Assembly: GCF_030811555.1 (NCBI RefSeq) | Contig: NZ_JAUSQZ010000001.1 | Coordinates: forward strand, 7,747,241-7,811,240 | Direction: 5' to 3' | DNA from: Kineosporia succinea | GTDB taxonomy: Bacteria > Actinomycetota > Actinomycetes > Actinomycetales > Kineosporiaceae | DNA length: 64,000 nt | In this document: in pieces, positions 1-64,000 of the stretch | How positions within the stretch are numbered: the stretch's first letter is position 1 | Layout of the letters: each line of letters starts with the position of its first letter | Notes under the pieces: generated by a model | Databases searched by the model: none | Told to the model about the DNA's origin: nothing | The model's input: the letters and a program-made list of their open reading frames with translations, nothing else | Position numbers and translations under genes: made by a program

Positions 1-428
1 CGCCCGGGCAGGTCGGTGGTCAGCTCGCGCTCCTCGGCGACCCAGGCCGAGCGGCCGCCGTCGAGCAGGCGCACGTCGGGGTGCCCGAACAGCGAGAAGA
101 CCCACAGGGCGTAGGCGGCCCACCAGTTGTTGCGGTCGCCGTAGATGACGACGGTGTCGTCGCGCGAGATGCCCTTGGCCGACAGCAGGGCGGCAAAACC
201 CTCACCGGTCAGGTAGTCCCGGGTGACCTGGTCGTTGAGCTCGGAGTGCCAGTCGACCTTGACCGAGCCGGGGATGTGGCCGGTGTCGTAGAGCAGCACG
301 TCCTCGTCGCTCTCGACCACCACCAGGCCCGGGGCGCCCAGGTTCTTGGCCAGCCAATCGGTGGTGACCAGGCGCTCGGGGTGGGCGTAGGCGGCAAGCT
401 TCGGGTCGTCGTCATGGGGCAGGGCCAT
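1..428 (-). CDS. Thiosulfate/3-mercaptopyruvate sulfurtransferase (rhodanese), 3' part outside window
   Basis: The minus-strand frame from the ATG at 428 runs off the left edge, so the C-terminal half with the active-site Cys loop is not visible. The start reads [20 protein letters not shown] and is followed by motifs typical of two-domain rhodaneses: [29 protein letters not shown] and [16 protein letters not shown]. These enzymes move sulfane sulfur from thiosulfate or mercaptopyruvate to a thiophile in the cytoplasm. The family call is firm. Which donor is preferred cannot be decided without the missing catalytic loop. Confidence 0.9.
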
Positions 429-583
429 CGGTCGCTCTCCTGTGCACAGTCGGGGGATGTGATGCGGAGCCAGGGCCGGCACCACCGACGTTAACGAGAG
501 CGGGACACAAAGACAACCATTCCGGTCGACTTTGTGGAATACCTGCGGTCGGCGGTTCCCCACCGGGCCCGTCACCCGACCGG

Positions 584-618
584 ACGGGGGACGCGTCGGT
601 GACCGACGCGTCCCCCGT
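584..618 (-). terminator. Perfect 16-bp stem hairpin downstream of the M18 peptidase
   Basis: Arms 584-599 and 603-618 are perfectly complementary around a TGA loop. It lies 18 nt beyond the stop codon of the M18 aminopeptidase gene, so it probably ends that transcript. There is no U-tract, as is usual for actinobacterial hairpin terminators. The arm sequence ACGGGGGACGCGTCGG recurs at 35982-35997. Confidence 0.75.
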
Positions 619-635
619 TCGGTTCGGCCGGTGGT

Positions 636-1898
636 TCAGGAGGCGTCGACCAGGAACGCGGTGGCCGCGTCGATCACGCGGGCCGGGTCGTCGACGCCAC
701 ACAGCTCACGGCTGGAATGCATGGACAGGATGGGCATTCCGACGTCGACGGTGCGAATTCCCAGGCGGGTCGAGAGGATCGGGCCGACCGTGGAACCGCA
801 GGGCATGGTGTTGCGCGAGACGAACACCTGGCTGGGCACATTCACCTCGGCGCAGGCGCGGTACCAGGCGGCGGCGCCGGGCGCGTCGGTGGCGTAGCGC
901 TGGTTCGCGTTGACCTTGAGGGCCGGGCCGCCGTTGACGAACACCAGGTGGTCGGGCTCGTGGCGCTCGAGGTAGTTCGGGTGCGCGGCCTGGGTGACGT
1001 CGACCGACAGGCAGCGTGACAGCGCGAACGAGCGGTAGCGCTCCTCGAGGCCGCCGGCCAGGCGGGTGAGCACCTGCTCGAGCAGCGGGCCGGCCGCCCC
1101 GGTGGCCGAGTCGCTGCCGATCTCCTCGTGGTCGAACCCGACGAAGACCGGGATCGTGGACGGGTTCTGCCGCGCGGCCCGGATCAGCGCGGTCAGCCCG
1201 GAGTGCACGGACGCCTGGTTGTCGAGACGGGGACCGGCGAACAGCTCGTCGTCCTGACCCAGCGTGGCCGGGGCGGTCAGGTCGTGCACCGTGAGATCGT
1301 GCGCGGCAACGGCTTCGGCGTCGACCCCGGCCTGCCCGGCCAGGAAGCGGATCAGGTCGCCCTCGGCGGGCCGGCCCAGACCCCAGACCGGCAGCAGGTG
1401 ACGCTGCGGGTCGAGCTTGAGACCCTCACTGTTGACCTGACGGTCGAGGTGCACCGCGAGCTGGGGCACGCGCAGCAGCGGACGGTCGACGTGCACCGGC
1501 ACCACCGTGCCGTCGAGCAGGGCCAGCCGCCCGGCCAGGCCGAGGTCCCGGTCGAGCCACGAGTTCCACAGCGCCCCGCCGTAGACCTCGACGTTGGCCT
1601 GGCGCCAGCCGGCCGCGCCGCCGTCGGGGTGCGGCTTGACCTTCAGCGTCGGGGAGTCGGTGTGAGCCGCGAAGATCCGGAACGGGGCGCCGGGCGCGAC
1701 GTTCTCACCGACGTACCAGGCCAGCACCGTGCCGTCGCGCACCAGGTAACGGCCGCCGGGCGCGGTGCCCCAGGGCTGCGACTCGACCTGCTCGGTGAAG
1801 CCCTCCGCGCCCAGACGGCGCACGACCTCGGCCACGGCGTGGTAGGGGCTGGGCGAGGCGGAGATGAAATCGGCTAGGTCCTGCGTGGTTTCATTCAC
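636..1898 (-). CDS. M18 family aminopeptidase (aspartyl aminopeptidase type)
   Basis: A 420-residue cytoplasmic zinc peptidase that removes N-terminal (often acidic) residues from peptides. Visible metal-site motifs in order are FAAHTDSPTLKVKP (His-Thr-Asp), GPRLDNQASVHSG (bridging Asp), VGFDHEEIGS (catalytic Glu and ligand Glu) and SMHSSREL (last His). The length fits the bacterial M18 family. GTG at 1898 is preferred: a GAGG lies 11 nt upstream, whereas the alternative TTG at 1907 is only 2 nt from that site. The gene stands alone, divergent from spo0M. Confidence 0.93.
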   Translation of the reverse strand: MNETTQDLADFISASPSPYHAVAEVVRRLGAEGFTEQVESQPWGTAPGGRYLVRDGTVLAWYVGENVAPGAPFRIFAAHTDSPTLKVKPHPDGGAAGWRQANVEVYGGALWNSWLDRDLGLAGRLALLDGTVVPVHVDRPLLRVPQLAVHLDRQVNSEGLKLDPQRHLLPVWGLGRPAEGDLIRFLAGQAGVDAEAVAAHDLTVHDLTAPATLGQDDELFAGPRLDNQASVHSGLTALIRAARQNPSTIPVFVGFDHEEIGSDSATGAAGPLLEQVLTRLAGGLEERYRSFALSRCLSVDVTQAAHPNYLERHEPDHLVFVNGGPALKVNANQRYATDAPGAAAWYRACAEVNVPSQVFVSRNTMPCGSTVGPILSTRLGIRTVDVGMPILSMHSSRELCGVDDPARVIDAATAFLVDAS

Positions 1899-2136
1899 TG
1901 CGTTCAAGTCCTCGTTCGGGTGGTGGTGCTGGTTGCCGAGAACTCTATCGGCGGGAGTGCTTCAGGACGCGGGTGGAACCGGAGATGCGGATGCGCTCCC
2001 TGGCGCCTGTGATGATCAGCTCAAAACATCCGATTCGTTACCTGCCGGTTGCGGGCACGTTTGTCCGCTTGGTCCGTTGATCATCGTGCGGGTGTGTTCC
2101 CGTTTCATGTCCGACGGTTCACTGCAGGAGAGATAC

Positions 2137-3213
2137 GTGGTCTTCAAGAAGATGCTGGGCGCCCTCGGAATCGGCGGCCCGAGCGTCGACACGGTGCTGT
2201 CGCAGCCCGGCACGCAGCCGGGTGGGGTGCTGACCGGCCAGGTCAACCTCGTCGGGGGTGGCGGTGACGTGGAGATCGAGCACGTCTCCCTCGGGCTGAT
2301 CACCCGGATGGAGAGAGGCGACAACGACCACGCGGTCGGCGAGTTCCACCGGGTCACGGTCAGCGGGCCGCTCAAGCTGGCCGAGGGGCAGCAGCTCTCG
2401 CTCCCGTTCCAGATCACCATGCCGTGGGAGACCCCGATCACCACGGTCTACAACCAGCAGCTGCACGGCATGGTCATGGGCGTGCGCACCGAGGTGGCGA
2501 TCGCGCGGGCGGTCGACAAGGGCGACCTCGACCCGGTGCAGGTGCACCCGCTGCCGGTGCAGCAGCGCATTCTCGACGCGTTCGCCCAGCTGGGCTTCGT
2601 GTTCAAGTCCGCCGACCTGGAGTTCGGCCGGCTCGCCGGGGTCCCGCAGAGCCTGCCGTTCTACCAGGAGATCGAGTACTACCCGGCCCAGCGGTACGCG
2701 CACGCGGTGCGCGAGGTCGAGCTGACCTTCGTCACCACGCCGCACTCGGTCGAGGTGGTGCTGGAGTTCGACAAGCGCGGCGGCCTGTTCCGGCCCGGGC
2801 ACGACAGCTACGGCCGCTACTCGGTGTCGCACGCCGACGCCGAGAGCACCGACTGGGCGCAGGTCGTCGACGGCTGGGTGCAGCAGGCGATCAGCCGGCG
2901 GCAGTCGGCGTTCGGGCCGGGCATGCAGCAGGGTTACGGCCACCCGGGCCAGGGCGGTTACGGCCAGCCGGGCTTCGCCCAGCCGGGTTACGGGCAGCCC
3001 GGCTACGGGCAGCAGGCCGGTTTCGGGCAGCAGGGCAGCTACGCCGGCGGGCACCACTCCGGGGGCGGCATCGGCATGGGCGGCATGGCGATGGGTGTCG
3101 TCGGTGGTCTGGCCGCCGGTTACGTGGCCGGTGAGGTCATGGACGAGGTCTTCGGTGGCGACGAGGAAGAGGTCGAGGCCGGCGACGACGGTGGCGGCGA
3201 GGACGAGGAGTGA
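2137..3213 (+). CDS. spo0M: Spo0M-like sporulation-control / arrestin-fold protein
   Basis: A 358-residue protein starting with GTG at 2137 (MVFKKMLGALGIGGPSVDTV), with a GGAG 6-7 nt upstream. The first ~250 residues match the Spo0M family: VDTVLSQPGTQPGGVLTGQV, HRVTVSGPLKLAEGQQLSLP, PFYQEIEYYPA and the late VEVVLEFDKRGG. Spo0M is a cytoplasmic arrestin-like protein that affects sporulation and division in Bacillus; in actinobacteria its role is less clear. After the core comes a Gly/Gln/Tyr-rich low-complexity segment (GYGQPGF-type repeats), a Gly/Met-rich hydrophobic stretch and a strongly acidic tail. The longer in-frame opening upstream (from 1864) has no ribosome site and non-coding composition. 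Confidence 0.9.
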   Translation: MVFKKMLGALGIGGPSVDTVLSQPGTQPGGVLTGQVNLVGGGGDVEIEHVSLGLITRMERGDNDHAVGEFHRVTVSGPLKLAEGQQLSLPFQITMPWETPITTVYNQQLHGMVMGVRTEVAIARAVDKGDLDPVQVHPLPVQQRILDAFAQLGFVFKSADLEFGRLAGVPQSLPFYQEIEYYPAQRYAHAVREVELTFVTTPHSVEVVLEFDKRGGLFRPGHDSYGRYSVSHADAESTDWAQVVDGWVQQAISRRQSAFGPGMQQGYGHPGQGGYGQPGFAQPGYGQPGYGQQAGFGQQGSYAGGHHSGGGIGMGGMAMGVVGGLAAGYVAGEVMDEVFGGDEEEVEAGDDGGGEDEE

Positions 3214-3301
3214 TCCGTCCGGCTGCCGATGCATCCGGCTGAGCAGGTCTGAGGGCGCCGCGCTCGCCTGATCCCCGGGCGGCGCGAGTGCCCGATCACG
3301 C

Positions 3302-3339
3302 ACGAGGGGGCACCCGGCCACGGCCCGGCGCCCCCTCGT
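3302..3339 (+). terminator. Hairpin after spo0M
   Basis: ACGAGGGGGC (3302-3311) pairs perfectly with GCCCCCTCGT (3330-3339) across an 18-nt loop that itself contains GGCC/CCGG complementarity. It is about 90 nt past the spo0M stop and is probably its terminator. Confidence 0.65.
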
Positions 3340-3370
3340 CCGGCGCTTCGCCACCTCTGGCGCCACTTCC

Positions 3371-3480
3371 GCCGGAGGTCTCGACTTCGGCCGGAGGTCT
3401 CGACTTCGGCCGGAGGTCTCGACTTCGGCCGGAGGTCTCGACTTCCGCCGGAGGTCTCGACTTCCGCCGGAGGTCTCGAC
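3371..3480. repeat. Six tandem copies of a 19-bp unit
   Basis: The core GGAGGTCTCGACTTC recurs at exactly 19-bp spacing, starting at 3374, 3393, 3412, 3431, 3450 and 3469. Units differ only in GGCC versus CGCC at the junction. The 402 bases between spo0M and the next gene (3214-3615) hold only the upstream hairpin and this array. Units are contiguous, so this is not CRISPR-like. It may be a minisatellite; function unknown. Confidence 0.9.
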
Positions 3481-3615
3481 GGGCGGGGGCACGGGGCACC
3501 ACCCGTTCAGGCCGTCACTCTGAGCGCCCACTCGGGTGCACCGTGTGTCCGGGAGTGCGGCAAACGCACGTCCGACCTTGACCGCGATCATGGTCGCACC
3601 GCAGTGTCGTCAGTG

Positions 3616-4488
3616 ATGTACACCTTGTCCTCGCCCACCGTGCTCGCCACGGACGCCGCCGCCCACCCCGGAGCCGTTCAGGTTCTGCGGGCCCTCAGCA
3701 GCGCCTTCCGCATCTCCCAGGACGGCGCCTACGCCCTGGCCCAGGCCTGGCACGACCGTGACGAGGACGCCACCGGCGTCGCCTGGGGCATGGTCGAACT
3801 GCTCGACCTGAACTCCCCCACGATGCCCGAGACGCTGCGCATCGCCGGGGCCGCCGCCGCCCAGGACGGCAACGGCCTGGACGCGAACCAGATCGCCGGC
3901 GGCCGCTTCGGCACCGCCTCGCAGGTCGCGGCCCTGGTCGCGGCCGAGGCCACGGTCTGGCCGGACACCCCCGTCGCCACCGTGCCCGCCGCCGGGCCGG
4001 TGCCCGCGTCGGCGGCGGTGGCGGCCGCGTCCGTCGCCGCGTACTGGGCCTCGCCCGACCTCGACCTCGAGCACGTGCGCACCCTGCGGGCCCCGTTCAA
4101 CACCGTGGCCCTGGGCCGGTCGGAACTCTTCGAGGGCGGGCACTCGGTCTACGGACCGCGCAGCGCCGCGGTGTCGGAACTCGTCGAGCGGGTGCGGGGT
4201 CTCGAGGTCACGCCCGAGCAGCTGGCCGCGGTCACCTGGCCGGCCGGGGTGTGGTCGCGGGCGATGCACGAGGCCGCCTGGGCCTGCCTGCGCGAGGGCC
4301 GCCTGCGGTTCCAGATGCGCGCCGTGCTCGACGTGACGCTGGAGTTCGTGATCGCCTATCCCGGTCTCACCCCGGCCGGGGTGCGCTGCTGCCTGCCCGC
4401 CCTGCACGCCATGGCCGTGCACCGGCTCGTGGGTGACGTGCTCGACGAGAAGTCCCTCGGCGAACTGGCCCTGGCCGAGTTCGGCTAG
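3616..4488 (+). CDS. Hypothetical protein, Ala-rich, alpha-helical
   Basis: A 290-residue protein I do not recognise. It is soluble, with no signal peptide, no membrane segment and no obvious catalytic motif. Segments such as GAVQVLRALSSAFRISQDGA and GLTPAGVRCCLPALHAMAVH suggest helical repeats. Codon third positions are strongly G/C, so it is a real gene. The start is uncertain: ATG at 3616 is chosen, but GTGs at 3604 and 3613 are in frame and no ribosome site is clear. It converges on the MerR gene, with 29 nt between the stops. Confidence 0.7.
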   Translation: MYTLSSPTVLATDAAAHPGAVQVLRALSSAFRISQDGAYALAQAWHDRDEDATGVAWGMVELLDLNSPTMPETLRIAGAAAAQDGNGLDANQIAGGRFGTASQVAALVAAEATVWPDTPVATVPAAGPVPASAAVAAASVAAYWASPDLDLEHVRTLRAPFNTVALGRSELFEGGHSVYGPRSAAVSELVERVRGLEVTPEQLAAVTWPAGVWSRAMHEAAWACLREGRLRFQMRAVLDVTLEFVIAYPGLTPAGVRCCLPALHAMAVHRLVGDVLDEKSLGELALAEFG

Positions 4489-4517
4489 GCGCGCGCCAGG
4501 TTCGGCGGGACCTGCGT

Positions 4518-5285
4518 TCATCGCTCCCGCGGAACCTGCTCGATCCGCGTCCATCCGCGCCAGCCCCGCTTCTCCAGGTCGGCCAGGATCCGCAGCGACA
4601 GCGGCGACGACTGGGCCATCAACGCGTCCATCAGCTGCACGAACGGATCGTCGAGCCCCTGCAGGTCCGCGGTCCCCGTCGCCAGCGCCCGCGACATCAG
4701 CCGGTCCAGCACCTCGGCGATCCCGGCCACCCGCGGATCCTGCGGCGACCAGTCCATCGCCTCGCTCAGCAGCCGGTAGAGCAGCACCATGTCCGGGTCG
4801 TCGAGCTCGGCCTGCTTGCCCCGCATCATCGCCTCGATCTGGTCGGGCACCTGCGCGGCCATCAGGATCCAGGCCGGGCGCTCCAGGTCGATGTAGCGCT
4901 CGTTGACCCCGAGCTCGCGCAGCCGGTCGAGGTAGTCGACCACGCAGGCCGGCAGGGCCAGGTGCTCCCCCGCCGCCAGCCGCGCGATCCGCGTGCGATT
5001 GCCCTGCAGGCGCCGGATCTCGGCCCGCAGCTCCTTGTCGATCTCCCCGACGCCCCGCGCGAACCCGGACTCGTCGGCGTCGAGCAGCTCCTGCACCCGG
5101 GCCAGCGGAACCCCCGCGTCGGCCAGGGTGCGGATGCGGATCAGGCGCACGACGGCGGCCGCGTCGTACGTGCGGTAGCCGGAACCGTCGCGTGACGGTT
5201 CCGGCAGCAGCCCGATCTGGTGGTAGTGCCGCACCGCTCGCACCGTTACCCCGGCGTGCCGGGCGAGCTGGCTGATCGTGATCAT
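4518..5285 (-). CDS. MerR family regulator of the adjacent ABC exporter
   Basis: A 255-residue protein beginning MITISQLARHAGVTVRAVRH, a classic MerR winged helix (residues 1-70, including YHQIGLLPEP and SGYRTYDAAAVVRLIRIRTL), then a dimerisation helix (QELLDADESG to RRLQGNRTRI). The ~140-residue C-terminal region is probably effector-binding and has no Cys cluster, so a metal sensor is unlikely. It is the last gene of the minus-strand operon, 14 nt after the permease. The inverted repeat upstream of the ATPase gene is the likely target, giving autoregulated control of the exporter. Confidence 0.9.
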   Translation of the reverse strand: MITISQLARHAGVTVRAVRHYHQIGLLPEPSRDGSGYRTYDAAAVVRLIRIRTLADAGVPLARVQELLDADESGFARGVGEIDKELRAEIRRLQGNRTRIARLAAGEHLALPACVVDYLDRLRELGVNERYIDLERPAWILMAAQVPDQIEAMMRGKQAELDDPDMVLLYRLLSEAMDWSPQDPRVAGIAEVLDRLMSRALATGTADLQGLDDPFVQLMDALMAQSSPLSLRILADLEKRGWRGWTRIEQVPRER

Positions 5286-5299
5286 CCGGACAGATTGCC

Positions 5300-6052
5300 C
5301 TATGCGATGCGACGGCGGTAGGCACGCGCCGCGAGGGCCCAGGCCAGCACCAGCACCCCGACGCACCAGGCGAGGGCGACCCAGATGTCGTTCCCGGCCG
5401 GCTGCCCGCCGAACAGGGCCCGCAGGGTGTCGACGATCGAGGTGACGGGCTGGTTCTCGGCGAAGGCCCGCAGCGGGCCGGGCATTCCGCCGGTCGGCAC
5501 GAAGGCCGAGCTGATGAAGGGCAGGAAGATCAGGGGGAAGGCGAAGGCGCTGGCTCCGTCGACCGAGCGGGCGGCGAGCCCGGGGATGACGGCGATCCAG
5601 GTGACGGCCAGGGTGAACAGCCCCACGATGCCGGTGACGGCCAGCCAGTCGAGCACGCTCGCGCCGGTCCGGAACCCGATGAGCAGGGCCACGAGCACCA
5701 CCAGCACGAGCGAGGCCAGGTTCGCGACCATCGAGGTGAGCACGTGGGCCCACAGTACCGCCGAGCGGGAGATCGGCATCGACTGGAACCGCTCGAAAAT
5801 GCCTTCACTGGAGTCGGTGTAGAGCCGGACCGCGGTGTAGGCGACTCCCGAGGCGATGGTGATGAGCAGGATGCCCGGCAGCATGTAGTCGACGTACTTC
5901 ACGTCGCCGGTGTCGATGGCCCCGCCGAAGACGTAGACGAACATCAGCATGATCGCGATCGGGGTGACCGCCGTGGTGACGATGCTGTCGAGGCTGCGGG
6001 TGATGTGCTTGAGCGAGCGTCCGGTCAGGATCGCGGTCTCGGCGAAAAACAT
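5300..6052 (-). CDS. ABC-2 type transporter permease (DrrB-like)
   Basis: A 250-residue integral membrane protein with six predicted hydrophobic segments (for example VTPIAIMLMFVYVFGGAIDT, LVLVVLVALLIGF and LAWCVGVLVLAWALAA). The conserved ABC-2 segment FAFPLIFLPFISSAFVPTGG, followed by the PLRAFAENQPVT loop, is characteristic of daunorubicin-resistance DrrB permeases. The start codon overlaps the ATPase stop by one base (TAATG), which indicates translational coupling. It would form the export channel with the next protein; the substrate is unknown. Confidence 0.93.
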   Translation of the reverse strand: MFFAETAILTGRSLKHITRSLDSIVTTAVTPIAIMLMFVYVFGGAIDTGDVKYVDYMLPGILLITIASGVAYTAVRLYTDSSEGIFERFQSMPISRSAVLWAHVLTSMVANLASLVLVVLVALLIGFRTGASVLDWLAVTGIVGLFTLAVTWIAVIPGLAARSVDGASAFAFPLIFLPFISSAFVPTGGMPGPLRAFAENQPVTSIVDTLRALFGGQPAGNDIWVALAWCVGVLVLAWALAARAYRRRIA

Positions 6053-6834
6053 TACTTCTCCTCGGAGGTCGACGCGGACGTGATGGCCAGGAAGACGTCA
6101 GTCAGGCTGGGCTGCTTCTCGACGTACTCGACCTTGGCCGGCGGCAGCAGCTGCTTGAGCTCGGCCAGCGTGCCGTCGACGATGATGCGGCCGGAGTGCA
6201 GGATCGCGATCCGGTCGGCCAGGGCCTCGGCCTCCTCCAGGTACTGGGTGGTGAGCAGAACCGTGGTGCCCTGCGCGGCCAGCTCTTTCACCGCGCCCCA
6301 GACCTCGATGCGGCCCTGCGGGTCGAGGCCGGTGGTGGGCTCGTCGAGGAAGATGACGGGCGGTTCGCCGATCAGGCTCATCGCGATGTCGAGGCGGCGG
6401 CGCATGCCACCCGAGTAGGTGGCGACGCGACGCCTGGCAGCCTCGGTGAGCCCGAAACGGGCCAGCAGCTCGTCGGCGACCTCTCTCGCGCGGGGAACCC
6501 GCCGCAGCCGGGCCACGAGCACCAGGTTCTCGCGGCCGTCGAGCACCTCGTCGACGGCCGCGAACTGGCCGGTGAGGCTGATCGAGCGGCGCACGTCCTG
6601 CGGGTGGGTGGCGACGTCGAACCCGTCGACCAGTGCGGTTCCCGCGTCCGCCCGCATCAGGGTGGACAGGATCCTCACCGCGGTCGTCTTGCCCGCACCG
6701 TTCGAGCCGAGCAGCGCGAACACACTGCCGCGCCGCACCTGCAGGTCCACGCCCCGCAGCACCTCGTGGTCCCTGAACGCCTTGCGCAACCCCCGCACCT
6801 CGATCGCGAGGTCCGGTTCCTGTCGTGTCGTCAT
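6052..6834 (-). CDS. ABC transporter ATP-binding protein (DrrA-like)
   Basis: A 260-residue ATPase with Walker A GSNGAGKTT (about residue 43), signature YSGGMRRRLDIAMSL, Walker B VIFLDEPTTGLDP and a switch region TTVLLTTQYLEEAEALADRI typical of DrrA drug exporters. The C-terminal extension after the switch also fits DrrA. A GGAGG lies 6 nt before the ATG. It is the first gene of the drrA-drrB-merR operon and is preceded by a MerR-type palindrome. Confidence 0.94.
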   Translation of the reverse strand: MTTRQEPDLAIEVRGLRKAFRDHEVLRGVDLQVRRGSVFALLGSNGAGKTTAVRILSTLMRADAGTALVDGFDVATHPQDVRRSISLTGQFAAVDEVLDGRENLVLVARLRRVPRAREVADELLARFGLTEAARRRVATYSGGMRRRLDIAMSLIGEPPVIFLDEPTTGLDPQGRIEVWGAVKELAAQGTTVLLTTQYLEEAEALADRIAILHSGRIIVDGTLAELKQLLPPAKVEYVEKQPSLTDVFLAITSASTSEEK

Positions 6835-6878
6835 CTCGTCCTCCGCTGTTCCCGGCTGGTGATCACCAGGTTGGAGGG

Positions 6879-6893
6879 TTGACCCTGCGTCAA
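6879..6893 (-). promoter_or_regulatory. Candidate MerR operator/promoter of the exporter operon
   Basis: TTGACCCTGCGTCAA is a 5+5+5 inverted repeat 45 nt upstream of the ATPase start. On the minus strand, TTGACC and TTGACG -35-like hexamers overlap it, as expected for MerR activators that bind between -35 and -10. Inferred from position and symmetry. Confidence 0.55.
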
Positions 6894-7038
6894 GGTCAAG
6901 TGCTTGCGGACGCTGCGGTCACCACAGTTCCCGAACGCACCTTTCGATCATCTGTGAAGGTCGGGTCATTCCCGGGTTACCGGCCAGAACTCCCCTAGGG
7001 TCGGGCGTCCGCGAACCGCCCCGACCCAGGACTCTTAC

Positions 7039-8343
7039 GTGAAGACGAAACTATCCGCACACCAACCATTTCCCCGACGCCTGGCCGGCGCCCTGATCGC
7101 CTCCGCCGTGGTGCTGACCACGGCCTGCAGCGGATCCAGCTCGGGGAGCACGGCTTCCACGAGCGAGGCCGCCACCGCGGCCGTCACGAAGCACGACGTG
7201 GCCTCGGTCGTCGCGGCGGCCGAGGCATTCTCGGCCTCGCTCACCGATGACCAGAAGACCACCGCGCTCGTCGACATGACCGCTGAGAACGCGCAGGCCT
7301 GGTCGAATCTGCCCTGCGGCCAGAGCTGCCGGGGTGGTTTGGCGTTCGCCGACCTCGAGGACAGCCAGCTCGCCCTGGCCAAGACCCTGCTGCAGACCGC
7401 GCTCGGCAGTGGCGACACCGGTTACGCCCGGGTCGAGGACCTGTGGGCGGCCGACGACGAGCTGAACGCGTTGCAGGAGAGCGGTGAGGGCGGCGGCCCG
7501 GGCAGCAACGGGGGCACGAATGGTGACGCGATGCCGAGCGGCATGCCCACCGACATGCCCAGCGGTGGGGTGATGCCCAGCGGCGCACCGGGCGGCGGCA
7601 TGCCCAGTGGCGGCACGATGCCGAGTGGTGGGGCGATGCCGAGCAGGGACGCAGCGGGAGGCTCCGGGGGTGCGGGTGGCGGTCTCGGGGGTTACGGCAA
7701 CGGACTGTACGACCTGGCCCTGCTCGGAACGCCCAGCACCGACGGCACCTGGATGCTGCACTTCGGCGGCCACCATCTCGCGGTCAACTTCACGTACAAG
7801 AACGGCGAGGTGTCCGGCGCCAGCCCGTATTTCGTCGGCGTCGAGCCCACTACGTGGACCGACGACGACGGCACCGAATACGCACCACTCGAGGCGATGC
7901 AGCAGGCCGTGGCCGCGCTCGGCACCAGCCTGACCGCCGCGCAGAAGAAGACGGCCAAGCTCGGCCAGTCCTTCAGCGACGTGCTGCTCGGCCCCGGTGA
8001 GGACGGAAACTTCCCCGCGACCAAGCAGGGCATCCCGGTGAGCGAGCTCAGCGACGAGCAGAAGCAACTGGTGCTCACGGCCATGAAACAGTGGGTCGGC
8101 GTGGCCGACGACGACACCGCCGAGGCCATGACGAAGACCTACGAGGACGAGCTCGACGAGACCTACGTCGGCTGGTCGGGCGGCGTCGAGATGACCGCGC
8201 ACGCCAACTATCTGCGCATCGACGGCCCGAGTGTGTGGATCGAGTTCGTCTGCCAGAACGGCGTCGTGATCAGCGACCAGATCCATTACCACACCGTCTG
8301 GCGCGACCACACCCGCGACTACGGCGGTGAGTTCTCCTCCTGA
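7039..8343 (+). CDS. DUF3500-domain lipoprotein
   Basis: A 434-residue exported protein. GTG at 7039 opens a Lys/Arg-containing n-region, a hydrophobic core and the lipobox LTTAC, so it is predicted to be lipid-anchored. DUF3500 hallmarks are AFSASLTDDQKTTALVDM, the NLPCG segment, QLALAKTLLQTALGSG near the N-terminus, and GTWMLHFGGHHLAVNFTY and VWIEFVCQNG later. Between the halves sits a Met/Pro/Ser/Gly repeat (MPSG-type units, about residues 165-205). The stop overlaps the next start by one base, so it is co-translated with a HupE-like protein. No biochemical role is established for the family. Confidence 0.88.
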   Translation: MKTKLSAHQPFPRRLAGALIASAVVLTTACSGSSSGSTASTSEAATAAVTKHDVASVVAAAEAFSASLTDDQKTTALVDMTAENAQAWSNLPCGQSCRGGLAFADLEDSQLALAKTLLQTALGSGDTGYARVEDLWAADDELNALQESGEGGGPGSNGGTNGDAMPSGMPTDMPSGGVMPSGAPGGGMPSGGTMPSGGAMPSRDAAGGSGGAGGGLGGYGNGLYDLALLGTPSTDGTWMLHFGGHHLAVNFTYKNGEVSGASPYFVGVEPTTWTDDDGTEYAPLEAMQQAVAALGTSLTAAQKKTAKLGQSFSDVLLGPGEDGNFPATKQGIPVSELSDEQKQLVLTAMKQWVGVADDDTAEAMTKTYEDELDETYVGWSGGVEMTAHANYLRIDGPSVWIEFVCQNGVVISDQIHYHTVWRDHTRDYGGEFSS

Positions 8344-9656
8344 TGAGCCGGTCCCTCGTACGCGTTCTCGCCGGCGGCCTGCTGGGCCTCGTCGCTCTCG
8401 TGAGCAGCCTGGTGCTGACGAGCACCCAGCCGGCCTCGGCCCACCCCATGCCCCGCTCGATCGTGGCGCTCGACGTCGGTGACAGCTCGATCACCGCCGA
8501 CCTCCAGATCCCCGTGAACGACCTGGCCCTGGCCAGCGGCATCGACCTGACCGGTGACGACGCCGACGCGGTGCTGACCGGGCAGGCCGGCGACCTGAAA
8601 AACTATCTGGCCGAGCACGTCCAGCCGGTCAGCACCACCGGAACCCCCTGGACCGTCGCCGTCGGCACGGTCGCGCTGAGCGAGGCCGAGCAGACCGGCA
8701 GCGGCACCTACCGCGAGATCACCGCCCGGGCCGAGCTCACCCCGGCGGCCGGGGAGAGCCTGCGACAGTTCACGTTCCGCCTCGACCCCGTGATCCACCA
8801 GGTCGCCACGCACACCGTGCTGGTGACGGCGAAGGACGCTGGTGACGACCAGGCGCGCGAGGTCGCCACCGTCAGCATCGACGCGACGACCATGACTGTC
8901 GCACCGCTCACGATCGACCTGGACGACACCTCGGCCTGGATCGGTTTCACCGGCATGGTCAGCCTCGGCGCCCACCACATTCTCGAGGGCACCGACCACC
9001 TGCTGTTCCTGCTCGTGCTCCTGCTGCCCGCGCCGGTGCTGGCGTCGGCGGGTCGCTGGTCGGGTGCGGCCCCACCCAGCACCGCCCTGGCCCGGACAGC
9101 CCGTATCACGCTGGCTTTCACGATAGGACACTCGGCCACGCTGGCGATCAGCGCGCTGACCCGCGTCGAGATCCCGGCCCAGCCGATCGAGGCGCTCATC
9201 GCGGTGAGCATCCTGATCGGTGCGCTCAACGCCGTACGCCCGCTCTTCCCGGGCCGGGAAGCGCTGGTGGCAGCCGGTTTCGGACTCATCCACGGCATGG
9301 CCTTCTCATTCACCCTGGCCGAGATGAACCTGACCACGGGCCGGCTGGTGCTCAGCCTGCTCGGGTTCAACCTGGGCATCGAGGCGATGCAGCTGCTGGT
9401 GGTCGCCGTGATGCTGCCGTCGCTGATCGTGCTGAGCCGCACGTCCTGGTACCGCCCCGTCCAGATGAGCGGCGCCGCGGTCGCCGGCGTCGCTGCCACC
9501 GGCTGGCTCATCGATCGCATCGGCATCGGCAACGCCGTGGCCCGCACCGCCGACCTCCTGGGTACCCAGGGCTGGTGGGTCGCGGGTGGCCTGGCCGTCC
9601 TCGCTGCCGCGTCACATCTGTCGCGACGCCGCGCGGTGGCACAGCAACAGGCTTGA
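8343..9656 (+). CDS. HupE/UreJ-like membrane protein with N-terminal extracellular domain
   Basis: A 437-residue protein with a signal peptide ending ASAHPM, a ~170-residue extracellular beta-rich domain, then six to seven membrane segments. The membrane part carries family motifs: GAHHILEGTDHLLFLLVLLL, ARITLAFTIGHSATLAI, PIEALIAVSILIGALN, FGLIHGMAFSF and LGFNLGIEAMQL. The conserved His and Asp residues (HHILEGTDH, GHS, HGM) are the probable metal-binding positions of HupE/UreJ nickel-related permeases. It is translationally coupled to the DUF3500 lipoprotein; together they may handle a metal at the cell surface. The substrate is not shown by the sequence. Confidence 0.88.
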   Translation: MSRSLVRVLAGGLLGLVALVSSLVLTSTQPASAHPMPRSIVALDVGDSSITADLQIPVNDLALASGIDLTGDDADAVLTGQAGDLKNYLAEHVQPVSTTGTPWTVAVGTVALSEAEQTGSGTYREITARAELTPAAGESLRQFTFRLDPVIHQVATHTVLVTAKDAGDDQAREVATVSIDATTMTVAPLTIDLDDTSAWIGFTGMVSLGAHHILEGTDHLLFLLVLLLPAPVLASAGRWSGAAPPSTALARTARITLAFTIGHSATLAISALTRVEIPAQPIEALIAVSILIGALNAVRPLFPGREALVAAGFGLIHGMAFSFTLAEMNLTTGRLVLSLLGFNLGIEAMQLLVVAVMLPSLIVLSRTSWYRPVQMSGAAVAGVAATGWLIDRIGIGNAVARTADLLGTQGWWVAGGLAVLAAASHLSRRRAVAQQQA

Positions 9657-9780
9657 GGACGCACCGGTCACCCCACCAGACCTCTCACCTTCGGGGCTCG
9701 AGGACGCGCCCGTCACCCCACCAGACCTCTCACCTTCAGGGCTTAAGGACGCGCCCGTCACCTCACCAGCCTCTCCTCAC
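9655..9780. repeat. 2.8 tandem copies of a 45-bp unit
   Basis: Units start at 9655, 9700 and 9745 and share GACGCGCCCGTCACC, CACCAGACCTCTCACCTTC and a GGGCT end. The array begins inside the stop codon of the HupE-like gene. It opens a repeat-only stretch (9657-10234, 578 bases) that also holds a palindrome and two further arrays; no gene was seen in this stretch. Confidence 0.85.
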
Positions 9781-9794
9781 CTTTGAGCGGCGAC

Positions 9795-9843
9795 GAGCAG
9801 AAACACCCCCTATACCCAATGGGTATAGGGGGTGTTTCTGCTC
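9795..9843. other. 49-nt perfect palindrome (24-bp arms)
   Basis: Left arm 9795-9818 and right arm 9820-9843 are perfect reverse complements around a single A at 9819. The centre reads CTATACCCAATGGGTATAG and the outer arms carry GCAGAAACACCCC. It can act as a bidirectional terminator hairpin for the DUF3500-hupE operon. The ATACCC/GGGTAT core also recalls metal-repressor (CsoR/RcnR) operators, a weak resemblance. Its composition is AT-richer than its surroundings. Confidence 0.85.
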
Positions 9844-9844
9844 C

Positions 9845-9928
9845 GGGGCCGGTGATGGGGCCGGTGATGGGGCCGGTGATGGGGCCGGTGATGGGGCCGG
9901 TGATGGGGCCGGTGATGGGGCCGGTGAT
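9845..9928. repeat. Seven tandem copies of a 12-bp unit
   Basis: GGGGCCGGTGAT is repeated exactly seven times without mismatch, directly after the palindrome. The identity between copies implies recent expansion. Confidence 0.95.
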
Positions 9929-10020
9929 GGAACAAGGATCAGGGCAGCAACCGAGGCCGGGAGCCGGGGCCGGAGCCGGGACCAGGACCGAAGGCCGGCA
10001 ACCCGGGGCAGAGGGCGCGA

Positions 10021-10074
10021 CAGGGTCGGAGCAGGGTCGGAGCAGGGTCGGAGCAGGGTCGGAGCAGGGTCGGG
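10021..10074. repeat. Five tandem copies of an 11-bp unit
   Basis: CAGGGTCGGAG starts at 10021, 10032, 10043, 10054 and 10065, the last copy truncated to CAGGGTCGGG. It is the third array in this intergenic block. Confidence 0.92.
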
Positions 10075-10234
10075 AATCCACGCCCCGGACTCACGGGGCG
10101 GAGCCAGCGCCGGGCACCGGGAGCTGGGACCGGCGACACCGAGCCGGTACCGGCGGTCGGGAACCGGTGGGGGCGCCGCCGCGTCCCACATTCTGCCGAC
10201 CCCGACCGGGCCACGGAACACGAAAGGTGCCAGC

Positions 10235-10627
10235 GTGCTGAGACACGTCTTCCTCCTCGCGCCCGTCCTGCTGCTCACCGCCTGCGCGGGCACGACCGGG
10301 AGCTCGGCCTCGTGCGCGTTCGCGGTGGAGTACGAGGGCCGGATCTACACCGGGGAGCAGCGGATCGACCCGGATCTGGTCGGCGCGAGCCTGGGCGTGC
10401 ACCAGATGCCGGCCTGCAACGACACCGGTGGGAGCGAGCCGGCCCCCGGCGATCCCTCGCCCGGCGACGTGGAGATCTTCCGGGTCGAGGGATTCGACCC
10501 GCGCCATGTGGTCTACGCCCAGATCGTGGGCGCGGACGCGGAGCCCGAGGGACGCCGTCTTTCCGTCGGGAAGGACGAGATGCCCGCCGATGTCTGGTCC
10601 AGCCTGCAGGCCGATACCGGCGTCTGA
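10235..10627 (+). CDS. Small secreted lipoprotein, unknown function
   Basis: A 130-residue protein, MLRHVFLLAPVLLLTACAG at its N-terminus with lipobox LTAC. GTG at 10235 is placed 7 nt after GAAAGG. The mature part is short, with two further Cys residues (SCAFAVEYEGRIYTG and MPACNDTG) that could form a disulfide outside the cell. I recognise no domain. It precedes the lanthipeptide synthetase by 80 nt; a functional link is not shown. Confidence 0.7.
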   Translation: MLRHVFLLAPVLLLTACAGTTGSSASCAFAVEYEGRIYTGEQRIDPDLVGASLGVHQMPACNDTGGSEPAPGDPSPGDVEIFRVEGFDPRHVVYAQIVGADAEPEGRRLSVGKDEMPADVWSSLQADTGV

Positions 10628-10707
10628 AGCTCTCGACCGGCGGTACTTTTCGGTAGTCCCTACGGTGATGGACGTCCCGCACACGGCACGAACGCGAGGG
10701 GGTCCAC

Positions 10708-13395
10708 GTGGACATGCGCTACGTCGAGTTCATCCAGGCCGACCCCTTCTTCTACGACCGGCTCCGCACCGACCGCACCCACCCCGCCACCACCGATTAC
10801 CGCATCGCGCAGAACGTGGACTGGGCCGGCTGGGAGCAGAACACCCGCGACGGCTGGCACGGCGTGTTCCCCCGCGACCTCGAACTGCCCGAACAAGGCT
10901 GGAAGGTGCACGTCTCGGCCACCCTCGAGAATGCCCAGTGCGTGCTGGATCTCGTCTCCGGACACTGCGGGCGGCAGCGGGTACCGTTCAAGTACCGGGC
11001 CACCCGCACCGACCTGCTGCGCATCAACCTGAAGTACGCCGACCGGGGCACGAGCGGCAAGTTCGTCACCGTCTATCCGGCCACCGAGCAGGCCTGCGCA
11101 GAGGTACTGAACGATCTCGACGCGCTGGTCGGCGGGATGGACGGACCCTACGTGCTCAGCGACCTGCGCTGGAACCAGGGGCCGGTCTACCTGCGGTACG
11201 GCGGTTTCCGGGCGCTGGACGTACGTGACGAGCACGATCAGCTGGTGCCCGCGATCCGGCGTCCCGACGGTGAACTCGTGCCCGACCGCCGCACCCCGTC
11301 CTTCGCACCGCCCGCCTGGGTGCCACTACCGGCGTTCGTCACCACGGCCCGCGAGCGCCTGAATGCCGACGACAGCGAGGCTTTCGGCTACCGGGTGCGC
11401 GAGGCGCTGCACTTCAGCAACGGTGGGGGCGTGTACCTGGCCGAGCGACTGCGCGATGCGGCGACGGTGGTGCTGAAGGAGGCCCGTCCGCACGCGGGGC
11501 TCTCTCCCGACGGCCGTGACGCGGTGGAGCGACTGCAGTGCGAACGTGAGCAGCTCGAGCGGCTGCGGGGCGTGCCTTCGATCGTGGGTGTGCTGGGCGG
11601 GTTCGAGCACTCGGGTCACCATTTCCTGGTGCTGGAACACGTCGGGGGACGTTCGCTGAACCGGGAGATCGCGGCCCGTCACCCGATGGTCCGGGCCGGG
11701 GCGAGCACGCACGACCGCGACGAGTACCGCGCCTGGGCCCTCGGGGTGCTGGAACAGATCGAGGCCGGGATACGGGCCGTGCACGAGCACGGTCAGGTGC
11801 ACGGCGATCTGCACCCGGGCAACGTGCTCGTGACCCCGGACGGCACCGTGCGTTTCGTCGATCTGGAGTTGTCGTACGCACAGGACGCCCCCGCGCCGTC
11901 CGCGGGTGGAGCCCCCGGGTTCACCCCTCCGGACGGGCGCACCGGCGTGGCCGCCGACCTGTACTCGCTGGCCTGCCTGAAGATCGCGCTGTTCATCCCG
12001 CTCACCCCGCTGCTGGCCCTGGACCACCGCACGGCCCGGCGCCTGATCGACGAGGCCGTGCGCCGGTTCGGGCTCGACATCGGTTTCGGGGCCGAGGTCC
12101 TCGCCCGTCTCGAGGCACCTCGGACCGGCGGCGCACCCGCCGGCGAAAGAACGCAGCAGGCCGAGGAACTGGCCCGGACCTGGCCGGTCGACACCGCCGA
12201 CGGGGTGCAGCAACTGAGAACGGCCATCGTGCGCGGCCTTCACGAGAGCCTCGACCTGAGCCGGGCCGATCGCGTGTTCCCCGGCGACGTCCGCCAGTTC
12301 ACCCACGACGCACTCTCGATCGCCCACGGCGCGTGCGGCGTCCTGCCGGCGCTGCACGAGCCCGGCGAGAGCTCACACCGGGCCGACGCCGTGCTCGACT
12401 GGGTGAGCGCCGCCCTGCACCGGGCGCCTCGCACCCAGCCGGGTCTGCTCGACGGCATCACCGGGATCGCCCGCACCTTCAGCCGGTTCGGCCGGGTCGA
12501 CGAGGCCGCCCGGCTCACCGCGGAGATCGAGCGCCTGCCCTTCGAGCAGCTCCCGGGCGACCTGTACGGCGGCCTGGTGGGCATCGGCCTCGACCGGCTC
12601 GACGAGGACCCGGACGGCGCCGCGATCACCGAGATCCGCCGGGTGCTGCGCGATCGCACCGGTGAACTCGGCCGCCACATCCGCTCGGTCAAGGGTGTGA
12701 CGCGGGCGGCCCGGGACCGGGGCGGCCTGCTGCGCGGTGCGACCGGCGCGGCCCTGTTCTGGCTGCGCTGCTACGAGACCTACCATCAGGCCGAGGATCT
12801 CGACCGGGCCCGCCGCGCGCTCGCCGTCGACCTGTCCGCCTGCACAGAACGTCCGGACGGCTCGCTGCAGCTCGACGAAGACCGCCGCTCCCTGCCGTAT
12901 CTCGGCTCCGGCTCGATCGGCGTGGCGCTGGTCGCGATGCGCCTGCTCGAGCACCTCGACGACGAAGACCTGCGCCGGGCCGTGCGCCGGGTGATCCGGG
13001 TGACGCGGGCCGGATACACCGCTCAGTCGGGTCTTCTCAACGGCCGCGCCGGGTTCGTGCTCTTCCTCACCGCCGTGCAGCGTTCCCCGTTCGCCGACGC
13101 GGTCAGCCGCGCCGACCTGATCCGGCACACCCGCGACCTCGGCCTCTACGCCCTGGTGCACGGCACCGGCCTCCACTTTCCCGGCGAGCAGATCCTGCGG
13201 GCCTCGACCGACTGGGCCAGCGGCTCGGCCGGCGTTCTCACCGCCCTCGACGCCTACGCCCACGTGGTGCACGGCACGGCGCCCGCCCCCACACCCCCGA
13301 TACCGGGCCTCTTCCCGGGAACCGGCACCGTTCGTCCACCGGAAGGAGCCCTGGACCTCAGATCACACCAGCCCGAACCCACGCCCAGCACCTGA
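10708..13395 (+). CDS. lanKC: Class III lanthipeptide synthetase (LanKC)
   Basis: An 895-residue three-domain enzyme that phosphorylates Ser/Thr in a precursor peptide, eliminates phosphate and cyclises Cys onto the dehydro-residues. Order: a lyase domain (1-210; family start MRYVEFIQADPFFYDRL, KVHVSATLENAQ, RVPFKYRAT), a kinase (about 225-460; VVLKEARPH lysine, VHGDLHPGNVLV catalytic loop, RFVDLE in place of DFG) and a LanC-like cyclase (about 560-875; GLLDGITGIARTF, GDLYGGLVGIG, GLLRGATGAALFW, SGLLNGRAGFVLF). I see no Cys-Cys-His zinc triad in the cyclase, the defining difference from class I, II and IV enzymes. GTG at 10708 follows GAGGGGG. The precursor gene begins 10 nt after the stop. 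No transporter lies next to it. Confidence 0.95.
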   Translation: MDMRYVEFIQADPFFYDRLRTDRTHPATTDYRIAQNVDWAGWEQNTRDGWHGVFPRDLELPEQGWKVHVSATLENAQCVLDLVSGHCGRQRVPFKYRATRTDLLRINLKYADRGTSGKFVTVYPATEQACAEVLNDLDALVGGMDGPYVLSDLRWNQGPVYLRYGGFRALDVRDEHDQLVPAIRRPDGELVPDRRTPSFAPPAWVPLPAFVTTARERLNADDSEAFGYRVREALHFSNGGGVYLAERLRDAATVVLKEARPHAGLSPDGRDAVERLQCEREQLERLRGVPSIVGVLGGFEHSGHHFLVLEHVGGRSLNREIAARHPMVRAGASTHDRDEYRAWALGVLEQIEAGIRAVHEHGQVHGDLHPGNVLVTPDGTVRFVDLELSYAQDAPAPSAGGAPGFTPPDGRTGVAADLYSLACLKIALFIPLTPLLALDHRTARRLIDEAVRRFGLDIGFGAEVLARLEAPRTGGAPAGERTQQAEELARTWPVDTADGVQQLRTAIVRGLHESLDLSRADRVFPGDVRQFTHDALSIAHGACGVLPALHEPGESSHRADAVLDWVSAALHRAPRTQPGLLDGITGIARTFSRFGRVDEAARLTAEIERLPFEQLPGDLYGGLVGIGLDRLDEDPDGAAITEIRRVLRDRTGELGRHIRSVKGVTRAARDRGGLLRGATGAALFWLRCYETYHQAEDLDRARRALAVDLSACTERPDGSLQLDEDRRSLPYLGSGSIGVALVAMRLLEHLDDEDLRRAVRRVIRVTRAGYTAQSGLLNGRAGFVLFLTAVQRSPFADAVSRADLIRHTRDLGLYALVHGTGLHFPGEQILRASTDWASGSAGVLTALDAYAHVVHGTAPAPTPPIPGLFPGTGTVRPPEGALDLRSHQPEPTPST

Positions 13396-13405
13396 GAGGA
13401 CCACG

Positions 13406-13519
13406 ATGAACCAGATTCTCGACCTTCAGACCCTCACACCCGACGAGCAGCCCGAGGATCTGAGCCTGCTCAACCTCTGCGGCCAGCCCAGCACCGCGAG
13501 CCTCCTGCTGTGCGGATGA
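13406..13519 (+). CDS. lanA: Class III lanthipeptide precursor peptide (37 aa)
   Basis: ATG at 13406, 10 nt after the lanKC stop, with GAGAGGA just upstream. The peptide has a leader MNQILDLQTLTPDEQPED, containing the ILDLQTL-type helix that class III synthetases recognise, and a core SLLNLCGQPSTASLLLCG. The core offers S20-x4-C25 and S29-x2-S32-x3-C36. The second is the labionin-type Ser-x2-Ser-x3-Cys spacing and resembles the first ring region of SapB (RASLLLCG). The product would be a small, hydrophobic, two-ring peptide. There is no leader protease beside it. Confidence 0.92.
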   Translation: MNQILDLQTLTPDEQPEDLSLLNLCGQPSTASLLLCG

Positions 13520-13533
13520 CCTGACGCGGGTCC

Positions 13534-13579
13534 GGGCGTGATCGCGAGCAGGGCGCCGCCCCGGTTCGCGATCACGCCC
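13534..13579 (+). terminator. Hairpin ending the lanthipeptide operon
   Basis: GGGCGTGATCGCGA (13534-13547) pairs perfectly with TCGCGATCACGCCC (13566-13579). It lies 15 nt after the precursor stop codon. Confidence 0.75.
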
Positions 13580-13612
13580 ACCACCCACGAGCCGACCATC
13601 CGGATTGCTTAG

Positions 13613-13628
13613 CCGACCATCTGGTCGG
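13613..13628. promoter_or_regulatory. Palindromic site upstream of the GNAT gene
   Basis: CCGACCATCTGGTCGG has 7-bp perfect arms around TC. A partial copy (GCCGACCATCCGG) lies at 13591-13603. TTGCTT and TAGCCT, spaced like -35/-10 elements, flank the site, so it may be an operator for the acetyltransferase gene at 13693. Confidence 0.45.
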
Positions 13629-13692
13629 TAGCCTGATGGCACGAGGAACTCCGGACCCCTGCGCGACCAGCGCTGCCGGAGTCGAGTGAGAC

Positions 13693-14421
13693 ATGATCAC
13701 GCCGCACATCCGCGCCGCAACGATCACCGAGGCACGTGAGGTCGCCGACCTCTTCGCCCGCGCCTACGAACACGACCCGGTCTGGGCCGCTCTGGCCCCA
13801 CGCGCCGACCGACGCACCCGCACGATCCGGCGGGTGATGCGCGCCGAGCTGCTCCGCGGCGGCGTCCGCACGCTCGACGTGGCGACCGACCCCGAAACCG
13901 GCCGGATCATCGGCGCTCTCAGCTACGAAGCACCGCGCCACCGAACCCCGGCCCACTGGTGGGACCGGTTCACGGCCCATCTGCCCGGTTGCATCGGCCG
14001 GGCTCTGCGCCATGACCTCACCGTGCGGAATCTGCGGCCGAGCGAGCCGCACTGGTACCTGCACGACATCGCCGCCGATCCCGGACATCGCGGGCAGGGC
14101 ATCGGCTCGGCGCTGCTGAGGCACCGGCTCGGCCTGATCGACCAGGCTCCGACGCCTGCGGCGCTGCAGGCGACGACCACGGCGAGTGCCCGCCTCTACG
14201 GTCGGTACGGCTTCGCGGAGGTCGCCCCGATCCACGATCTGCCGGGTGTCACCTCGTTCGCCCTGACCAGACCGGCCAGACCGGCCAGACCGGCCGCACC
14301 GCCCGGGCCGGGCCGGTCTCAGTCGCAGAACCAGCCGGGCGGGGTCTGCCCCGAGAAGATCAGCAGGGACTCGATTCTCGCGAACCAGTCGTCGGCCGAC
14401 AGGCAGCCGTCGGCGACCTGA
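13693..14421 (+). CDS. GNAT family N-acetyltransferase
   Basis: A 242-residue acetyl-CoA-dependent acetyltransferase. The GNAT core is visible: an N-terminal RAATITEAREVADLFARAY, the acetyl-CoA loop LHDIAADPGHRGQGIGSALL (R/Q-x-x-G-x-G/A) and a terminal ARLYGRYGFAEV strand. The domain ends near residue 195. The last ~47 residues (Pro/Ala-rich, then Gln/Ser-rich) run antisense over the small gene at 14319-14513 and are unlike the family. They are probably read-through after loss of an earlier stop. The acceptor substrate is unknown. Confidence 0.85.
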   Translation: MITPHIRAATITEAREVADLFARAYEHDPVWAALAPRADRRTRTIRRVMRAELLRGGVRTLDVATDPETGRIIGALSYEAPRHRTPAHWWDRFTAHLPGCIGRALRHDLTVRNLRPSEPHWYLHDIAADPGHRGQGIGSALLRHRLGLIDQAPTPAALQATTTASARLYGRYGFAEVAPIHDLPGVTSFALTRPARPARPAAPPGPGRSQSQNQPGGVCPEKISRDSILANQSSADRQPSAT

Positions 14422-14513
14422 CGGGTCAGGTCCAGCATCTCCGGGGTCGCCACGTACTCGCGATGCGAACCGTCGAGCAGGTTAAGCGTCAACCACCCAG
14501 TGTCTGCGCTCAT
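14319..14513 (-). CDS. Small hypothetical protein (64 aa)
   Basis: ATG at 14513 gives MSADTGWLTLNLLDGSHREY and ends TPPGWFCD. It has the composition of a compact acidic cytoplasmic protein with a conserved-looking LTRQVADGCLSADDWFARIE helix. I do not recognise the family. Its 3' end overlaps the tail of the convergent GNAT gene by 103 nt; of the two overlapping frames this one looks more protein-like. Confidence 0.6.
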   Translation of the reverse strand: MSADTGWLTLNLLDGSHREYVATPEMLDLTRQVADGCLSADDWFARIESLLIFSGQTPPGWFCD

Positions 14514-14585
14514 GACCCGACAGTAATCACGAGGTAGCTCGGCGTACAACCAGGACGGGCGGCAATGGGCCGAACACCCCAGCCC

Positions 14586-15566
14586 TCACCGGGCCAGGGT
14601 CTGACGGGGATGCACCCCGAACCGCTGCCGGTAGACCACCGCGAACCGGCCCGGATGGGTGAACCCCCAGCGCCGGGCCACATCGGCCACGGTGTCGAAG
14701 GCCGGGTCGGCGGCCTCGAGGTCACGGTGGGCCCGGTCGAGGCGAGTGCTGCGCAGGTATGCCATCGGGGTGCAGCCGTGGTGCCGGGCGAACGCGATCT
14801 GCAGGGCCCGGGCGCTGATGCCGGCCGCCCCGGCGATCTGGGCCAGGGTCAGCGGCTCGGCGGCGTGCGCCTGCATGTGGGCCACCGCGCGGCGCAGGGT
14901 CGCGGGGCCGGCGTGCCCGCCGCCGGGCTGGTAGTGGCTGGTCATGATGCTGTTGGGGAACACGCTCAGGGCGGCCGTGGTGAGGGTGCGCACCAGGTGG
15001 GCCCGCACCAGGGGGCTGGCCAGGCCTGAGCGGGCGGCCGAGGCCTCGGCCCAGGTCATGCGCATGAGCTGGGCCCAGTAGCGGGAGGACGCGTCGTCGA
15101 CCGGGACGTTGTCGAGGAACCGGACGCCGGTGCCCGCCGAGTCGGTCAGGGCGGCCGCCGCCTCGGCGATGCTCGCCAGCGGCAGGTGCAGCGTGGTGAA
15201 CGTGGAGTTCGGGGTCCAGGTGGCCCGGGTGGCCTGGGCCGTGTCACTGCGCCAGACCTCGCCCGGGCCGAGCCGGACGTCGGGCCGGCCGGCCCGGGCC
15301 TGGCTCATCGAGCCGTCACTGACCAGCACCGTCGCGAACGTGGCGAGCGGCTCGGACACCGAGCGGCCGGTGAAGCCCCAGCGCTGCACGCCGCAGGCCA
15401 GTTCCCCGGCCTCGGCCCGCACGACGCGGAACTGGAAGTCCTCGTCGACCGCGTCCAGGTCGAGCCGGGTGCGGGCGAAGATCCGCCCGATGAGCTGGCC
15501 CGCCACCTCCGGCCGGTCGGTGACCACCGACGATGTCCGCACGGGCCCGTCCTCTGCCGCCGCCAC
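14586..15566 (-). CDS. AraC family transcriptional regulator
   Basis: About 326 residues. The C-terminal ~100 residues are an AraC double helix-turn-helix: LTLAQIAGAAGISARALQIA, HHGCTPMAYLRSTRLDRAHR, VADVARRWGFTHPGRFAVVY and RQRFGVHP. The N-terminal ~200 residues resemble the AraC-binding-like domain of actinobacterial regulators (WTPNSTFTTLHLPLASIAEA). GTG at 15566 is preferred because GGGGGGAG sits 6 nt upstream; GTG at 15602 is also in frame. It is the only gene between two hairpins and has no obvious cognate operon. Confidence 0.88.
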   Translation of the reverse strand: MAAAEDGPVRTSSVVTDRPEVAGQLIGRIFARTRLDLDAVDEDFQFRVVRAEAGELACGVQRWGFTGRSVSEPLATFATVLVSDGSMSQARAGRPDVRLGPGEVWRSDTAQATRATWTPNSTFTTLHLPLASIAEAAAALTDSAGTGVRFLDNVPVDDASSRYWAQLMRMTWAEASAARSGLASPLVRAHLVRTLTTAALSVFPNSIMTSHYQPGGGHAGPATLRRAVAHMQAHAAEPLTLAQIAGAAGISARALQIAFARHHGCTPMAYLRSTRLDRAHRDLEAADPAFDTVADVARRWGFTHPGRFAVVYRQRFGVHPRQTLAR

Positions 15567-15734
15567 AGACGCTCCCCCCGCCTCGTCCTGACGAAGAGTC
15601 ACCCTACAACTACGGACAGATGACGAAAGAGGGAATCCGAAAGCGAAGGTCCGGGAGCCGCGGCTGGATAGGAGGCGATTCGGGCGGGTACCAAGGAAGT
15701 ACCCGCGCACCCCCTGGGCGGGTGTGAACCTGCT

Positions 15735-15778
15735 GAGCCGCACTGTCCGGAACCCCCTCCGCCGGGACAGTGCGGCTC
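15735..15778 (-). terminator. Hairpin after the serine hydrolase gene
   Basis: GAGCCGCACTGTCC (15735-15748) and GGACAGTGCGGCTC (15765-15778) form a perfect 14-bp stem, 19 nt beyond the stop of the minus-strand hydrolase gene. Confidence 0.75.
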
Positions 15779-15796
15779 GGCAGCACCTCGTCCGCT

Positions 15797-17053
15797 TCAG
15801 GACGCGGGGGTCAACCCGCGCAGCGCGTCGGCGACGGTCTGCGGGACCGGCTTGCCGAGCATCCGGCAGGCGGTCACGTCCTGCGCGGCGAACGCGACCT
15901 GGGCGAAGCGGGTGGCCCCGTCGGTCTCCGTGGTGTCGCCGGGCTCGGCCGTGGTGTCGCTGACGGCGGTGCGCCGCCCGTCGGCGGTGGCGATGGCCGT
16001 GCTGTGGTGGCCCAGGGTGTCGCCACCGTGGCCCCACACCGGACCGCAGGCCGACTCGATCTCGAAGATCCCCAGACCGTAGCCGCCGCGGATCGGGTAG
16101 TCCGCCGGCACGTCCACCGTCTGCTTCATCTGGTTGAGCTGCTTCTGCGAGAACAGCTTTCCGCTCAGCACGGCGGAGAAGAACGTCGCGGTGTCGTCGG
16201 CGTCGGACACCACGGCACCGGCCGCACCGCCCCAGCCGCCGATCGGCCAGGCCGAGGTGTCGGTGTAGGTCGGCCGCTCGCCGGTGAAGCCCACCGCATA
16301 GCCGTGGGCGTAGCCCTTGCCCGTGTTCGTGGCGTACGGGTCGGCGAAGTAGGTGTGCCGCAGCCCGAGCGGGGCCACGATCCGCTGCTGCACCAGCTGC
16401 GCCAGGCTCTTGCCGGTCTGCTTCTGCAGGATCAGGCCGATCAGCGTGTAGTTCGTGTTCGAGTAGTTCCAGCTGGTGCCGGGGGCGAAGTCCGGGTCGT
16501 GCGAGAACGCCACGTCGAGCAGCTCCTGCTCGGTGAACACGTGCTCCGGCTCGCTGGTGAGCCGGGCGAAGAACGCTTCGTCGCCGGTGTAGCTGAACAG
16601 GCCGCTGGTGTGGTTGAGCAGCATCCGCACGGTGATGTTCGCGCCGTTCGGCACCACCCCCGGCAGGTACTTCTGCACCGGCTGGTCGAGCCCGACCCTG
16701 CCCTGGTCGACCAACTGCAGCGTCAGCGTGGACATGAACGTCTTGGTGTTGCTGCCGATCTCGAACTGGTCGCCGGCCCGGAGCTTGCGGCCGGTGCTGA
16801 TGTCGGCCAGCCCGGCGGTGGTGGTGGACACGCGGCGGCCGTTGTCGATGCGGGCCAGGTAGCCGGGGGCGCCGGTGCCGAGGACGTGCTTCGACACCTC
16901 GCGCATCGTGACGTCGTCAGGACTCTGTGCGGCGTGGGCGGACGCGGTGCCTGCGCCGGCGACCACGCCGGACCCGGCCAGCACGGCGGAGGCGATGACC
17001 AGCGCCTGCGTGCGGCGGGCCCGGACGGTCGGTGCGGCAGTCGTTGTCGTCAT
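15797..17053 (-). CDS. Secreted serine hydrolase, beta-lactamase / D-Ala-D-Ala carboxypeptidase family (S12)
   Basis: A 418-residue protein with a signal peptide (MTTTTAAPTVRARRTQALVI, hydrophobic core, cleavage near ASAHAAQS). Active-site motifs in order are Ser-x-x-Lys in IGSNTKTFMST, Tyr-x-Asn in WNYSNTNYTLIG and His-Gly-Gly in VWGHGGDTLGH. The layout (MLLNHTSGL, PLGLRHTYFAD) is that of Streptomyces R61-type DD-peptidases and class C-like esterases. It may trim peptidoglycan or hydrolyse peptide/ester substrates outside the cell. A role in beta-lactam resistance cannot be claimed from sequence. Confidence 0.9.
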   Translation of the reverse strand: MTTTTAAPTVRARRTQALVIASAVLAGSGVVAGAGTASAHAAQSPDDVTMREVSKHVLGTGAPGYLARIDNGRRVSTTTAGLADISTGRKLRAGDQFEIGSNTKTFMSTLTLQLVDQGRVGLDQPVQKYLPGVVPNGANITVRMLLNHTSGLFSYTGDEAFFARLTSEPEHVFTEQELLDVAFSHDPDFAPGTSWNYSNTNYTLIGLILQKQTGKSLAQLVQQRIVAPLGLRHTYFADPYATNTGKGYAHGYAVGFTGERPTYTDTSAWPIGGWGGAAGAVVSDADDTATFFSAVLSGKLFSQKQLNQMKQTVDVPADYPIRGGYGLGIFEIESACGPVWGHGGDTLGHHSTAIATADGRRTAVSDTTAEPGDTTETDGATRFAQVAFAAQDVTACRMLGKPVPQTVADALRGLTPAS

Positions 17054-17127
17054 GGGGAAGAGCCTGCCGACATCACGCCCGCCGTTCACTCCTGCCCACT
17101 GCCGAGCCGGACGGGGGCCACCTGCAC

Positions 17128-17159
17128 CCGGTCAGGTAGTGCAGGCACTACCCGACCGG
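17128..17159. terminator. Hairpin between epimerase and serine hydrolase genes
   Basis: CCGGTC-A-GGTAGTGC, AG loop, GCACTACC-C-GACCGG: a 6+8 bp stem with one A/C mismatch, directly after the epimerase stop (17179) and 75 nt upstream of the hydrolase start. It probably terminates the epimerase transcript; an operator for the hydrolase is the alternative. Confidence 0.55.
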
Positions 17160-17178
17160 ATGAGACCTGGGCCCTGTC

Positions 17179-18045
17179 CTAGACGGCACGGCGCGAACGC
17201 CAGCTGTGCTCAGGCTCGTAACCCAGCACCCGGCGGGCCTTCTCGATCGAGAGCAGCGTGTCGTTCTCCCCCACCTCACCACGCACCTCGACCGAGGGGA
17301 ACTCCTGGGCCAGCAGCTCCCGGTTGGGCCGCGACATCACGGTGTCCGCGTTCGCGATGATGAAGACATCGGCCCCGGTCGCCTCGTGGGCCAGGGCCCT
17401 GCGCACCGCCTGCGCACCGTCACGGGCGTCGATGTAGCCCCACAGGTTCCAGCGCCGCAGGGCGGGATCCTCGTCGTACGAGGGGAAGTCGTCGTAGTCG
17501 GCCGGTGCCATCACGTTCGAGAAGCGCAGCCCGATCATCTTCAGCTCCGGGTCCCAGCGGCACAGCTGCCGGGCCATCTCCTCCTCCAGCGTCTTGACCA
17601 GCGAATAGGTGCTGGACGGACGCGGGGTGTAGTTCTCGTCGACCGGCACGTAGGGCGGTGGCTCGCTGAAGGGCAGACCGAGAACGGTCTCGCTGGAGGC
17701 CCACACGATGTTCTTCACCCCGGCCCGCCGCGCCGCCGAGACCACGGTGTGGCTGACGTTCATGTTGTTCGCGAACGTGGCGTGATCACCCATGACCCCG
17801 GGCGCCGGAACCGCCGCCAGGTGCACCAGCGCGTCCACCCGGTCGAAGCGCTCCTCCACCCCCAGCATCGCGTCGAGCACCTGGCCGTGGTCGGTGAGGT
17901 CGATCGGCACGAACACGACGCCCTCCGCCAGGCTCGGCGGCCGGACCCGGTCGAACACCACCACGTCCCACCCGTGCGCGGCCAGATCCGCCACCACCAC
18001 CCGGCCCAGCTTGCCCGCACCACCGGTCACCACGACTCGTGCCAT
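17179..18045 (-). CDS. NAD-dependent epimerase/dehydratase (extended SDR)
   Basis: A 288-residue cytoplasmic oxidoreductase or epimerase of nucleotide-sugar type. The Rossmann motif TGGAGKLG is at residues 7-14, the acidic FDR follows beta-2, and the catalytic Ser and Tyr-x3-Lys are seen in VWASSETVLG and STYSLVKTLEEE. The C-terminus (ARRVLGYEPEHSWR) is usual for UDP-sugar epimerase relatives. ATG at 18045 has GGAGG 7 nt upstream and is preferred over the in-frame GTG at 18051. No sugar-pathway genes are beside it, so the substrate is open. Confidence 0.88.
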   Translation of the reverse strand: MARVVVTGGAGKLGRVVVADLAAHGWDVVVFDRVRPPSLAEGVVFVPIDLTDHGQVLDAMLGVEERFDRVDALVHLAAVPAPGVMGDHATFANNMNVSHTVVSAARRAGVKNIVWASSETVLGLPFSEPPPYVPVDENYTPRPSSTYSLVKTLEEEMARQLCRWDPELKMIGLRFSNVMAPADYDDFPSYDEDPALRRWNLWGYIDARDGAQAVRRALAHEATGADVFIIANADTVMSRPNRELLAQEFPSVEVRGEVGENDTLLSIEKARRVLGYEPEHSWRSRRAV

Positions 18046-18051
18046 GAACAC

Positions 18052-18358
18052 GCCTCCTCATCGATGAGTTCACCCCTCACCCAACGCCACCGGGCGCCCC
18101 CTGTCGAACGCGACCACCACGTCCACCATCAGGAGAACGCCATGGACCGAACCCGTCAGCCCTCTCGAGCGCCCGCAGCTGACGCTGGTCGGCCATCGCC
18201 CGGTGCGACGTCTCGACCAGCTCCGCGACCCCGTCCCGGTCCGGCTCCCGGTTGCCCGGGCCAGGTCGAGCGCCTGCCCGGCCGGGAGCGCCGCCTCCGG
18301 GGTGAGTGATGAGATCCGGCTCTATGCGTCATGCAATATTTCGCATACTGTCTACCGC
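18052..18358. other. 307-base gap; possible gene relic
   Basis: No intact gene was seen. On the minus strand around 18150-18290, neighbouring frames give protein-like helical text (for example ELVETSHRAMADQRQL and PAGQALDLARATG), as in a decayed regulator or repeat protein. The end nearest the GntR gene is AT-rich and contains ATGC-N8-GCAT (18331-18346), a possible GntR operator overlapping its own promoter. Confidence 0.35.
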
Positions 18359-19000
18359 ATGCCGGTCCCCACCACGAACGCCGCTCCCCCGCGGGAGCTG
18401 CTGCGCGACCGGGCGCTGCACGCCCTGCGGGCAGCCATCGTCGACGGCACCCTCGAGCCGGGCGAGCGCCTGGTCGACGCCGAGCTGTGCGCCTGGCTCG
18501 GCGTCAGCCGCACCCCGGTGCGTGAGGCCCTGACCCAGCTGGAACGCACCGGCCTGGTGCAGATCCGGCCCGGCAGCCGCACCCTGGTCGCGCCGCTCGA
18601 CGTGCGCGCGGCCGTGGAGGCGCAGGCGGTGGCGGCGAGCATGCACGAGCTCGCCGCGCGTGAGGCCGTGCCCCTGAGCGGTGAGAGCCACCGGGAGCTG
18701 ATGGCGGCGGCGAACGCGCAGTTCGCGCACGCCCTGGGCAGCGGCGACGTGGACGCGGCGATCGCCGCCGACGACGCCTTCCACCACGTGTTCGTCGATC
18801 TGGCGGCCAACCGGCGCCTGGCCGGCATCCTCGACGACGTGACGCCGCTGCTGCGGCGCATGGAGCGGGTGCGTTTCGCCTCGCTGAGCGGGCGGTCGTC
18901 GGTCGCCCAGCACTCGTCGATCATCGAGCTCACCCAGGCCGGCGACGCGGACGGCGCCGCGGCGCTCGTGCGCGCCAACTGGCTCACCCTGAAGCCCTAG
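18359..19000 (+). CDS. GntR family regulator (FadR/FCD subfamily) beside acdS
   Basis: A 213-residue protein. The N-terminal winged helix reads [40 protein letters not shown] and [15 protein letters not shown]. The C-terminal helical FCD-type ligand domain carries the [17 protein letters not shown] and [15 protein letters not shown] metal/ligand His region. There is no ribosome site before ATG 18359, so the transcript may be leaderless. It ends 8 nt before acdS and contributes the AGGAG of that gene, so the two are co-transcribed. It probably controls ACC or amino-acid use. Confidence 0.88.
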
Positions 19001-19008
19001 GAGACCTG

Positions 19009-20013
19009 ATGTCCCTCGACGACTTCGACCGCTACCCGCTGCTCTTCGGCCCCAGCCCGGTGCACCCGCTGGAGCGCCTGACCCAGCACCTGGGCGGCGC
19101 CTCGATCTGGGCCAAGCGCGAGGACTGCAACTCCGGTCTGGCCTACGGCGGCAACAAGACCCGCAAACTCGAGTACATCGTCCCCGATGCCCTCGCCGCC
19201 GGCGCCGACACCCTGGTCTCGATCGGCGGCTACCAGTCCAACCACACCCGTCAGGTGGCCGCGGTCGCCGCCAAGCTCGGCCTCAAGGCCCGCCTGGTGC
19301 AGGAGAAGTGGGTCGACTGGCCGGACGCGGTCAACGACAAGGTCGGCAACATCCTGCTGTCGCGGATCATGGGCGCGCACGTGCAGCTCGACCCGGCCGG
19401 TTTCGACATCGGCATCCGCGACTCCTGGGAGCAGGCGCTCGAAGAGGTCCGCGCCGCCGGTGGCACGCCCTACGGCATCCCGGCCGGGGCGTCCGAACAC
19501 CACCTCGGCGGGTTGGGTTTCGCGAACTGGGCCCGCGAGGTCGAGCAGCAGGAGCGGGAACTCGGCGTCTTCTTCGACACGATCGTGGTCTGCACCGTCA
19601 CCGGTTCCACGCACGCGGGCATGATCGCCGGCTTCGCCCAGCAGGAGCGCCCGCGCCGCGTGATCGGCATCGACGCCTCCGCCACCCTGGAGAAGACCCG
19701 CGCCCAGGTCGAGCGCATCGCCCGGCACACGGCCGGCCTGATCGGGCTGAAGCGCGAGCTGCGCGACGACGAGATCACCGTGCTCGAGGGCTGGGCCGGC
19801 GACCTCTACGGCATCCCGGTCGCCTCCACGATCGACGCCATCCGCCTCACCGGCTCGCTCGAGGGCATGATCATCGACCCGGTCTACGAGGGAAAGTCCA
19901 TGGCCGGCCTGATCGACCTGGTGCGCGACGGCGACATCCCCGCCGACTCCACGGTGCTCTACGCCCACCTCGGCGGGCAGCCGGCGCTGAACGCCTACTC
20001 GGGCATCTTCTGA
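19009..20013 (+). CDS. acdS: 1-aminocyclopropane-1-carboxylate (ACC) deaminase
   Basis: A 334-residue PLP enzyme of the tryptophan-synthase-beta fold that cleaves ACC, the plant ethylene precursor, to 2-oxobutyrate and ammonia. The PLP lysine is in [12 protein letters not shown] (about residue 51). [17 protein letters not shown] is the family segment after it. Residues that separate true ACC deaminases from D-cysteine desulfhydrases are present: Tyr-Glu in DPVYEGKSM and Leu in [12 protein letters not shown]. Length matches characterised AcdS (~338). It suggests plant or rhizosphere association. Its 3' end overlaps the convergent LysR gene by 19 nt. Confidence 0.94.
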
Positions 20014-20915
20014 CCCCGCCCGGCCAGGTCCGCCGCCTCCTGCCGCAGCGCTGCGCGCACCACTGCCAAGGGGCCGGACAGGGCGCCGACGTGGGCCAGG
20101 AACATCGCGCGGGGTTCGCGGGCCGGGTCGTCGACCTCGAGGGCGACCACGTCGCCGGGTAGTGAGCGGGCCGCCAGCGCCGGCACGGTGGTGATCCCGA
20201 TGCCGGCCGCCACGAAGCCCAGACGGGTCGACCAGTCCGCGAGTTCGGCCACCACGTGCGGGTTCCGGAGCGTGGGCCAGGCCCCGAACTGGGGTTCGCC
20301 ACGGCCCCCGCGACCGGCGATCCAGTCCTCGCAGGCCAGCGCGTCCACCGTCACCGAACGGGACCGGGCCAGCGGATGGCGACGGCCGACGGCCACCAGC
20401 GCGCCGCCCGAGGGCAGGGGCTCGGTCTCGACCCCGGTCAGGTCGTAGTCGGGCAGGTCGGCCCCGAGGGCGAGGATCGCCAGGTCGAGCCGGCCCGCGC
20501 GCAGGCGCCGGATCTGCACGGGCGTGGACGATTCCAGGAAGTCGACGGTCACCGACGGGTGCTCCGCCCGCACCCGGGCGACGGCCTGCGGCACCAGCCA
20601 CATCGCCGTGGTCGGGAACCCGCCCAGCGCGACCCGTCCGCTCACCGGGGCCGCCAGCTGGTCGAGCTCGCGGCGGGCGGCGTCGAGCTGGTCGAGGATC
20701 ACGGCGGCGCGGGCGGCCAGCCGGTGGGCCGCCTCGGACGGCTCGGTGCCCCGCGGACCGCGAACGAACATCGTTGCGCCGGTGACGCTCTCGAGCGCGG
20801 CGATCTGCTTGGACAACGCGGACTGGGTGAACCCGAGACGTTCGGAGGCGGCGGTGAACGAGCCGGTGTCGAGCACCGCCAGCAGCGCGCGCAGCAGGTG
20901 CGGGGGCAGGTCCAT
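19995..20915 (-). CDS. LysR family regulator
   Basis: A 306-residue protein starting [20 protein letters not shown], with the LysR helix-turn-helix [20 protein letters not shown] in the first 60 residues and a periplasmic-binding-like effector domain after residue 90 ([42 protein letters not shown]). It is divergent from the SDR gene at 21016 with a palindrome between them, so it is more likely to control that gene than acdS. Confidence 0.9.
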
Positions 20916-20932
20916 GGCTCCATTATGCCGCT

Positions 20933-20953
20933 CCGGAATACCTGAGGTTCCGA
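20933..20953. promoter_or_regulatory. LysR-type operator candidate between lysR and the SDR gene
   Basis: CCGGAATACCTGAGGTTCCGA has CGGAA/TTCCG arms 9 nt apart with inner ACC/GGT symmetry. It sits in the 100-bp divergent promoter region, 18 nt from the LysR start and about 63 nt from the SDR start. Confidence 0.5.
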
Positions 20954-21015
20954 ACAGTCGCTGGTGGCATGAGGCCGGAAGCGTGAGACTCGGGGTGTCG
21001 GAAGGAGCACCACAC

Positions 21016-21831
21016 ATGAGCACGATCTGGTTCGTCACCGGTACCTCCAGCGGGTTCGGCCGGCTCTGGGCGCAGGCCGCCCTGGAGCGCGGCGACCGGG
21101 TGGTCGCGACCGCGCGATCGATCGGGGACCTCGACGGCCTCACCACGCGATTCGCGGACGCGGTCCTGCCTCTGGAACTCGATGTCACCGACCGGGAGGC
21201 GGTTTTCGCGGCGGTGGACGCCGCGGTGCAGCGCTTCGGGCGCATCGACGTGGTCGTGAACAACGCCGGGTACGGGCATTTCGGCATGGTCGAGGAGGTG
21301 ACCGAGCGGGAGCTGCGCCGGCAGATGGAGACCAACTTCTTCGGTGCCGTCTGGGTCACGCAGGCCGTGCTGCCCGTGCTGCGGGCCCAGAAGGGCGGGC
21401 GCCTGCTGCAGGTCACGAGCGAGGGCGGGGTGCGCGCGTATCCGGGCATCGGCGCCTACCACGCCTCGAAGTGGGCCGTGGAAGGTCTCTCGGAGTCCCT
21501 GGCCCAGGAGGTCGAGGGGTTCGGCGTTCACGTCACCTGCGTGGAACCCGGCCCGTACGCCACCAACTGGCTCTCGAAGGGCTCGCGGCACAGCGCCGAG
21601 CTGCCCGACTACGCCGAGACCCGCGCCCGCACGGCCACCACCTTCGAGATCGGCGACCCGGAGGCCACGAAACAGGCGGTTCTCGACCTCATCGACGCCG
21701 AGAACCCGCCTCGGCGGCTGATTCTGGGCAACGTCATCCCGCAGATCGAAGCCATCTACGCCGACCGGCTGCGGACCTGGCGGGACTGGCAGACGGTGTC
21801 CGAGAAGGCTTTCGGCACCCGCGTGGGGTGA
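21016..21831 (+). CDS. Short-chain dehydrogenase/reductase
   Basis: A 271-residue classical SDR. Cofactor motif TGTSSGFG is at residues 8-15, NNAGYG follows, and the catalytic Ser and Tyr-x3-Lys are in VTSEGG and YHASK. The ARS after beta-2 suggests NADP(H). GAAGGAG lies 8 nt before ATG 21016. The family resemblance is to oxidoreductases of the retinol-dehydrogenase-like group; substrate unknown. Expression is probably set by the divergent LysR protein. Confidence 0.92.
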   Translation: MSTIWFVTGTSSGFGRLWAQAALERGDRVVATARSIGDLDGLTTRFADAVLPLELDVTDREAVFAAVDAAVQRFGRIDVVVNNAGYGHFGMVEEVTERELRRQMETNFFGAVWVTQAVLPVLRAQKGGRLLQVTSEGGVRAYPGIGAYHASKWAVEGLSESLAQEVEGFGVHVTCVEPGPYATNWLSKGSRHSAELPDYAETRARTATTFEIGDPEATKQAVLDLIDAENPPRRLILGNVIPQIEAIYADRLRTWRDWQTVSEKAFGTRVG

Positions 21832-21837
21832 GGGGCC

Positions 21838-22452
21838 CTACGACCGCGGTGAGCTCACCACGTCGGTGACCACCTCGTCCGTGGCTCCCGAGCGGGCGAG
21901 GTGCACCGAGCCGTCGGGCGCGATGCGCACCATGGTGGTCGCCCGGTGCGTGAGGTGCGGTGAATGGTGGACGTCGCGGTCGACGATCGCGCACCGGTCA
22001 CCGAACATCTCACGGGCCTGGGCGGCCGTGGCGGCCGGGGGCCGCCCGGTGCGGTTCGCGCTGCTCACGTACAGGTGACCGAAACCGGCCACGGCCTCGG
22101 CGACCGGTTCCCAGCGGGTGCCGAAGAGCAGGATCTGACGGTCCCGCACGGCCGGTTCGGCCCAGCGGGGCAGCGGCCCGCGCACCGGCAGCAGGGCCGT
22201 GACCGGGTGCCTGCGCAGCAGGTCGAAGGCGAACGGGGTGTCCGGCAGGTCGATGAAAGGGCGCAGCAGCGACCAGAAGTCGTCGTCCAGGCCCCACACG
22301 GCCACGTTCTGCCGCTCGGGCCGGCCCTTGGCGGCGTTGACCACGGCCGGTGAGGTGGCCGCGACCACGCAGGTGAGCGGGCTGGGGTTGGGCAGGACCA
22401 CGGCCTGCCCCTGCTCGAGGAGCTCACGGGCCCGGGCCGGTTCGACGATCAC
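21838..22452 (-). CDS. Atypical YrdC/Sua5-domain protein
   Basis: A 204-residue protein with the YrdC fold signature SSANRTGRPPAATAAQAREM and the Lys-x-Arg of AAKGRPERQNVAV. However, the usual PTDTxYGL threonine/ATP loop is replaced by VVLPNPSPLTCVV, so it may not make threonylcarbamoyl-AMP like TsaC. GTG at 22452 overlaps the preceding TGA (GTGA), so it is translationally coupled to the DRE-TIM lyase gene. A dedicated acyl-adenylate or carbamoyl-type reaction with that partner is an inference from the coupling only. Confidence 0.78.
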   Translation of the reverse strand: MIVEPARARELLEQGQAVVLPNPSPLTCVVAATSPAVVNAAKGRPERQNVAVWGLDDDFWSLLRPFIDLPDTPFAFDLLRRHPVTALLPVRGPLPRWAEPAVRDRQILLFGTRWEPVAEAVAGFGHLYVSSANRTGRPPAATAAQAREMFGDRCAIVDRDVHHSPHLTHRATTMVRIAPDGSVHLARSGATDEVVTDVVSSPRS

Positions 22453-23699
22453 GGCCACTGCCCCGTCCCGGCCGAGCCCGCGATGCACAGTCCGTCGAGG
22501 AACCCGGCGAAGTTCTCGCGCGGCACGACCGCCTGCCCACTGGTGTAGGCACGGTTCTTCACCCAGGCCAGCGCCGCGGTGGCCTGTTCCTCGTCGAGCT
22601 CGTGCCCCAGTTCGGTGGCGACGACCCGCACCACCCGGCGGCTGGCCAGGTGGGTCAGCAGCACGGTGGGCCGCACCCCGAGCACGGTCTGCGGGTCGAA
22701 CGGCTGATAGGTGCGCGGGTGGGCGAACGGGGTGCCGGTGGAGATCGAGCCGACGCCGCTGCCGACGATCGGGGTGGTCACGTCGATCGGCACACCGGTG
22801 ATCTCCGAGACCGTGGCCGCGATCCCGGGCAGCAGCGTGAGGTCCGGCTGTTCCCACCAGGGGTCGGCGTCCGGCCCGAACACCGCCGCGGTGGACTCCT
22901 TCTCGTAGGCCGTCGCGAACAGCACCTGCTCGGTGGCCGGCAGACCGGAGCGTTCGGCGATACCGAGCCAGGAGCTGGACACCACCCGGGCCCCGGCCCG
23001 CGCGGCGGCCAGCGAGTTGGCCAGCCCGAGGCCGAGGTCGTTGTGGAAGTGCGTGCCCAGCACCACGTCCGGGCCGGCCTGGGCCTGGACGGCGGCGAAG
23101 GTCTCGCCGGCCTGGTGCGGGTGCCACTGCCCGATCGTGTCGGCCAGCACCACGACGCCCGCGCCCACCTCGCTCAGCCGGGCCGCCGTGTCGGCGACCA
23201 GCGAGCGGTCGGCGCGCGGCACGTCCACCAGGCACACGTCCACCGCGGTGCCGTCGGCGTACTGCACGGCCGAGCGAACCGTCTCCAGACCGGCGGCGAG
23301 CGCAAGTTCGGGGGTGGTGTGGGTCATGGCGGACGCGGTGGGCGCCGATGCGGGGAGGATCACCATGATGCGGGCACCGGGGATGCCGCGCATGGCGCCG
23401 AGCGACATGTCGACGTCGAGGGCGGTGCCGCGGCAGACGGCCGAGGGGCTCACCCGGTCGGTGGTCTCGGCCGCGACCCGGCGGGTGATCTCGCGTTCCT
23501 GCGGGGCGATCGAGGGGAAACCGGCGGCGAAGATCACCTGCCGGGGGCCGGACTCGCCGAAGATCCGGCCCTGTTCCCGGGCGACGGCGATGCGCTGGGC
23601 GGCCGTCATCAGGGTCTTGGCCTGGGCGCCGTCACGGGCGCACTCCTCGAGCAGCACGAGCTTGCCCGCCCGGGACGACTCCACCACGAGATCGACCAT
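22449..23699 (-). CDS. DRE-TIM metallolyase (HMG-CoA lyase / isopropylmalate synthase-like)
   Basis: A 416-residue TIM-barrel enzyme of the family making or breaking C-C bonds next to carboxylates. Metal and catalytic motifs are the N-terminal LLEECARDGAQAK (Arg-Asp-x-x-Gln) and the His-x-His loop LGTHFHNDLGLGLANSLAAA. GGGAGAG is 3 nt before ATG 23699, close spacing but the best start. The first motif lacks the hydrophobic residue usual before Arg in isopropylmalate synthase, and the leucine-feedback domain is missing, so it is not LeuA. It forms a two-gene operon with the YrdC-like protein. Confidence 0.85.
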   Translation of the reverse strand: MVDLVVESSRAGKLVLLEECARDGAQAKTLMTAAQRIAVAREQGRIFGESGPRQVIFAAGFPSIAPQEREITRRVAAETTDRVSPSAVCRGTALDVDMSLGAMRGIPGARIMVILPASAPTASAMTHTTPELALAAGLETVRSAVQYADGTAVDVCLVDVPRADRSLVADTAARLSEVGAGVVVLADTIGQWHPHQAGETFAAVQAQAGPDVVLGTHFHNDLGLGLANSLAAARAGARVVSSSWLGIAERSGLPATEQVLFATAYEKESTAAVFGPDADPWWEQPDLTLLPGIAATVSEITGVPIDVTTPIVGSGVGSISTGTPFAHPRTYQPFDPQTVLGVRPTVLLTHLASRRVVRVVATELGHELDEEQATAALAWVKNRAYTSGQAVVPRENFAGFLDGLCIAGSAGTGQWP

Positions 23700-23824
23700 G
23701 ATCTCTCCCCACGTCGGTGTTCGGCGTTTTCCTGTACTGGAACGCGAGCGTAGCCAGGCCACCGGCGGGTAATGGATCACGCGGCCGGGCGTGTCGCGAC
23801 CGTTCCCCGGCGCGGGACGCAACG

Positions 23825-23862
23825 GGCTGGTCCTGAGCGGGTCACCCCGCCCAGGACCAGCC
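23825..23862 (-). terminator. Hairpin after the DUF1996 gene
   Basis: GGCTGGTCCT (23825-23834) pairs with AGGACCAGCC (23853-23862), with an inner GCGGG/CCCGC. It begins 7 nt past the stop of the minus-strand gene. Confidence 0.7.
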
Positions 23863-23868
23863 GGCCGA

Positions 23869-25113
23869 TCAGAAGGTCTTCTCCTTGCTGCAGGTCACCA
23901 GCTGGTTGACGCAGCTCTTGACCAGGTCGGCCAGGGTCTTGGTGTCCCAGGCGAAGAACCCGTCGAAGTGCATGGACGATGCCATCCCGCTGGCCAGCTC
24001 GAACCCGGCCGCGGTGCCGGGGGTGTCGTAGTTGACCACGAACGTGACCGCGGGGATCCGGACCGGGAACGCGGCCGGGCAGGTACCCGCGGCGCCGTAA
24101 CTGACGTGCGACTTGTGGTCGGGGCTGTCCAGGTTCTTCCCGTCCCAGCAGTCGGGGAAGCGCTGCAGGAAGTGCAGCGACCCGTTGTCCTCGCAGACCG
24201 GCCAGTTGCCGTCGGTGCTGCGGGCGACGCCGTCGGCCGGGCCCCCGGCGCACCAGAACTGGTTCGCGGCGCCGACCGGGGTGGCTTCCTGCTTCTTGGC
24301 GTCACCGACGACCATGCGCATGCCGTTCGGCATCGGGACGGTCCGGGTCTTGTCGTCCAGCAGCGAACCGTAGTAGACGATCAGCTCTTTGGGCTCGACC
24401 TTGGCACCGGTGCTCCGGTCGGTCAGGGAGGGCATCCAGTACGCCGAGTGGTCCTCGGTCGGCAGGCAGGTCGTCGAGGTGAACGTCAGGAGGTCTTCGG
24501 TGGTGGTGTCCGCGTCGGTGCTCTCGTTGCCGAAGAACGAGTGCAGGTGCGACTTGCCGGCCTGGCCGGGGAACACGATCGGGTCGTTCGTGCCGGAGTG
24601 GCTGTAGGTGCAGGTGGCGTTGAACTCGGGATTCTTCTTCGCGGTGGCCGGAGGGGTGCGCGGGGTCAGGGCCTCGAACTCGTCGAGCTGTGCCTTCCAG
24701 GCGGCCTGGTCCACCGGGATCCAGTCACCGGTGGGCATGGTCATCGTGGCGCCGGGGGTCATGGTGTGCCCGGGGGTTGTGGTCTGCCCGGGGGACGTGG
24801 TCTGCCCGGGGGCCGCACTCGGCGAGGGGACGGCGGTGGGGGCGCTCGTCTGCGAGGGCGTGGGGTGCCGTTTGCGCCGGGTCCCCAGCTTCTGCGCGTA
24901 GGCCGCCGCCTCGTCCGTGCCGATCTCCTGCTCGCTCTCGCCCGCCGAGCCGGCGACCGGCTGGAACGTGGCCCCGTGGTGCTGAGGGACCCGGGAGAGG
25001 TTGGCGGAGTTGCCCGGCCCGACGCCGAGCATCACCGCCGCCGTCACCCCCAGGACGGTGGCGGTGCCCAGGGCGATCGCCGGGCGCAGCAACCGGGGAC
25101 GTCGTCGCGACAC
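23869..25113 (-). CDS. Secreted DUF1996-domain protein
   Basis: A 414-residue exported protein. GTG at 25113 follows AGAAGGAGAACC. The n-region is Arg-rich (MSRRRPRLLRPA) and a hydrophobic segment follows, so it is secreted or N-anchored. A Thr/Pro/Gly linker (GQTTSPGQTTTPGHTMTPG) precedes the DUF1996 domain, whose markers are KSHLHSFFGN, AYWMPSL, FPDCWDG, SHVSYGAAGTCPAAFPVRIP and MHFDGFFAWD. Six Cys in the domain probably form disulfides. Related proteins are widespread in actinomycetes and fungi; enzymatic activity is not established. Confidence 0.9.
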   Translation of the reverse strand: MSRRRPRLLRPAIALGTATVLGVTAAVMLGVGPGNSANLSRVPQHHGATFQPVAGSAGESEQEIGTDEAAAYAQKLGTRRKRHPTPSQTSAPTAVPSPSAAPGQTTSPGQTTTPGHTMTPGATMTMPTGDWIPVDQAAWKAQLDEFEALTPRTPPATAKKNPEFNATCTYSHSGTNDPIVFPGQAGKSHLHSFFGNESTDADTTTEDLLTFTSTTCLPTEDHSAYWMPSLTDRSTGAKVEPKELIVYYGSLLDDKTRTVPMPNGMRMVVGDAKKQEATPVGAANQFWCAGGPADGVARSTDGNWPVCEDNGSLHFLQRFPDCWDGKNLDSPDHKSHVSYGAAGTCPAAFPVRIPAVTFVVNYDTPGTAAGFELASGMASSMHFDGFFAWDTKTLADLVKSCVNQLVTCSKEKTF

Positions 25114-25278
25114 GATGGTTCTCCTTCTCACGGTCAGGGTGGATCAGGAAACGCGCACCCCTGACCCAATCGCGACCCTGTGCATCCGCTGTAGGCCCAA
25201 AGTCCCAGCCGGGTACGAGAAGCCCACCGCCCTGCCGGTGACGACCGGGGCACGGGCGGCCGCTCCCGTGGGCCGACG

Positions 25279-26904
25279 TCAGCGACCAGGGCGGGCGGTC
25301 GCTCCCCCGGCCAGCCGGCCGCGTCCGCCGCGCTTGGCCTCGTAGAGCTGGCGGTCGGCCTCGGTGAGCAGCCGGTCGACGTCGGCCGGGTTGCCGCTGT
25401 GCAGGCCCAGGCTGATCGAGATGCGCAGGCCGTCGCCGATCTCGGCCCAGTGGTGGGCCTCCACCGCGGTCAGGATCGAGGCGGCGCGTTCGGCCCCGAC
25501 GCCGTCGGCGTCCTGGGTCATGACCACCACGAACTCGTCGCCACCGAGCCGGGCCGCCAGGTCGGAGGGGCGCACGTGCCCGGCCAGGATCCCGCCGATG
25601 CGACGCAGCACCTCGTCACCGGCGTCGTGGCCGAAGGTGTCGTTGACGGCCTTGAAGTGGTCGACGTCGATCATCATGATCACCACGTCCTGCCGCTTGC
25701 GCCGCCGGTTGCGCACGATCGAGGTGGTGCGCAGGCGCTCGAGATAGGCGGAGTAGGCGCGGCGGTTGCCCAGGCCCGTCAGGTCGTCGACATACACCTG
25801 GTCGCGCAGCAGCTCGTGCTCGAGGCGGCGGCGCTCGGCCTCGATCGCGGCCCGCATCGAGCTGGTGCGGCTCAGCCGCGAGTTCCAGCGCAGGTCGACC
25901 AGCTGCCGGATGTAGGTGAGGGCCACCGGCGGGGACGCGTGGGCGGCCAGGTTCAGGGCCAGGAGCCGCACGTGCACGGGAACGTCCGGCCCGATGGCAC
26001 TTCCGACCGTCTCCGCGAGCGCGGCGGCCCGGGTGTGGTCACCGGCGTGGTGGGCGCGGAAGGCGTCGGCCACCGCGAGCATGGCCAGGCCGGAGTCGGT
26101 CTGGGGGTCATCGGCCCGGCTCGCGACGAACGCGCGGTCGGCCGGTGAGGGCTCGCCCGCGAGAGCGGCGAAGAGGTCGGTGAAGGCGTGCACGGTGGCG
26201 GCCCAGCTGATCGGCCAGTCGGCGTCGAGCACGCGCAGGGTGCCGGGCAGTTCGCGGCAGGCGAGCTCGCGGGCGGCGTCCCAGTCGCCGAACTCGGCCA
26301 GGGCGCAGGCCTCGTCGAGCGCCAGGTCCATGCCGTTGATCTGGGTGACACGCCGCTGCCGGCGCACGACCTCGGCCCAGGGGCCGTTGCGCTGGCTCCG
26401 GAACAACGGGTCGGCCAGGGCGAACTGCTCGCGGGCGAGCCCCCACAGGCCCAGGGTGTGGAAGGCGTTGGCGACCTCGAGGTGGGCGGCAATGCGGTGC
26501 ACGACGAGGCTGTCGGTGTCGTCGAGCAGCACGGCCGCGCGCACCAGGGGCTCGGCGCCGGAGGCGTCGGGGGCCTGCGCGACGCGCACCACGGCGGCGC
26601 GGTGGGCGGTGGTGGCCAGGGCGAGGGCGAGCAGGGCCGGGTCGCCGAGCTCCTCGGCGGCCTGGAGCATGGCCCGCACGTGCTCGGAGTCGTCGAGCCC
26701 GGCGCCGCGCACGGCGAGCGAGCGGGCGAAGTGCAGCAGGAGCGTGACGTCGGCCCAGCCGATCAGGTGGGCCTGCGCGGCGAGGGTCTCGACCTCGGCG
26801 GAGACGTCGCGGTCCTGCGAGGCCTCGATCAGCGCGTAGGCGCGGCGGAGGGCGTCATCGTGCTGACGGGCGGACACGTCGCCTGCCGCCTGTGCCGGGA
26901 TCAC
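25279..26904 (-). CDS. Diguanylate cyclase with N-terminal TPR-like helical region
   Basis: A 541-residue cytoplasmic protein. The C-terminal GGDEF domain (about residues 375-530) has DDLTGLGNRRAYSAYLERL, MIDVDHFKAVNDTFGHDAGD and the intact active site RLGGDEF, so it should make c-di-GMP. An RxxD inhibitory site is not seen before it. The first 340 residues are Ala-rich helices resembling TPR repeats and probably sense a partner. GTG at 26904 has GGAGG about 9 nt upstream. It may supply the PilZ protein at 49226, though they are far apart. Confidence 0.9.
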   Translation of the reverse strand: MIPAQAAGDVSARQHDDALRRAYALIEASQDRDVSAEVETLAAQAHLIGWADVTLLLHFARSLAVRGAGLDDSEHVRAMLQAAEELGDPALLALALATTAHRAAVVRVAQAPDASGAEPLVRAAVLLDDTDSLVVHRIAAHLEVANAFHTLGLWGLAREQFALADPLFRSQRNGPWAEVVRRQRRVTQINGMDLALDEACALAEFGDWDAARELACRELPGTLRVLDADWPISWAATVHAFTDLFAALAGEPSPADRAFVASRADDPQTDSGLAMLAVADAFRAHHAGDHTRAAALAETVGSAIGPDVPVHVRLLALNLAAHASPPVALTYIRQLVDLRWNSRLSRTSSMRAAIEAERRRLEHELLRDQVYVDDLTGLGNRRAYSAYLERLRTTSIVRNRRRKRQDVVIMMIDVDHFKAVNDTFGHDAGDEVLRRIGGILAGHVRPSDLAARLGGDEFVVVMTQDADGVGAERAASILTAVEAHHWAEIGDGLRISISLGLHSGNPADVDRLLTEADRQLYEAKRGGRGRLAGGATARPGR

Positions 26905-27217
26905 GCCCGTCGCCCTCCTCACGTCTCCCTGTCGGCCAGTAACTTTGGCCGCTCCAGCTACGAAAGCCCCTCGGGTCACACGATCAGTCGCTCAGCAGAC
27001 AGCAAACGCCCGCAGACAGACCAGATCACACTATCGGCCCAGAGCGGTCGGCAGTGATCTTCGCGGTCCTGATTCACGTGAACGGGCTCTCGGGAGCGCC
27101 CCACTTCCGGCGGTTTGAGCCGGATTCCGGCCCGCGCGAACCCGCCGGCGCTCGTCCGGGACCGGGTGACATCCGTGCGGTCAGGCGCACTTCGGCCGCC
27201 CGATCGCGAATCCGGCC
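26905..27217. other. 313-base gap without a visible gene
   Basis: Holds the promoter side of the GGDEF gene and the 3' side of the MarR pseudogene. No ORF with coding character, strong hairpin or repeat was found. Confidence 0.6.
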
Positions 27218-27653
27218 TCAGCCCGTGACGGTGGCGGCCAGCGCCTCGAGCTCGGGGATCCCGGCCGCCTCGGCCAGGGTCTGCTCGAGCACCCGGTCGT
27301 GCGTGGGGTGCGCCTCGCCCAGCAGCTCCCGCCCGGCCGGGGTCAGCTCGGTGTAGATGCCGCGGCGGTCGTCGGCACACAGGACGCGGGTGAGCAGCTG
27401 CCGGTCTTCGAGCCGGTTGACGAGCCGGGTGGTCGCGCTGCTCGACAACGCCGCGGCGCGGGCCAGGCTGCTGCATGCGCATGTGCCAGCCGTCTTGCCG
27501 GCCGAGGGCGTCGAGCACGGTGAACTCCACGACCGAGAGGCCGTGCTCACGCTGCAGGACACGCTCGAGCTCACTCTCGATCAGCCCGTGGAGTGCCGCC
27601 AGCGTGCGCCAGCCGCGCGCGCGGATCTCGACCGCATCGTCTGCAATACCCAC
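27218..27653 (-). pseudogene. MarR family regulator with a +1 frameshift
   Basis: From GTG 27653 the frame gives a normal MarR N-terminus (LAALHGLIESELERVLQREH, VVEFTVLDALGRQDGWHMRM). At about 27470-27478 it leaves the MarR pattern. The next frame continues exactly where it should: LARAAALSSSATTRLVNRLE, then DDRRGIYTELTPAGRELLGE. The 436-nt length is 3n+1 and four bases (CAGC) stand where one codon is expected. It is either a real inactivating insertion or an assembly error. It faces the MFS exporter gene across a palindrome, the normal setting of a local MarR repressor; loss would leave the exporter derepressed. Confidence 0.85.
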
Positions 27654-27671
27654 GAGCCCAACTCTAACAGC

Positions 27672-27696
27672 TTGCGCGGATATCCCGCGCGTGCAA
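27672..27696. promoter_or_regulatory. Candidate MarR operator
   Basis: An imperfect palindrome with TTGC and GCAA ends around an 8-bp GGATATCC palindrome and GCGC arms (offset by one base), in the 118-bp gap between marR and the MFS gene. Position and symmetry suggest the repressor site. Confidence 0.45.
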
Positions 27697-27771
27697 CTAT
27701 CTCTCCTCGTTGCGTGCGCCGGTATTTGCAGACGCCGCCTATCACCCATCACTTCCCGGAAGGGGAATCCC

Positions 27772-29172
27772 ATGCCCGTGGCGCTCTACGCCCTGGCGCT
27801 CGGCGGATTCGGCATCGGGCTGACGGAGTTCGTGATCGCCGGGCTGCTGCCCGAGGTCGCCGCGGACTTCGCCGTCTCCGAGACCACCGCCGGCTACCTG
27901 ATCTCCGGCTACGCCCTCTCGGTCGCCGTCGGCGGCATCCTGCTCACCGCCGGGCTCGGCCGGCTCGACCGCAAGAAGGCCCTGCTCGGCCTGCTCGTGC
28001 TGTTCATCCTCGGCAACGGCCTGTCCGCCCTGGCCGGCAGCTACGAGGTCATGCTGGCCGGGCGCATCGTCGCGGCCCTGTGCCACGGCGCGTTCTTCGG
28101 CATCGGCGCGGTCGTGGCCGCCGGGCTGGTCGAGGAGAAGCGCCGCGCCGGGGCCATCTCGGTGATGTTCGCCGGCCTGACCATCGCCAACGTGCTGGGC
28201 GTCCCGCTGGGCACGTTCCTCGGGCAGGCCGCGGGCTGGCGGGCCACGTTCTGGGCGATCACCGTGATCGGGGTCGTGGCCCTGACCGGGATCCTCGCCC
28301 TCGTCCCCTCGCAGCCGCCCACCCGGCCCGACCACGGCGTCCTCAAGGAATTCGCCCTGTTCCGCAGCCCTCAGGTCTGGCTCTCGATGCTGGTCACCGT
28401 GCTCGGCTTCGGCGGCATGTTCGGCGGTTTCACCTACATCGCCTACACGCTCACCGACGTCAGCGGATTCAGCGCCGGCACCGTGCCGTGGCTGCTCGTG
28501 CTGTTCGGCGCGGGCACCTTCGCGGGCAACCTGCTCGGCGGCCGTGCATCCGACCGCGACCTGGGCCGCACCCTGCTCACCGTCCTGGCCACGCTCACCG
28601 TGATCCTGACGTTCTTCGCGCTCACCGCCGGCTCGAGGACCGCGACGATCGTGGCGATGGTGCTGATGGGTGGCTTCGGCTTCGCCACCGTGCCCGGCCT
28701 GCAGATGCGGATCATGAACCACGCCGCGCACGCCCCTACGCTCGCCTCGGGCGCCAACATCGCCGCGTTCAACCTGGGCAACGCCTTCGGGGCCTGGGTC
28801 GGGGGCCTCACCCTGGCCGCCGGACTGGGTTACACCTCACCGCTATGGGCCGGCGCGGGGATCACGCTGGCCGGGCTCGCCGTGTTCGCGATCGCCTCCC
28901 GGGTGCGTGGCGGCGAGTTCGCCACCCCCTCGGCCAGCGCTCGCTCGACTGCCACTCGCTCGACCGCCACTCCCTCAACCGCCACTCCCTCAACCGCCGC
29001 TCCCTCGACCGCCGCTCCCTCGACCGCCGCTCCCTCAACCGCCGCCCCTTCGACGGCCGCTCCCTCGCCCGCCACTCCCACGCCCGCCACTCCCTCGACC
29101 GCCGCGGAGACCGCCAGGCCTGCCACCGAACCGGCCACCGAACCGGCCCCCTTCGCCGACCACCGGCCCTGA
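27772..29172 (+). CDS. MFS exporter, AraJ/YdhP-like (DHA1)
   Basis: A 466-residue protein with 12 hydrophobic segments in residues 1-380. Motifs are GGFGIGLTEFVIAGLLPEVA in TM1 and AGRIVAALCHGAFFGIGAV in TM4, both typical of the sugar-efflux/chloramphenicol-resistance DHA1 branch; GRLDRKKALL is the loop 2-3 motif. AAGGGGAA precedes ATG 27772. The last ~80 residues are an unusual Ala/Thr/Pro/Ser repeat encoded by a 15-bp tandem array and are predicted to be disordered. Probably a small-molecule efflux pump controlled by the divergent MarR gene. Confidence 0.9.
   Translation: MPVALYALALGGFGIGLTEFVIAGLLPEVAADFAVSETTAGYLISGYALSVAVGGILLTAGLGRLDRKKALLGLLVLFILGNGLSALAGSYEVMLAGRIVAALCHGAFFGIGAVVAAGLVEEKRRAGAISVMFAGLTIANVLGVPLGTFLGQAAGWRATFWAITVIGVVALTGILALVPSQPPTRPDHGVLKEFALFRSPQVWLSMLVTVLGFGGMFGGFTYIAYTLTDVSGFSAGTVPWLLVLFGAGTFAGNLLGGRASDRDLGRTLLTVLATLTVILTFFALTAGSRTATIVAMVLMGGFGFATVPGLQMRIMNHAAHAPTLASGANIAAFNLGNAFGAWVGGLTLAAGLGYTSPLWAGAGITLAGLAVFAIASRVRGGEFATPSASARSTATRSTATPSTATPSTAAPSTAAPSTAAPSTAAPSTAAPSPATPTPATPSTAAETARPATEPATEPAPFADHRP
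28951..29100 (+). repeat. Ten copies of a 15-bp coding repeat in the MFS tail
   Basis: Units of the type GCCGCTCCCTCGACC start every 15 bases from 28951 to 29086 and encode an ATPST/AAPST pentapeptide. Copies differ by few bases. Confidence 0.92.
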
Positions 29173-29244
29173 CACCGACCCCGACCCCGAGCCCGGCGCC
29201 GCGCTCACCCGTCCCTGACCGACCCGAACACCGTAGGAGTCACC

Positions 29245-30066
29245 TTGATCCCCGAGATCACCCTCAACAACGGCGTCCGCATGCCCCAGCTCGGCTTCGG
29301 CGTCTTCCAGGTCCCCGACGACGAGACCCAGCGCGCCGTTGAGACCGCCCTCGCCGCCGGGTACCGCAGCATCGACACGGCCGCGGTCTACGGCAACGAG
29401 CGCGGTGTCGGAAAGGCCCTGGCCGCATCCGGTGTCCCCCGCGACGAGCTGTTCGTCACGACCAAGCTGTGGATCTCCGACCTGGGCCGCGAGAACGCGA
29501 GGAGAGCCCTCGACACCAGCCTGGCCAAGCTCGGCCTCGATGCCGTGGACCTCTACCTGATCCACTGGCCGGCCCCGCGCACCGACGCCTACCTCGAGAC
29601 CTGGCAGGCCCTCGAAGAACTGGCCGCCGACCAGAAGACCCGCGCGATCGGCGTCTCCAACTTCCTGCCCGAGCACCTGGAACGGCTCGCCGCACTGGGC
29701 GGCACCGTGCCCGCGGTGAACCAGATCGAACTGCACCCGGCCCTGCAGAACCGTGAGAGCGTCGCCGCCAACCGGAAGCACGACATCGCCACCGAGGCCT
29801 GGAGCCCGCTGGCCCAGGGCGCCGTGCTGGACGACGAGCCCGTCACCGCCGCCGCGGCGGCCCACGGCGTCACCCCCGCCCAGGTCGTGATCCGCTGGCA
29901 CCTGCAGAAGGGCAACGTGGTGATCCCGAAATCGGTCACCCCGAAGCGCATCTCGGAGAACCTCGACGTGTTCGGCTTCGAGCTGACCGCGCACGAGATC
30001 ACCGCGATCGACGGCCTGGAGCGCGACGGCCGCACCGGCCCGCACCCCGAGCAGGTGAACGTCTAG
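29245..30066 (+). CDS. Aldo/keto reductase (2,5-diketo-gluconate reductase type)
   Basis: A 273-residue NADPH-dependent TIM-barrel reductase. The catalytic tetrad is visible: Asp and Tyr in SIDTAAVYGNERGVG, Lys in VTTKLW and His in LIHWP. The cofactor-binding end reads VVIPKSVTPKRISENLD. TTG at 29245 is preceded by TAGGAG 6 nt away. It lies 72 nt downstream of the MFS gene on the same strand, perhaps in one transcript. Its stop overlaps the convergent META gene by 4 nt. Confidence 0.92.
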   Translation: MIPEITLNNGVRMPQLGFGVFQVPDDETQRAVETALAAGYRSIDTAAVYGNERGVGKALAASGVPRDELFVTTKLWISDLGRENARRALDTSLAKLGLDAVDLYLIHWPAPRTDAYLETWQALEELAADQKTRAIGVSNFLPEHLERLAALGGTVPAVNQIELHPALQNRESVAANRKHDIATEAWSPLAQGAVLDDEPVTAAAAAHGVTPAQVVIRWHLQKGNVVIPKSVTPKRISENLDVFGFELTAHEITAIDGLERDGRTGPHPEQVNV

Positions 30067-30590
30067 GACGCCGACGGGGCGGGCGGCGTACGCACGTACC
30101 GCCCCGTCGCCTTGCCCTCCGTGCTCAAGGTGAGCACCCCGTCCTTGACGGACGCCGTGGTCGCGGTGCCGAGCACCTCACCGTTGGGGACGTTCGCACA
30201 CCCGATCCTGGTCGTTCCACCTTCGGCGGGCGCGTGGAAGGTGCCCGCCTCCCCGACCTGGTAGTGCCCGCCCAGGCCGTTGCACCCGTCGCTGCCGACC
30301 CAGGTGCCGTCGTCCTTGAACGTGACGACGGCGTTCCCGTAACTCTCCCCGAGCGGACCCTTTGGCACCTCGTACCCGGTGATCTTCTGCGGGTACCAGG
30401 TGCCGAGAATCTCCTGCTGCAGCGCGGGTTCCGCGTCGCGCGGCGTGACCGTACCGCCGGAGTCCTCGGCACCGCACGCCGCCAGCACCAGCAGCAGACC
30501 GGCCGCCGGCCAGGTGCGCGTGACGGCGCGACGCCATGCGAGCGTCTGCCGCCCGGCCCGCACCTCGGTGCTCGTCCACGTCTCCCGCAT
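30063..30590 (-). CDS. META-domain lipoprotein
   Basis: A 175-residue exported protein. A long Arg-rich n-region, hydrophobic core and lipobox LVLAAC indicate lipid anchoring. The mature part matches the META/HslJ pattern: GTWYPQKITG, VVTFKDDGTWVGSDGCNGLG and GVLTLSTEGKATGRYVRT. Two Cys after the lipobox (DGCNG, IGCAN) probably pair. HslJ-type proteins are linked to stress tolerance and surface functions; the precise role here is unknown. Confidence 0.8.
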   Translation of the reverse strand: MRETWTSTEVRAGRQTLAWRRAVTRTWPAAGLLLVLAACGAEDSGGTVTPRDAEPALQQEILGTWYPQKITGYEVPKGPLGESYGNAVVTFKDDGTWVGSDGCNGLGGHYQVGEAGTFHAPAEGGTTRIGCANVPNGEVLGTATTASVKDGVLTLSTEGKATGRYVRTPPAPSAS

Positions 30591-30668
30591 GCGCTTCTCC
30601 CCTGGTCCACCGATTCCGGAACGAACAGGGCTTGGACGCGGGTCGTCCCGGCCGGGTTCCCTCCCGCC

Positions 30669-32096
30669 TCAGAAGGCGGTATTCATGACCGCCTCGACCA
30701 GGACCTCCCCCACCCCGGTCAGCCGGACCGTGCCGGCCGGGCGGTCGGCCACCAGCAATCCGCGCCGCTGCAGCCCCTCGAACCGCGCACCCCAGGGCTC
30801 GTCGAACAGGGATCGTCCGCCGAAACGCTCACGGTGCACCTCGTCGCGCAGCGGCTGCAGCGTCGAGAGCGCCATCTTGATCGCCCGGGACTCGGTGGCC
30901 AGGTCGCCGAACCGGGTCGCCGAGGCCAGCGGCAGCACCCCGCCCTCGACCATCTCGATGTACTTCAGCGCGTTCACCTCGGTCATCGCCTCCGAGCGGC
31001 GGCAGCTCGAGCTGCCCCCGAGCCCGATCGCGACCTCCGCGTCCTGCCGGGTCTGGTCGACCATGATGCCCTTCCAGCGCTCCGGCGGCTTGTCGCCCCG
31101 GTGGAAGTACATGGTGGGGTGCTCGCCGTACCCGGCCGCGGTCAGCCCGGCCGCCACCACCTCGCGCATCTGGTACTGCTCACCGAGGGTCGGCCAGTGA
31201 TGCCCGGACTCCTCCAGACGTGAGCGGTAGGAGGGGAACTGCCAGGCCGCCGGCCGGTCACCGGCCACGCCGGTGCGGGTGTCGGCGTACGAGCGCAGGT
31301 GCAGCTTGGTGCAGACCACGCCGGGCACGTCGTGTTCCAGCACGAGGGCGAGGTCGCGGGCCACACCCTCCACGGTCTGGTCGAGCAGGCCGTACATCAG
31401 GTCGATCGTCACCCAGTCGTAACCGAGACGGGCCGTGGTGTCGAGGAAGTCGTGGCACTCGGCCTCGGTGTGCTCACGGCCGCTGAGTTTCAGCACCTGG
31501 TCGTCGAACGACTGCACGCCGCAGGACACCTTGGAACAGCCCAGATCCTGAAGACGACGCAGCAGCGGCTCGGTCAGCGTGGTCGGGTCACCCTCGAAGC
31601 GGATCGTGGTGTCGTCGGTGAAACCGAAGTGCGAGCGGTAGAACTCGAGCAGGCGCGACACCGAGTCCAGCCCAATCAGCGACGGGGTGCCGCCGAAGAC
31701 GTTGAACTCCCCCACCGGCGCCTCGGCCAGCCGGGGCACCCGATCCAGCCAGAGCTTCGCCTCGGCGATGTTGAGATCCACCCAGCGGTCGATCTTCTCG
31801 CGCCTGACGTCGTCGGGTCCCTTCACGATCACGACCGGGTACTGGCAGAAACGGCACCGGTAACTACAGGTCGGGATGTACGACCACAGGTGAATGGGGC
31901 GGGTGCCGGCCAGTTGCGCGTCGAGGTCGTCGATGAAGGACGACGGGGAGACGTCGGGGATGTCTCCCGGGAACACGTGGGAACCGAAGGGGTCGTTGGT
32001 GACGTACTCCAGCAGCGCCGCGTTCTCGGGCCGTTCGAGCACGTCGATGACGGCCGGCCGGGGGAACGCCGGGTCGATCGTGGTGAGCGAATCCAT
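30669..32096 (-). CDS. HemN/HemW-like radical SAM protein
   Basis: A 475-residue iron-sulfur enzyme. The cluster motif is CSYRCRFC (Cys-x3-Cys-x2-Cys), followed by FNVFGGTPSLI, RFEGDPTTL and SKVSCGVQSFDD, all hallmarks of coproporphyrinogen-oxidase-like radical SAM proteins. It differs from HemN in its N-terminal ~80 residues and in a GLGGSSSCRRSEAMTEVN segment near residue 345. It starts one base inside the stop of the upstream glycosyltransferase gene, so the two are co-translated. It may act on a heme-like substrate or carry out a separate radical modification with that glycosyltransferase; this is inference. Confidence 0.85.
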   Translation of the reverse strand: MDSLTTIDPAFPRPAVIDVLERPENAALLEYVTNDPFGSHVFPGDIPDVSPSSFIDDLDAQLAGTRPIHLWSYIPTCSYRCRFCQYPVVIVKGPDDVRREKIDRWVDLNIAEAKLWLDRVPRLAEAPVGEFNVFGGTPSLIGLDSVSRLLEFYRSHFGFTDDTTIRFEGDPTTLTEPLLRRLQDLGCSKVSCGVQSFDDQVLKLSGREHTEAECHDFLDTTARLGYDWVTIDLMYGLLDQTVEGVARDLALVLEHDVPGVVCTKLHLRSYADTRTGVAGDRPAAWQFPSYRSRLEESGHHWPTLGEQYQMREVVAAGLTAAGYGEHPTMYFHRGDKPPERWKGIMVDQTRQDAEVAIGLGGSSSCRRSEAMTEVNALKYIEMVEGGVLPLASATRFGDLATESRAIKMALSTLQPLRDEVHRERFGGRSLFDEPWGARFEGLQRRGLLVADRPAGTVRLTGVGEVLVEAVMNTAF

Positions 32097-34750
32097 CAGA
32101 ACACGCCTCCGTTGCCGAAATAGTCGTGGGCCTCGCCGGATTCCCGGTCTTCGCAGTACTGCCGCACCATCTCGCGGAACCGGTCTTCGTCACCGGTGTC
32201 GCGCACCTCCTGGAGGCAGTCGGGCAGGGGCGGCGGATACCCGATGTCCGGGCCGACCTTCGCGCGCAGACGGGCGAACAGCTCCTCGGCGAACTCGAAG
32301 TACAGCCGGAAACAGGGCGTCTTGTACGAGTGGATCGGCAGGTAACTGTGCAGGTGCGTGTCGGCCGTGATCTCCGGGATGCGCGCGGCCATCCGCCGCG
32401 CCAGCCCGGGCGAGAGCAGGTCGATCACGCCCTCGTCGTCGAGCAGCGAAGGGGTGAGCACGGCGGCCAGGATCATGTTCTTCGGCATGAAGTCCTTGAT
32501 CGAGAACTCCCAGGCCTGAACCGCTTCCGCCTCGGTGAGGTCACGGCCGCCCGGCCTCATCGACTCGGTGGGCCGGATGTCGCGCATGGTGATGATGCCA
32601 CCCGAGCCGTACGCCCGCCCGGCCACCACCTCGTCGATCGCGTGATCCACCCGCCGCGGGTTGATCTCGACCCGCGAACCCGGCACGTAGACAATGTCCT
32701 CGCCGGTGGCCCGCACCAGGATGCCGAAGTCCCAGTCGTCGGACAGGTGACTGACCAGGCGGCCGTTCTCCATCTGGTACGACAGCTCGATGCCCCCCAC
32801 ACGCTGGTAGGAGCGCCGGTCGACCGCGAACCCCTTGCCGTCGGGAAACCCGCCGAATCGTGACCAGGCCACCCGGCGGCTGCGGATCGTGCGGTCGATC
32901 GCCTCCCACAGCAGCGGGCGGCCCGCGAAATGCGCCGCGTCGTAGTAGTAGTCGCACACCCCGATCGCAGCCTTCTCCCCGTCCATCGCCGACAGCAGTT
33001 CCCACAGCCAGTCGGGGGCCACCCGGCAGTCGGCGTCGGCCGAGACCAGGTAGAAGCGGCGCGTGGCGTCGTCGCCGTCCCGCTCCGCGGCCCGGGCCGC
33101 GGCCAGGTCCATGCCGGTGCGCCGGGCACACGAAACGCCCTGCTCGCTCTCGTGGATCACCCACAGCCGCAGCCCCTCGTGACGGGACGCGAGCTCACGG
33201 GCCAGCGAGACCGTCTCGTCGCGGGAGTTGTTGTCCACCAGCAGGATGTCGAACAGGCCGCGATCCAGCGGGCCGCCGGGACCGGTCTGGCCGGCCAGAC
33301 CTTCGATCACCGCCGGCAGGTTCGCGGCCTCGTCCTTGACCGGCAGCACCACCGTCATCCGGGTGCCGGCCTCCAGCGGCGGCACGGTGTCTCCCGCCCA
33401 CACCGGCGCCGTGACCACACCGGTGAGCAGATCGTCCACCGTCTCCGCCGCTCGGCTCCGGCCGAAGTAGCGCTCACCCCGGGCCCGGTTGTGCGCCGAG
33501 ACCCGGCTGTGCAGGCGGGGATTGGTCAGAAGCTCGACCACGTCGGCGAGGAACTCCGGGGTCAGGGGCGCCTCGTCCTGGGAGGAGACCTCGAGAACCG
33601 GCGCGTGCAGGCCCTTGCGGCCGTAGACCGTGTCGTAGAGCGCGTAACGCGTGGTCAGGTAGGGCACGCCGGACGCGATCGCCTCGCCGATCGGGTTGCC
33701 GTAGCTCTCGTAGTCGTACGAGGTCAGGAACGACATCAGGTCGGCCTCGGCGAGCAGGTCGGCGACCGAGAAGGCGTGCGGCACGTCGAGATCGCGGGGT
33801 GCGAGCCGGCCGCCGAAGATCACCCGGTCGCTCACCCCGAGCCGCCGCGCCTGCTCCTCCAGGGCCGCGACGGTGGGCGGGTGCTCGGTCGGGTCGCCGG
33901 CCAGGAACAGGTACACCGGCCGGTCGTGGATGCGGTGGCGCAGCGCCGCGATCAGGTCGATCTCGCGATCGGCGCGTTTCTGCGGGATCAGGCGGGTGCA
34001 GCGGGCGATCAGCGCGGCCTCGGCGGGGATGCCGTGGGCCTCACGGAAGCCGATGCCCACGGCGGAGCGCTCGAAGTCGAAGGTGTTGTGCAGCACCCGC
34101 AGGTCTCGCAGGTCCGGAACCCATTCCAGGGTGCGGCGACGCGCGTCTTCGTGCAGCGCCAGGTAACGGATGTACGGGCTGTTCAGCGGTTTCGGGGCCA
34201 GCGGGTAGGGCGGGGAGCCGTACTTGCCGCTCGACGGTTCGCTCGTCCACATCAGGTCGTGGTCGTGCCAGAGCACGAAAGGACGCCCGATCGCGGGCCC
34301 GTAGCGATCGATCGCCCGGTAGAGGGCCCGCGTGTAGGCGATGTTCTCCGGCAGGGTGCCGTTGCCGACCAGCACCGCGGTGACCCCGTGCCGCCGCCAG
34401 GTCGCCTCGATGCGCCGGGCCAGGGCCTCGACCACCACGTCGAAACAGCCCTGCAGCGGGGTGCCGAACCGCACGGCCCGCAACGTGGAGGCGACGAAGG
34501 CGGGGTTGTACCAGGGGATCGAGTCGAGGCCGTCGACGCGGACCAGCTCGACCCAGGGCGGCAGACCGTCGGCCTCGTCGGTGTACGGCGCGAAGAACCG
34601 GCCCTTGTCCTCCTTGATGTCGTAGCCCACGTCGAGAAGCACACGGTGCCCGCGCTGCCGGAAGGCGTCCGCCAGCTTCAGCGACTCGACGACCACACCG
34701 GACAGCGGCGTTCCGTCGAACGACACACACCAGAGCACGGATTCAGGCAT
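32096..34750 (-). CDS. Two-domain glycosyltransferase (GT4-like plus GT2-like)
   Basis: An 884-residue cytoplasmic protein. The N-terminal half (1-440) is GT4/GT-B-like: RCTRLIPQKRADREIDLIAA, then YDYESYGNPIGEAIASG with the nucleotide-binding Glu-x7-Glu. Residues ~455-720 are GT2/GT-A-like: TVVLPVKDEAANLPAVIEGL, VDNNSRDETV and the metal-binding VSADADCRVAPDWLWEL. The last ~160 residues are an extension I do not recognise. It is the first gene of a two-gene operon with the radical SAM gene. It may glycosylate a secondary metabolite or a cell-wall intermediate. The substrate is not indicated. Confidence 0.85.
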   Translation of the reverse strand: MPESVLWCVSFDGTPLSGVVVESLKLADAFRQRGHRVLLDVGYDIKEDKGRFFAPYTDEADGLPPWVELVRVDGLDSIPWYNPAFVASTLRAVRFGTPLQGCFDVVVEALARRIEATWRRHGVTAVLVGNGTLPENIAYTRALYRAIDRYGPAIGRPFVLWHDHDLMWTSEPSSGKYGSPPYPLAPKPLNSPYIRYLALHEDARRRTLEWVPDLRDLRVLHNTFDFERSAVGIGFREAHGIPAEAALIARCTRLIPQKRADREIDLIAALRHRIHDRPVYLFLAGDPTEHPPTVAALEEQARRLGVSDRVIFGGRLAPRDLDVPHAFSVADLLAEADLMSFLTSYDYESYGNPIGEAIASGVPYLTTRYALYDTVYGRKGLHAPVLEVSSQDEAPLTPEFLADVVELLTNPRLHSRVSAHNRARGERYFGRSRAAETVDDLLTGVVTAPVWAGDTVPPLEAGTRMTVVLPVKDEAANLPAVIEGLAGQTGPGGPLDRGLFDILLVDNNSRDETVSLARELASRHEGLRLWVIHESEQGVSCARRTGMDLAAARAAERDGDDATRRFYLVSADADCRVAPDWLWELLSAMDGEKAAIGVCDYYYDAAHFAGRPLLWEAIDRTIRSRRVAWSRFGGFPDGKGFAVDRRSYQRVGGIELSYQMENGRLVSHLSDDWDFGILVRATGEDIVYVPGSRVEINPRRVDHAIDEVVAGRAYGSGGIITMRDIRPTESMRPGGRDLTEAEAVQAWEFSIKDFMPKNMILAAVLTPSLLDDEGVIDLLSPGLARRMAARIPEITADTHLHSYLPIHSYKTPCFRLYFEFAEELFARLRAKVGPDIGYPPPLPDCLQEVRDTGDEDRFREMVRQYCEDRESGEAHDYFGNGGVF

Positions 34751-35087
34751 GCGAACTCCCCAAGGTCACGTCATCGGGCACTCGGCAAGATCCTTTTTAA
34801 CCCGATTTGCCCCACGAGCGCACGTCGACCGGGCCCCGGTGCGGCGTTACGCGGATCCTCGCCGGGGAGTTCAGTGAGAAGTGGCATAGCCGGGCGCGAA
34901 AAGGATTCTTGGGAACGGCCTGTTCGCGGCACAACGCCCGGCTAACCCGGTCCGGTCATCACCGCTGGTCAGCCGACCGTGGGCCCAGGCGGCCGGCCCG
35001 CGTCACCCGACCGGAGCGACGTTGGGCCTTGATGCGGTGCGGGAGTTGGATGCCGGGGCCGTGCAGCCGAGATCGTCAGGAGAACCC
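34751..35087. other. 337-base divergent promoter region
   Basis: Between the glycosyltransferase operon (minus) and the eroded gene at 35088 (plus). It contains an AT-rich TTTTTAACCCGATTTG patch at about 34793-34808, a likely promoter element for the glycosyltransferase. A GGGGAG lies a few nt before the GT start. No gene was seen. Confidence 0.5.
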
Positions 35088-35971
35088 GTGAACAAGCCGG
35101 CCCGCCGCACCGTCCTCGGGGGGCGCCGTACGTCGACGACGGCGGCGCCCACCAGGTGTTCGTGCCGGCCCTGCGCACGGACGTCGCGGGCACCTCCGGG
35201 GAGAACGGCACGACCGCGGGCACGTCGATCCCGATCGGTGAGTTCTTCGTGGCGAAGCCCTCGAACACCGTCGCCCAGATCAACGCGGCCCTGGCCACCA
35301 CCTCGTCGTACGCACTGGCGCGGATCGGGCCGAAGGGTGCCTCGGCGAGTCACGCGAGCAACCCGACGTCGCTGCACGACGTGTTCCTGCGCGCGGGCGG
35401 CCACAGCAGGGCCAGGGCCGAGCGCAGCCTGATCGTCAACAGCGACAACGTGATCGGCGACCATCTGTGGATCTGGCGGGCCGACCACGACGACGCGGGT
35501 GGTTCCACGATCGGCTGGACCGTGAACACCGCGAGGACCGGCCTCATCGTCAGCGGTGACGACGTGACCCTGTACGGCCTCTTCGTCGCGCACTACCAGG
35601 GCCTCAACACGCGCTGGGACGGTGAGCGCGGCCGGGTCTTCTTCTACCAGAACGAGATGCCGTACGACCCGCCGGACCAGGCCGCGTTCGTGAACGGCTC
35701 GGCGCGGGGCCTCCCGGCCTACCAGGTGGCCGACGACGTGAAGGAGCACGAGGCCTGGGGTCTGGGCAGCTACTGCTTCGTCAACGTCGACAGCTCGATC
35801 GTGGCCGACCGCGCGTTCCAGGTGCCGGAGACCGCGGGCGTGAGGCTGCACCACCTGGTCACCGTGTCGCTGGGCGGCAACCAGGGCACCATCGCGCAGA
35901 TCGTGAACGACCAGGGCGACAGCGCCGGGGGCGCGGGGGCGATGTCGGCGCGCCTCACCGAGTATCCCTGA
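35088..35971 (+). pseudogene. Eroded secreted beta-helix-type protein (adenylyl cyclase-annotated family)
   Basis: GTG 35088 opens MNKPARRTVLGG, a twin-Arg-like signal start, then the frame is lost. Two bases later in phase another frame carries GAPYVDDGGAHQVFVPALRT and continues to 35971 with C-terminal family text: SLHDVFLRAGGHSRARAERS, WIWRADHDDAGGSTIGWTVN, GRVFFYQNEMPYDPPDQAAF and EAWGLGSYCFVNVDSS. Intact relatives I know are about 600 residues or more, so the signal-proximal half is missing. A second in-frame deletion seems to join INAALATTSSYALARIGPKG, where relatives have ~60 extra residues. I read it as a decaying gene with two deletions. Confidence 0.75.
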
Positions 35972-35979
35972 GCGCTGCC

Positions 35980-36019
35980 GAACGGGGGACGCGTCGGGGC
36001 CCCGGTGCGTCCCCCGTTC
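35980..36019 (+). terminator. Hairpin after the eroded gene
   Basis: GAACGGGGGACGC (35980-35992) pairs with GCGTCCCCCGTTC (36007-36019). The upstream arm continues as GTCGGGG and matches 16 bases of the hairpin at 584-618, a recurring terminator module in this genome. Confidence 0.7.
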
Positions 36020-36055
36020 AGTTCCGCGGTTCGCTGCCTCAGGTGAGGATCACGA

Positions 36056-37354
36056 TCACCGGGTGTCCGGGACGGCGGGAACCGGCGCTTCCGGGTGGAG
36101 CTCCGGCGTCCCGGGGGCCTCCACCCTGCGCAGGAGCACCAGCAAGGGGCCCGCCATGGCGGTGGTCACCAGCGCCATCACGACCATCATGGTGAACAGC
36201 TGGGTGTCCAGGACACCCAGCTGGACACCGGCGTTCAGGATGATCAGCTCGGTCAGGCCGCGGGTGTTCATCAGGACGCCGAGCACACCGGCCTCGCGCC
36301 AGGGCATTCCCGCGGCCCGGGCCGGGACGCACGCCCCGATGAACTTGCCCGCGCAGGCGACCACCAGGATCGCGGCGAGCTCCAGGTAGTTGCGGGCACT
36401 GAGCGAGGCGATGTCGACGTTCAGCCCGGTGACGATGAAGAAGACCGGCAGCAGGACGGCCGTGGTGCCCTTGAGCAGCGGGCGCACCGGAACACTGCTC
36501 TCGTCGCGCGGCATCACGAAGCCCAGGACGAAGGCCCCGAAGATGGCGTGGATGCCGATCCAGGTCGTGGCGCACGCCGACAGGAACACGGCGGCGGCCA
36601 GCACCGGAAGGAGGTGCAGCAGCCCACCCCGGCGGGCGATGGCCGGCACCAGCACGGCCAGGAGCGGGCGCACGACGGCGAACATGACGATCAGATAGCC
36701 CACGGACAGCGCCAGGATCCCGAGCAGCTGCCCCTGCCCGCGGGCGGTGACCGTGGCCGAGACGAATGCCAGCAGGCACCAGGCGATCACGTCGTCCACG
36801 GCGGCACCGGCCAGCGCCAGAGCGCCCACCCGGGTGCGGAGCAGCCCGGAGTCGCCCAGGATCCGGGCCAGCACGGGGAACGCGGTGATCGCCATCGCCG
36901 CCCCGAGGAAGAACACGAAGCCCGTGTGATCGATGACCGCGCCGTTCACCACGTCGTGCTCGGGGTAGAGCACCAGCGCCAGCGCCGCCCCCAGCCCGAA
37001 GGCGACCAGGACCGAGAAACCCGACACGGCCCCGGCCGTGAGACGCCGCCCGGCCAGGAGACCACGGTTGAACTCCCAGCCGATCCCGAACATGAACAGC
37101 AGCAGACCGACGTTGGCCACCACCGACAGGCTCGAGCGGACCTCCGGCGGGAACAGGTGCCCGGGCAGGTCGCCGGGGAACAGCCCGAGCAGGCTGGGGC
37201 CGAGGGCGATGCCGGCGGCGATCTCCCCCAGCACCGGGGGCTGACCGAACCGGCGCGCCAGCCCGGCCAGCGCGGCGCCGACGAGGAGGATGACGGCGAC
37301 GGCGGTGAGCACGTGGGCCAGGGTCAGGTCGGCGGGCGTGGCGTGACTGTGCAC
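36056..37354 (-). CDS. Cation/proton antiporter (CPA2, NapA/KefB-like)
   Basis: A 432-residue membrane protein with about 12-13 hydrophobic segments. Family motifs are RFGQPPVLGEIAAGIALGPS, FMFGIGWEFNRGLLAGRR, AAMAITAFPVLARILGDSGL, ALAGAAVDDVIAWCLLAFVS (the paired Asp of the ion site), HAIFGAFVLGFVMPRD and GVLMNTRGLTELIILNAGVQ. No TrkA-N domain follows, so it is the short form. GTG at 37354 follows GGAGGGGAGC. It would exchange Na+ or K+ for H+ across the membrane. Whether it belongs to the adjacent biosynthetic locus is not clear. Confidence 0.92.
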   Translation of the reverse strand: MHSHATPADLTLAHVLTAVAVILLVGAALAGLARRFGQPPVLGEIAAGIALGPSLLGLFPGDLPGHLFPPEVRSSLSVVANVGLLLFMFGIGWEFNRGLLAGRRLTAGAVSGFSVLVAFGLGAALALVLYPEHDVVNGAVIDHTGFVFFLGAAMAITAFPVLARILGDSGLLRTRVGALALAGAAVDDVIAWCLLAFVSATVTARGQGQLLGILALSVGYLIVMFAVVRPLLAVLVPAIARRGGLLHLLPVLAAAVFLSACATTWIGIHAIFGAFVLGFVMPRDESSVPVRPLLKGTTAVLLPVFFIVTGLNVDIASLSARNYLELAAILVVACAGKFIGACVPARAAGMPWREAGVLGVLMNTRGLTELIILNAGVQLGVLDTQLFTMMVVMALVTTAMAGPLLVLLRRVEAPGTPELHPEAPVPAVPDTR

Positions 37355-37595
37355 GGCGGGCTCCCCTCCGGGAACGGATGTCCGGCGCTCCGGACCGGGA
37401 CGCAGCGCTCCGGCGGGGATTCCGGGATCGGGGCGACGTCGGGACGCCGCGGCCCCCCATTCTGCGCGACGACCCGCCGTCGCGCGGACCCCCGCCCCGA
37501 GGTCCTTCCCAGATCCGCGCTTTGCGGCGCCACCGGCCACTGCCGCTGTACTCCCGCTGTCCCGGAGGTACTTTCACGGGCCTCGCGCCTGTCTC

Positions 37596-38312
37596 GTGGA
37601 CCCCGTGACGTCGCACTGGTTCGAGAGATACGGACCGCCCGCCCCCGTCCGGCTGGTCTGCCTGCCCCACGCCGGAGGCGGGGCGAGTGTCTTCCAGCAC
37701 TGGCCCGGCCGGGTGCCCGGCCGTCTCGAGGTGATCGGCACCCGGCTGCCCGGCCGCGAGAGACGGCTGCGGGAAACCCCGCTCGAGGACTGGGACGAGG
37801 CGGTCACCGCCTTCGCGGACGCCGTGAACGGCCAGATCGAGCCGCCCTACGTCCTGTTCGGGCACAGCCTCGGCGCGATGCTCGCCTACCAGGCGACCGT
37901 CGCCCGTCTCACCCCGGCGCCGCTGAAACTCGTTCTGGCCGGTTGCCGTTCACCGGACGTGCCCAGCCTGCTCCCCCGCCTGCACGACCTCCCCGACCCC
38001 GAGCTCGCCGCCGGCCTGGGCGACCTGACGCAGACGCCGCCCGAGGTGCTCGCCGCACCGGCCCTGCGCCGGCTGTTCTTCCCGATGCTGCGGGCCGATC
38101 TCCGGCTGGCCGAGACCTGGCCCCCGGCAGAGGGTCTGACGGTACGGGTGCCCCTGGTGACGATCGGTGCGAGAGACGACCCGGTGGCCCCGGTCTGGTC
38201 GCAGGACGGCTGGAAGGCCCTGGCCGGGGCCGGCCTGACCCGGTTCGAGGTACCGGGGTCGCACTTCTTCGTGCACGACCCCGACACCTTCCGGGCCGCG
38301 CTAGAGACGTGA
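37596..38312 (+). CDS. Type II thioesterase
   Basis: A 238-residue alpha/beta hydrolase of the RifR/GrsT group that removes aberrant acyl or aminoacyl groups from carrier proteins, or releases them as product. Motifs are RLVCLPHAGGGASVFQHW, the nucleophile FGHSLGAMLAY, VPLVTIGARDDPVAP and the catalytic His in PGSHFFVHD. GTG 37596 or GTG 37605 may be the start. It converges on the ATP-grasp gene with a 12-nt overlap and marks the left side of the halogenation locus. With no other thioesterase present, it may be the release enzyme. Confidence 0.92.
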   Translation: MDPVTSHWFERYGPPAPVRLVCLPHAGGGASVFQHWPGRVPGRLEVIGTRLPGRERRLRETPLEDWDEAVTAFADAVNGQIEPPYVLFGHSLGAMLAYQATVARLTPAPLKLVLAGCRSPDVPSLLPRLHDLPDPELAAGLGDLTQTPPEVLAAPALRRLFFPMLRADLRLAETWPPAEGLTVRVPLVTIGARDDPVAPVWSQDGWKALAGAGLTRFEVPGSHFFVHDPDTFRAALET

Positions 38313-39788
38313 CCGGCTGCTCTCCCGGAGCTCTTCGGCCACCCGCCGGTACCCGGCCCGGGCGGCCGGGAGGGCCGTGGCCACGGAGATCACCCCCAGA
38401 CGCCCGATCTCCAGCGCGCCCAGCATGTACCCGAACGTCCCCGTGCGGCTCGCGTCGCTGAACGCGGTGCCGCTGCGCTCGAGGGCCCGGATCGCCGCCT
38501 CCGGATCGAGGGAGCGGTAGGCCGGGTCGATCAGGCGGTCGGTGGCGAAGTACACCCGGGGACGACCGTCGGGCGCCACGTACTCCTCGGCCGTCTCGTC
38601 GAAAGTCCCCTGCACCAAGGCATCGACGAAGAAGTAAGGGGCCGTGCCGCCCCCCATGCGCAGGTTCACCTCGACGGCGTGGTGCTGCCAGTGCGTCCCG
38701 GTGCGGGCCGAGACGAAGTCGACACTGACCAGGCCGGTGACCCCGGCCGCGGCCAGGGCCTGACCGGCCTGACCGGCCAGGCGGCGGATCTGACGCCGGT
38801 ACTCCGGCCGGGCCGGGAAGGTGGCCCCGGTGAAGATCTGCCGCTCCGGGCCACCGAGCACCTGGTCCTGGGTGGACACGACCCGCGCCTCCTGCCCGGG
38901 CACCAGCATCACCTGGGCCGACGGCGACGTCACCTCCTCGCCCTGCACGAAACACTCCACGGCGGCGCCGCACCGTTCGAGTTCCTGCCGGTAGTGCGCC
39001 CAGTCGTCGGGCGGGGAACCGTAGACGGCCCGGGACGGCAGCTCCCGGGCGATCCAGCGCACCAGCCCGGGGCCGGGTCCCGGAGCGCCGGCGAAGCTGA
39101 AGGTGGCGTTGCCGCTGGCGCCGAACCCCTCGTTCAGCTTGACCATCGCCGCCGCCAGATCGGGCTGTCGCGAGCGCAACTCGGCGAGCGCCCCCACCAC
39201 GTCACCCTCGTCGCGCAGGCCCTCGACGCCCTCCGCGACCGGTAGCCCGGCCGCCCGGAAGAACGTGCGGCCGCCGCTCTTGGTGCCCAGCACCGCCAGG
39301 TCCGGATCGGGGGCGAACAGCGGGACCCCCAGCTCCAGGGCCAGGGAACGCTCTTGCGGGGAGCCGTTGAACGCGATGATCAGGGCGTCGGCCGGGTCGC
39401 CGATCGCCTGCCGCAACCGGTGCACGAGTGCCGGGCTGCGCCGGATCTTCACGGTGAGCGGAACCGGGTCGGGGTCGTCACACGGTAAAAGGGTCAGGCG
39501 GCGCCAGGATTCGGCATCCGGTGCCATCAGTTGCAGGGAGTAGCGCAGGAACGCCGGATCGATGCCGACGCTGCTGAGGAACACCACACGCCCGCCCGGG
39601 CGGCGCAGTTTCCGCAGGGCGTAGAGCATGCGCTCCTCGTAGTGCATGACGCCGGGTATCTTCGCCAGCCCCGCTGCACCGAGCGTCATGCTCGGCAGCA
39701 CCACCAGGGTTCCCGGGCCGGGTTCGGCGAACGGATGGCGCATGGCCCGCTGAAGCATCCGAAACTGTTGCTGTTCAGCATTTTCCAC
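38301..39788 (-). CDS. PGM1-like ATP-grasp peptide ligase
   Basis: A 495-residue protein resembling pheganomycin ligase PGM1. A pre-ATP-grasp domain (about 25-180; GTLVVLPSMTLGAAGLAKIP, GRVVFLSSVGIDPAFLRYSL) is followed by an ATP-grasp core: LGTKSGGRTFFRAAGLPVAE, MVKLNEGFGASGNATFSF and the metal-binding HHAVEVNLRMGGG. Such enzymes use ATP to join a carboxylate to an amine, making peptide bonds without carrier proteins. GTG at 39788 has GGAAGCAGG upstream. It is divergent from the adenylation gene and shares its promoter region, so it is the best candidate for coupling the halogenated amino acid to a peptide or another amino acid. Confidence 0.88.
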   Translation of the reverse strand: MENAEQQQFRMLQRAMRHPFAEPGPGTLVVLPSMTLGAAGLAKIPGVMHYEERMLYALRKLRRPGGRVVFLSSVGIDPAFLRYSLQLMAPDAESWRRLTLLPCDDPDPVPLTVKIRRSPALVHRLRQAIGDPADALIIAFNGSPQERSLALELGVPLFAPDPDLAVLGTKSGGRTFFRAAGLPVAEGVEGLRDEGDVVGALAELRSRQPDLAAAMVKLNEGFGASGNATFSFAGAPGPGPGLVRWIARELPSRAVYGSPPDDWAHYRQELERCGAAVECFVQGEEVTSPSAQVMLVPGQEARVVSTQDQVLGGPERQIFTGATFPARPEYRRQIRRLAGQAGQALAAAGVTGLVSVDFVSARTGTHWQHHAVEVNLRMGGGTAPYFFVDALVQGTFDETAEEYVAPDGRPRVYFATDRLIDPAYRSLDPEAAIRALERSGTAFSDASRTGTFGYMLGALEIGRLGVISVATALPAARAGYRRVAEELRESSRSRL

Positions 39789-39901
39789 CGGAGCACCTGC
39801 TTCCGTGACGGTATCGGCCGGAGGCCGGCCACCCGATCGCACGCCTGCGCGAGCGGCCCGCGCGACCGGCCTGGACAACGCTTTGTCTCATTCAGATTAC
39901 A

Positions 39902-39931
39902 TTGACCTTTCGGACATCTCGGACCTAGGGT
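39902..39931 (+). promoter_or_regulatory. Candidate promoter of the halogenation operon
   Basis: TTGACC (39902-39907) and TAGGGT (39926-39931) with an 18-nt spacer, in the AT-rich part of the 273-bp gap between the ligase and adenylation genes. It gives a ~125-nt leader before ATG 40062. By-eye assignment. Confidence 0.4.
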
Positions 39932-40061
39932 TTGGTTGCGCCTGTCAGAGGCCCCTTTTCAGGGATTCCTCGCAACTCCCCTCGTTCCCGGTGACACCTG
40001 CGACTGTCCGGGAACCGCCGCAGACACAGGATCACCTCGACCGGAAAGGCCCGGTGGATCG

Positions 40062-41927
40062 ATGAGCACCTTAGCCGAGAGCGCACCCGCGGGCGCCGAA
40101 GACCATCTGCTCACCCAGTTCGGCGCCGTGGTGTCCCGGCACCCCGGGCGCCGGGCGGTCTCCGCTCCCGACGGCGATCTCACCTACGCCGAGCTCGACC
40201 GGGCCGCCTCCGCCCTGGCCACCCGCCTGCGCCGGGCCGGGGTCGGCCGCGACAGCGTCGTGCCAGTGATCGCCGAAGCCGGAACCACGCTGCTCACAGC
40301 ACTTCTGGCGGTGGTCAAGGCGGGTGGCGCATACCTCCCGATCGATCCGGCGAACCCTCCGGAGCGGATCCGGCGGCTGGTCACGACCTCCCGGGCGGCG
40401 GTCGTGGTGGCCACCGCCACCACCCGCGCCGGGCTCCCCGCCGACGAGCACCTGCAGGTCGTCGACCCCGCCGGGGCCGGTGAGCCGGCCGGGGCCGACC
40501 CCACCGGCCCACCGGCTCCGCTCTCCCCCCACGACCTGGCCTACGTGATCCACACCTCCGGCTCGACCGGTGAGCCCAAGGCCGTGGCGGTCGAGCACGC
40601 GAGCGTGGCCCGGCTGCTCACCGTCACCCGCTCCCTGTTCGACCTCGACGAGAACGACGTCTGGACGATGTTCCACTCGGCCGCCTTCGACTTCTCGGTC
40701 TGGGAGATCTGGGGCGCCTGGACCACCGGCGCCCGGCTCGTGGTGGTGCCGTACGAGATCTCCCGCTCCCCGGAACGGTTCTGGCGCCTGGTCTCCGACC
40801 AGGGGGTCACCGTTCTCAGCCAGACCCCCTCCGCGTTCCGGCAGTTCATCGCCAGCGATGCGAACCTGTCACCCCGGCACGACGATTCACTCCTGGAGCT
40901 GCGCCTGGTCGTCCTCGGTGGGGAGCGGCTCGACGTGGAGATGCTGCGCCCCTGGTTCGAGCGGCACAGCTCCGACCGCCCCCGTGTGGTCAACATGTTC
41001 GGCATCACCGAGACCACCGTGCACGCCACCCACCGGTTCGTGCGTCCGGGCGACCTGAACGAGCCGGCGATCAGCCCGATCGGCGAACCGCTGCCCCACC
41101 TCGGTTTCCACCTGCTCGACGAGCAGGGCCGGCCGGTCCCCACCGGGCAACCCGGCGAACTGTACGTCTCGGGTGCCGGTCTGGCCCGGGGATACCTGCA
41201 CCGGCCCGACCTCACCGGCCAGCGCTTCCTGACCCTCGACTCCGGCCTGCGGGTCTACCGCACCGGAGACCGGATGCGCCGCACCCCAACCGGTTACGAA
41301 TACCTGGGCCGCACCGACGACCAGCTGTCGGTCCGCGGGTTCCGGATCGAGCCCCAGGAGGTCGAGGCCGCCCTCACCGTCCTGCCCGAGGTGGGCGCGG
41401 CGGTGGTCGGCACCTCCGAGCACGGCCCCGGCGACGTCCGGCTCGTCGCCCGCATCGTGCCCCCGGCGGGCACCGCTCCCGACGAGACGTGGTGGGAACC
41501 CCTGCGCCCGCGGCTGCTGGCCCGGGCCGCGGCCTCCCTCCCCCGGCACATGCGCCCCTCCACCTACCTGCCCGCGGCCCGGATCCCGCTCACCCCCAAC
41601 GGCAAGGCCGACCGCAACGCCGTGGCGGCAGAAGACCTCGACGGCCCGCGGGCGCACCACGAGCCCGGCCCCGAGATCGAGGCCGGCATCGCCACGGTCT
41701 GGCAGAAGATCCTGGGCATCAGCCATTTCGGCCCGCACGACGACTTCTTCGACCTGGGCGGCACCTCGCTCAGTGTCCTGCGCATGTTCGAACAGGTGAA
41801 CAGCACGTTCGCCACCGACCTCGACCTGACGGTCCTGATCGACGGGGTCACCGTCGCCGCGCTGGCCGACCGGGTCGAGACAGCCCGCACCACCCGAAAC
41901 GAGCTGGCGGAGGCCGAGACCCGATGA
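40062..41927 (+). CDS. NRPS adenylation-carrier didomain, predicted threonine (SyrB1-like)
   Basis: A 621-residue A-PCP protein. A-domain motifs are [32 protein letters not shown] (A3), [12 protein letters not shown] (A4), [15 protein letters not shown] (A5), [20 protein letters not shown] (A6), YRTGDRMRR (A7), [13 protein letters not shown] (A8) and [10 protein letters not shown] (A10 Lys). By eye the specificity residues read D-F-W-S-V-G-M-V-H-K, close to the threonine code DFWNIGMVHK. The carrier domain has [10 protein letters not shown] with Ser569 for phosphopantetheine. Codon 4 is TTA (40071-40073). It starts a five-gene coupled operon, as SyrB1 does before SyrB2. Confidence 0.95.
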
Positions 41928-42868
41928 CCACCCAGACATCCCCTTACTCCCTGTCCGACAGCGAGCTGCAGCACTTCCAGGCCAACGGTTTCGTCGGCCC
42001 CTTCACCCTGTACGACCGGGAGGAGATGAAGCAGATCTGGCGCCGCAAGCGCATCGAGCTGATGGATCGCTCAGCCGCCGTCTACCAGGACGAGGCGGCG
42101 AAGTCCGGCGCCACGAACATCGCCAACTACGACCGGCACCTCGACGACGACTTCCTGGCCGACCACATCAGCCGGCCCGAGATCGTCGGCCGGGTCGCCA
42201 GCATCCTCGGGCCCGACGTGCTGTGCTGGCGCTCGGAGTTCTTTCCCAAGTACCCCGGCGACGAGGGCACCGACTGGCACCAGGCCGACACCTTCGCCAA
42301 CGCCTCCGGCACCCCGCAGATCCTGTGGCCGAACGGCTCGGACTTCGGGGGAACCATCACCGTGTGGTGCGCCTTCACCGACGCCCTGATCGAGACCGGG
42401 TGCCTGCAGTTCATCCCGGGCACGCACCAGAGCATGAACTACGACGAGACCAAGAAGATGCACTACGACCCGGCCCAGTCGAACGTCGAGAAAGACGGTG
42501 TCCGGAGGGGATTCTTCGGCTACGACTACCGCGAGCTCCAGGTCGACCCGGACTGGAAGCCCGACGAGTCCCAGGCCCGCTCGATGGAGATGCACGCCGG
42601 GCAGTTCATCGTGTTCTGGTCCACGCTGATGCACGCCTCACACCCGCACGCCGGGCTCTCCCAGCAGATGCGCCTGGGGTTCGCCGGGCGGTACGTGCCG
42701 ACCTCGGTGCGCGTCTATCCCGACACCGAGGAGATCCAGGAGTACGGCGGTCAGGTCAGCCTCGAGCGCTACGGCGCGGTGCTGGTGCACGGTGAAGACA
42801 CCTACGGGCACAACCGCCTGGCCACCGAGACCACCCGGGGCCACGCCTTCGGCGTCCACGCACGATGA
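41924..42868 (+). CDS. SyrB2-type non-haem Fe(II)/2-oxoglutarate halogenase
   Basis: A 314-residue enzyme of the phytanoyl-CoA dioxygenase fold. It matches SyrB2 along its full length from memory: [80 protein letters not shown] and [18 protein letters not shown]. The facial triad reads His119-x-Ala121 ... His237. The Asp of hydroxylases is Ala, which frees a site for chloride, so halogenation rather than hydroxylation is expected. Expected reaction: chlorination of the gamma-methyl of threonine on the carrier of the previous protein. Start ATG overlaps the preceding stop by 4 nt. Confidence 0.96.
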
Positions 42869-44046
42869 GCGCGGCGGAGAGCGTCGACGACAGCGCATCC
42901 CGCACGGCCGCCGCCGTCCTCGACGTGGCTCCGCTGCTGCACGCCCTGGGCACCCCCCAGCGGGTGCACCTGACGGGTCTGCCCCCGACCGGGCGGGCCC
43001 GTCAGCAGGCCCAGGAACTCCTGTCCTCGGTCACCGGCGACGACTCACTCGTGGTCACGCCCGACGCCCAGGGGCATTCCGCGGCCGAGCTCATCATCGG
43101 CCGGCGGCTGAACCGGGCGATCCCCTTCCCGGTCGGTCCGGTCGGTCCGGTCGATCCGGCCGGTCCGGCCGGTCCGGCGGGCGTCCGGGCCCAGCGCGTC
43201 CCCCGGGAAGTGGAAACCTCCGACGGCTCGGTGCTGCGGTGCTACGTCTCCGGCCCCCGCACCGGCCGCCCGGTGCTGCTCGTGGGCGCCTGCGGTATGC
43301 CGGTCGGGCTGGTCGGGGGCTGGGTGCGGCACCTGTCCCGCGAGCACCGGGTGATCACGTGGGAGAGCCGGGGGCTGTTCGGGCAGCTCTCCGACCCCGG
43401 GTTCGACGGCCGCGGCCAGGACCTCACCGCCCAGGCCGGTGACGTGCTCAGCGTCCTGTCCGCGTTCGACCTCGACGACGTGCACCTGGCCGGCCTGTGC
43501 GGCGGGGCGGCGATCGCGCTGGAGGCGGCCGGGCACTCCGCGCGGGTGCGCTCGGTGAGCCTGTGGCACGGCGACTACGAGCTGGGCGGCGACGCCGCGA
43601 AGACCCCGCACCAGCACGACATGCAGGCGCTCCTGGTGCAGGCCGGGCGCAGCCGCGAGAAGGCCGGCGCCCTGCAGCGGCTGTTCCGGCGCCCCTCCAC
43701 GCTGGCCGCGCTGCGCGACGACATCGCCCACCACCTCTACTACCCCTACGCCACCGCCGAGCTGCTGTACCGGTACGGCCGGCTGAACGGAGCGATCATG
43801 ACCACCGACTGCCGCCCGCTGCTGGCCCGGGTCACCCAGCCCACCCTGGTCGTGACCGGTCCCGACGACCACACCGCGCATCCCGACGGCTCCCGGTACG
43901 TGTCGGCGCACCTGAGGCGGGCCCGGCTGGTCGAGCTGGCGCACCACGACCACCTCGCCGCTTTCGACGCGGGGCCCCAGATCCTCTCCCTGGCCGACGA
44001 TTTTCTCGCCTCAGACACCCCGGCCGCCGAGAGGAGCAGCCGTTGA
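42865..44046 (+). CDS. SyrC/CmaE-type aminoacyl-carrier transferase (alpha/beta hydrolase with Cys nucleophile)
   Basis: A 393-residue protein. An N-terminal ~110-residue segment ends in a short Pro/Val/Gly repeat ([17 protein letters not shown]). An alpha/beta hydrolase follows: [20 protein letters not shown], the nucleophile elbow [12 protein letters not shown] with Cys212 instead of Ser, the acid region [14 protein letters not shown] and the His region [12 protein letters not shown]. SyrC and CmaE use this Cys to carry the chlorinated aminoacyl group from one carrier protein to another. Here it would move the group from Ser569 of the A-PCP protein to Ser582 of the FkbM-carrier protein. ATGA overlap with the halogenase gene. 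Confidence 0.92.
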
Positions 44047-45917
44047 ACAGCCACGACCGGCTGGCGGCCGTGCTCGCCCACCCGGCGGTCGCGGCGGCCA
44101 CCGTCAGCGCCGGTGGCGTGCTGCACGTCGTCCCCGACCCCGCCACCGCCCCGGTTCTGCACCGGGCCGCGACTCTCGACCTGCCGCCCGGCCTGACGTG
44201 GCACGAGCCCGGCCCCGGTCTGCTGGTGGCGGGCGTGAACCGGCCCGAGACCGAGTTCCTGCACCGCGAGGTGTGGCGCGAGAACGCCTATCTGCGCCAC
44301 GGTCTGACTCTCGCGCCGGGCGCCGTCGTGGTCGACGTCGGGGCCAACATCGGCATGTTCTCCCTGCTGGCCGGCTCCCTCAGCCCGGGCGCCCGCATCA
44401 TCGCCGTCGAGCCGATGCCCGAGCCGGCCGCGGCGGTCACCGTCAACGGGCACGTGCACGACCTCGACCTGACGCTGGTGAACCAGGCCGTCGGAGACCG
44501 GCCCGGCACGATCGAGATGACCTTCTACGCCGGCAACACGGTGATGTCCGGCCGCGACGCCTCCGACACCGAAGACCAGGAGGTGCTGCGCGCCTACCTG
44601 AGCACGTCCCCCGAGGCCGCCGGCCTCGACCTCGACCGGCTGGTGCGCGAGCGGATGACCGGCGAGGTCCGCTCCGTCGCCGTCACCACGGTCAGCGAGC
44701 TGGTCTCCCGGTTCGGGCTGGACACCGTCGACCTGCTCAAGATCGACGTGGAGAAGGCCGAGTGGGAGGTGCTGGCCGGCATCGACGACACCGTCTGGCC
44801 CCGCATCCGGCAGATCGCCGTCGAGGTCCACGATCTCGACGGGCGGCTCGTCCGAACGCTCGAACTGTTGCGCGGCAAAGGTTTCCGGGCCGCCCACGAC
44901 CGTGACCCGAGACTGACCGGCACCCCTCTGCACACCGTGTACGCGCACCGCCCCACCCCCGCCCGGCCCACACGCCTGCCCCGCACCGCGACTCCCACCA
45001 CAAGTCCCAGCCCGGCTCCCCCCTCGACACCCAGCACGCCCCCCGCCCAAGCCTTCAGGCCGACACCGCCGCCCAGTCCGACACCGCCGCCCAGCACGCC
45101 TCCCACCCAGGCCCCCAGTCCGACACCGCCGCCCAGTCCGACACCGCCGCCCAGCACGCCTCCCGGTCAGGCCCTCAGCCCGACACCGCCCCCCAATCCG
45201 ACACCGCCGCCCAGCACGCCTCCCAGCCAGGCCCCCAGCCCGACACCGCCCCTCAGCACGCCCTCAGGTCCGACACCGCCCTCCAGTCCGACAGCGCCCT
45301 CCAGCCAGATTCCCGCCCCGATTCCCGCCCCGGCTCCCTGGCCCACCGCCCGCGCGCTCGCCGCCGACCTGCGCGAGCGCAACGGCAGCGGATGGCCGGA
45401 GCGAGTCGTCCTGGTCAGCTCCCTCGCCGACGTGCCCGACCTGGCCGCCCCGACTGAGCTGACCGACCCCACCGACCCGACCGGTCCGACCGACCTGGCC
45501 CCCCTGGCTGGCATGACCGGCGGGACCGGCGGGACCGGCGGGACCGCCCGAACCGCCCGGACCGACGCGACCGACCCCACCGGCCCGACCCACCCGACCG
45601 GCCCCACCGGCGCGACCGATCGAAACCGGTTCACCGAGGTCACCGAAATCACCGGCAAGACCGGCAAGACCGCCCCGTCCCGCCCCGACGACCACGTCAC
45701 CGCCACTCTCGCCGAGATCTGGGACGAGATCTTCGGCGCGGGCGCCTCCGCCTCCGACGCCGACTTCTTCGAACTCGGTGGCACCTCCCTGACCGCCGTG
45801 CGCCTGATCGACCGGGTCGACGCCCGGCTCGGCGAAGGAGTACTCGAGCCCGACACCGTCTTCACCGCCCGCTCGTTCACCGACCTGGCCGCGGCCGCGT
45901 CCCGGAGCACTCCGTGA
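44043..45917 (+). CDS. FkbM methyltransferase fused to a carrier domain by a long repetitive linker
   Basis: A 624-residue protein starting with TTG 44043, which overlaps the previous stop (TTGA) and has GAGAGGAG upstream. Residues ~60-300 are an FkbM SAM methyltransferase: AVVVDVGANIGMFSLLAG (SAM loop), IIAVEPMPEP and VDLLKIDVEKAEWEVLAG. Residues ~305-535 are a Pro/Ser/Thr linker built on 20-residue repeats, then Thr/Gly/Asp repeats. Residues ~550-620 are a carrier protein, DADFFELGGTSLTAVRL, with Ser582. FkbM enzymes methylate hydroxyls, so in-cis O-methylation of a tethered hydroxy-amino acid is plausible. I know of no described FkbM-carrier fusion in a SyrB-type pathway. Confidence 0.9.
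   Translation: MNSHDRLAAVLAHPAVAAATVSAGGVLHVVPDPATAPVLHRAATLDLPPGLTWHEPGPGLLVAGVNRPETEFLHREVWRENAYLRHGLTLAPGAVVVDVGANIGMFSLLAGSLSPGARIIAVEPMPEPAAAVTVNGHVHDLDLTLVNQAVGDRPGTIEMTFYAGNTVMSGRDASDTEDQEVLRAYLSTSPEAAGLDLDRLVRERMTGEVRSVAVTTVSELVSRFGLDTVDLLKIDVEKAEWEVLAGIDDTVWPRIRQIAVEVHDLDGRLVRTLELLRGKGFRAAHDRDPRLTGTPLHTVYAHRPTPARPTRLPRTATPTTSPSPAPPSTPSTPPAQAFRPTPPPSPTPPPSTPPTQAPSPTPPPSPTPPPSTPPGQALSPTPPPNPTPPPSTPPSQAPSPTPPLSTPSGPTPPSSPTAPSSQIPAPIPAPAPWPTARALAADLRERNGSGWPERVVLVSSLADVPDLAAPTELTDPTDPTGPTDLAPLAGMTGGTGGTGGTARTARTDATDPTGPTHPTGPTGATDRNRFTEVTEITGKTGKTAPSRPDDHVTATLAEIWDEIFGAGASASDADFFELGGTSLTAVRLIDRVDARLGEGVLEPDTVFTARSFTDLAAAASRSTP
45061..45300 (+). repeat. 60-bp coding repeats in the FkbM-carrier linker
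   Basis: Units begin at 45061, 45121, 45181 and 45241 (the last degenerate), each encoding about PTPPPSPTPPPSTPP plus five variable residues. A second micro-repeat of 9 bp (ACCGGCGGG) is at about 45518-45544. Confidence 0.9.
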
Positions 45918-47035
45918 CCTACGCCCCCGGCCGGCTCCGTGACCTCCTGGGCGAGCACGTCGTCCCTCATCTGCCGCAGTGGGAGGCGCAGCGGCAGGTC
46001 CCGCCCTCCGCGTGGAAGGCTCTCGGGGCCGCCGGCCTGCTCGGCCTGCCGCACCCGGTGGCCGACGGCGGTTCGGGGCAGTCGCTGTCCCAGTCGCTGC
46101 CCGCGCTCGAAGAGCTGGGCCGCACCGGGTACGCCGGTTTCCGGGCCGCGGTCGGGGTCCACGCCTGGATGGCCACGCACTACCTGGCCACCGCGGCCGG
46201 GCCGGAACTGCGTGAGACCTACCTCGGCCCGGCGATCCGGGGGGAACGGGTCGCGGCCCTGGCCGTCACCGAGCCGGGAGCCGGTGCCGACCTGAACGCC
46301 CTCACCACCACGGCCGTCCCGGACGGCGACGGCTACCGGCTGCACGGCGCCAAGAGCATGGTCACGAACGCCACCTCGGCCGGATTCGCGGTGGTCGCGG
46401 CCCGCACCCGCCCGGGTGCCACCGGCCCCACCGGGCTGTCGCTGCTGGTGGTCGACCTCCCCGGCCCGGGCGTCACCGTCACCCCGCAGGAGCTGGAGGG
46501 CTGGCACTGCGCCGGCACCGCACACGTCTCGTTCGACGGCGTCCGGCTGCCGGGCCGGGCTCTGATCGGCCGGGCCGGGCGCGGCTTCCACTATCTGATG
46601 CGGGGTTTCCAGTCCGAGCGGGTGGTCGCGGCCGCTCTGGCCGTCGGCGGCACCGACCGTTGCCTGCACGACACGATCACCCACGTTCGCACCCGCCAGG
46701 CCTTCGGGGCCCGGCTGGCCGATCTGCAGTCGGTGCGGCACACCCTGGCCGGGCTGAGCACCGAACTCGCGGCGGCGCGGCTGCTCGTGCGCGACGCCGC
46801 CGCGCGGCTCGACCGGGGCGACCTGGCCGTGAGCGAGTGTTCCGCGGCCAAGCTCTACGCCACCGAGCTCGCCTGCCGGGTGGCCGACCGCTGTCTGCAG
46901 CTGCACGGATCCGCTGGCTACACAGCCGGTTCCACCGTGGCCCGCGCCCATCGGGAAGCCCGCGCCGCCACCATGGCCGCGGGGCCGAGCGAGGTGATGC
47001 TCGATCTGATCGCGAATGTTCTGCTCGACGGCTGA
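45914..47035 (+). CDS. Acyl-CoA dehydrogenase-like flavoprotein, probably acting on carrier-bound substrate
   Basis: A 373-residue FAD enzyme, GTG 45914 overlapping the previous stop (GTGA). Motifs are RVAALAVTEPGAGADLNALT (substrate/flavin loop), GAKSMVTNATSAGFAVVAAR, RTRQAFGARLADLQSVRHTL and LHGSAGYTAGSTVARAHREA. The usual C-terminal catalytic Glu (YEG-T) is replaced (MAAGPSEVM). A Glu in MRGFQSERVVAA (Glu235) sits where isovaleryl-CoA dehydrogenase and PltE-type enzymes have their base. It is the last operon gene. Likely role: alpha,beta-desaturation of the aminoacyl group on the second carrier domain. Confidence 0.88.
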   Translation: MTYAPGRLRDLLGEHVVPHLPQWEAQRQVPPSAWKALGAAGLLGLPHPVADGGSGQSLSQSLPALEELGRTGYAGFRAAVGVHAWMATHYLATAAGPELRETYLGPAIRGERVAALAVTEPGAGADLNALTTTAVPDGDGYRLHGAKSMVTNATSAGFAVVAARTRPGATGPTGLSLLVVDLPGPGVTVTPQELEGWHCAGTAHVSFDGVRLPGRALIGRAGRGFHYLMRGFQSERVVAAALAVGGTDRCLHDTITHVRTRQAFGARLADLQSVRHTLAGLSTELAAARLLVRDAAARLDRGDLAVSECSAAKLYATELACRVADRCLQLHGSAGYTAGSTVARAHREARAATMAAGPSEVMLDLIANVLLDG

Positions 47036-47077
47036 AGGAGGCCCGCGTCCGGCACCACGCCACGCCGGGCCGGGCCG

Positions 47078-47168
47078 GGCCGGCGAGAGAGGCCGGCGAG
47101 AAAGGCCGGCGAGACAGGCCGGCGAGACAGGCCGGCGAGACAGGCCGGCGAGACAGGCCGGCGAGACA
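47078..47168. repeat. Seven tandem copies of a 13-bp unit
   Basis: GGCCGGCGAGACA (first two copies end AGA and AAA) repeats without gaps from 47078 to 47168, just after the halogenation operon. It may also help transcription end there. Confidence 0.95.
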
Positions 47169-47223
47169 GGCATCATCGCGCCGGCTCCGCGCCGAGACCG
47201 GGCGGGTGTGGTTGCATGCCGCG

Positions 47224-47541
47224 ATGGACAGCAAACAGCTCAGCGCGCAGACCGACTCGTGGGTCCTGGCCTGCCTGCGCACCTCCCGGGCGGGTCTGAC
47301 CCTGCGGGAGGTCCGGGTGCGGCTGTGGGACCAGATCCCGGCCGAGATCCGCTCGTCGTGGCAGGTGCTGGTGGTGGGCGACCAGGTCAGCCGGTCGCTG
47401 CACCAGCTGACCCGCGAGGGGGTGGTCCGGCACGACCGTTTCGCCATGCGCTGGCAGCTGGTCGTGCCCGACCACGACCTCGACGCGCCCTCCGAGACCC
47501 GCGCGGTGCCGGAGGGCGAGCAGAGCGAGCTGTCGTTCTGA
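47224..47541 (+). CDS. Small hypothetical protein, winged-helix-like
   Basis: A 105-residue protein, MDSKQLSAQTDSWVLACLRT at its start. SSWQVLVVGDQVSRSLHQLT and REGVVRHDRFAMRWQLVVPD look like the recognition helix and wing of a small DNA-binding protein, but no family is certain. The tail is acidic. ATG 47224 is chosen; a GTG 21 nt upstream is in frame. It converges on the lectin relic. Confidence 0.6.
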   Translation: MDSKQLSAQTDSWVLACLRTSRAGLTLREVRVRLWDQIPAEIRSSWQVLVVGDQVSRSLHQLTREGVVRHDRFAMRWQLVVPDHDLDAPSETRAVPEGEQSELSF

Positions 47542-47542
47542 T

Positions 47543-48058
47543 CAGCCCGGAGCCCCGATGCGGTCGTCCTTGACCGAGCAGGAGTAGAAGGTCGGCCACC
47601 TCGTCGCCCACGGAGATGCTCAGGCACCGGCCGGATTTCACGTGCGCCAGGAAGAACCCGTCGCCCCGGGCCCGGCGGCGCCACATCCGGTTGTCCTGGG
47701 AGCCGGGCAGGCACTCGTGGGCGTTGATCACCGTCCCCGACTCCACGCTTCCCGAGCCATTGACGTCAAAGCACCACGGCGTCCTCACATTTCTCCGTGG
47801 GAACGAGCCGCTGACCGCCTGGAATTCCTGGTTGTCACCGAGCCCCGGCGGCAGGGGTTCCGACGTACGAGAACCTTGTCGGCGCCCGCGCCCGGCAGGT
47901 CGACACCGAAGCCGGTCACCTGGTCGCGGTGGACGCGGCGGCGGCCTTCGGGGGTTGGTCGCGGGTCTGGGCCGGCGTACCGGTCCCGGATGCCACGTCG
48001 TCTTCCCTCCGAGAAGCAGTGCCACGATCCATGCCCGTAACAACGGGCGTACCGTCAC
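47543..48058 (-). pseudogene. Eroded secreted ricin-type lectin
   Basis: GTG 48058 gives a signal-peptide-like MTVRPLLRAWIVALLLGGKT. After frame changes, a beta-trefoil repeat appears: CFDVNGSGSVESGTVINAHE, NRMWRRRARGDGFFLAHVKS and GRCLSISVGDEVAD. The natural end, FYSCSVKDDRIGAPG and a stop at 47545-47543, is again in another frame. At least two frameshifts are therefore needed. Intact members bind carbohydrate outside the cell. Single-base assembly errors could explain part of it, but the middle is also poor. Confidence 0.6.
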
Positions 48059-48100
48059 CTCGGTTCACGGCTCCCCGGACCGGCACCCCCGTGCGAGTGG

Positions 48101-48175
48101 CGGGTGAGGACAGCATGACCGGAGGGGCTGTCCCGACTCACGCATCCTTGAGTGAATCTGCGCTGTCCTCACCCG
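48101..48175. repeat. Inverted repeat with 14-bp perfect arms
   Basis: CGGGTGAGGACAGC (48101-48114) and GCTGTCCTCACCCG (48162-48175) are perfect reverse complements 47 nt apart. An inner ACTCA/TGAGT pair (48136-48140/48149-48153) would extend a folded structure. It lies just upstream of the lectin relic, as a leader RNA structure or remnant of a small element. Confidence 0.7.
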
Positions 48176-48210
48176 TGTTCAGTCAAGCCCCTCATGAAAA
48201 GCTCTTGCCA

Positions 48211-48524
48211 GGGACCAAAGTCATCGTGCGTGACGCCGCCGCCAGACCGGCCGGTATCTGAGACCAAGAGGGCATCCGGCCCTGACCGGAGACTTCGTCC
48301 AGACGCCTCGGACCGGCCACAAAAGTACATGCGGGACCGGGCAAATCGGTCTTCAGGACCCAGTCCGGCGCGCCTCCCGGAACGCCTGCCACCCGTATCC
48401 CCACCGGGCACCGAACCGGATGGCCCCAATACCGCCCGCCGCGACCCGCTCGGGACCAAAGCCCTCTCCTCGGCAGGACCTTCGTGGGTACTTCGGCATC
48501 TGCCGAGTGACCGGGCCACAAAGA
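48211..48524 (+). promoter_or_regulatory. Cluster of GGGACCAAAG-like motifs
   Basis: Within the 1067 bases between the small gene at 47224 and the membrane gene at 48609, the stretch 48176-48608 has no gene but repeats a short motif on the plus strand. Two exact GGGACCAAAG copies are at 48211 and 48452; relatives are GAGACCAAGAG (48260), CGGCCACAAAAG (48314) and CGGGCCACAAAG (48512). GGGAC-N-AAAG-like half-sites resemble the DosR/DevR box (GGGACTWWAGTCCC). A DosS-like kinase is encoded at 49848, so control by a DosR-type regulator is possible. Confidence 0.4.
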
Positions 48525-48608
48525 TCTACGGGCGACCCCGGACCGGTCGACGACCTGGGAAGCGAAGGTGCACCAGTAGACCGGTCAGCCTCGAGAAGGG
48601 CTCCTCCG

Positions 48609-49229
48609 ATGCGATTTCCCCGGACCGTTCGTCTCCAGCTCCTGACCACCCTCCTGGTCGTGACCGTGGTGGACCTGACCGTCCTGGGCCAGTTCTCCCT
48701 GGCGTCCCAGTACCGGGCTCAGGTACGCGTGACCCAGCTGGAGGAGTTGCTCACGGCGGGATACGAGGCCGACCTGCGCATCGCCCACGTCTGGGCGACC
48801 GGCTCCACCGTTGCCTCCGACCGTTCCGTCGCCGTGGGACCCGCGCCGGCCTCCGCCGTCCAGCTCGCTCGCGACGCGCTGACGGCGTTCGATGCCCTGG
48901 CCCGGGACCACCCGGGGGTGGACGCGACCGCACTGATGCCTCTGCGACGAGAGCTGCGTGTGACGGCCGGGACCCCGACGTCATTTCAGCTCCGCTCCCG
49001 GAGCGAGGCACTTCGCCGGATCCTGAGCGACCTGGCGAGCGAGCTGAAGGACCGCAGCGACGCCGTAGCCGCCCTCTCCCGCAGCACAGTGGCGCTGTTC
49101 GTCCTCGCGGGACTGGCGGCCATCGGTCTGAGCACGACCTGCCTGACCCTTCTCACCGTGAGCACGCCCAGAAGCCCGATCACACCGTTCCGCCGACCAG
49201 CTGTACCCACGACGAAGGAGCCGACATGA
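48609..49229 (+). CDS. Membrane protein with two TM segments and an extracytoplasmic helical domain
   Basis: A 206-residue protein. TM1 (about 10-30; LLTTLLVVTVVDLTVLGQFS) and TM2 (about 162-185; LFVLAGLAAIGLSTTCLTLL) flank a ~130-residue helical loop that resembles the sensor half of chemoreceptors or histidine kinases. It ends in a short cytoplasmic tail with no output domain. Its ATGA overlap with the PilZ gene suggests a two-part surface-signal/c-di-GMP module. The domain family is not recognised. Confidence 0.75.
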   Translation: MRFPRTVRLQLLTTLLVVTVVDLTVLGQFSLASQYRAQVRVTQLEELLTAGYEADLRIAHVWATGSTVASDRSVAVGPAPASAVQLARDALTAFDALARDHPGVDATALMPLRRELRVTAGTPTSFQLRSRSEALRRILSDLASELKDRSDAVAALSRSTVALFVLAGLAAIGLSTTCLTLLTVSTPRSPITPFRRPAVPTTKEPT

Positions 49230-49840
49230 CCCAGAATCCCCAGACCACGGACGATCTCATGGGCCTCGTGAGAGCCGGGACCCAGGTTCGCGTGGTGGTC
49301 CGGTCCTGCGAGGTCCCCGGTGTCGTCACTGTCCTCCGGGACACCCACTTCGAGATCCTCAGACAGGCTCCAGGCCCGGACTGGCTGCTCGACGGCAGCA
49401 TCCATGCAGCCTCCGTCCGCGTGGCGGTGAACGGAGGTCTGCTCTGTGTGCCGACCTACTGCTGGAACGCGGGGACGCACCTACGCGGGCGTCTGGCCGG
49501 ACCCGCCGTTCTGCTCCCCTTTCGCAGGCCCCCACGGATCACCGTGCACCTTCCGTGCATCCTCAGCTGGACGCCCGAATCCACCGGAACGGAGGAGACG
49601 GTCTGGTGCGAGAGCCATGACCTGTCTCTGACGGGCGTGCGGCTGCGAGCGCCCAGTGGCGCCTGGCCCCCGGCCGGGGCCCAGGCCCTCGTGATCCTGG
49701 GACTCCCGTCGGGCGCATGCCGTCTTCACAGTCTCGTGATCGGTGAGGGACCCGCCCAGACCGTGCGCCTGCGGTTCACCGTTCCCCTGAGCGACCGATC
49801 AGCCCTGGTCACCTTCCTGACAAGCTACGCGATGCTCTGA
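49226..49840 (+). CDS. PilZ-domain protein (c-di-GMP receptor)
   Basis: A 204-residue cytoplasmic protein. The C-terminal half shows both PilZ c-di-GMP motifs: Arg-x3-Arg in FRRPPRITVHLP and Asp-x-Ser-x-x-Gly in CESHDLSLTGVRLRA. The N-terminal ~90 residues look like the YcgR-N-type beta domain (GTQVRVVVRSCEVPGVVTVL). It is translationally coupled to the membrane protein and converges on the histidine kinase gene with 7 nt between stops. Confidence 0.85.
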   Translation: MTQNPQTTDDLMGLVRAGTQVRVVVRSCEVPGVVTVLRDTHFEILRQAPGPDWLLDGSIHAASVRVAVNGGLLCVPTYCWNAGTHLRGRLAGPAVLLPFRRPPRITVHLPCILSWTPESTGTEETVWCESHDLSLTGVRLRAPSGAWPPAGAQALVILGLPSGACRLHSLVIGEGPAQTVRLRFTVPLSDRSALVTFLTSYAML

Positions 49841-49847
49841 TCGGCCG

Positions 49848-51596
49848 TCACCGCATCGGCTCCGCCGGTGGTGTCCGGTTCACCACCGCTGTCCAGCTGA
49901 ACCGGGTGCCACCTCGTTCTCCTCGCTCCAGCAGCATGCTTCCCCCCGCTCTCTCCGCCCGGCGGCCAAGATTGTTCAGGCCGCTGCGGGGCACATCCGC
50001 CCTGATCCCGGTCCCGTCGTCCTCGATCACCACGGTCACGACGTCGCTCACCCGGACACTCACCTGCACCGCCGATGCCCGGGCGTGGCGCGACACATTG
50101 CTCAGGCCTTCGCGCAGCACGGCCACCAGATCGTCGACCAGAGACCCTCGCAGCTGGTCGAGCATCCCCGAGAAGTGAACCGCCGGGGTGAATCCGAGCA
50201 CCGGGGTGGCGGCGTCCACCACATTCAGCAGCCGTGATCTGGCCCCGTGCCCCGGGTACTCGACACCCCCCTGCCCGAGCCGGAAGATGCTCGAGCGAAT
50301 GCGGGCGATCGTGTCGTCCAGATCGTCGATCACCCTTTCGACCGTCTCGTGCACACGCCCCGCAGGCACCAGCCCGGTGATCGACTGCAGGGTGAGGCCG
50401 TCGGCGAACAGCTGCTGGATGACGTGATCATGCAGGTCATCGGCGATACGCTGCCGTTCGTCCAGCACGGCCAGGCGCTCGCGTTCGGCGCGGTTCTCCG
50501 CGAGCTCCATCGCGATCGCCGCCTGATTCGCGAACCCGCCCGCCAGGGACTCGTCCTCCGCGGTGAAGGGCCTCGCCCCGGCGGAACGAATCAGGCTGAG
50601 CACGCCCCGCACGCCCCGCGACCCGAGCATGGGTACGACCAGGGCCGGCCCCACGTCCCGGTCCAGGGCCCGGGACGGCACCACTCCGTCGACATCACCG
50701 ATGTTGGCCACCCTCATGGAGACACCGGACACCAGGACCCGCCCCGCGAGCGTGGACGACCGGGGCGCCTTCTGCCCGGTCACGGCCTCGGCGGCATCCC
50801 CGGCCGCCAGCTTGATCTGGACGAGGCCGGCGTCGTCCTCGTCGGGCAGGACCAGGGCGACCAGATCCGCCTGGGCGATCCGCAGACTGCGCTCAGCGAT
50901 CAGGTGCAGTGTGAGTTCCGCCGGCTCCTCCGAGAGCAGACAGGACGCGATCTCCGCGTTGGCCCTCAGCCACTCGCCCTGGGTGCGCGCCGACTCGTAC
51001 AGCCTGGCGTTGTCGATCGCGACGCCCGCGGTCGCCGCCAGAGCCCGCGCCAGTTCCTCGTCCTCGGAGCTGAACGCCCCCTTGGCCCCGTCCGCCAGGT
51101 ACAGATTGCCGAAGACCTCCCCCCGGACGATCACGGGTACCCCCAGAAAACTCTGCATCGGAGGGTGACGCGGCGGGAAACCCCGGGACCGCGGGTCGTC
51201 CTCGATGCGCCGGAGCCGGATCGGCTCCGGCGCATCGATCAGGGCTCCCAGCAGGCCGTTGCCCTCAGGAAGACCACCGATGGCCGCCACGGTGTCGGGG
51301 TCCATCCCCACATGCACGAATTCGGCCAGTCCCCCGGACGGGGCGATCACGCCCAGGGCCCCGTACCGGGCCCCCACCAGTTCACAGGCGGCCTCGACGA
51401 CCCGCCGCAGCACTGTGTTCAGCGTCAGGCCACCGTTCACGAGCTGGTTCGCCCGCAACAACCCCCGCAGGCGTCCCTGCGTACCCATGACTTCGTTGGC
51501 CCGCTCGATCAACTGCCCCAGCAGCTGGTCGAGTTCGAGCCGGGGCAGATCCGGGAAGGTCAGGAAGTCCCCGGTCGTGTCCCGCTGCTCTGTCAT
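49848..51596 (-). CDS. DosS/DevS-like GAF-GAF histidine kinase
   Basis: A 582-residue cytoplasmic kinase. GAF-1 (about 60-205; ELVGARYGALGVIAPSGGLA, HPPMQSFLGVPVIVRGEVFG, GNLYLADGAKGAFSSEDEEL) and GAF-2 (about 225-370) precede a HisKA_3 dimerisation helix (RQRIADDLHDHVIQQLFADG) and an ATPase (GLSNVSRHARASAV, VIEDDGTGIRADVPRSG). The layout matches mycobacterial DosS/DosT, which sense O2, CO or NO through haem in GAF-1. Whether the haem-ligand His is present needs an alignment; I note Gln in HPPMQSF, where some relatives have His or Arg. No partner response regulator is in the window. Confidence 0.88.
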   Translation of the reverse strand: MTEQRDTTGDFLTFPDLPRLELDQLLGQLIERANEVMGTQGRLRGLLRANQLVNGGLTLNTVLRRVVEAACELVGARYGALGVIAPSGGLAEFVHVGMDPDTVAAIGGLPEGNGLLGALIDAPEPIRLRRIEDDPRSRGFPPRHPPMQSFLGVPVIVRGEVFGNLYLADGAKGAFSSEDEELARALAATAGVAIDNARLYESARTQGEWLRANAEIASCLLSEEPAELTLHLIAERSLRIAQADLVALVLPDEDDAGLVQIKLAAGDAAEAVTGQKAPRSSTLAGRVLVSGVSMRVANIGDVDGVVPSRALDRDVGPALVVPMLGSRGVRGVLSLIRSAGARPFTAEDESLAGGFANQAAIAMELAENRAERERLAVLDERQRIADDLHDHVIQQLFADGLTLQSITGLVPAGRVHETVERVIDDLDDTIARIRSSIFRLGQGGVEYPGHGARSRLLNVVDAATPVLGFTPAVHFSGMLDQLRGSLVDDLVAVLREGLSNVSRHARASAVQVSVRVSDVVTVVIEDDGTGIRADVPRSGLNNLGRRAERAGGSMLLERGERGGTRFSWTAVVNRTPPAEPMR

Positions 51597-51708
51597 GCTG
51601 ACGCCCCCGCCCCGCCTCCGAACATCCCCTGGCCGCGCACTCTAGCCGGGGCGATCGGACCCCGGCCGACTCGGCTCGCCCGGATCGCCGGGAACCAGGG
51701 CCGCCGGG

Positions 51709-52758
51709 TCAATCCGTGCGTCGCACCGCCCGTTTCCCGGTCACCACCCGCTGCAGCACGATGAAGGCGAACAGCAGCACCCCGACCACGATCCGCGTCC
51801 ACCACGAGCTCAGGGTGCCCTCGAACGTGATGATCGTCTGGATCAGCCCGAGCACGAGCACCCCCAGCACCGTGCCGAACAGGTAACCCGAGCCACCCGC
51901 CAGCAGCACGCCGCCGATGACGACCGCCGCGATCGCGTCCAGCTCGAGACCGTTGGCGTGCAGGCTGTAGCCGCTCAGCGTGTAGAAGCTGTAGAGCACC
52001 CCGCCCAGCGACGCGCAGAACCCGCTGATCCCGTACACCGCGATCCGCGTACGGGCCACGGGAAGGCCCATCAGCAGCGCGGAATCGGCATTGCCGCCGA
52101 TCGCGTAGACCACCCGCCCGAACCGGGTCCAGGCCAGCACCAGCGCCGCGACCAGGACCACCGCCAGCGCCACGATCACGCTGGAGGAGATGAACACGCC
52201 CTTGTCGAACCGCACCCGCTGCTGCGCCACCGACACCCAGAAATCGTTGTCGATCGGGATCGAGTTGCGGTTGATCAGCAGCGCGATGCCGCGGGCGAGA
52301 AACATCCCGGCGAGCGTCGCGATGAACGGCTCGACCTTGAAGTAGTGGATCACCGCGCCCATCGACACACCGAGCGTGGTGCCGAGCAGGAGCAGCAGCG
52401 GCAGCACCACGTAGGCGGGCCAGCCGGCGTTCAGCAGGGTCGCGCCGAGCGTGGTGGTCAGGGCCACCACCGCTCCCACCGACAGGTCGATGCCGCCGGT
52501 CAGGATCACGAACGTCATGCCGACCGCGACCACGAGCAGGAAGGCGTTGTCCACGAACACGTTCAGGACGACCTGGATGTCGCCGAACCCCTCGTAGTTC
52601 ACCACCCCGAGGCCGTACATGAACGCGAGCAGGGTGAGCGTGGCCAGCACCGGGATGTGCTGCCGGTTCGGCTGCCACGGGTTACGGCCGATGGTGGACG
52701 CGCCGGTGCCCGGCTCGGGTGCCTCGAGGTCGACCGTGCTGTTCGTGCCGCTGGTCAT
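51709..52758 (-). CDS. yjfF: Sugar ABC transporter permease (YjfF-like)
   Basis: A 349-residue protein with ~9-10 membrane segments. RbsC-type motifs are VAVGMTFVILTGGIDLSVGA, VEPFIATLAGMFLARGIALL, YGISGFCASLGGVLYSFYTL and ELDAIAAVVIGGVLLAGGSG. Gene order ytfQ-ytfR-ytfT-yjfF with two distinct permeases is that of the galactofuranose importer of E. coli. It is the last operon gene, ATGA-coupled to the preceding permease. The sugar transported here is inferred from synteny only. Confidence 0.88.
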   Translation of the reverse strand: MTSGTNSTVDLEAPEPGTGASTIGRNPWQPNRQHIPVLATLTLLAFMYGLGVVNYEGFGDIQVVLNVFVDNAFLLVVAVGMTFVILTGGIDLSVGAVVALTTTLGATLLNAGWPAYVVLPLLLLLGTTLGVSMGAVIHYFKVEPFIATLAGMFLARGIALLINRNSIPIDNDFWVSVAQQRVRFDKGVFISSSVIVALAVVLVAALVLAWTRFGRVVYAIGGNADSALLMGLPVARTRIAVYGISGFCASLGGVLYSFYTLSGYSLHANGLELDAIAAVVIGGVLLAGGSGYLFGTVLGVLVLGLIQTIITFEGTLSSWWTRIVVGVLLFAFIVLQRVVTGKRAVRRTD

Positions 52759-53780
52759 GCGACGGCCTCCTTGGCTTTTCGCCGGGTGGTTCGCCGGGTC
52801 AGGACACGTTCCCGGAACGCCTGCGACTGGGCCAGGCAGAGCACCACCACGACCACGGCCTTGAACAGCAGGTTCGCCTCGGGCGGGATGCCGACGCTGA
52901 CGATCGTGACGTTGAGCGTCTCGATCAGCACCGCCCCGAGCACGGTGCCGCCCAGCGAGAACCGGCCCCCGGTCAGGGCCGTGCCGCCGATGACGACGGC
53001 CAGGATGGCGTCGAGCTCGATCAGGTTGCCCGCCGCGTTGGAGTCGGCACTGTTGACGTTCGAGCTGTAGATCAGCCCGGCGACCCCGGCGCAGACGGCC
53101 GCGATCACGTAGACCAGCCAGGTCAGCCCGCGCGCCTGGATGCCGGCCAGACGGCTCGCGGCCGGGCTGCCGCCGACCGCCTCCAGCAGCAGGCCCAGCG
53201 CCGTGCGCCGCACCAGCTGGGTGAGCGCGAGCGCGACGAGCACCGCGATGATCACCGAGACCGGGATCGCCAGGAAGTACCCGGCGCCGATCTGCCGGTA
53301 CGGGCTCGACTGCACGTTGAGGATCTGCCCGCCGGTGATCAGCTGGGCCAGGCCGCGTCCGGCCACCATCAGGATGAGGGTGGCCACGATGGGCTGGATC
53401 CCGATCACCGAGACCAGGAACCCGTTCCAGACACCGAGTCCCAGACACAGCAGCAGCGCCACGGCGATCGCGCCGAGCACCCCCACCAGGCTGTTCTGGT
53501 CGCTCAGGTCACCGATCATCAGGCAGGCCAGAGCCCCGCTGACGGCCATCACCGAGCCCACCGACAGGTCGATGCCGCCGGTCGCGATCACCAGCGTCAT
53601 GCCGACCCCGACCAGGATCAGCGGGGCCGCGCGGCGGGCGATGTCGATGATCGAGCCGTAGAGGTGGCCGTCGATCACGGTGATCCGGAAGAAGTTGTTC
53701 GCGAAGAACAGGTTCAGCACCAGCAGCAGCACGAGCACGGCCAGGGGCCAGAACAGGTGGTGCCTCGCGTACCGGCTCAC
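52755..53780 (-). CDS. ytfT: Sugar ABC transporter permease (YtfT-like)
   Basis: A 341-residue permease: VGVGMTLVIATGGIDLSVGS, GIQPIVATLILMVAGRGLAQ, GQILNVQSSPY and ELDAILAVVIGGTALTGGRF are family motifs. GIQPIVATLILMVAGRG-type text is typical of YtfT and separates it from RbsC. It overlaps both neighbours by 4 nt, so ATPase and the two permeases are coupled. Confidence 0.88.
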   Translation of the reverse strand: MSRYARHHLFWPLAVLVLLLVLNLFFANNFFRITVIDGHLYGSIIDIARRAAPLILVGVGMTLVIATGGIDLSVGSVMAVSGALACLMIGDLSDQNSLVGVLGAIAVALLLCLGLGVWNGFLVSVIGIQPIVATLILMVAGRGLAQLITGGQILNVQSSPYRQIGAGYFLAIPVSVIIAVLVALALTQLVRRTALGLLLEAVGGSPAASRLAGIQARGLTWLVYVIAAVCAGVAGLIYSSNVNSADSNAAGNLIELDAILAVVIGGTALTGGRFSLGGTVLGAVLIETLNVTIVSVGIPPEANLLFKAVVVVVLCLAQSQAFRERVLTRRTTRRKAKEAVA

Positions 53781-55300
53781 GAGACGCCCCCGGCGATGGT
53801 CTGCATGATCCGGTCCGCGTCCACGGCGTCGGTGTTCTCCAGTTCCTCGACCAGCTGCCGGTCGCGCAGGATCTCGATCGTGTGGCTGAGGCGCAGCACC
53901 TCCTCCAGCTCGGCGCTGACGAACAGCACGGCCATCCCGCCGTCGGCGAGTTCCGCGATCAGGCGCTGGATCTCGGTCTTGGCGCCGACGTCGATGCCGC
54001 GGGTCGGCTCGTCGACGATGAACAGCCGGGGCTCGGTGATCAGCCAGCGCGCCAGCAGCACCTTCTGCTGGTTGCCGCCGCTCAGGTCCTTCACCCGCCG
54101 ATCCGGGTCGGCCGGGCGGATCTGCAGCGCCTCCACGTATTTCGCCACCAGCTCGTCGGCCCGCCGGCGCGAGATCGGCCGCAGCCAGCCCCGCGAGGCC
54201 TGCAGCGCGAGGATGATGTTCTCGCGCACGGTCAGGTCGCCCACCACCCCCTCGGTGCGGCGGTTCTCCGACGAGAAGGCAATGCCCTTCGACATCGCGG
54301 CCCGTGGCCCCCGCAAGGTGACCGGCCGTCCGTCCACCGTCAGGGAACCGGAGTCCGAGCGGTCGGCCCCGAACAGCAACCGGGCCAGCTCGGTGCGTCC
54401 CGACCCGAGAAGTCCGGCCAGGCCCACGATCTCACCGGCGTGAATGTTCAGCGTGAACGGCGCGATGCCCCCCTTGCGGCCCAGGCCGTCGGCCTCGAGC
54501 AGCGGCTCGGCGCGCCGGCCCTGGCCGGTGGGCTGCTTCTCGAGGTCTTCGAGGGTGGAGAGTTCCTTGCCGATCATCCGCTCCACGAGCTGCATCTGGG
54601 GCAGTTCGGCGGTGCGGTACTCGCCCACCAGTTTCCCGTTGCGCAGGACCGTCATCCGGTCGGCGATCTCGTAGACCTGGTCGAGGAAGTGCGAGACGAA
54701 CACGATCGCCACGCCCTGGCTCTTCAGGCGCCGCATCACCGAGAACAGCTGAGCGACCTCGGAGGCATCGAGGCTCGAGGTCGGCTCGTCGAGGATCAGG
54801 ACCTTGGCGTCGATGTCGACCGCTCGCGCGATCGCGACCATCTGCTGCACGGCCAGCGAGTACGTGCCCAGCGGCGCGGTGACGTCCAGGTCGAGATCGA
54901 GGCCCCGCAACAGTTCCCGGGCCCGTCGGCGCATGGCTCCCCAGCGGATCCGCCCGAGGGTGCGCGGTTCCCGGCCGAGCAGGATGTTCTCGGCCACCGA
55001 CAGGTTCGCGCAGAGATTCACTTCCTGGTAGACCGTGCTGATCCCGGCCTGCTGCGCGGGCAGCGGCCCGGAGAAGCGCACCGGCTCCCCGGCCAGCGTG
55101 ATGCCCCCGCCGTCGATGTCGTACACACCGGTGAGAACCTTGATCAGCGTCGACTTCCCGGCGCCGTTCTCGCCCATCAGGGCGTGCACCTCACCGGCGC
55201 GCAGCCGCAGGTCCACCCCGTCGAGCGCCACCACCCCCGGGAAGACCTTACGGATCCCGGTCATCTCGAGAATCGTGGCCGTGTCGGCCGTATCGGCCAT
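53777..55300 (-). CDS. ytfR: Sugar ABC transporter double ATPase (YtfR-like)
   Basis: A 507-residue protein with two ABC cassettes. Cassette 1: Walker A GENGAGKST, signature-equivalent YSLAVQQMVAIARA, Walker B VLILDEPTSSLD. Cassette 2: degenerate Walker A GLLGSGRTE, signature LSGGNQQKVLLARWL, Walker B LFIVDEPTRGID. One good and one altered Walker A is normal for RbsA/MglA-type proteins. ATG at 55300 is chosen with GGAG 9 nt upstream. It energises the YtfT/YjfF channel. Confidence 0.93.
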   Translation of the reverse strand: MADTADTATILEMTGIRKVFPGVVALDGVDLRLRAGEVHALMGENGAGKSTLIKVLTGVYDIDGGGITLAGEPVRFSGPLPAQQAGISTVYQEVNLCANLSVAENILLGREPRTLGRIRWGAMRRRARELLRGLDLDLDVTAPLGTYSLAVQQMVAIARAVDIDAKVLILDEPTSSLDASEVAQLFSVMRRLKSQGVAIVFVSHFLDQVYEIADRMTVLRNGKLVGEYRTAELPQMQLVERMIGKELSTLEDLEKQPTGQGRRAEPLLEADGLGRKGGIAPFTLNIHAGEIVGLAGLLGSGRTELARLLFGADRSDSGSLTVDGRPVTLRGPRAAMSKGIAFSSENRRTEGVVGDLTVRENIILALQASRGWLRPISRRRADELVAKYVEALQIRPADPDRRVKDLSGGNQQKVLLARWLITEPRLFIVDEPTRGIDVGAKTEIQRLIAELADGGMAVLFVSAELEEVLRLSHTIEILRDRQLVEELENTDAVDADRIMQTIAGGVS

Positions 55301-55392
55301 GACCTGTGCTCCGTTCCGCTCAGAACCCGCCGTGACCATGCGCGCCCACCACTGCCCGAGGCGGGACGCGCATGATCACGGAAGGAAGCCGA

Positions 55393-56376
55393 TCAGTACT
55401 TACGGTCCGGCAGGACGTCCTTCGCCTGCTCCGGCGTGAAGGTCGTCTCCTCGGTGAGCACGCGCTTCTCCACGGTGCCCCCGTCCGCAACCGTCTTGGC
55501 CAGGTCCATCAGCTGCGGCCCGAGCAGCGGGCTGCACTCCACGATGAAGTTGATCTTGCCTTCGGACAGCGCCGTCATGCCGTCCTTGACCGCGTCCACC
55601 GTGATGATCTTGATGTCCTTGCCCGGCACCTTGCCGGCCGCCTCGATGGCCTCGATCGCGCCCAGGCCCATGTCGTCGTTGTGGGCGTAGAGCACGTCGA
55701 TGTCGTCGTGCGACTTCAGGAAGGTCTCCATCACCTGCTTGCCGTCGGTGCGGGTGAACTGCCCCGTCTGCGATGCGATCACCTTGAACTTCGGGTCGGC
55801 CTTGATGACCTCGGCGAAACCGGCCTTGCGGTCGTTCGCCGGGGCCGCACCGGGCGTTCCCTGCAGTTCGACGATGTTCACCGGGTCGGTCTCGTCCTTG
55901 TACTCCTCGACCAGCCACTCACCGGCCTTCTGCCCCTCGAGCACGAAATCCGACCCGATAAAACTTTCGTAGAGAGTTTCGTCGGGTGAATCGATGGCCC
56001 GGTCGGTGAGAATCACCGGGATCTCGGCGTCCTTGGCCTCCTTGAGCACCGTGTCCCAGCCGGACTCGACCACCGGCGAGAACGCGATGACGTCGACCCG
56101 CTGGGTGATGAACGAGCGGATCGCCTTGATCTGGTTCTCCTGCTTGCCCTGCGCGTCGGAGAACTTCAGCTCGACCCCGGCCTCCGCGGCCGACTCCTGG
56201 ATCGACTTGGTGTTCGCCGTGCGCCAGCCACTTTCGGCCCCGACCTGGGCGAAACCGATGGTCAGCTTGTCGTCGCCGCCACCGCTGCCCCCGTCCCCCT
56301 CGTCGTCGCCGCACGCGGCCAGCGTCGTGACGAGCAGTGCCGCTGCAAGCAGCACCCCGGCCCGCTTTCTGAACAT
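55393..56376 (-). CDS. ytfQ: Sugar-binding lipoprotein of the ABC importer (YtfQ-like)
   Basis: A 327-residue lipoprotein, signal MFRKRAGVLLAAALLVTTLA with lipobox LAAC. The mature domain is a type I periplasmic-binding fold: KLTIGFAQVGAESGWRTANT, VDVIAFSPVVESGWDTVLKE, VILTDRAIDSP, IDVLYAHNDDMGLGAIEAIE and CSPLLGPQLMDLAKT. These are close to YtfQ, which binds galactofuranose. GGAGG sits 5 nt before ATG 56376. It is the first gene of the operon and lies 31 nt from a LacI-type palindrome. Confidence 0.92.
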   Translation of the reverse strand: MFRKRAGVLLAAALLVTTLAACGDDEGDGGSGGGDDKLTIGFAQVGAESGWRTANTKSIQESAAEAGVELKFSDAQGKQENQIKAIRSFITQRVDVIAFSPVVESGWDTVLKEAKDAEIPVILTDRAIDSPDETLYESFIGSDFVLEGQKAGEWLVEEYKDETDPVNIVELQGTPGAAPANDRKAGFAEVIKADPKFKVIASQTGQFTRTDGKQVMETFLKSHDDIDVLYAHNDDMGLGAIEAIEAAGKVPGKDIKIITVDAVKDGMTALSEGKINFIVECSPLLGPQLMDLAKTVADGGTVEKRVLTEETTFTPEQAKDVLPDRKY

Positions 56377-56407
56377 CCCAACCTCCTGACGCACCACGCC
56401 AACCCCG

Positions 56408-56423
56408 TTGTTAACGTTCACAA
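56408..56423 (-). promoter_or_regulatory. LacI-family operator before ytfQ
   Basis: TTGTTAACGTTCACAA is a 16-bp palindrome (7 of 8 pairs) with the AACGTT centre typical of LacI/GalR operators, 31 nt upstream of the ytfQ start. It implies sugar-responsive repression by a LacI protein encoded elsewhere. Confidence 0.7.
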
Positions 56424-56633
56424 TTATGGTCACGGCAGTGCGGGAAAAAATGTCTTCGGATTGTCTGCGAACACACATGACCGGCCGTCATGCACCCCCG
56501 GGAATTCACCTGAATCACGTGACCGCCGGTCGGTTCGTGCCAGGAGTGTCGCTGTTCACACCGGATGCGTCAAGCATTCGAAATGCAACGTCCAGTCACG
56601 AACTTAGACCGCGCGGAATCACCCGTCACGATG

Positions 56634-56926
56634 TTATGGAAGAAATTCCGACCGCTGATCGCACAACAATTCCTGAGGCATTGCCTGAACGCCTGCCCTC
56701 AGGCGTAGATCCACCAGGCCGCGGGCCGCGCGCAGCGGAGTGATCCCGCGCGCCCGGGCGTCGTCGAGAACCGCGGCCAGGCGAGGGCCGATCCCCCGTG
56801 CCTCGTCCTCGGCCGGGTGACGGCCACGTGGGGCAGGATCTCGGGCAACTGGACGGGGGTGACGGTGACGGCTGCGTGCCTGGTGCGTTCGAGGACAGGC
56901 GGTCGGTATGAACGGGCACGCGGCAT
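56634..56926 (-). pseudogene. Possible frameshifted small gene
   Basis: In the 56377-56948 gap (572 bases) the ytfQ-proximal part holds the operator and AT-rich DNA. On the minus strand two frames join into protein-like text: VTVTPVQLPEILPHVAVTRP from the frame starting at 56926, then EDEARGIGPRLAAVLDDARA and RARGITPLRAARGLVDLRLR in the next frame, ending at 56634. The 293-nt span is 3n+2. The family is not recognised and it may be chance. Confidence 0.35.
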
Positions 56927-56975
56927 TTACGCGCCCTGACCTGCACGGGTGCCCCGCCGCACCTATGGTCGGGCC

Positions 56976-57875
56976 GTGAGAGAAGCGCGCAGACGGCACT
57001 ACGGGGCGTTCTACGGACTGGCCCCGGCACCCGGCGACGACGGGCGTCCCCTGGTGCTGGTGCACGGCAACTGCCAGGCCGAGTCGCTGCGCGTGCTCGC
57101 GGACTCCCCCGGCTCCCCGGTGCGCACGGTGCGGATGCCGCCCGTGCACGAGCTGACCGGCGACGACCTGCCCTGTCTGGAGAAGCTTCTCGGGCAGGCG
57201 GACGCCGTGGTCTCGCAGCCGATCCGGGCGGGCTACCGGGGCCTCCCGCTGGGCACCGCCGACGTGATGGCCGCGACCGCGCCCGGCACCCGGCTGGTGA
57301 TGGTGCCCGTGATCCGCTGGGCGGCCCTGCACCCGTTCCAGGTCATCGTGCGGTCACCGCAGGCCGGTGATCCCCCGGTCGTTCCCTACCACGATCTGAG
57401 GACGATGGGCCGGGCGACCGGGGCCGTTCCGGCCTTCAGTGGGGGGTTCGTGCGGGCGGTGCGGGACATCAGCGTGCGCGAGCTCGTCGAGCGGCAACGG
57501 CGGCACGGCACGATCGACGTGGTGGACCTGTTGCTGGACGCCGGTTCTCGCGCCTGCCAGGTGATCAACCATCCCGGCAACGAGGTGCTGCGGGGCACGG
57601 CCCACCGGATGCTCGAGGCCCTCGGCCTGCCCTGGGACCCGCGCGATCCGGGCCGGGTGCTGCTCGACAGCGTGCACGCCCCGCTCGCGGGCCCGACCCT
57701 CGAGGCCCTGGGCCTGGACGGCGAGGAGACCACAAACTGGCAGGTGCACGGAAAGACCGTGCCCGACACCGAGATCCAGCAGGCCCACCTGGAGTGGTAC
57801 CGCCGGCATCCCGGCCTGGCCGAGCAGGGCCTGCAGCGTCACGCCGAGGTGGCCCGGCTGCTCTTCACCCACTGA
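56976..57875 (+). CDS. WcbI-family putative polysaccharide acetyltransferase
   Basis: About 299 residues. The N-terminal signature LVLVHGNCQAESLRVLADSP is that of WcbI proteins, found in capsule loci and suggested to be acetyltransferases. Further conserved-looking segments are VSQPIRAGYRGLPLGTADVM, MVPVIRWAALHPFQVIV and INHPGNEVLRGTAHRMLEAL. GTG 56976 lies 6 nt after TATGGT, a -10-like element, so the transcript may be leaderless; GTG 56949 is the alternative. It is alone, with no capsule genes nearby. Confidence 0.8.
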   Translation: MREARRRHYGAFYGLAPAPGDDGRPLVLVHGNCQAESLRVLADSPGSPVRTVRMPPVHELTGDDLPCLEKLLGQADAVVSQPIRAGYRGLPLGTADVMAATAPGTRLVMVPVIRWAALHPFQVIVRSPQAGDPPVVPYHDLRTMGRATGAVPAFSGGFVRAVRDISVRELVERQRRHGTIDVVDLLLDAGSRACQVINHPGNEVLRGTAHRMLEALGLPWDPRDPGRVLLDSVHAPLAGPTLEALGLDGEETTNWQVHGKTVPDTEIQQAHLEWYRRHPGLAEQGLQRHAEVARLLFTH

Positions 57876-57933
57876 GCCCGCCGAACCCGTCGAACCTGCT
57901 GAGCCCGTCGAACCTGCTGAGCCCGCCGGCCGG

Positions 57934-58821
57934 TCAGCGCAGCACGCCCAGCGCCCCCGGTGCGATCGTCACCGTCACCCGGTCGCCGCCGGCGATCTCG
58001 AGCACCTCACCGTCGATCTGCAGCGGCGCCGCCTTCAGTGCGGTGAAGCGGTACTCGGTGACGGCCGGCTGCGGCCCGAGCCCGGTGGTGGCGGCGTGCA
58101 GGAACACGGTCGCCACCCGCCAGCGCGGTTCGTGCGGGGTGAGCGTGACCTCGAACTCGCCGTCCTCCGGGTCGCCGTTGGTGCTCAGCTTGAGCACCTT
58201 GGCCATCTGCGGGATGTTCGAGAACACCAGGCTGTCGATCGGCACGCGGCGACCGTCGTCGAGCTGGATGCGCAGCGGCCGGAACTTGCTGAACGACCGC
58301 ATCACCGTGACGATCTCGCGCAGCGACCCCTTGGTGCCCTTCTCCAGGTCGACCGCGACCACCGGCGTCAGCCCGATGCCGATGTACGAGTGCGCGTAGC
58401 GGCTGATCTCGCCGCCGGGCCCGCTGACGGCCAGGTGTATCAGGTCCATCCGCCGCACCTCCCCGACGCCGATCGCCTCGGGCAGCGGGCGCGGCGCCGT
58501 GACCCGGTGGTGGTCGTTGGCGTTGCCCGCCGCCACCACCGCGGCCACCGCGCCCTGCTCACCGGTGTTCCCCGCGTCCATGATCCCGTTCACGACCTCG
58601 TTGTAACCGCCGTCGCCGCTGACCGAGACCACGAGAGGACGCCCGGTGCCCGCGGCCTCGCGGGCGAGGGTCTGCGCGTGGCCGGCGTGGGCGGTCGGCA
58701 GGAGCTCCACCGCCAGGTCCGGGTGCACCCGCCCGAGCTCCTCCTCGAGCTCGCGGGCCCGGGCCGGGGCGTCGCCCGTGCTGTTGGGGTTGAAGATCAG
58801 GACCACCCGGTCGAACGACAT
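57934..58821 (-). CDS. Diacylglycerol/lipid kinase-family protein
   Basis: A 295-residue protein with the DAGK catalytic fold: VVLIFNPNSTGDAPARAREL, VSVSGDGGYNEVVNGIMDAG (the GGDGT-type nucleotide loop) and VAAGNANDHHRV in place of the usual GTxND. C-terminal segments EDGEFEVTLTPHEPRWRV and APLQIDGEVLEI are standard. It probably phosphorylates a lipid or polyprenol at the membrane. The altered GNAND motif may shift specificity. Confidence 0.88.
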   Translation of the reverse strand: MSFDRVVLIFNPNSTGDAPARARELEEELGRVHPDLAVELLPTAHAGHAQTLAREAAGTGRPLVVSVSGDGGYNEVVNGIMDAGNTGEQGAVAAVVAAGNANDHHRVTAPRPLPEAIGVGEVRRMDLIHLAVSGPGGEISRYAHSYIGIGLTPVVAVDLEKGTKGSLREIVTVMRSFSKFRPLRIQLDDGRRVPIDSLVFSNIPQMAKVLKLSTNGDPEDGEFEVTLTPHEPRWRVATVFLHAATTGLGPQPAVTEYRFTALKAAPLQIDGEVLEIAGGDRVTVTIAPGALGVLR

Positions 58822-58882
58822 GCGACGATCATGGCCCGGGCCGGGCCGTTCGACACTTCCACAGGGCCCGGGCGTGCCGCGG

Positions 58883-59779
58883 TCACGGCCGCCGGGCCGC
58901 GCCCAGCGGAAACCGGACGCCGGTCAGCTCTTCCGAGACCGACCACAGGCGGCGGGCCACGTCGGCGTCGCGCGCGGCCCGCGACCGGCCGACCAGCCTG
59001 ACCGGCCCCCGCTGCAGGAGCCCGCCCGGCCCGGCGAAACTGCCTCCCGGGATGTCGGCCGTCGCCGCGTAGAGCGTGGGCAGGGCCCCGGCCTCCTCGG
59101 TCCGGGCCAGGCGCCGGGCCACGGAGAGCATCAGGTCGGCGCGCCGGCTGGTCCCCTCGGACGAGTGCCCCAGGTTCGTCATCGCCAGCCCGGGGTGCGC
59201 CGCCGTGGCGCTGACCGGCGAGCCCACCTCCTCGAGCCGTCGCTGCAGCTCGAGCGTGAACAGCAGGTTGGCCAGCTTCGACTGGCCGTAGGCCGCGAGC
59301 GGCTGGTAGTCGCGCCTGGTCCAGTCCAGGTCGTCGAACGCGATCGTGCCCCGGCGGTGACCGCCCGAGGAGACCGTGACCACCCGGCCGGTGATGCGTG
59401 GCAGCAGCAGGTTGGTCAGGGCGAAGTGGCCCAGATGGTTCGCGCCGAACTGCGACTCGAACCCGTCGGTGGTCCGGCCCAGCGGCGGCATCATGATCCC
59501 GGCGTTGTTCACGAGAACGTCGACAGGTCCCTCGAGACCGTCCGCGAACGAGCGCACCGACGACAGGTCACCGAGTTCGAGGCGGTGGACCTCGGTGCGG
59601 CCGGGCAGGCGGGCCGCGACCTGCTGCCCCTTCGCCGGGTTGCGCACGGCGAGCACCACCCGGGCACCGCGCGCGGCGAAGACCTCGGCGGCCGCCCGGC
59701 CGATGCCACTGCTGGCGCCGGTCACCACGACGGTGCGGCCGGCCTGGGAAGGAACGTCATGAGCGGTGAATGTAGTCAC
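58883..59779 (-). CDS. Short-chain dehydrogenase (retinol-dehydrogenase-like)
   Basis: A 298-residue SDR: TVVVTGASSGIGRAAAEVFA, DVLVNNAGIMMPPLGRTTDG, VVTVSSGGHR and AYGQSKLANLLFTLELQRRL (Tyr-x3-Lys). The longer C-terminus and ANHLGHFALTNLL are typical of the WW-oxidoreductase/retinol-dehydrogenase group. GTG 59779 is preferred because the in-frame ATG at 59797 falls inside the palindromic operator. It is divergent from, and probably repressed by, the TetR protein. Confidence 0.9.
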   Translation of the reverse strand: MTTFTAHDVPSQAGRTVVVTGASSGIGRAAAEVFAARGARVVLAVRNPAKGQQVAARLPGRTEVHRLELGDLSSVRSFADGLEGPVDVLVNNAGIMMPPLGRTTDGFESQFGANHLGHFALTNLLLPRITGRVVTVSSGGHRRGTIAFDDLDWTRRDYQPLAAYGQSKLANLLFTLELQRRLEEVGSPVSATAAHPGLAMTNLGHSSEGTSRRADLMLSVARRLARTEEAGALPTLYAATADIPGGSFAGPGGLLQRGPVRLVGRSRAARDADVARRLWSVSEELTGVRFPLGAARRP

Positions 59780-59788
59780 GGACAACAA

Positions 59789-59824
59789 TGTAGGCATCGA
59801 CTACTTATGTAGTCAACGCCTACA
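59789..59824. promoter_or_regulatory. 36-bp TetR operator palindrome
   Basis: Outer TGTAGGC/GCCTACA and inner GACTAC/GTAGTC arms give 15 of 18 matched pairs around 59806/59807. It fills most of the gap between the SDR and tetR genes. On the tetR side, TAGCCT (59832-59837), a -10-like element, follows 7 nt after the site. Confidence 0.85.
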
Positions 59825-59843
59825 TCTGCGGTAGCCTGGACCG

Positions 59844-60419
59844 GTGACCGACGAGCGCTATCACCACGGCAATCTGCGCACGGCGCTCCTGGAGGCGGCC
59901 CGCGAGACGATGCGTGAAGAGGGGGCCGGGGCGCTGTCGCTGCGTGACCTGGCCCGTCGGGTGGGGGTGAGTCACGCGGCCCCGCGCCGGCACTTCCCCG
60001 ACCGCCAGGCCCTTCTCGACGCCCTGGTGATCGACGGGTTCGAGCGGGCCCACGCCGAACTCGAGGAGGCCGACGCCGCGGCCGGGCCCGGATTCGCCGC
60101 GCGGCTGCGCGCGATGGTCAGCGCCTATGTTCACGTCGCGATCGACGACAGCGCCCTGCTCGATCTCATGCACAGCCGTAAGCACGACGAGAACTCCGGC
60201 GCGGTCGCACAGGCCGCCCAGCCGTCGGTGGCCCTCATGCTCTCGGTGATGGAGCAGGGCGAGGCCGAGGGCCACCTCGAGCCCGGATCGACCGAGCGGG
60301 TGGGCATCGCGCTGTTCGCGACCATGCACGGCATCGCCGCGATCACCCGGGTCGGCATGCTGGCCCCCGACCAGGTCGACGACGTGATCGACACCGCGGT
60401 CGCCCAGGTGCTGCGCTAG
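59844..60419 (+). CDS. TetR/AcrR family regulator of the divergent SDR gene
   Basis: A 191-residue repressor. The helix-turn-helix is in residues 10-55: NLRTALLEAARETMREEGAG, LSLRDLARRVGVSHAAPRRH, FPDRQALLDALVIDGFER. The C-terminal ligand domain matches the TetR_C group of WHG type. GTG 59844 is 6 nt after the -10-like TAGCCT, so the message is probably leaderless. It is expected to repress itself and the SDR gene through the palindrome at 59789. Confidence 0.9.
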   Translation: MTDERYHHGNLRTALLEAARETMREEGAGALSLRDLARRVGVSHAAPRRHFPDRQALLDALVIDGFERAHAELEEADAAAGPGFAARLRAMVSAYVHVAIDDSALLDLMHSRKHDENSGAVAQAAQPSVALMLSVMEQGEAEGHLEPGSTERVGIALFATMHGIAAITRVGMLAPDQVDDVIDTAVAQVLR

Positions 60420-60580
60420 GCACTGCGGGTGATGACGCCGGTCGCCCGGGTCTCGGCCGACGCCCTCCTCCCGGATCGGCCCCGGCGCCGACCCGTGATC
60501 GGGTGACCTGCGCGCACCTTTGCCACCCGGTCCCGGCCACCGGCCGGGCCGGGCAACCGGGCGAGGACCGCGCCGGGTTC

Positions 60581-61510
60581 CTAGCTGACCGCCTCCTCCA
60601 GGCTGACCGCGGCCGCGGCCTCCCGGATCAGGCCCATCGCCACGTCCTGCGCCTCGGGAACGTTGCGGCCCTCGTAGCGGCGCGCCACGATGCGGCGGGT
60701 GCCGAGACCGGGCATCTCCAGCGGGGTGACGCCCGGGTGCGAGGTGCCGATCAGCGCGAGGGAGGGCACGAGCGCCATTCCCTCCCCGGCCGCGACCAGG
60801 GCCAGGGCGGTGTTGATGTCCTGGTAGAGGTGCACGGTGTCGTCGGAGACCCCGAGCGCGCGCCGCACCCGGCGGGTGGCCTCGCTGCCGGCGGCCGAGG
60901 CGTCGAGCCCGAGCCAGGGCAGCGACGGCAGCGACTGGCGGGCGATGTCGACGACGTCGACGCCGTGCGCGGCGGAGGGCACGACCAGCCGCCAGGGCTC
61001 GTCGAGCAGAGGGATCTCGGTCATGTTCTTGGCCAGGCGCGGTGAGCTCTGCTGGGCGTCGAACTCCAGGATCACGATGTCCAGGTCGCCCGAGCGGAGC
61101 ATCCGCAGCAGTTCCTCCTGGTCGTCCTCGCGGATCTCGAGGCGCAGCCGGGGGTGGCGCTTCTTCCACTCCGGCAGGTGCGGCGCGAACCCGACCCGCA
61201 GGAACGAGTGGAAGAGCCCGACCCGGACGGTGCCGACCGGGTCGACCTCGTCCTCCAGGAGCTTGGCGCGCACCAGGTTCAGCGCCCGCTCGATCTCCTC
61301 GGCGGCCTCGGCCAGGGCCTGCCCGGCGTCGGTCAGGAGAATGCCGTGAGTGGTGCGAGTCACCAAGGCGCAACCGGTTTCGGCCTCAAGTCGGGCCAGC
61401 TGCTGGGAAACGGCGGACGGCGTGACCCCCAGCGCGTCGGCCGCCGCGAGCACCCCTCCCTCCCGCGCGATGGCGAGCAGGAACCGGAGCCGGCGGGGGT
61501 CGATCCTCAT
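60581..61510 (-). CDS. LysR family regulator
   Basis: A 309-residue protein: MRIDPRRLRFLLAIAREGGV and AADALGVTPSAVSQQLARLE form the DNA-binding domain. The effector domain starts near residue 85 (GTVRVGLFHSFLRVGFAPHL, LRSGDLDIVILEF, VAAGEGMALVPSLAL). ATG 61510 is chosen. It is divergent from the small membrane protein gene at 61636 and may control it. Confidence 0.9.
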   Translation of the reverse strand: MRIDPRRLRFLLAIAREGGVLAAADALGVTPSAVSQQLARLEAETGCALVTRTTHGILLTDAGQALAEAAEEIERALNLVRAKLLEDEVDPVGTVRVGLFHSFLRVGFAPHLPEWKKRHPRLRLEIREDDQEELLRMLRSGDLDIVILEFDAQQSSPRLAKNMTEIPLLDEPWRLVVPSAAHGVDVVDIARQSLPSLPWLGLDASAAGSEATRRVRRALGVSDDTVHLYQDINTALALVAAGEGMALVPSLALIGTSHPGVTPLEMPGLGTRRIVARRYEGRNVPEAQDVAMGLIREAAAAVSLEEAVS

Positions 61511-61635
61511 GTTCAGCAACGCTAAACGGCCGATCCAGTGAAGTGCAATTGTGCTGAAGCCGCGGAAGGCTCATCATCATGCGCGGGAGACGGCGATCCG
61601 GCTCCCTGGCTCTCAAGTGAAAGAAGGCTGCTCCG

Positions 61636-61941
61636 ATGGCGGCAATGCTCGGCTGGCTGGGCACCATGGGCACTTTCGGCGCCTACGTCCTCCTGAGCCG
61701 GGGGCGCTGGACGGCGACGTCCCTGCGCTACTCACTCTTCAATGCCCTCGGCGGTCTCGCCGGCGGCATCGCCAGCGCCCTCTACGGCGCCTGGCCCAGC
61801 GCGGTCTCCAATCTCCTCTGGGCCGCGATCGGCACCCACGCCGTGGTCACCACCCTGTGGGAGCGCCGGGCCGCCCGCCTCGCGAACCGGCCGGCCACCA
61901 CCGCCTCCCCGGCGACCGGCCCGATCCCCGAGTTCGTCTGA
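61636..61941 (+). CDS. Small membrane protein, CBU_0592-like
   Basis: A 101-residue protein with three hydrophobic segments (MLGWLGTMGTFGAYVLLSRG, FNALGGLAGGIASALYGA, LLWAAIGTHAVVTTLW), the YSLFNALGG segment being typical of the CBU_0592 family. GAAAGAAGG precedes ATG 61636. Function unknown. Its end is 9 nt from the convergent monooxygenase gene. Confidence 0.8.
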   Translation: MAAMLGWLGTMGTFGAYVLLSRGRWTATSLRYSLFNALGGLAGGIASALYGAWPSAVSNLLWAAIGTHAVVTTLWERRAARLANRPATTASPATGPIPEFV

Positions 61942-61950
61942 GCCAAAGGC

Positions 61951-63333
61951 TCAGCCGGCCAGCACCTTCAGGTACGCGGTGACGTCCTCCACCGAGGACG
62001 TCACACACCCCAGATAGTTGTCCGGGCGCACCAGCAAGAGCGTCGGGCCCCGCACGTCGTAGATCTCCGCGGCCTCGTCGACCGCATGCACCGGCACGCC
62101 CAGATCGGGCGCAGCGGCGGTCCAGTTCACCGTGAGCAGGGTCGCGTGGGCGCCGCGCAGCAGGTCGAAAACGCGTCGCCCGTCGTTCAGCGGCGCGTCG
62201 GGAGCACGGTCACCGGCCTGCAGCGCACCGGGTTCGGGCCGGTGCTCGCTCGCCAGGGGCCCACCCCGGTAGCTCAGCGAGAGCTGCTTGAGCACCGGGT
62301 CGTCGCGGCGCATACCGTCGTGCGAGCGGTCGGCCATCTTCTGGTAGAGCTTCGTGCTGATGCCCAGCACCGCGGCCGCGACCGGAAGGCGCTCGGCCTC
62401 GTAGGTGTCGAGCAGCGCGTCGTCGCCCGTGGCCAGTTTCCACCCCAGGTTGTAGGCGTCCTGGATCCCGGTGTTCAGCCCCTGCCCACCGGCCGGGGTG
62501 TGCACGTGAGCCGCGTCACCCGCCAGGAACACGTTCCCGACCCGGAACCGTGACGCCATGCGGATGTTCGGCCTCCAGACCGAGGTCCAGCTGACGTTCT
62601 TCACCGTCACCCCGGGGGCGATCCCGGGCACCAGCTCCTCCAGCGGCCGGTCGAGGATCTGCGAGTGGAGCTGGAACTGGCCGGTGCCGGCCAGCGGGCA
62701 CAGACCGAGCCGCACGGCCTGATCGGCCCCGGGCCACACGTGCCAGTGCTCGCGGTCGAGCCCCTCCAGCTCGACGTCGGCCAGGCGCACCTTCTCACCC
62801 TCCCGGGTCTCCCCCTCGAAACCCACACCCAGAGCGCGACGTACAGCACTGCGTCCGCCGTCGGCCCCCACCACGTACCGGGCGGTGACGCGCTCACCGG
62901 TGCCGAGCGTCAGGTGCACGCCCCGGTCGTCCTGGGTGAGCGACTCCAGCTCGACGCCGAACTCGACCGGGACGCCCTCGGCCAGGATCTGCCCGGTGCG
63001 CCACTGCGGCACCATCAGACTGTTGGGGTGGGGCACCGACGGGGTGGGCTCGTGGTGCTCGTCCATCCGGAACGTCATCGTCTCGCCGTCGGGCCGGTGC
63101 ACGAGCATCGGCGGGTACTCGCCGCCGTGCTCCAGGAACCGCGGCAGCACGCCGAGGTCGTCGAGCACCTCGAGCGTGCGGGGCTGAAGTCCCTTGCCCC
63201 GCGAGCCGTCGAAGAGGGCGGAGGCCTTCTCGACGATGCGGAAGGGGACGCCGTGGCGCTGCAGCTGACGGGCCAGGGTCAGGCCGGTCGGGCCGGCTCC
63301 CACAATTACGGTGAACTTGGATTCACTGAACAT
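61951..63333 (-). CDS. FAD-dependent aromatic monooxygenase (PheA/TfdB family)
   Basis: A 460-residue flavoprotein: FTVIVGAGPTGLTLARQLQR (GxGxxG FAD site), RYVVGADGGRSAVRRALGV (DG motif) and NVFLAGDAAHVHTPAGGQGL (GD motif) are the three class A flavin-monooxygenase signatures. The thioredoxin-like C-terminal domain of the phenol-hydroxylase/polyketide-oxygenase group is also present (YDVRGPTLLLVRPDNYLG). It probably hydroxylates an aromatic compound with NAD(P)H and O2. Divergent from a TetR gene through an inverted repeat that overlaps its own start, suggesting substrate-induced expression. Confidence 0.92.
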   Translation of the reverse strand: MFSESKFTVIVGAGPTGLTLARQLQRHGVPFRIVEKASALFDGSRGKGLQPRTLEVLDDLGVLPRFLEHGGEYPPMLVHRPDGETMTFRMDEHHEPTPSVPHPNSLMVPQWRTGQILAEGVPVEFGVELESLTQDDRGVHLTLGTGERVTARYVVGADGGRSAVRRALGVGFEGETREGEKVRLADVELEGLDREHWHVWPGADQAVRLGLCPLAGTGQFQLHSQILDRPLEELVPGIAPGVTVKNVSWTSVWRPNIRMASRFRVGNVFLAGDAAHVHTPAGGQGLNTGIQDAYNLGWKLATGDDALLDTYEAERLPVAAAVLGISTKLYQKMADRSHDGMRRDDPVLKQLSLSYRGGPLASEHRPEPGALQAGDRAPDAPLNDGRRVFDLLRGAHATLLTVNWTAAAPDLGVPVHAVDEAAEIYDVRGPTLLLVRPDNYLGCVTSSVEDVTAYLKVLAG

Positions 63334-63344
63334 GAGTTCACCGT
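63308..63344. promoter_or_regulatory. TetR operator overlapping the monooxygenase start
   Basis: ACGGTGAACT (63308-63317) and AGTTCACCGT (63335-63344) are perfect 10-bp arms with a 17-nt spacer that contains a third TGAAC. The left arm lies inside the first codons of the monooxygenase gene and the right arm just upstream of it, so bound repressor would block initiation. Confidence 0.75.
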
Positions 63345-63387
63345 AGGAAGCGAGGTAGGGTCCCGTCAAGACCGAAGGGGTGACGAG

Positions 63388-63978
63388 GTGGCAGCAGTGG
63401 GCGTGCGCAGGCAGCAGGCGGCGCAGACCGAGACCGAGCTGAAGGCCGCCGCCGTGCGGGTCTTCGGGCGGGTGGGCTATCTCAACACCAAGATCACCGA
63501 CATCACCGCCGAGGCCGGGCGCGCGACCGGGTCGTTCTACAAGCACTTCACCGGCAAGGAGAAACTGCTCGAGGCACTGCTGGCCGACCTGCTGGCCGAG
63601 ACCGACGACGATCTGCACGGGCGCGCCGAGCCCCACCCGAGCGACTTCCGCGACCGCGAGGCCGTGCGTTTCCACGTCGAGCACTTCTGGCGGTTCTTCC
63701 AGCGACACCGCACCGTGATGGTCGCCCTGCAGCAGGCCGCCACGGTCGACGAGTCGTTCGCCCGTCGGCAGGACGAGATGCTCGACCCCGATCTGCACCA
63801 CCTGGCCACCCATCTCACCGGTCTCGACCTGCGGGGCGACCCGCTCGTGGCGGCTGCGATCATCAGCCGTCTGATGTGGTCGTTCGCCTCGACGTCGCTC
63901 CCGAACACCGGTGACGACGAGGCGATCGAGACCCTGACCACCTTCATCCACGCGGGGCTGGCGGGCCTGGCCTCCTGA
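63388..63978 (+). CDS. TetR family regulator of the monooxygenase
   Basis: A 196-residue repressor: AQTETELKAAAVRVFGRVGY, TKITDITAEAGRATGSFYKH and FTGKEKLLEALLADLLAETD form a canonical TetR DNA-binding domain. The ligand domain (HVEHFWRFFQRHRTVMVALQ) follows. GTG 63388 is chosen (ACGAG/GGGG upstream); a GTG 15 nt later is possible. It is divergent from the monooxygenase gene and should bind the inverted repeat at 63308. Confidence 0.9.
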   Translation: MAAVGVRRQQAAQTETELKAAAVRVFGRVGYLNTKITDITAEAGRATGSFYKHFTGKEKLLEALLADLLAETDDDLHGRAEPHPSDFRDREAVRFHVEHFWRFFQRHRTVMVALQQAATVDESFARRQDEMLDPDLHHLATHLTGLDLRGDPLVAAAIISRLMWSFASTSLPNTGDDEAIETLTTFIHAGLAGLAS

Positions 63979-64000
63979 CGGCGGGAGCACCCCGTGCACC

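Follow-up and report, generated by a model that had tools for sequence, protein, structure and literature searches.

Seven genes at positions 37596-47035 of the analysed window (the whole 64,000-nucleotide stretch of the Kineosporia succinea genome) are best explained as a pathway in which cryptic chlorination leads to a cyclopropane amino acid that is then ligated through an amide bond. We give this reading a probability of about one half. All seven genes proposed in a first-pass annotation are present (Table 1). The carrier residues Ser569 and Ser582, both in GGTSL, and Cys212 of the transferase, in GLCGG, had been assigned correctly. As that annotation stated, the seven genes contain no condensation domain detectable by Pfam or NCBIfam profile searches.

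Table 1. Features of the gene cluster (positions refer to the window)
Feature	Position	Strand	Evidence
Type II thioesterase (GHSLG)	37596..38312	+	Pfam PF00975 1.8e-29
ATP-grasp amide ligase, BesA-like	38301..39878	-	Pfam PF24923 over cut-off
A-PCP didomain, Thr-type code, carrier Ser569	40062..41927	+	TIGR01733, PF00550
Fe(II)/2-oxoglutarate halogenase, SyrB2 type	41924..42868	+	TIGR01762 478 bits
SyrC/CmaE-like aminoacyl shuttle, alpha/beta hydrolase	42865..44046	+	PF00561, Cys212 in GLCGG
FkbM-linker-PCP gene, TTG start	44043..45917	+	
FkbM methyltransferase domain	44043..44971	+	TIGR01444 1.8e-29; DVGANIG, KIDVEKAE
Pro/Thr-rich low-complexity linker in FkbM-PCP gene	45000..45660	+	Tandem Repeats Finder
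FkbM-fused second carrier, Ser582	45690..45917	+	PF00550 7.1e-8
ACAD-like flavoprotein, KtzA clade	45914..47035	+	PF00441/PF02770/PF02771

Organization and conservation of the gene cluster

The five genes from the A-PCP to the ACAD-like flavoprotein overlap by 4 bases at all four junctions, which fits a translationally coupled operon. At the DNA level, a second genome of the genus (G003) matches the window between 37610 and 47014, the match being split into four pieces. Within a 37 kb stretch of G003 the match ends at both sides of the block, and the flanks are unrelated. Protein identity between the two genomes is 63-88% across the block, and dN is lower than dS in 7/7 genes (for the FkbM gene, in the methyltransferase part only). 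Of five other genomes of the genus, G003 alone encodes a halogenase of this kind that passes the family cut-off, which speaks against the cluster being general. The upstream genes for a KefB-like antiporter, a GT4-GT2 protein and a HemN-like radical SAM enzyme were rejected as members. None of them is matched in the 37 kb stretch from G003, and no counterpart of the GT or radical SAM genes occurs in 80 halogenase loci (the best 80 of 227 relatives).

The loci were fetched by the halogenase alone, as the top 80 among 227 confirmed relatives; two of them (L019 and L020) look like a single locus counted twice, and gene absence is uninformative in L012, L059 and L076, which end near the cluster. 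FkbM and ACAD occur together in 17 of the best 80 of 227 loci, FkbM alone in 2, ACAD alone in 2 and neither in 59 (Fisher p = 2.7e-13). The last operon genes had been regarded as foreign to SyrB-type clusters, which these counts contradict. Only the ligase is rare (5/99 sources, the two pieces of G003 counted as two); besides the window, it is found in loci of four species only. Pairwise distances of five core genes correlate with r = 0.85-0.92 over 16 loci, partly due to shared species descent, and 0/2000 permutations gave values as high. Because of the synteny with G003, the low dN, the co-occurrence of FkbM and ACAD and the correlated distances, the block appears to be more than a chance arrangement. 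The seven-gene set was not described among the matches listed in the open-access literature, judged by titles and starts of abstracts.

Loading, chlorination and transfer

The A domain shows, by alignment, the SyrB1-like code DFWSVGMVH, which we take to specify Thr. In 43/96 sources the A domain closest to the halogenase has this code, and the string is also present at Pseudomonas loci. Together with the adjoining halogenase, this code supports the proposed Thr-type A-PCP. The halogenase reaches 504 bits against SyrB2 (PDB 2fct) and 409 bits against CytC3, exceeds the cut-off of TIGR01762 and carries HxA instead of HxD at the iron site (H119-Q-A121, H237), all in agreement with the SyrB2-type assignment; identity to its G003 counterpart is 88%. 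In the transferase, Cys212 presumably corresponds to the nucleophilic Cys of SyrC/CmaE. Its GLCGG motif is found in 17/19 FkbM-bearing sources and is missing in the two Sorangium loci. The earlier assignment as a SyrC/CmaE-type carrier-to-carrier shuttle is supported.

The FkbM domain lies over the TIGR01444 cut-off and contains the SAM motif DVGANIG; a PDB search with it gave no match. The second carrier is 81% identical between the window and G003. The linker between them consists of DNA tandem repeats with 60- and 9/54-base units and is short in G003. A frameshift was rejected as the origin of the Pro/Thr stretch, which is an in-frame tandem-repeat expansion. Among ACAD-bearing sources with a readable code, FkbM is present in 18/18 with Thr codes and 0/7 with Ile codes. 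This pattern would follow if the beta oxygen, which Ile lacks, is what FkbM handles. Three loci (of the best 80 of 227) contain FkbM together with a carbamoyltransferase, which fits beta-O-methylation less neatly.

Ligase and thioesterase

For the ligase, the sole PDB match is BesA (8yi6, 2.4e-33) and the sole NCBIfam match is the BesA model NF042917 (2e-36), with 125.7 bits far under the 750-bit cut-off. The enzyme may work like BesA and is not classed as BesA, since its score is below the equivalog cut-off. It had been annotated as a PGM1-like peptide ligase; the ATP-grasp fold holds (PF24923), and the likeness shifts to BesA. No PGM1-named match was returned by the Pfam, NCBIfam and PDB searches, whose databases may lack such an entry, and PreAtp-grasp was below cut-off. 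The ligase is 64% identical in G003, and its true start is possibly an inner GTG or ATG. The thioesterase is syntenic in G003, accompanies ACAD in 14 of the 80 halogenase loci (best 80 of 227) and is probably a release or proofreading enzyme.

Relationship of the flavoprotein to KtzA

Genome G217 contains an ORF that is virtually the same as PDB KtzI across 423 residues. Two Trp halogenases and a piperazate synthase are located 8-12 kb away from it, and at a distance of about 25 kb is the halogenase belonging to a set (L131) composed of halogenase, carrier, A domain with Ile code and ACAD. The neighbouring KtzI match identifies the ACAD of this set as kutzneride KtzA. The window ACAD shares 47.1% identity with KtzA over 363 aa (259 bits), compared with at most 33% for 12 paralogs of its own genome. 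In unrooted trees, 27/27 ACADs linked to a halogenase group in a single clade that excludes the 19 other ACADs, with an ultrafast bootstrap of 100 both before and after six RedW-like proteins were added. The clade comprises 18 Thr-type proteins (window included), 2 from carbamoyltransferase loci and 7 of Ile type; A codes were readable for 25/27 sources, 18 being Thr-like and 7 Ile-like. The 19 others are 9 own paralogs (of the 12, one failed the length filter and two short ones were dropped), 4 PDB ACADs and 6 relatives of the RedW-like carrier dehydrogenases, which score below the RedW cut-off; authentic RedW, PigA and AnaB are not among them. The Thr-type ACADs alone are not a single clade, and the Ile-type proteins nest among them. 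Membership of the window ACAD in RedW or PigA (L-prolyl-carrier dehydrogenase) was rejected, with 170.6 against 650 bits and 152.2 against 500 bits, respectively. The RedW model is nevertheless among its better NCBIfam matches, though below cut-off, and this counts against the cyclopropane reading.

Glu235 is conserved in 27/27 halogenase-linked ACADs and aligns with the Glu of long-chain ACADs (Gln in 8w0z), and from this position it is a candidate catalytic base. The active-site helix differs between the types, with Q233 in 18/18 Thr-type and D233 in 7/7 Ile-type proteins, and at 47% identity to KtzA a changed reaction is possible. KtzA reportedly forms a cyclopropane ring by expelling chloride. 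Chlorination by KtzD is a cryptic set-up of the cyclopropyl ring, according to PMC12615548. Since the flavoprotein groups with KtzA, ring closure with chloride loss is likelier than desaturation. The protein had been proposed as a possible desaturase, which to judge from its relatives it probably is not, and the final product, formerly expected to be chlorinated, is probably chlorine-free.

Proposed pathway and alternatives

In the proposed pathway, the A-PCP would adenylate L-Thr and load it onto Ser569, and the SyrB2-type halogenase would chlorinate the gamma carbon. The Cys212 transferase would move 4-chloro-Thr onto Ser582 of the FkbM-fused carrier, a step modelled on coronamic acid biosynthesis, in which CmaE transfers from CmaA to CmaD. 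FkbM would then methylate the beta oxygen, which would block both epoxide formation from the chlorohydrin and reopening of the ring. In the KtzA-type flavoprotein, Glu235 would take the alpha proton and the carbanion would displace the gamma chloride. The predicted product is a 2-methoxy-1-aminocyclopropane-1-carboxyl thioester, or the 2-hydroxy form if FkbM acts elsewhere. The thioesterase would release the cyclopropane amino acid and the BesA-like ligase would join it to another amino acid. Elimination of the beta-oxygen leaving group could be an alternative fate and counts against the cyclopropane model.

It is rather doubtful that the chlorine is kept. O-methyl-4-chlorothreonine, or its 2,3-dehydro form if the ACAD is a true dehydrogenase, would then leave the pathway in chlorinated form, either as the free amino acid or, after ligation, as a dipeptide; this is the route of the first-pass annotation. 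Dehydrogenation would suit the ACAD fold and the presence of a base where long-chain ACADs have theirs, and the largimycin pathway has intermediates that contain chlorinated Thr (PMC9396626). Against this reading, the flavoprotein belongs to the KtzA clade in the trees, separate from the 19 other ACADs. Closure of another ring after cryptic chlorination, either an epoxide, as proposed for largimycin, or an azetidine by N-attack, is improbable. LrgS/LrgH/LrgY do chlorinate Thr cryptically en route to an epoxide, as PMC9396626 describes, but epoxide closure should need no ACAD and would be blocked by O-methylation, and the words FkbM, dehydrogenase and methyltransferase are absent from the main text of that paper. 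There is a slim chance that the block is a remnant, or a sub-cluster that supplies an assembly line encoded at another place in the genome. G003 keeps the block without its surroundings and with dN < dS, and 12/17 loci with FkbM and ACAD hold a single A-domain-family gene (by ORF clustering in the stretch covered; best 80 of 227), which argues against this, while L009 adjoins an NRPS gene, extra A-domain-family ORFs occur in the stretch covered of L002, L007, L011, L012 and L072, and the cluster is found in 1/5 other genomes of the genus.

If the cyclopropane reading is true, carrier chlorination with cyclopropane closure, known for isoleucine, extends to threonine and to oxygenated ACC analogues. 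ACC analogues affect ethylene metabolism and PLP enzymes. Exact-name searches of the open-access literature for 1-amino-2-hydroxy- and 2-methoxy-cyclopropane carboxylates returned no paper. As chlorine-free products are predicted, a search for chlorine isotope patterns, which the first-pass annotation suggested, would miss them. We tentatively suggest that 2-alkoxy-1-aminocyclopropane-1-carboxylates could be a new Thr-derived family in actinobacteria and Sorangium, in which FkbM methylation would be a protecting step that turns the outcome from epoxide to cyclopropane. In one branch, the BesA-like ligase might make a dipeptide prodrug of a strained donor-acceptor cyclopropane, inactivating PLP enzymes after uptake and cleavage. 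The enzymes would offer a ready test of the choice between epoxide, olefin and cyclopropane from one halogenated intermediate.

Comparison with known systems

BesA, the L-propargylglycine-L-glutamate ligase of the propargylglycine pathway, is likewise an ATP-grasp enzyme for an amino acid that a halogenase helps to make, but the window ligase is distant from it (125.7 against 750 bits); the halogenase of the Bes pathway uses free Lys as its substrate (PMC8407142). Largimycin LrgS/LrgH/LrgY have cryptic Thr chlorination in common with the proposed pathway and differ in that an epoxide results, on an NRPS/PKS line (PMC9396626). KtzA-KtzD of kutzneride (allocoronamic acid) have in common with the window a carrier-bound amino acid, a SyrB2-family halogenase and a KtzA-clade ACAD, and a thioesterase is nearby in 3/7 Ile-type loci. 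In contrast to the window, the code is for Ile, A and carrier genes are separate, and the 7 Ile-type loci show no SyrC/CmaE-like and no FkbM match. Syringomycin SyrB1/SyrB2/SyrC correspond to the Thr A-PCP, halogenase and transferase, with the identical A-code string at the Pseudomonas loci; no ACAD matched there in the stretch covered. In syringomycin the chlorine is retained and the chlorinated unit feeds an NRPS. Coronamic acid biosynthesis differs in its allo-Ile substrate, in CmaC as a non-ACAD cyclase and in having neither FkbM nor ligase. Its CmaA/B/D/E logic of A-PCP, halogenase, transfer to a second carrier and cyclisation on that carrier is the one that the window resembles, and the cluster is a new variation on the coronamic/allocoronamic acid logic.

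Gene content and conservation of the cluster

The seven genes identified in the window form a real, conserved pathway. The five genes on the plus strand overlap by four bases at each junction, and the residues Ser569, Cys212 and Ser582 named in the first-pass annotation were all correct in the window's sequences. The K. succinea genome is a single contig of 8.07 Mb. Of five other genomes of the genus, one (G003) encodes a halogenase above the family cut-off. Its DNA match to the window spans 37610 to 47014, broken into four pieces, and ends on both sides inside the 37 kb compared; the cluster is therefore taken to be these seven genes. Protein identity over the cluster is 63-88%, with dN < dS for each gene (for FkbM, the methyltransferase part). 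The carrier fused to FkbM is conserved; the long Pro/Thr linker of the window protein is a repeat expansion, and the linker is short in G003. Among the genes scanned, the G003 flanks are unrelated (sugar uptake and regulation, arabinofuranosidase, penicillin-amidase-like and ABC proteins).

Features of the cluster, its surroundings and related loci (L numbers: loci fetched around SyrB2-type halogenases in other genomes)
Feature	Position	Strand	Remark
Fused GT4-GT2 glycosyltransferase and adjoining HemN-like radical SAM protein	30669-34750	-	outside the seven-gene cluster
KefB-like CPA2 antiporter	36056-37540	-	55 bp from thioesterase
Seven-gene cluster	37596-47035		ORF and Pfam/NCBIfam annotation
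Thioesterase			gene 1
ATP-grasp ligase		opposite	gene 2
A-PCP		+	gene 3
Halogenase		+	gene 4
SyrC/CmaE-like transferase		+	gene 5
FkbM-linker-carrier		+	gene 6
ACAD-like flavoprotein		+	gene 7
GAGACAGGCCGGC-like unit	47085-47175		tandem copies right after ACAD stop codon, by eye
Second A-PCP gene	L002:15026-17020		downstream of ACAD; motifs Thr-like by eye
Haem-oxygenase-like iron oxidase (PF14518)	L003:4481-5464	-	near cluster
Cysteine-synthase-like PLP enzyme (Sorangium)	L017:17454-18413		after ACAD
Cysteine-synthase-like PLP enzyme (Sorangium)	L021:18326-19291		after ACAD

Distribution among halogenase loci

With a two-sequence halogenase profile and one genome per species, 227 loci were confirmed, and the best 80 were searched with the cluster proteins. 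FkbM was found in 19 and the ACAD in 19, both in 17 and neither in 59 (Fisher 2.7e-13). The 17 belong to Actinokineospora, Streptomyces, Actinomadura, Streptosporangium, a Pseudonocardiales bin and two Sorangium strains. A contig edge lies near the cluster in the FkbM-only loci L012 and L076 and in the ACAD-only locus L059; L078, with an ACAD and without FkbM, has an Ile-type A domain. Over 16 loci, the pairwise distances of five core genes are correlated (r = 0.85-0.92). Common species descent contributes to these values, which none of 2000 permutations reached.

Relatives of the KefB-like antiporter occur in 13 of these best 80 loci (a raw count); in L135 and L141 such a gene has the ACAD on one side and the thioesterase on the other. 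No match was found in the 37 kb stretch of G003, and association with the ACAD was not significant over the 80 loci (p = 0.28). BenE-type transporters are present in some relatives (6 of the 99 sources obtained by pooling the window, G003 and the fetched loci), a hint that the product may leave the cell as a small free molecule. The PLP enzymes of the two Sorangium loci are 91% identical to each other; they might serve as a resistant target or take part in tailoring. The PF14518 oxidase had no match in the 98 other sources searched.

Substrate and halogenase

The nine code positions of the A domain read DFWSVGMVH, which we take to specify Thr. The same code occurs in the halogenase-nearest A domain of 43 of 96 sources, and the same motif residues are found in other loci, including those of Pseudomonas. 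The halogenase contains the HxA site (H119, A121) and H237; the DWHQA and MHAS motifs are retained in all 27 ACAD-linked halogenases checked. The match of the window halogenase to SyrB2 reaches 504 bits and that to CytC3 409 bits; the substrates of these two enzymes are given as L-Thr and 2-aminobutyrate, respectively, in PMC8407142.

The flavoprotein groups with KtzA

Among 346 genomes from the family of the L002 genome, 29 contained a halogenase above the cut-off and 16 regions were fetched. Halogenase, A domain and ACAD are adjacent in six of them, giving seven sets with L078. All seven have a carrier gene between halogenase and A domain and the code DAFFLG(V/M)TF, an Ile code. In L131, one of the seven, some 25 kb separate the halogenase from an ORF that matches PDB KtzI almost perfectly over 423 residues; that ORF is itself 8-12 kb from two adjoining Trp halogenases and a piperazate synthase. 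By sequence, these neighbours identify L131 as the kutzneride cluster and its ACAD as KtzA, which reportedly forms the cyclopropane after cryptic chlorination by KtzD.

The window ACAD is 47.1% identical to KtzA over 363 residues and at most 33% identical to paralogs in its own genome. The 27 halogenase-linked ACADs form one clade against nine of these paralogs and the four nearest PDB ACADs (IQ-TREE bootstrap 100; FastTree SH-like 1.0), which persists after addition of six RedW-like carrier-dehydrogenase relatives (bootstrap 100; SH-like 0.999). Within it, Thr-type and Ile-type ACADs (sorted by A-domain code) do not split into two sister clades. Glu235 is invariant in all 27 and falls, in the alignment, on the position of the long-chain ACAD Glu that is replaced by Gln in PDB entry 8w0z. 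The first-pass annotation had read the protein as ACAD-like and possibly desaturating; given the grouping with KtzA, ring closure is the likelier role. Chlorination by KtzD is described as cryptic, preceding the cyclopropane ring, in PMC12615548.

FkbM methyltransferase and BesA-like ligase

Of the ACAD-bearing sources, all 18 that have a Thr-type code also encode FkbM, against none of the seven that have an Ile-type code. An obvious difference between these substrates is the β-hydroxyl, and we therefore infer that FkbM acts by β-O-methylation. This would prevent epoxide closure and reopening of the ring; for largimycin, conversion of chlorothreonine to an epoxide is proposed in PMC9396626. 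A poorer fit to β-O-methylation is offered by three variant loci (L072, L075, L076), in which a carbamoyltransferase is encoded upstream of the A-PCP gene and FkbM has diverged; in L072 and L075 the ACAD lies some 7-9 kb from the halogenase.

BesA is the sole PDB match of the ATP-grasp protein (8yi6, 2.4e-33) and its sole NCBIfam match, far below that family's cut-off. It is probably an amide ligase that acts on some unusual amino acid. Such a ligase occurs in only five clusters of the 99 sources (window, G003, L002, L003 and L016); in the ACAD tree, the proteins from the window, G003, L002 and L003 fall into one clade (bootstrap 99).

Comparison with known systems

Overall, we give a probability of about one half to a cryptic-chlorination route leading to an oxygenated cyclopropane amino acid. 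The single parts are already known; their combination, the substrate and the predicted product are new as far as the open literature was searched. The cluster resembles the coronamic acid system in its layout, with a transferase and a second carrier, the kutzneride system in its proposed cyclase and the syringomycin system in its Thr unit, and its ligase is a distant relative of that of the Bes pathway.
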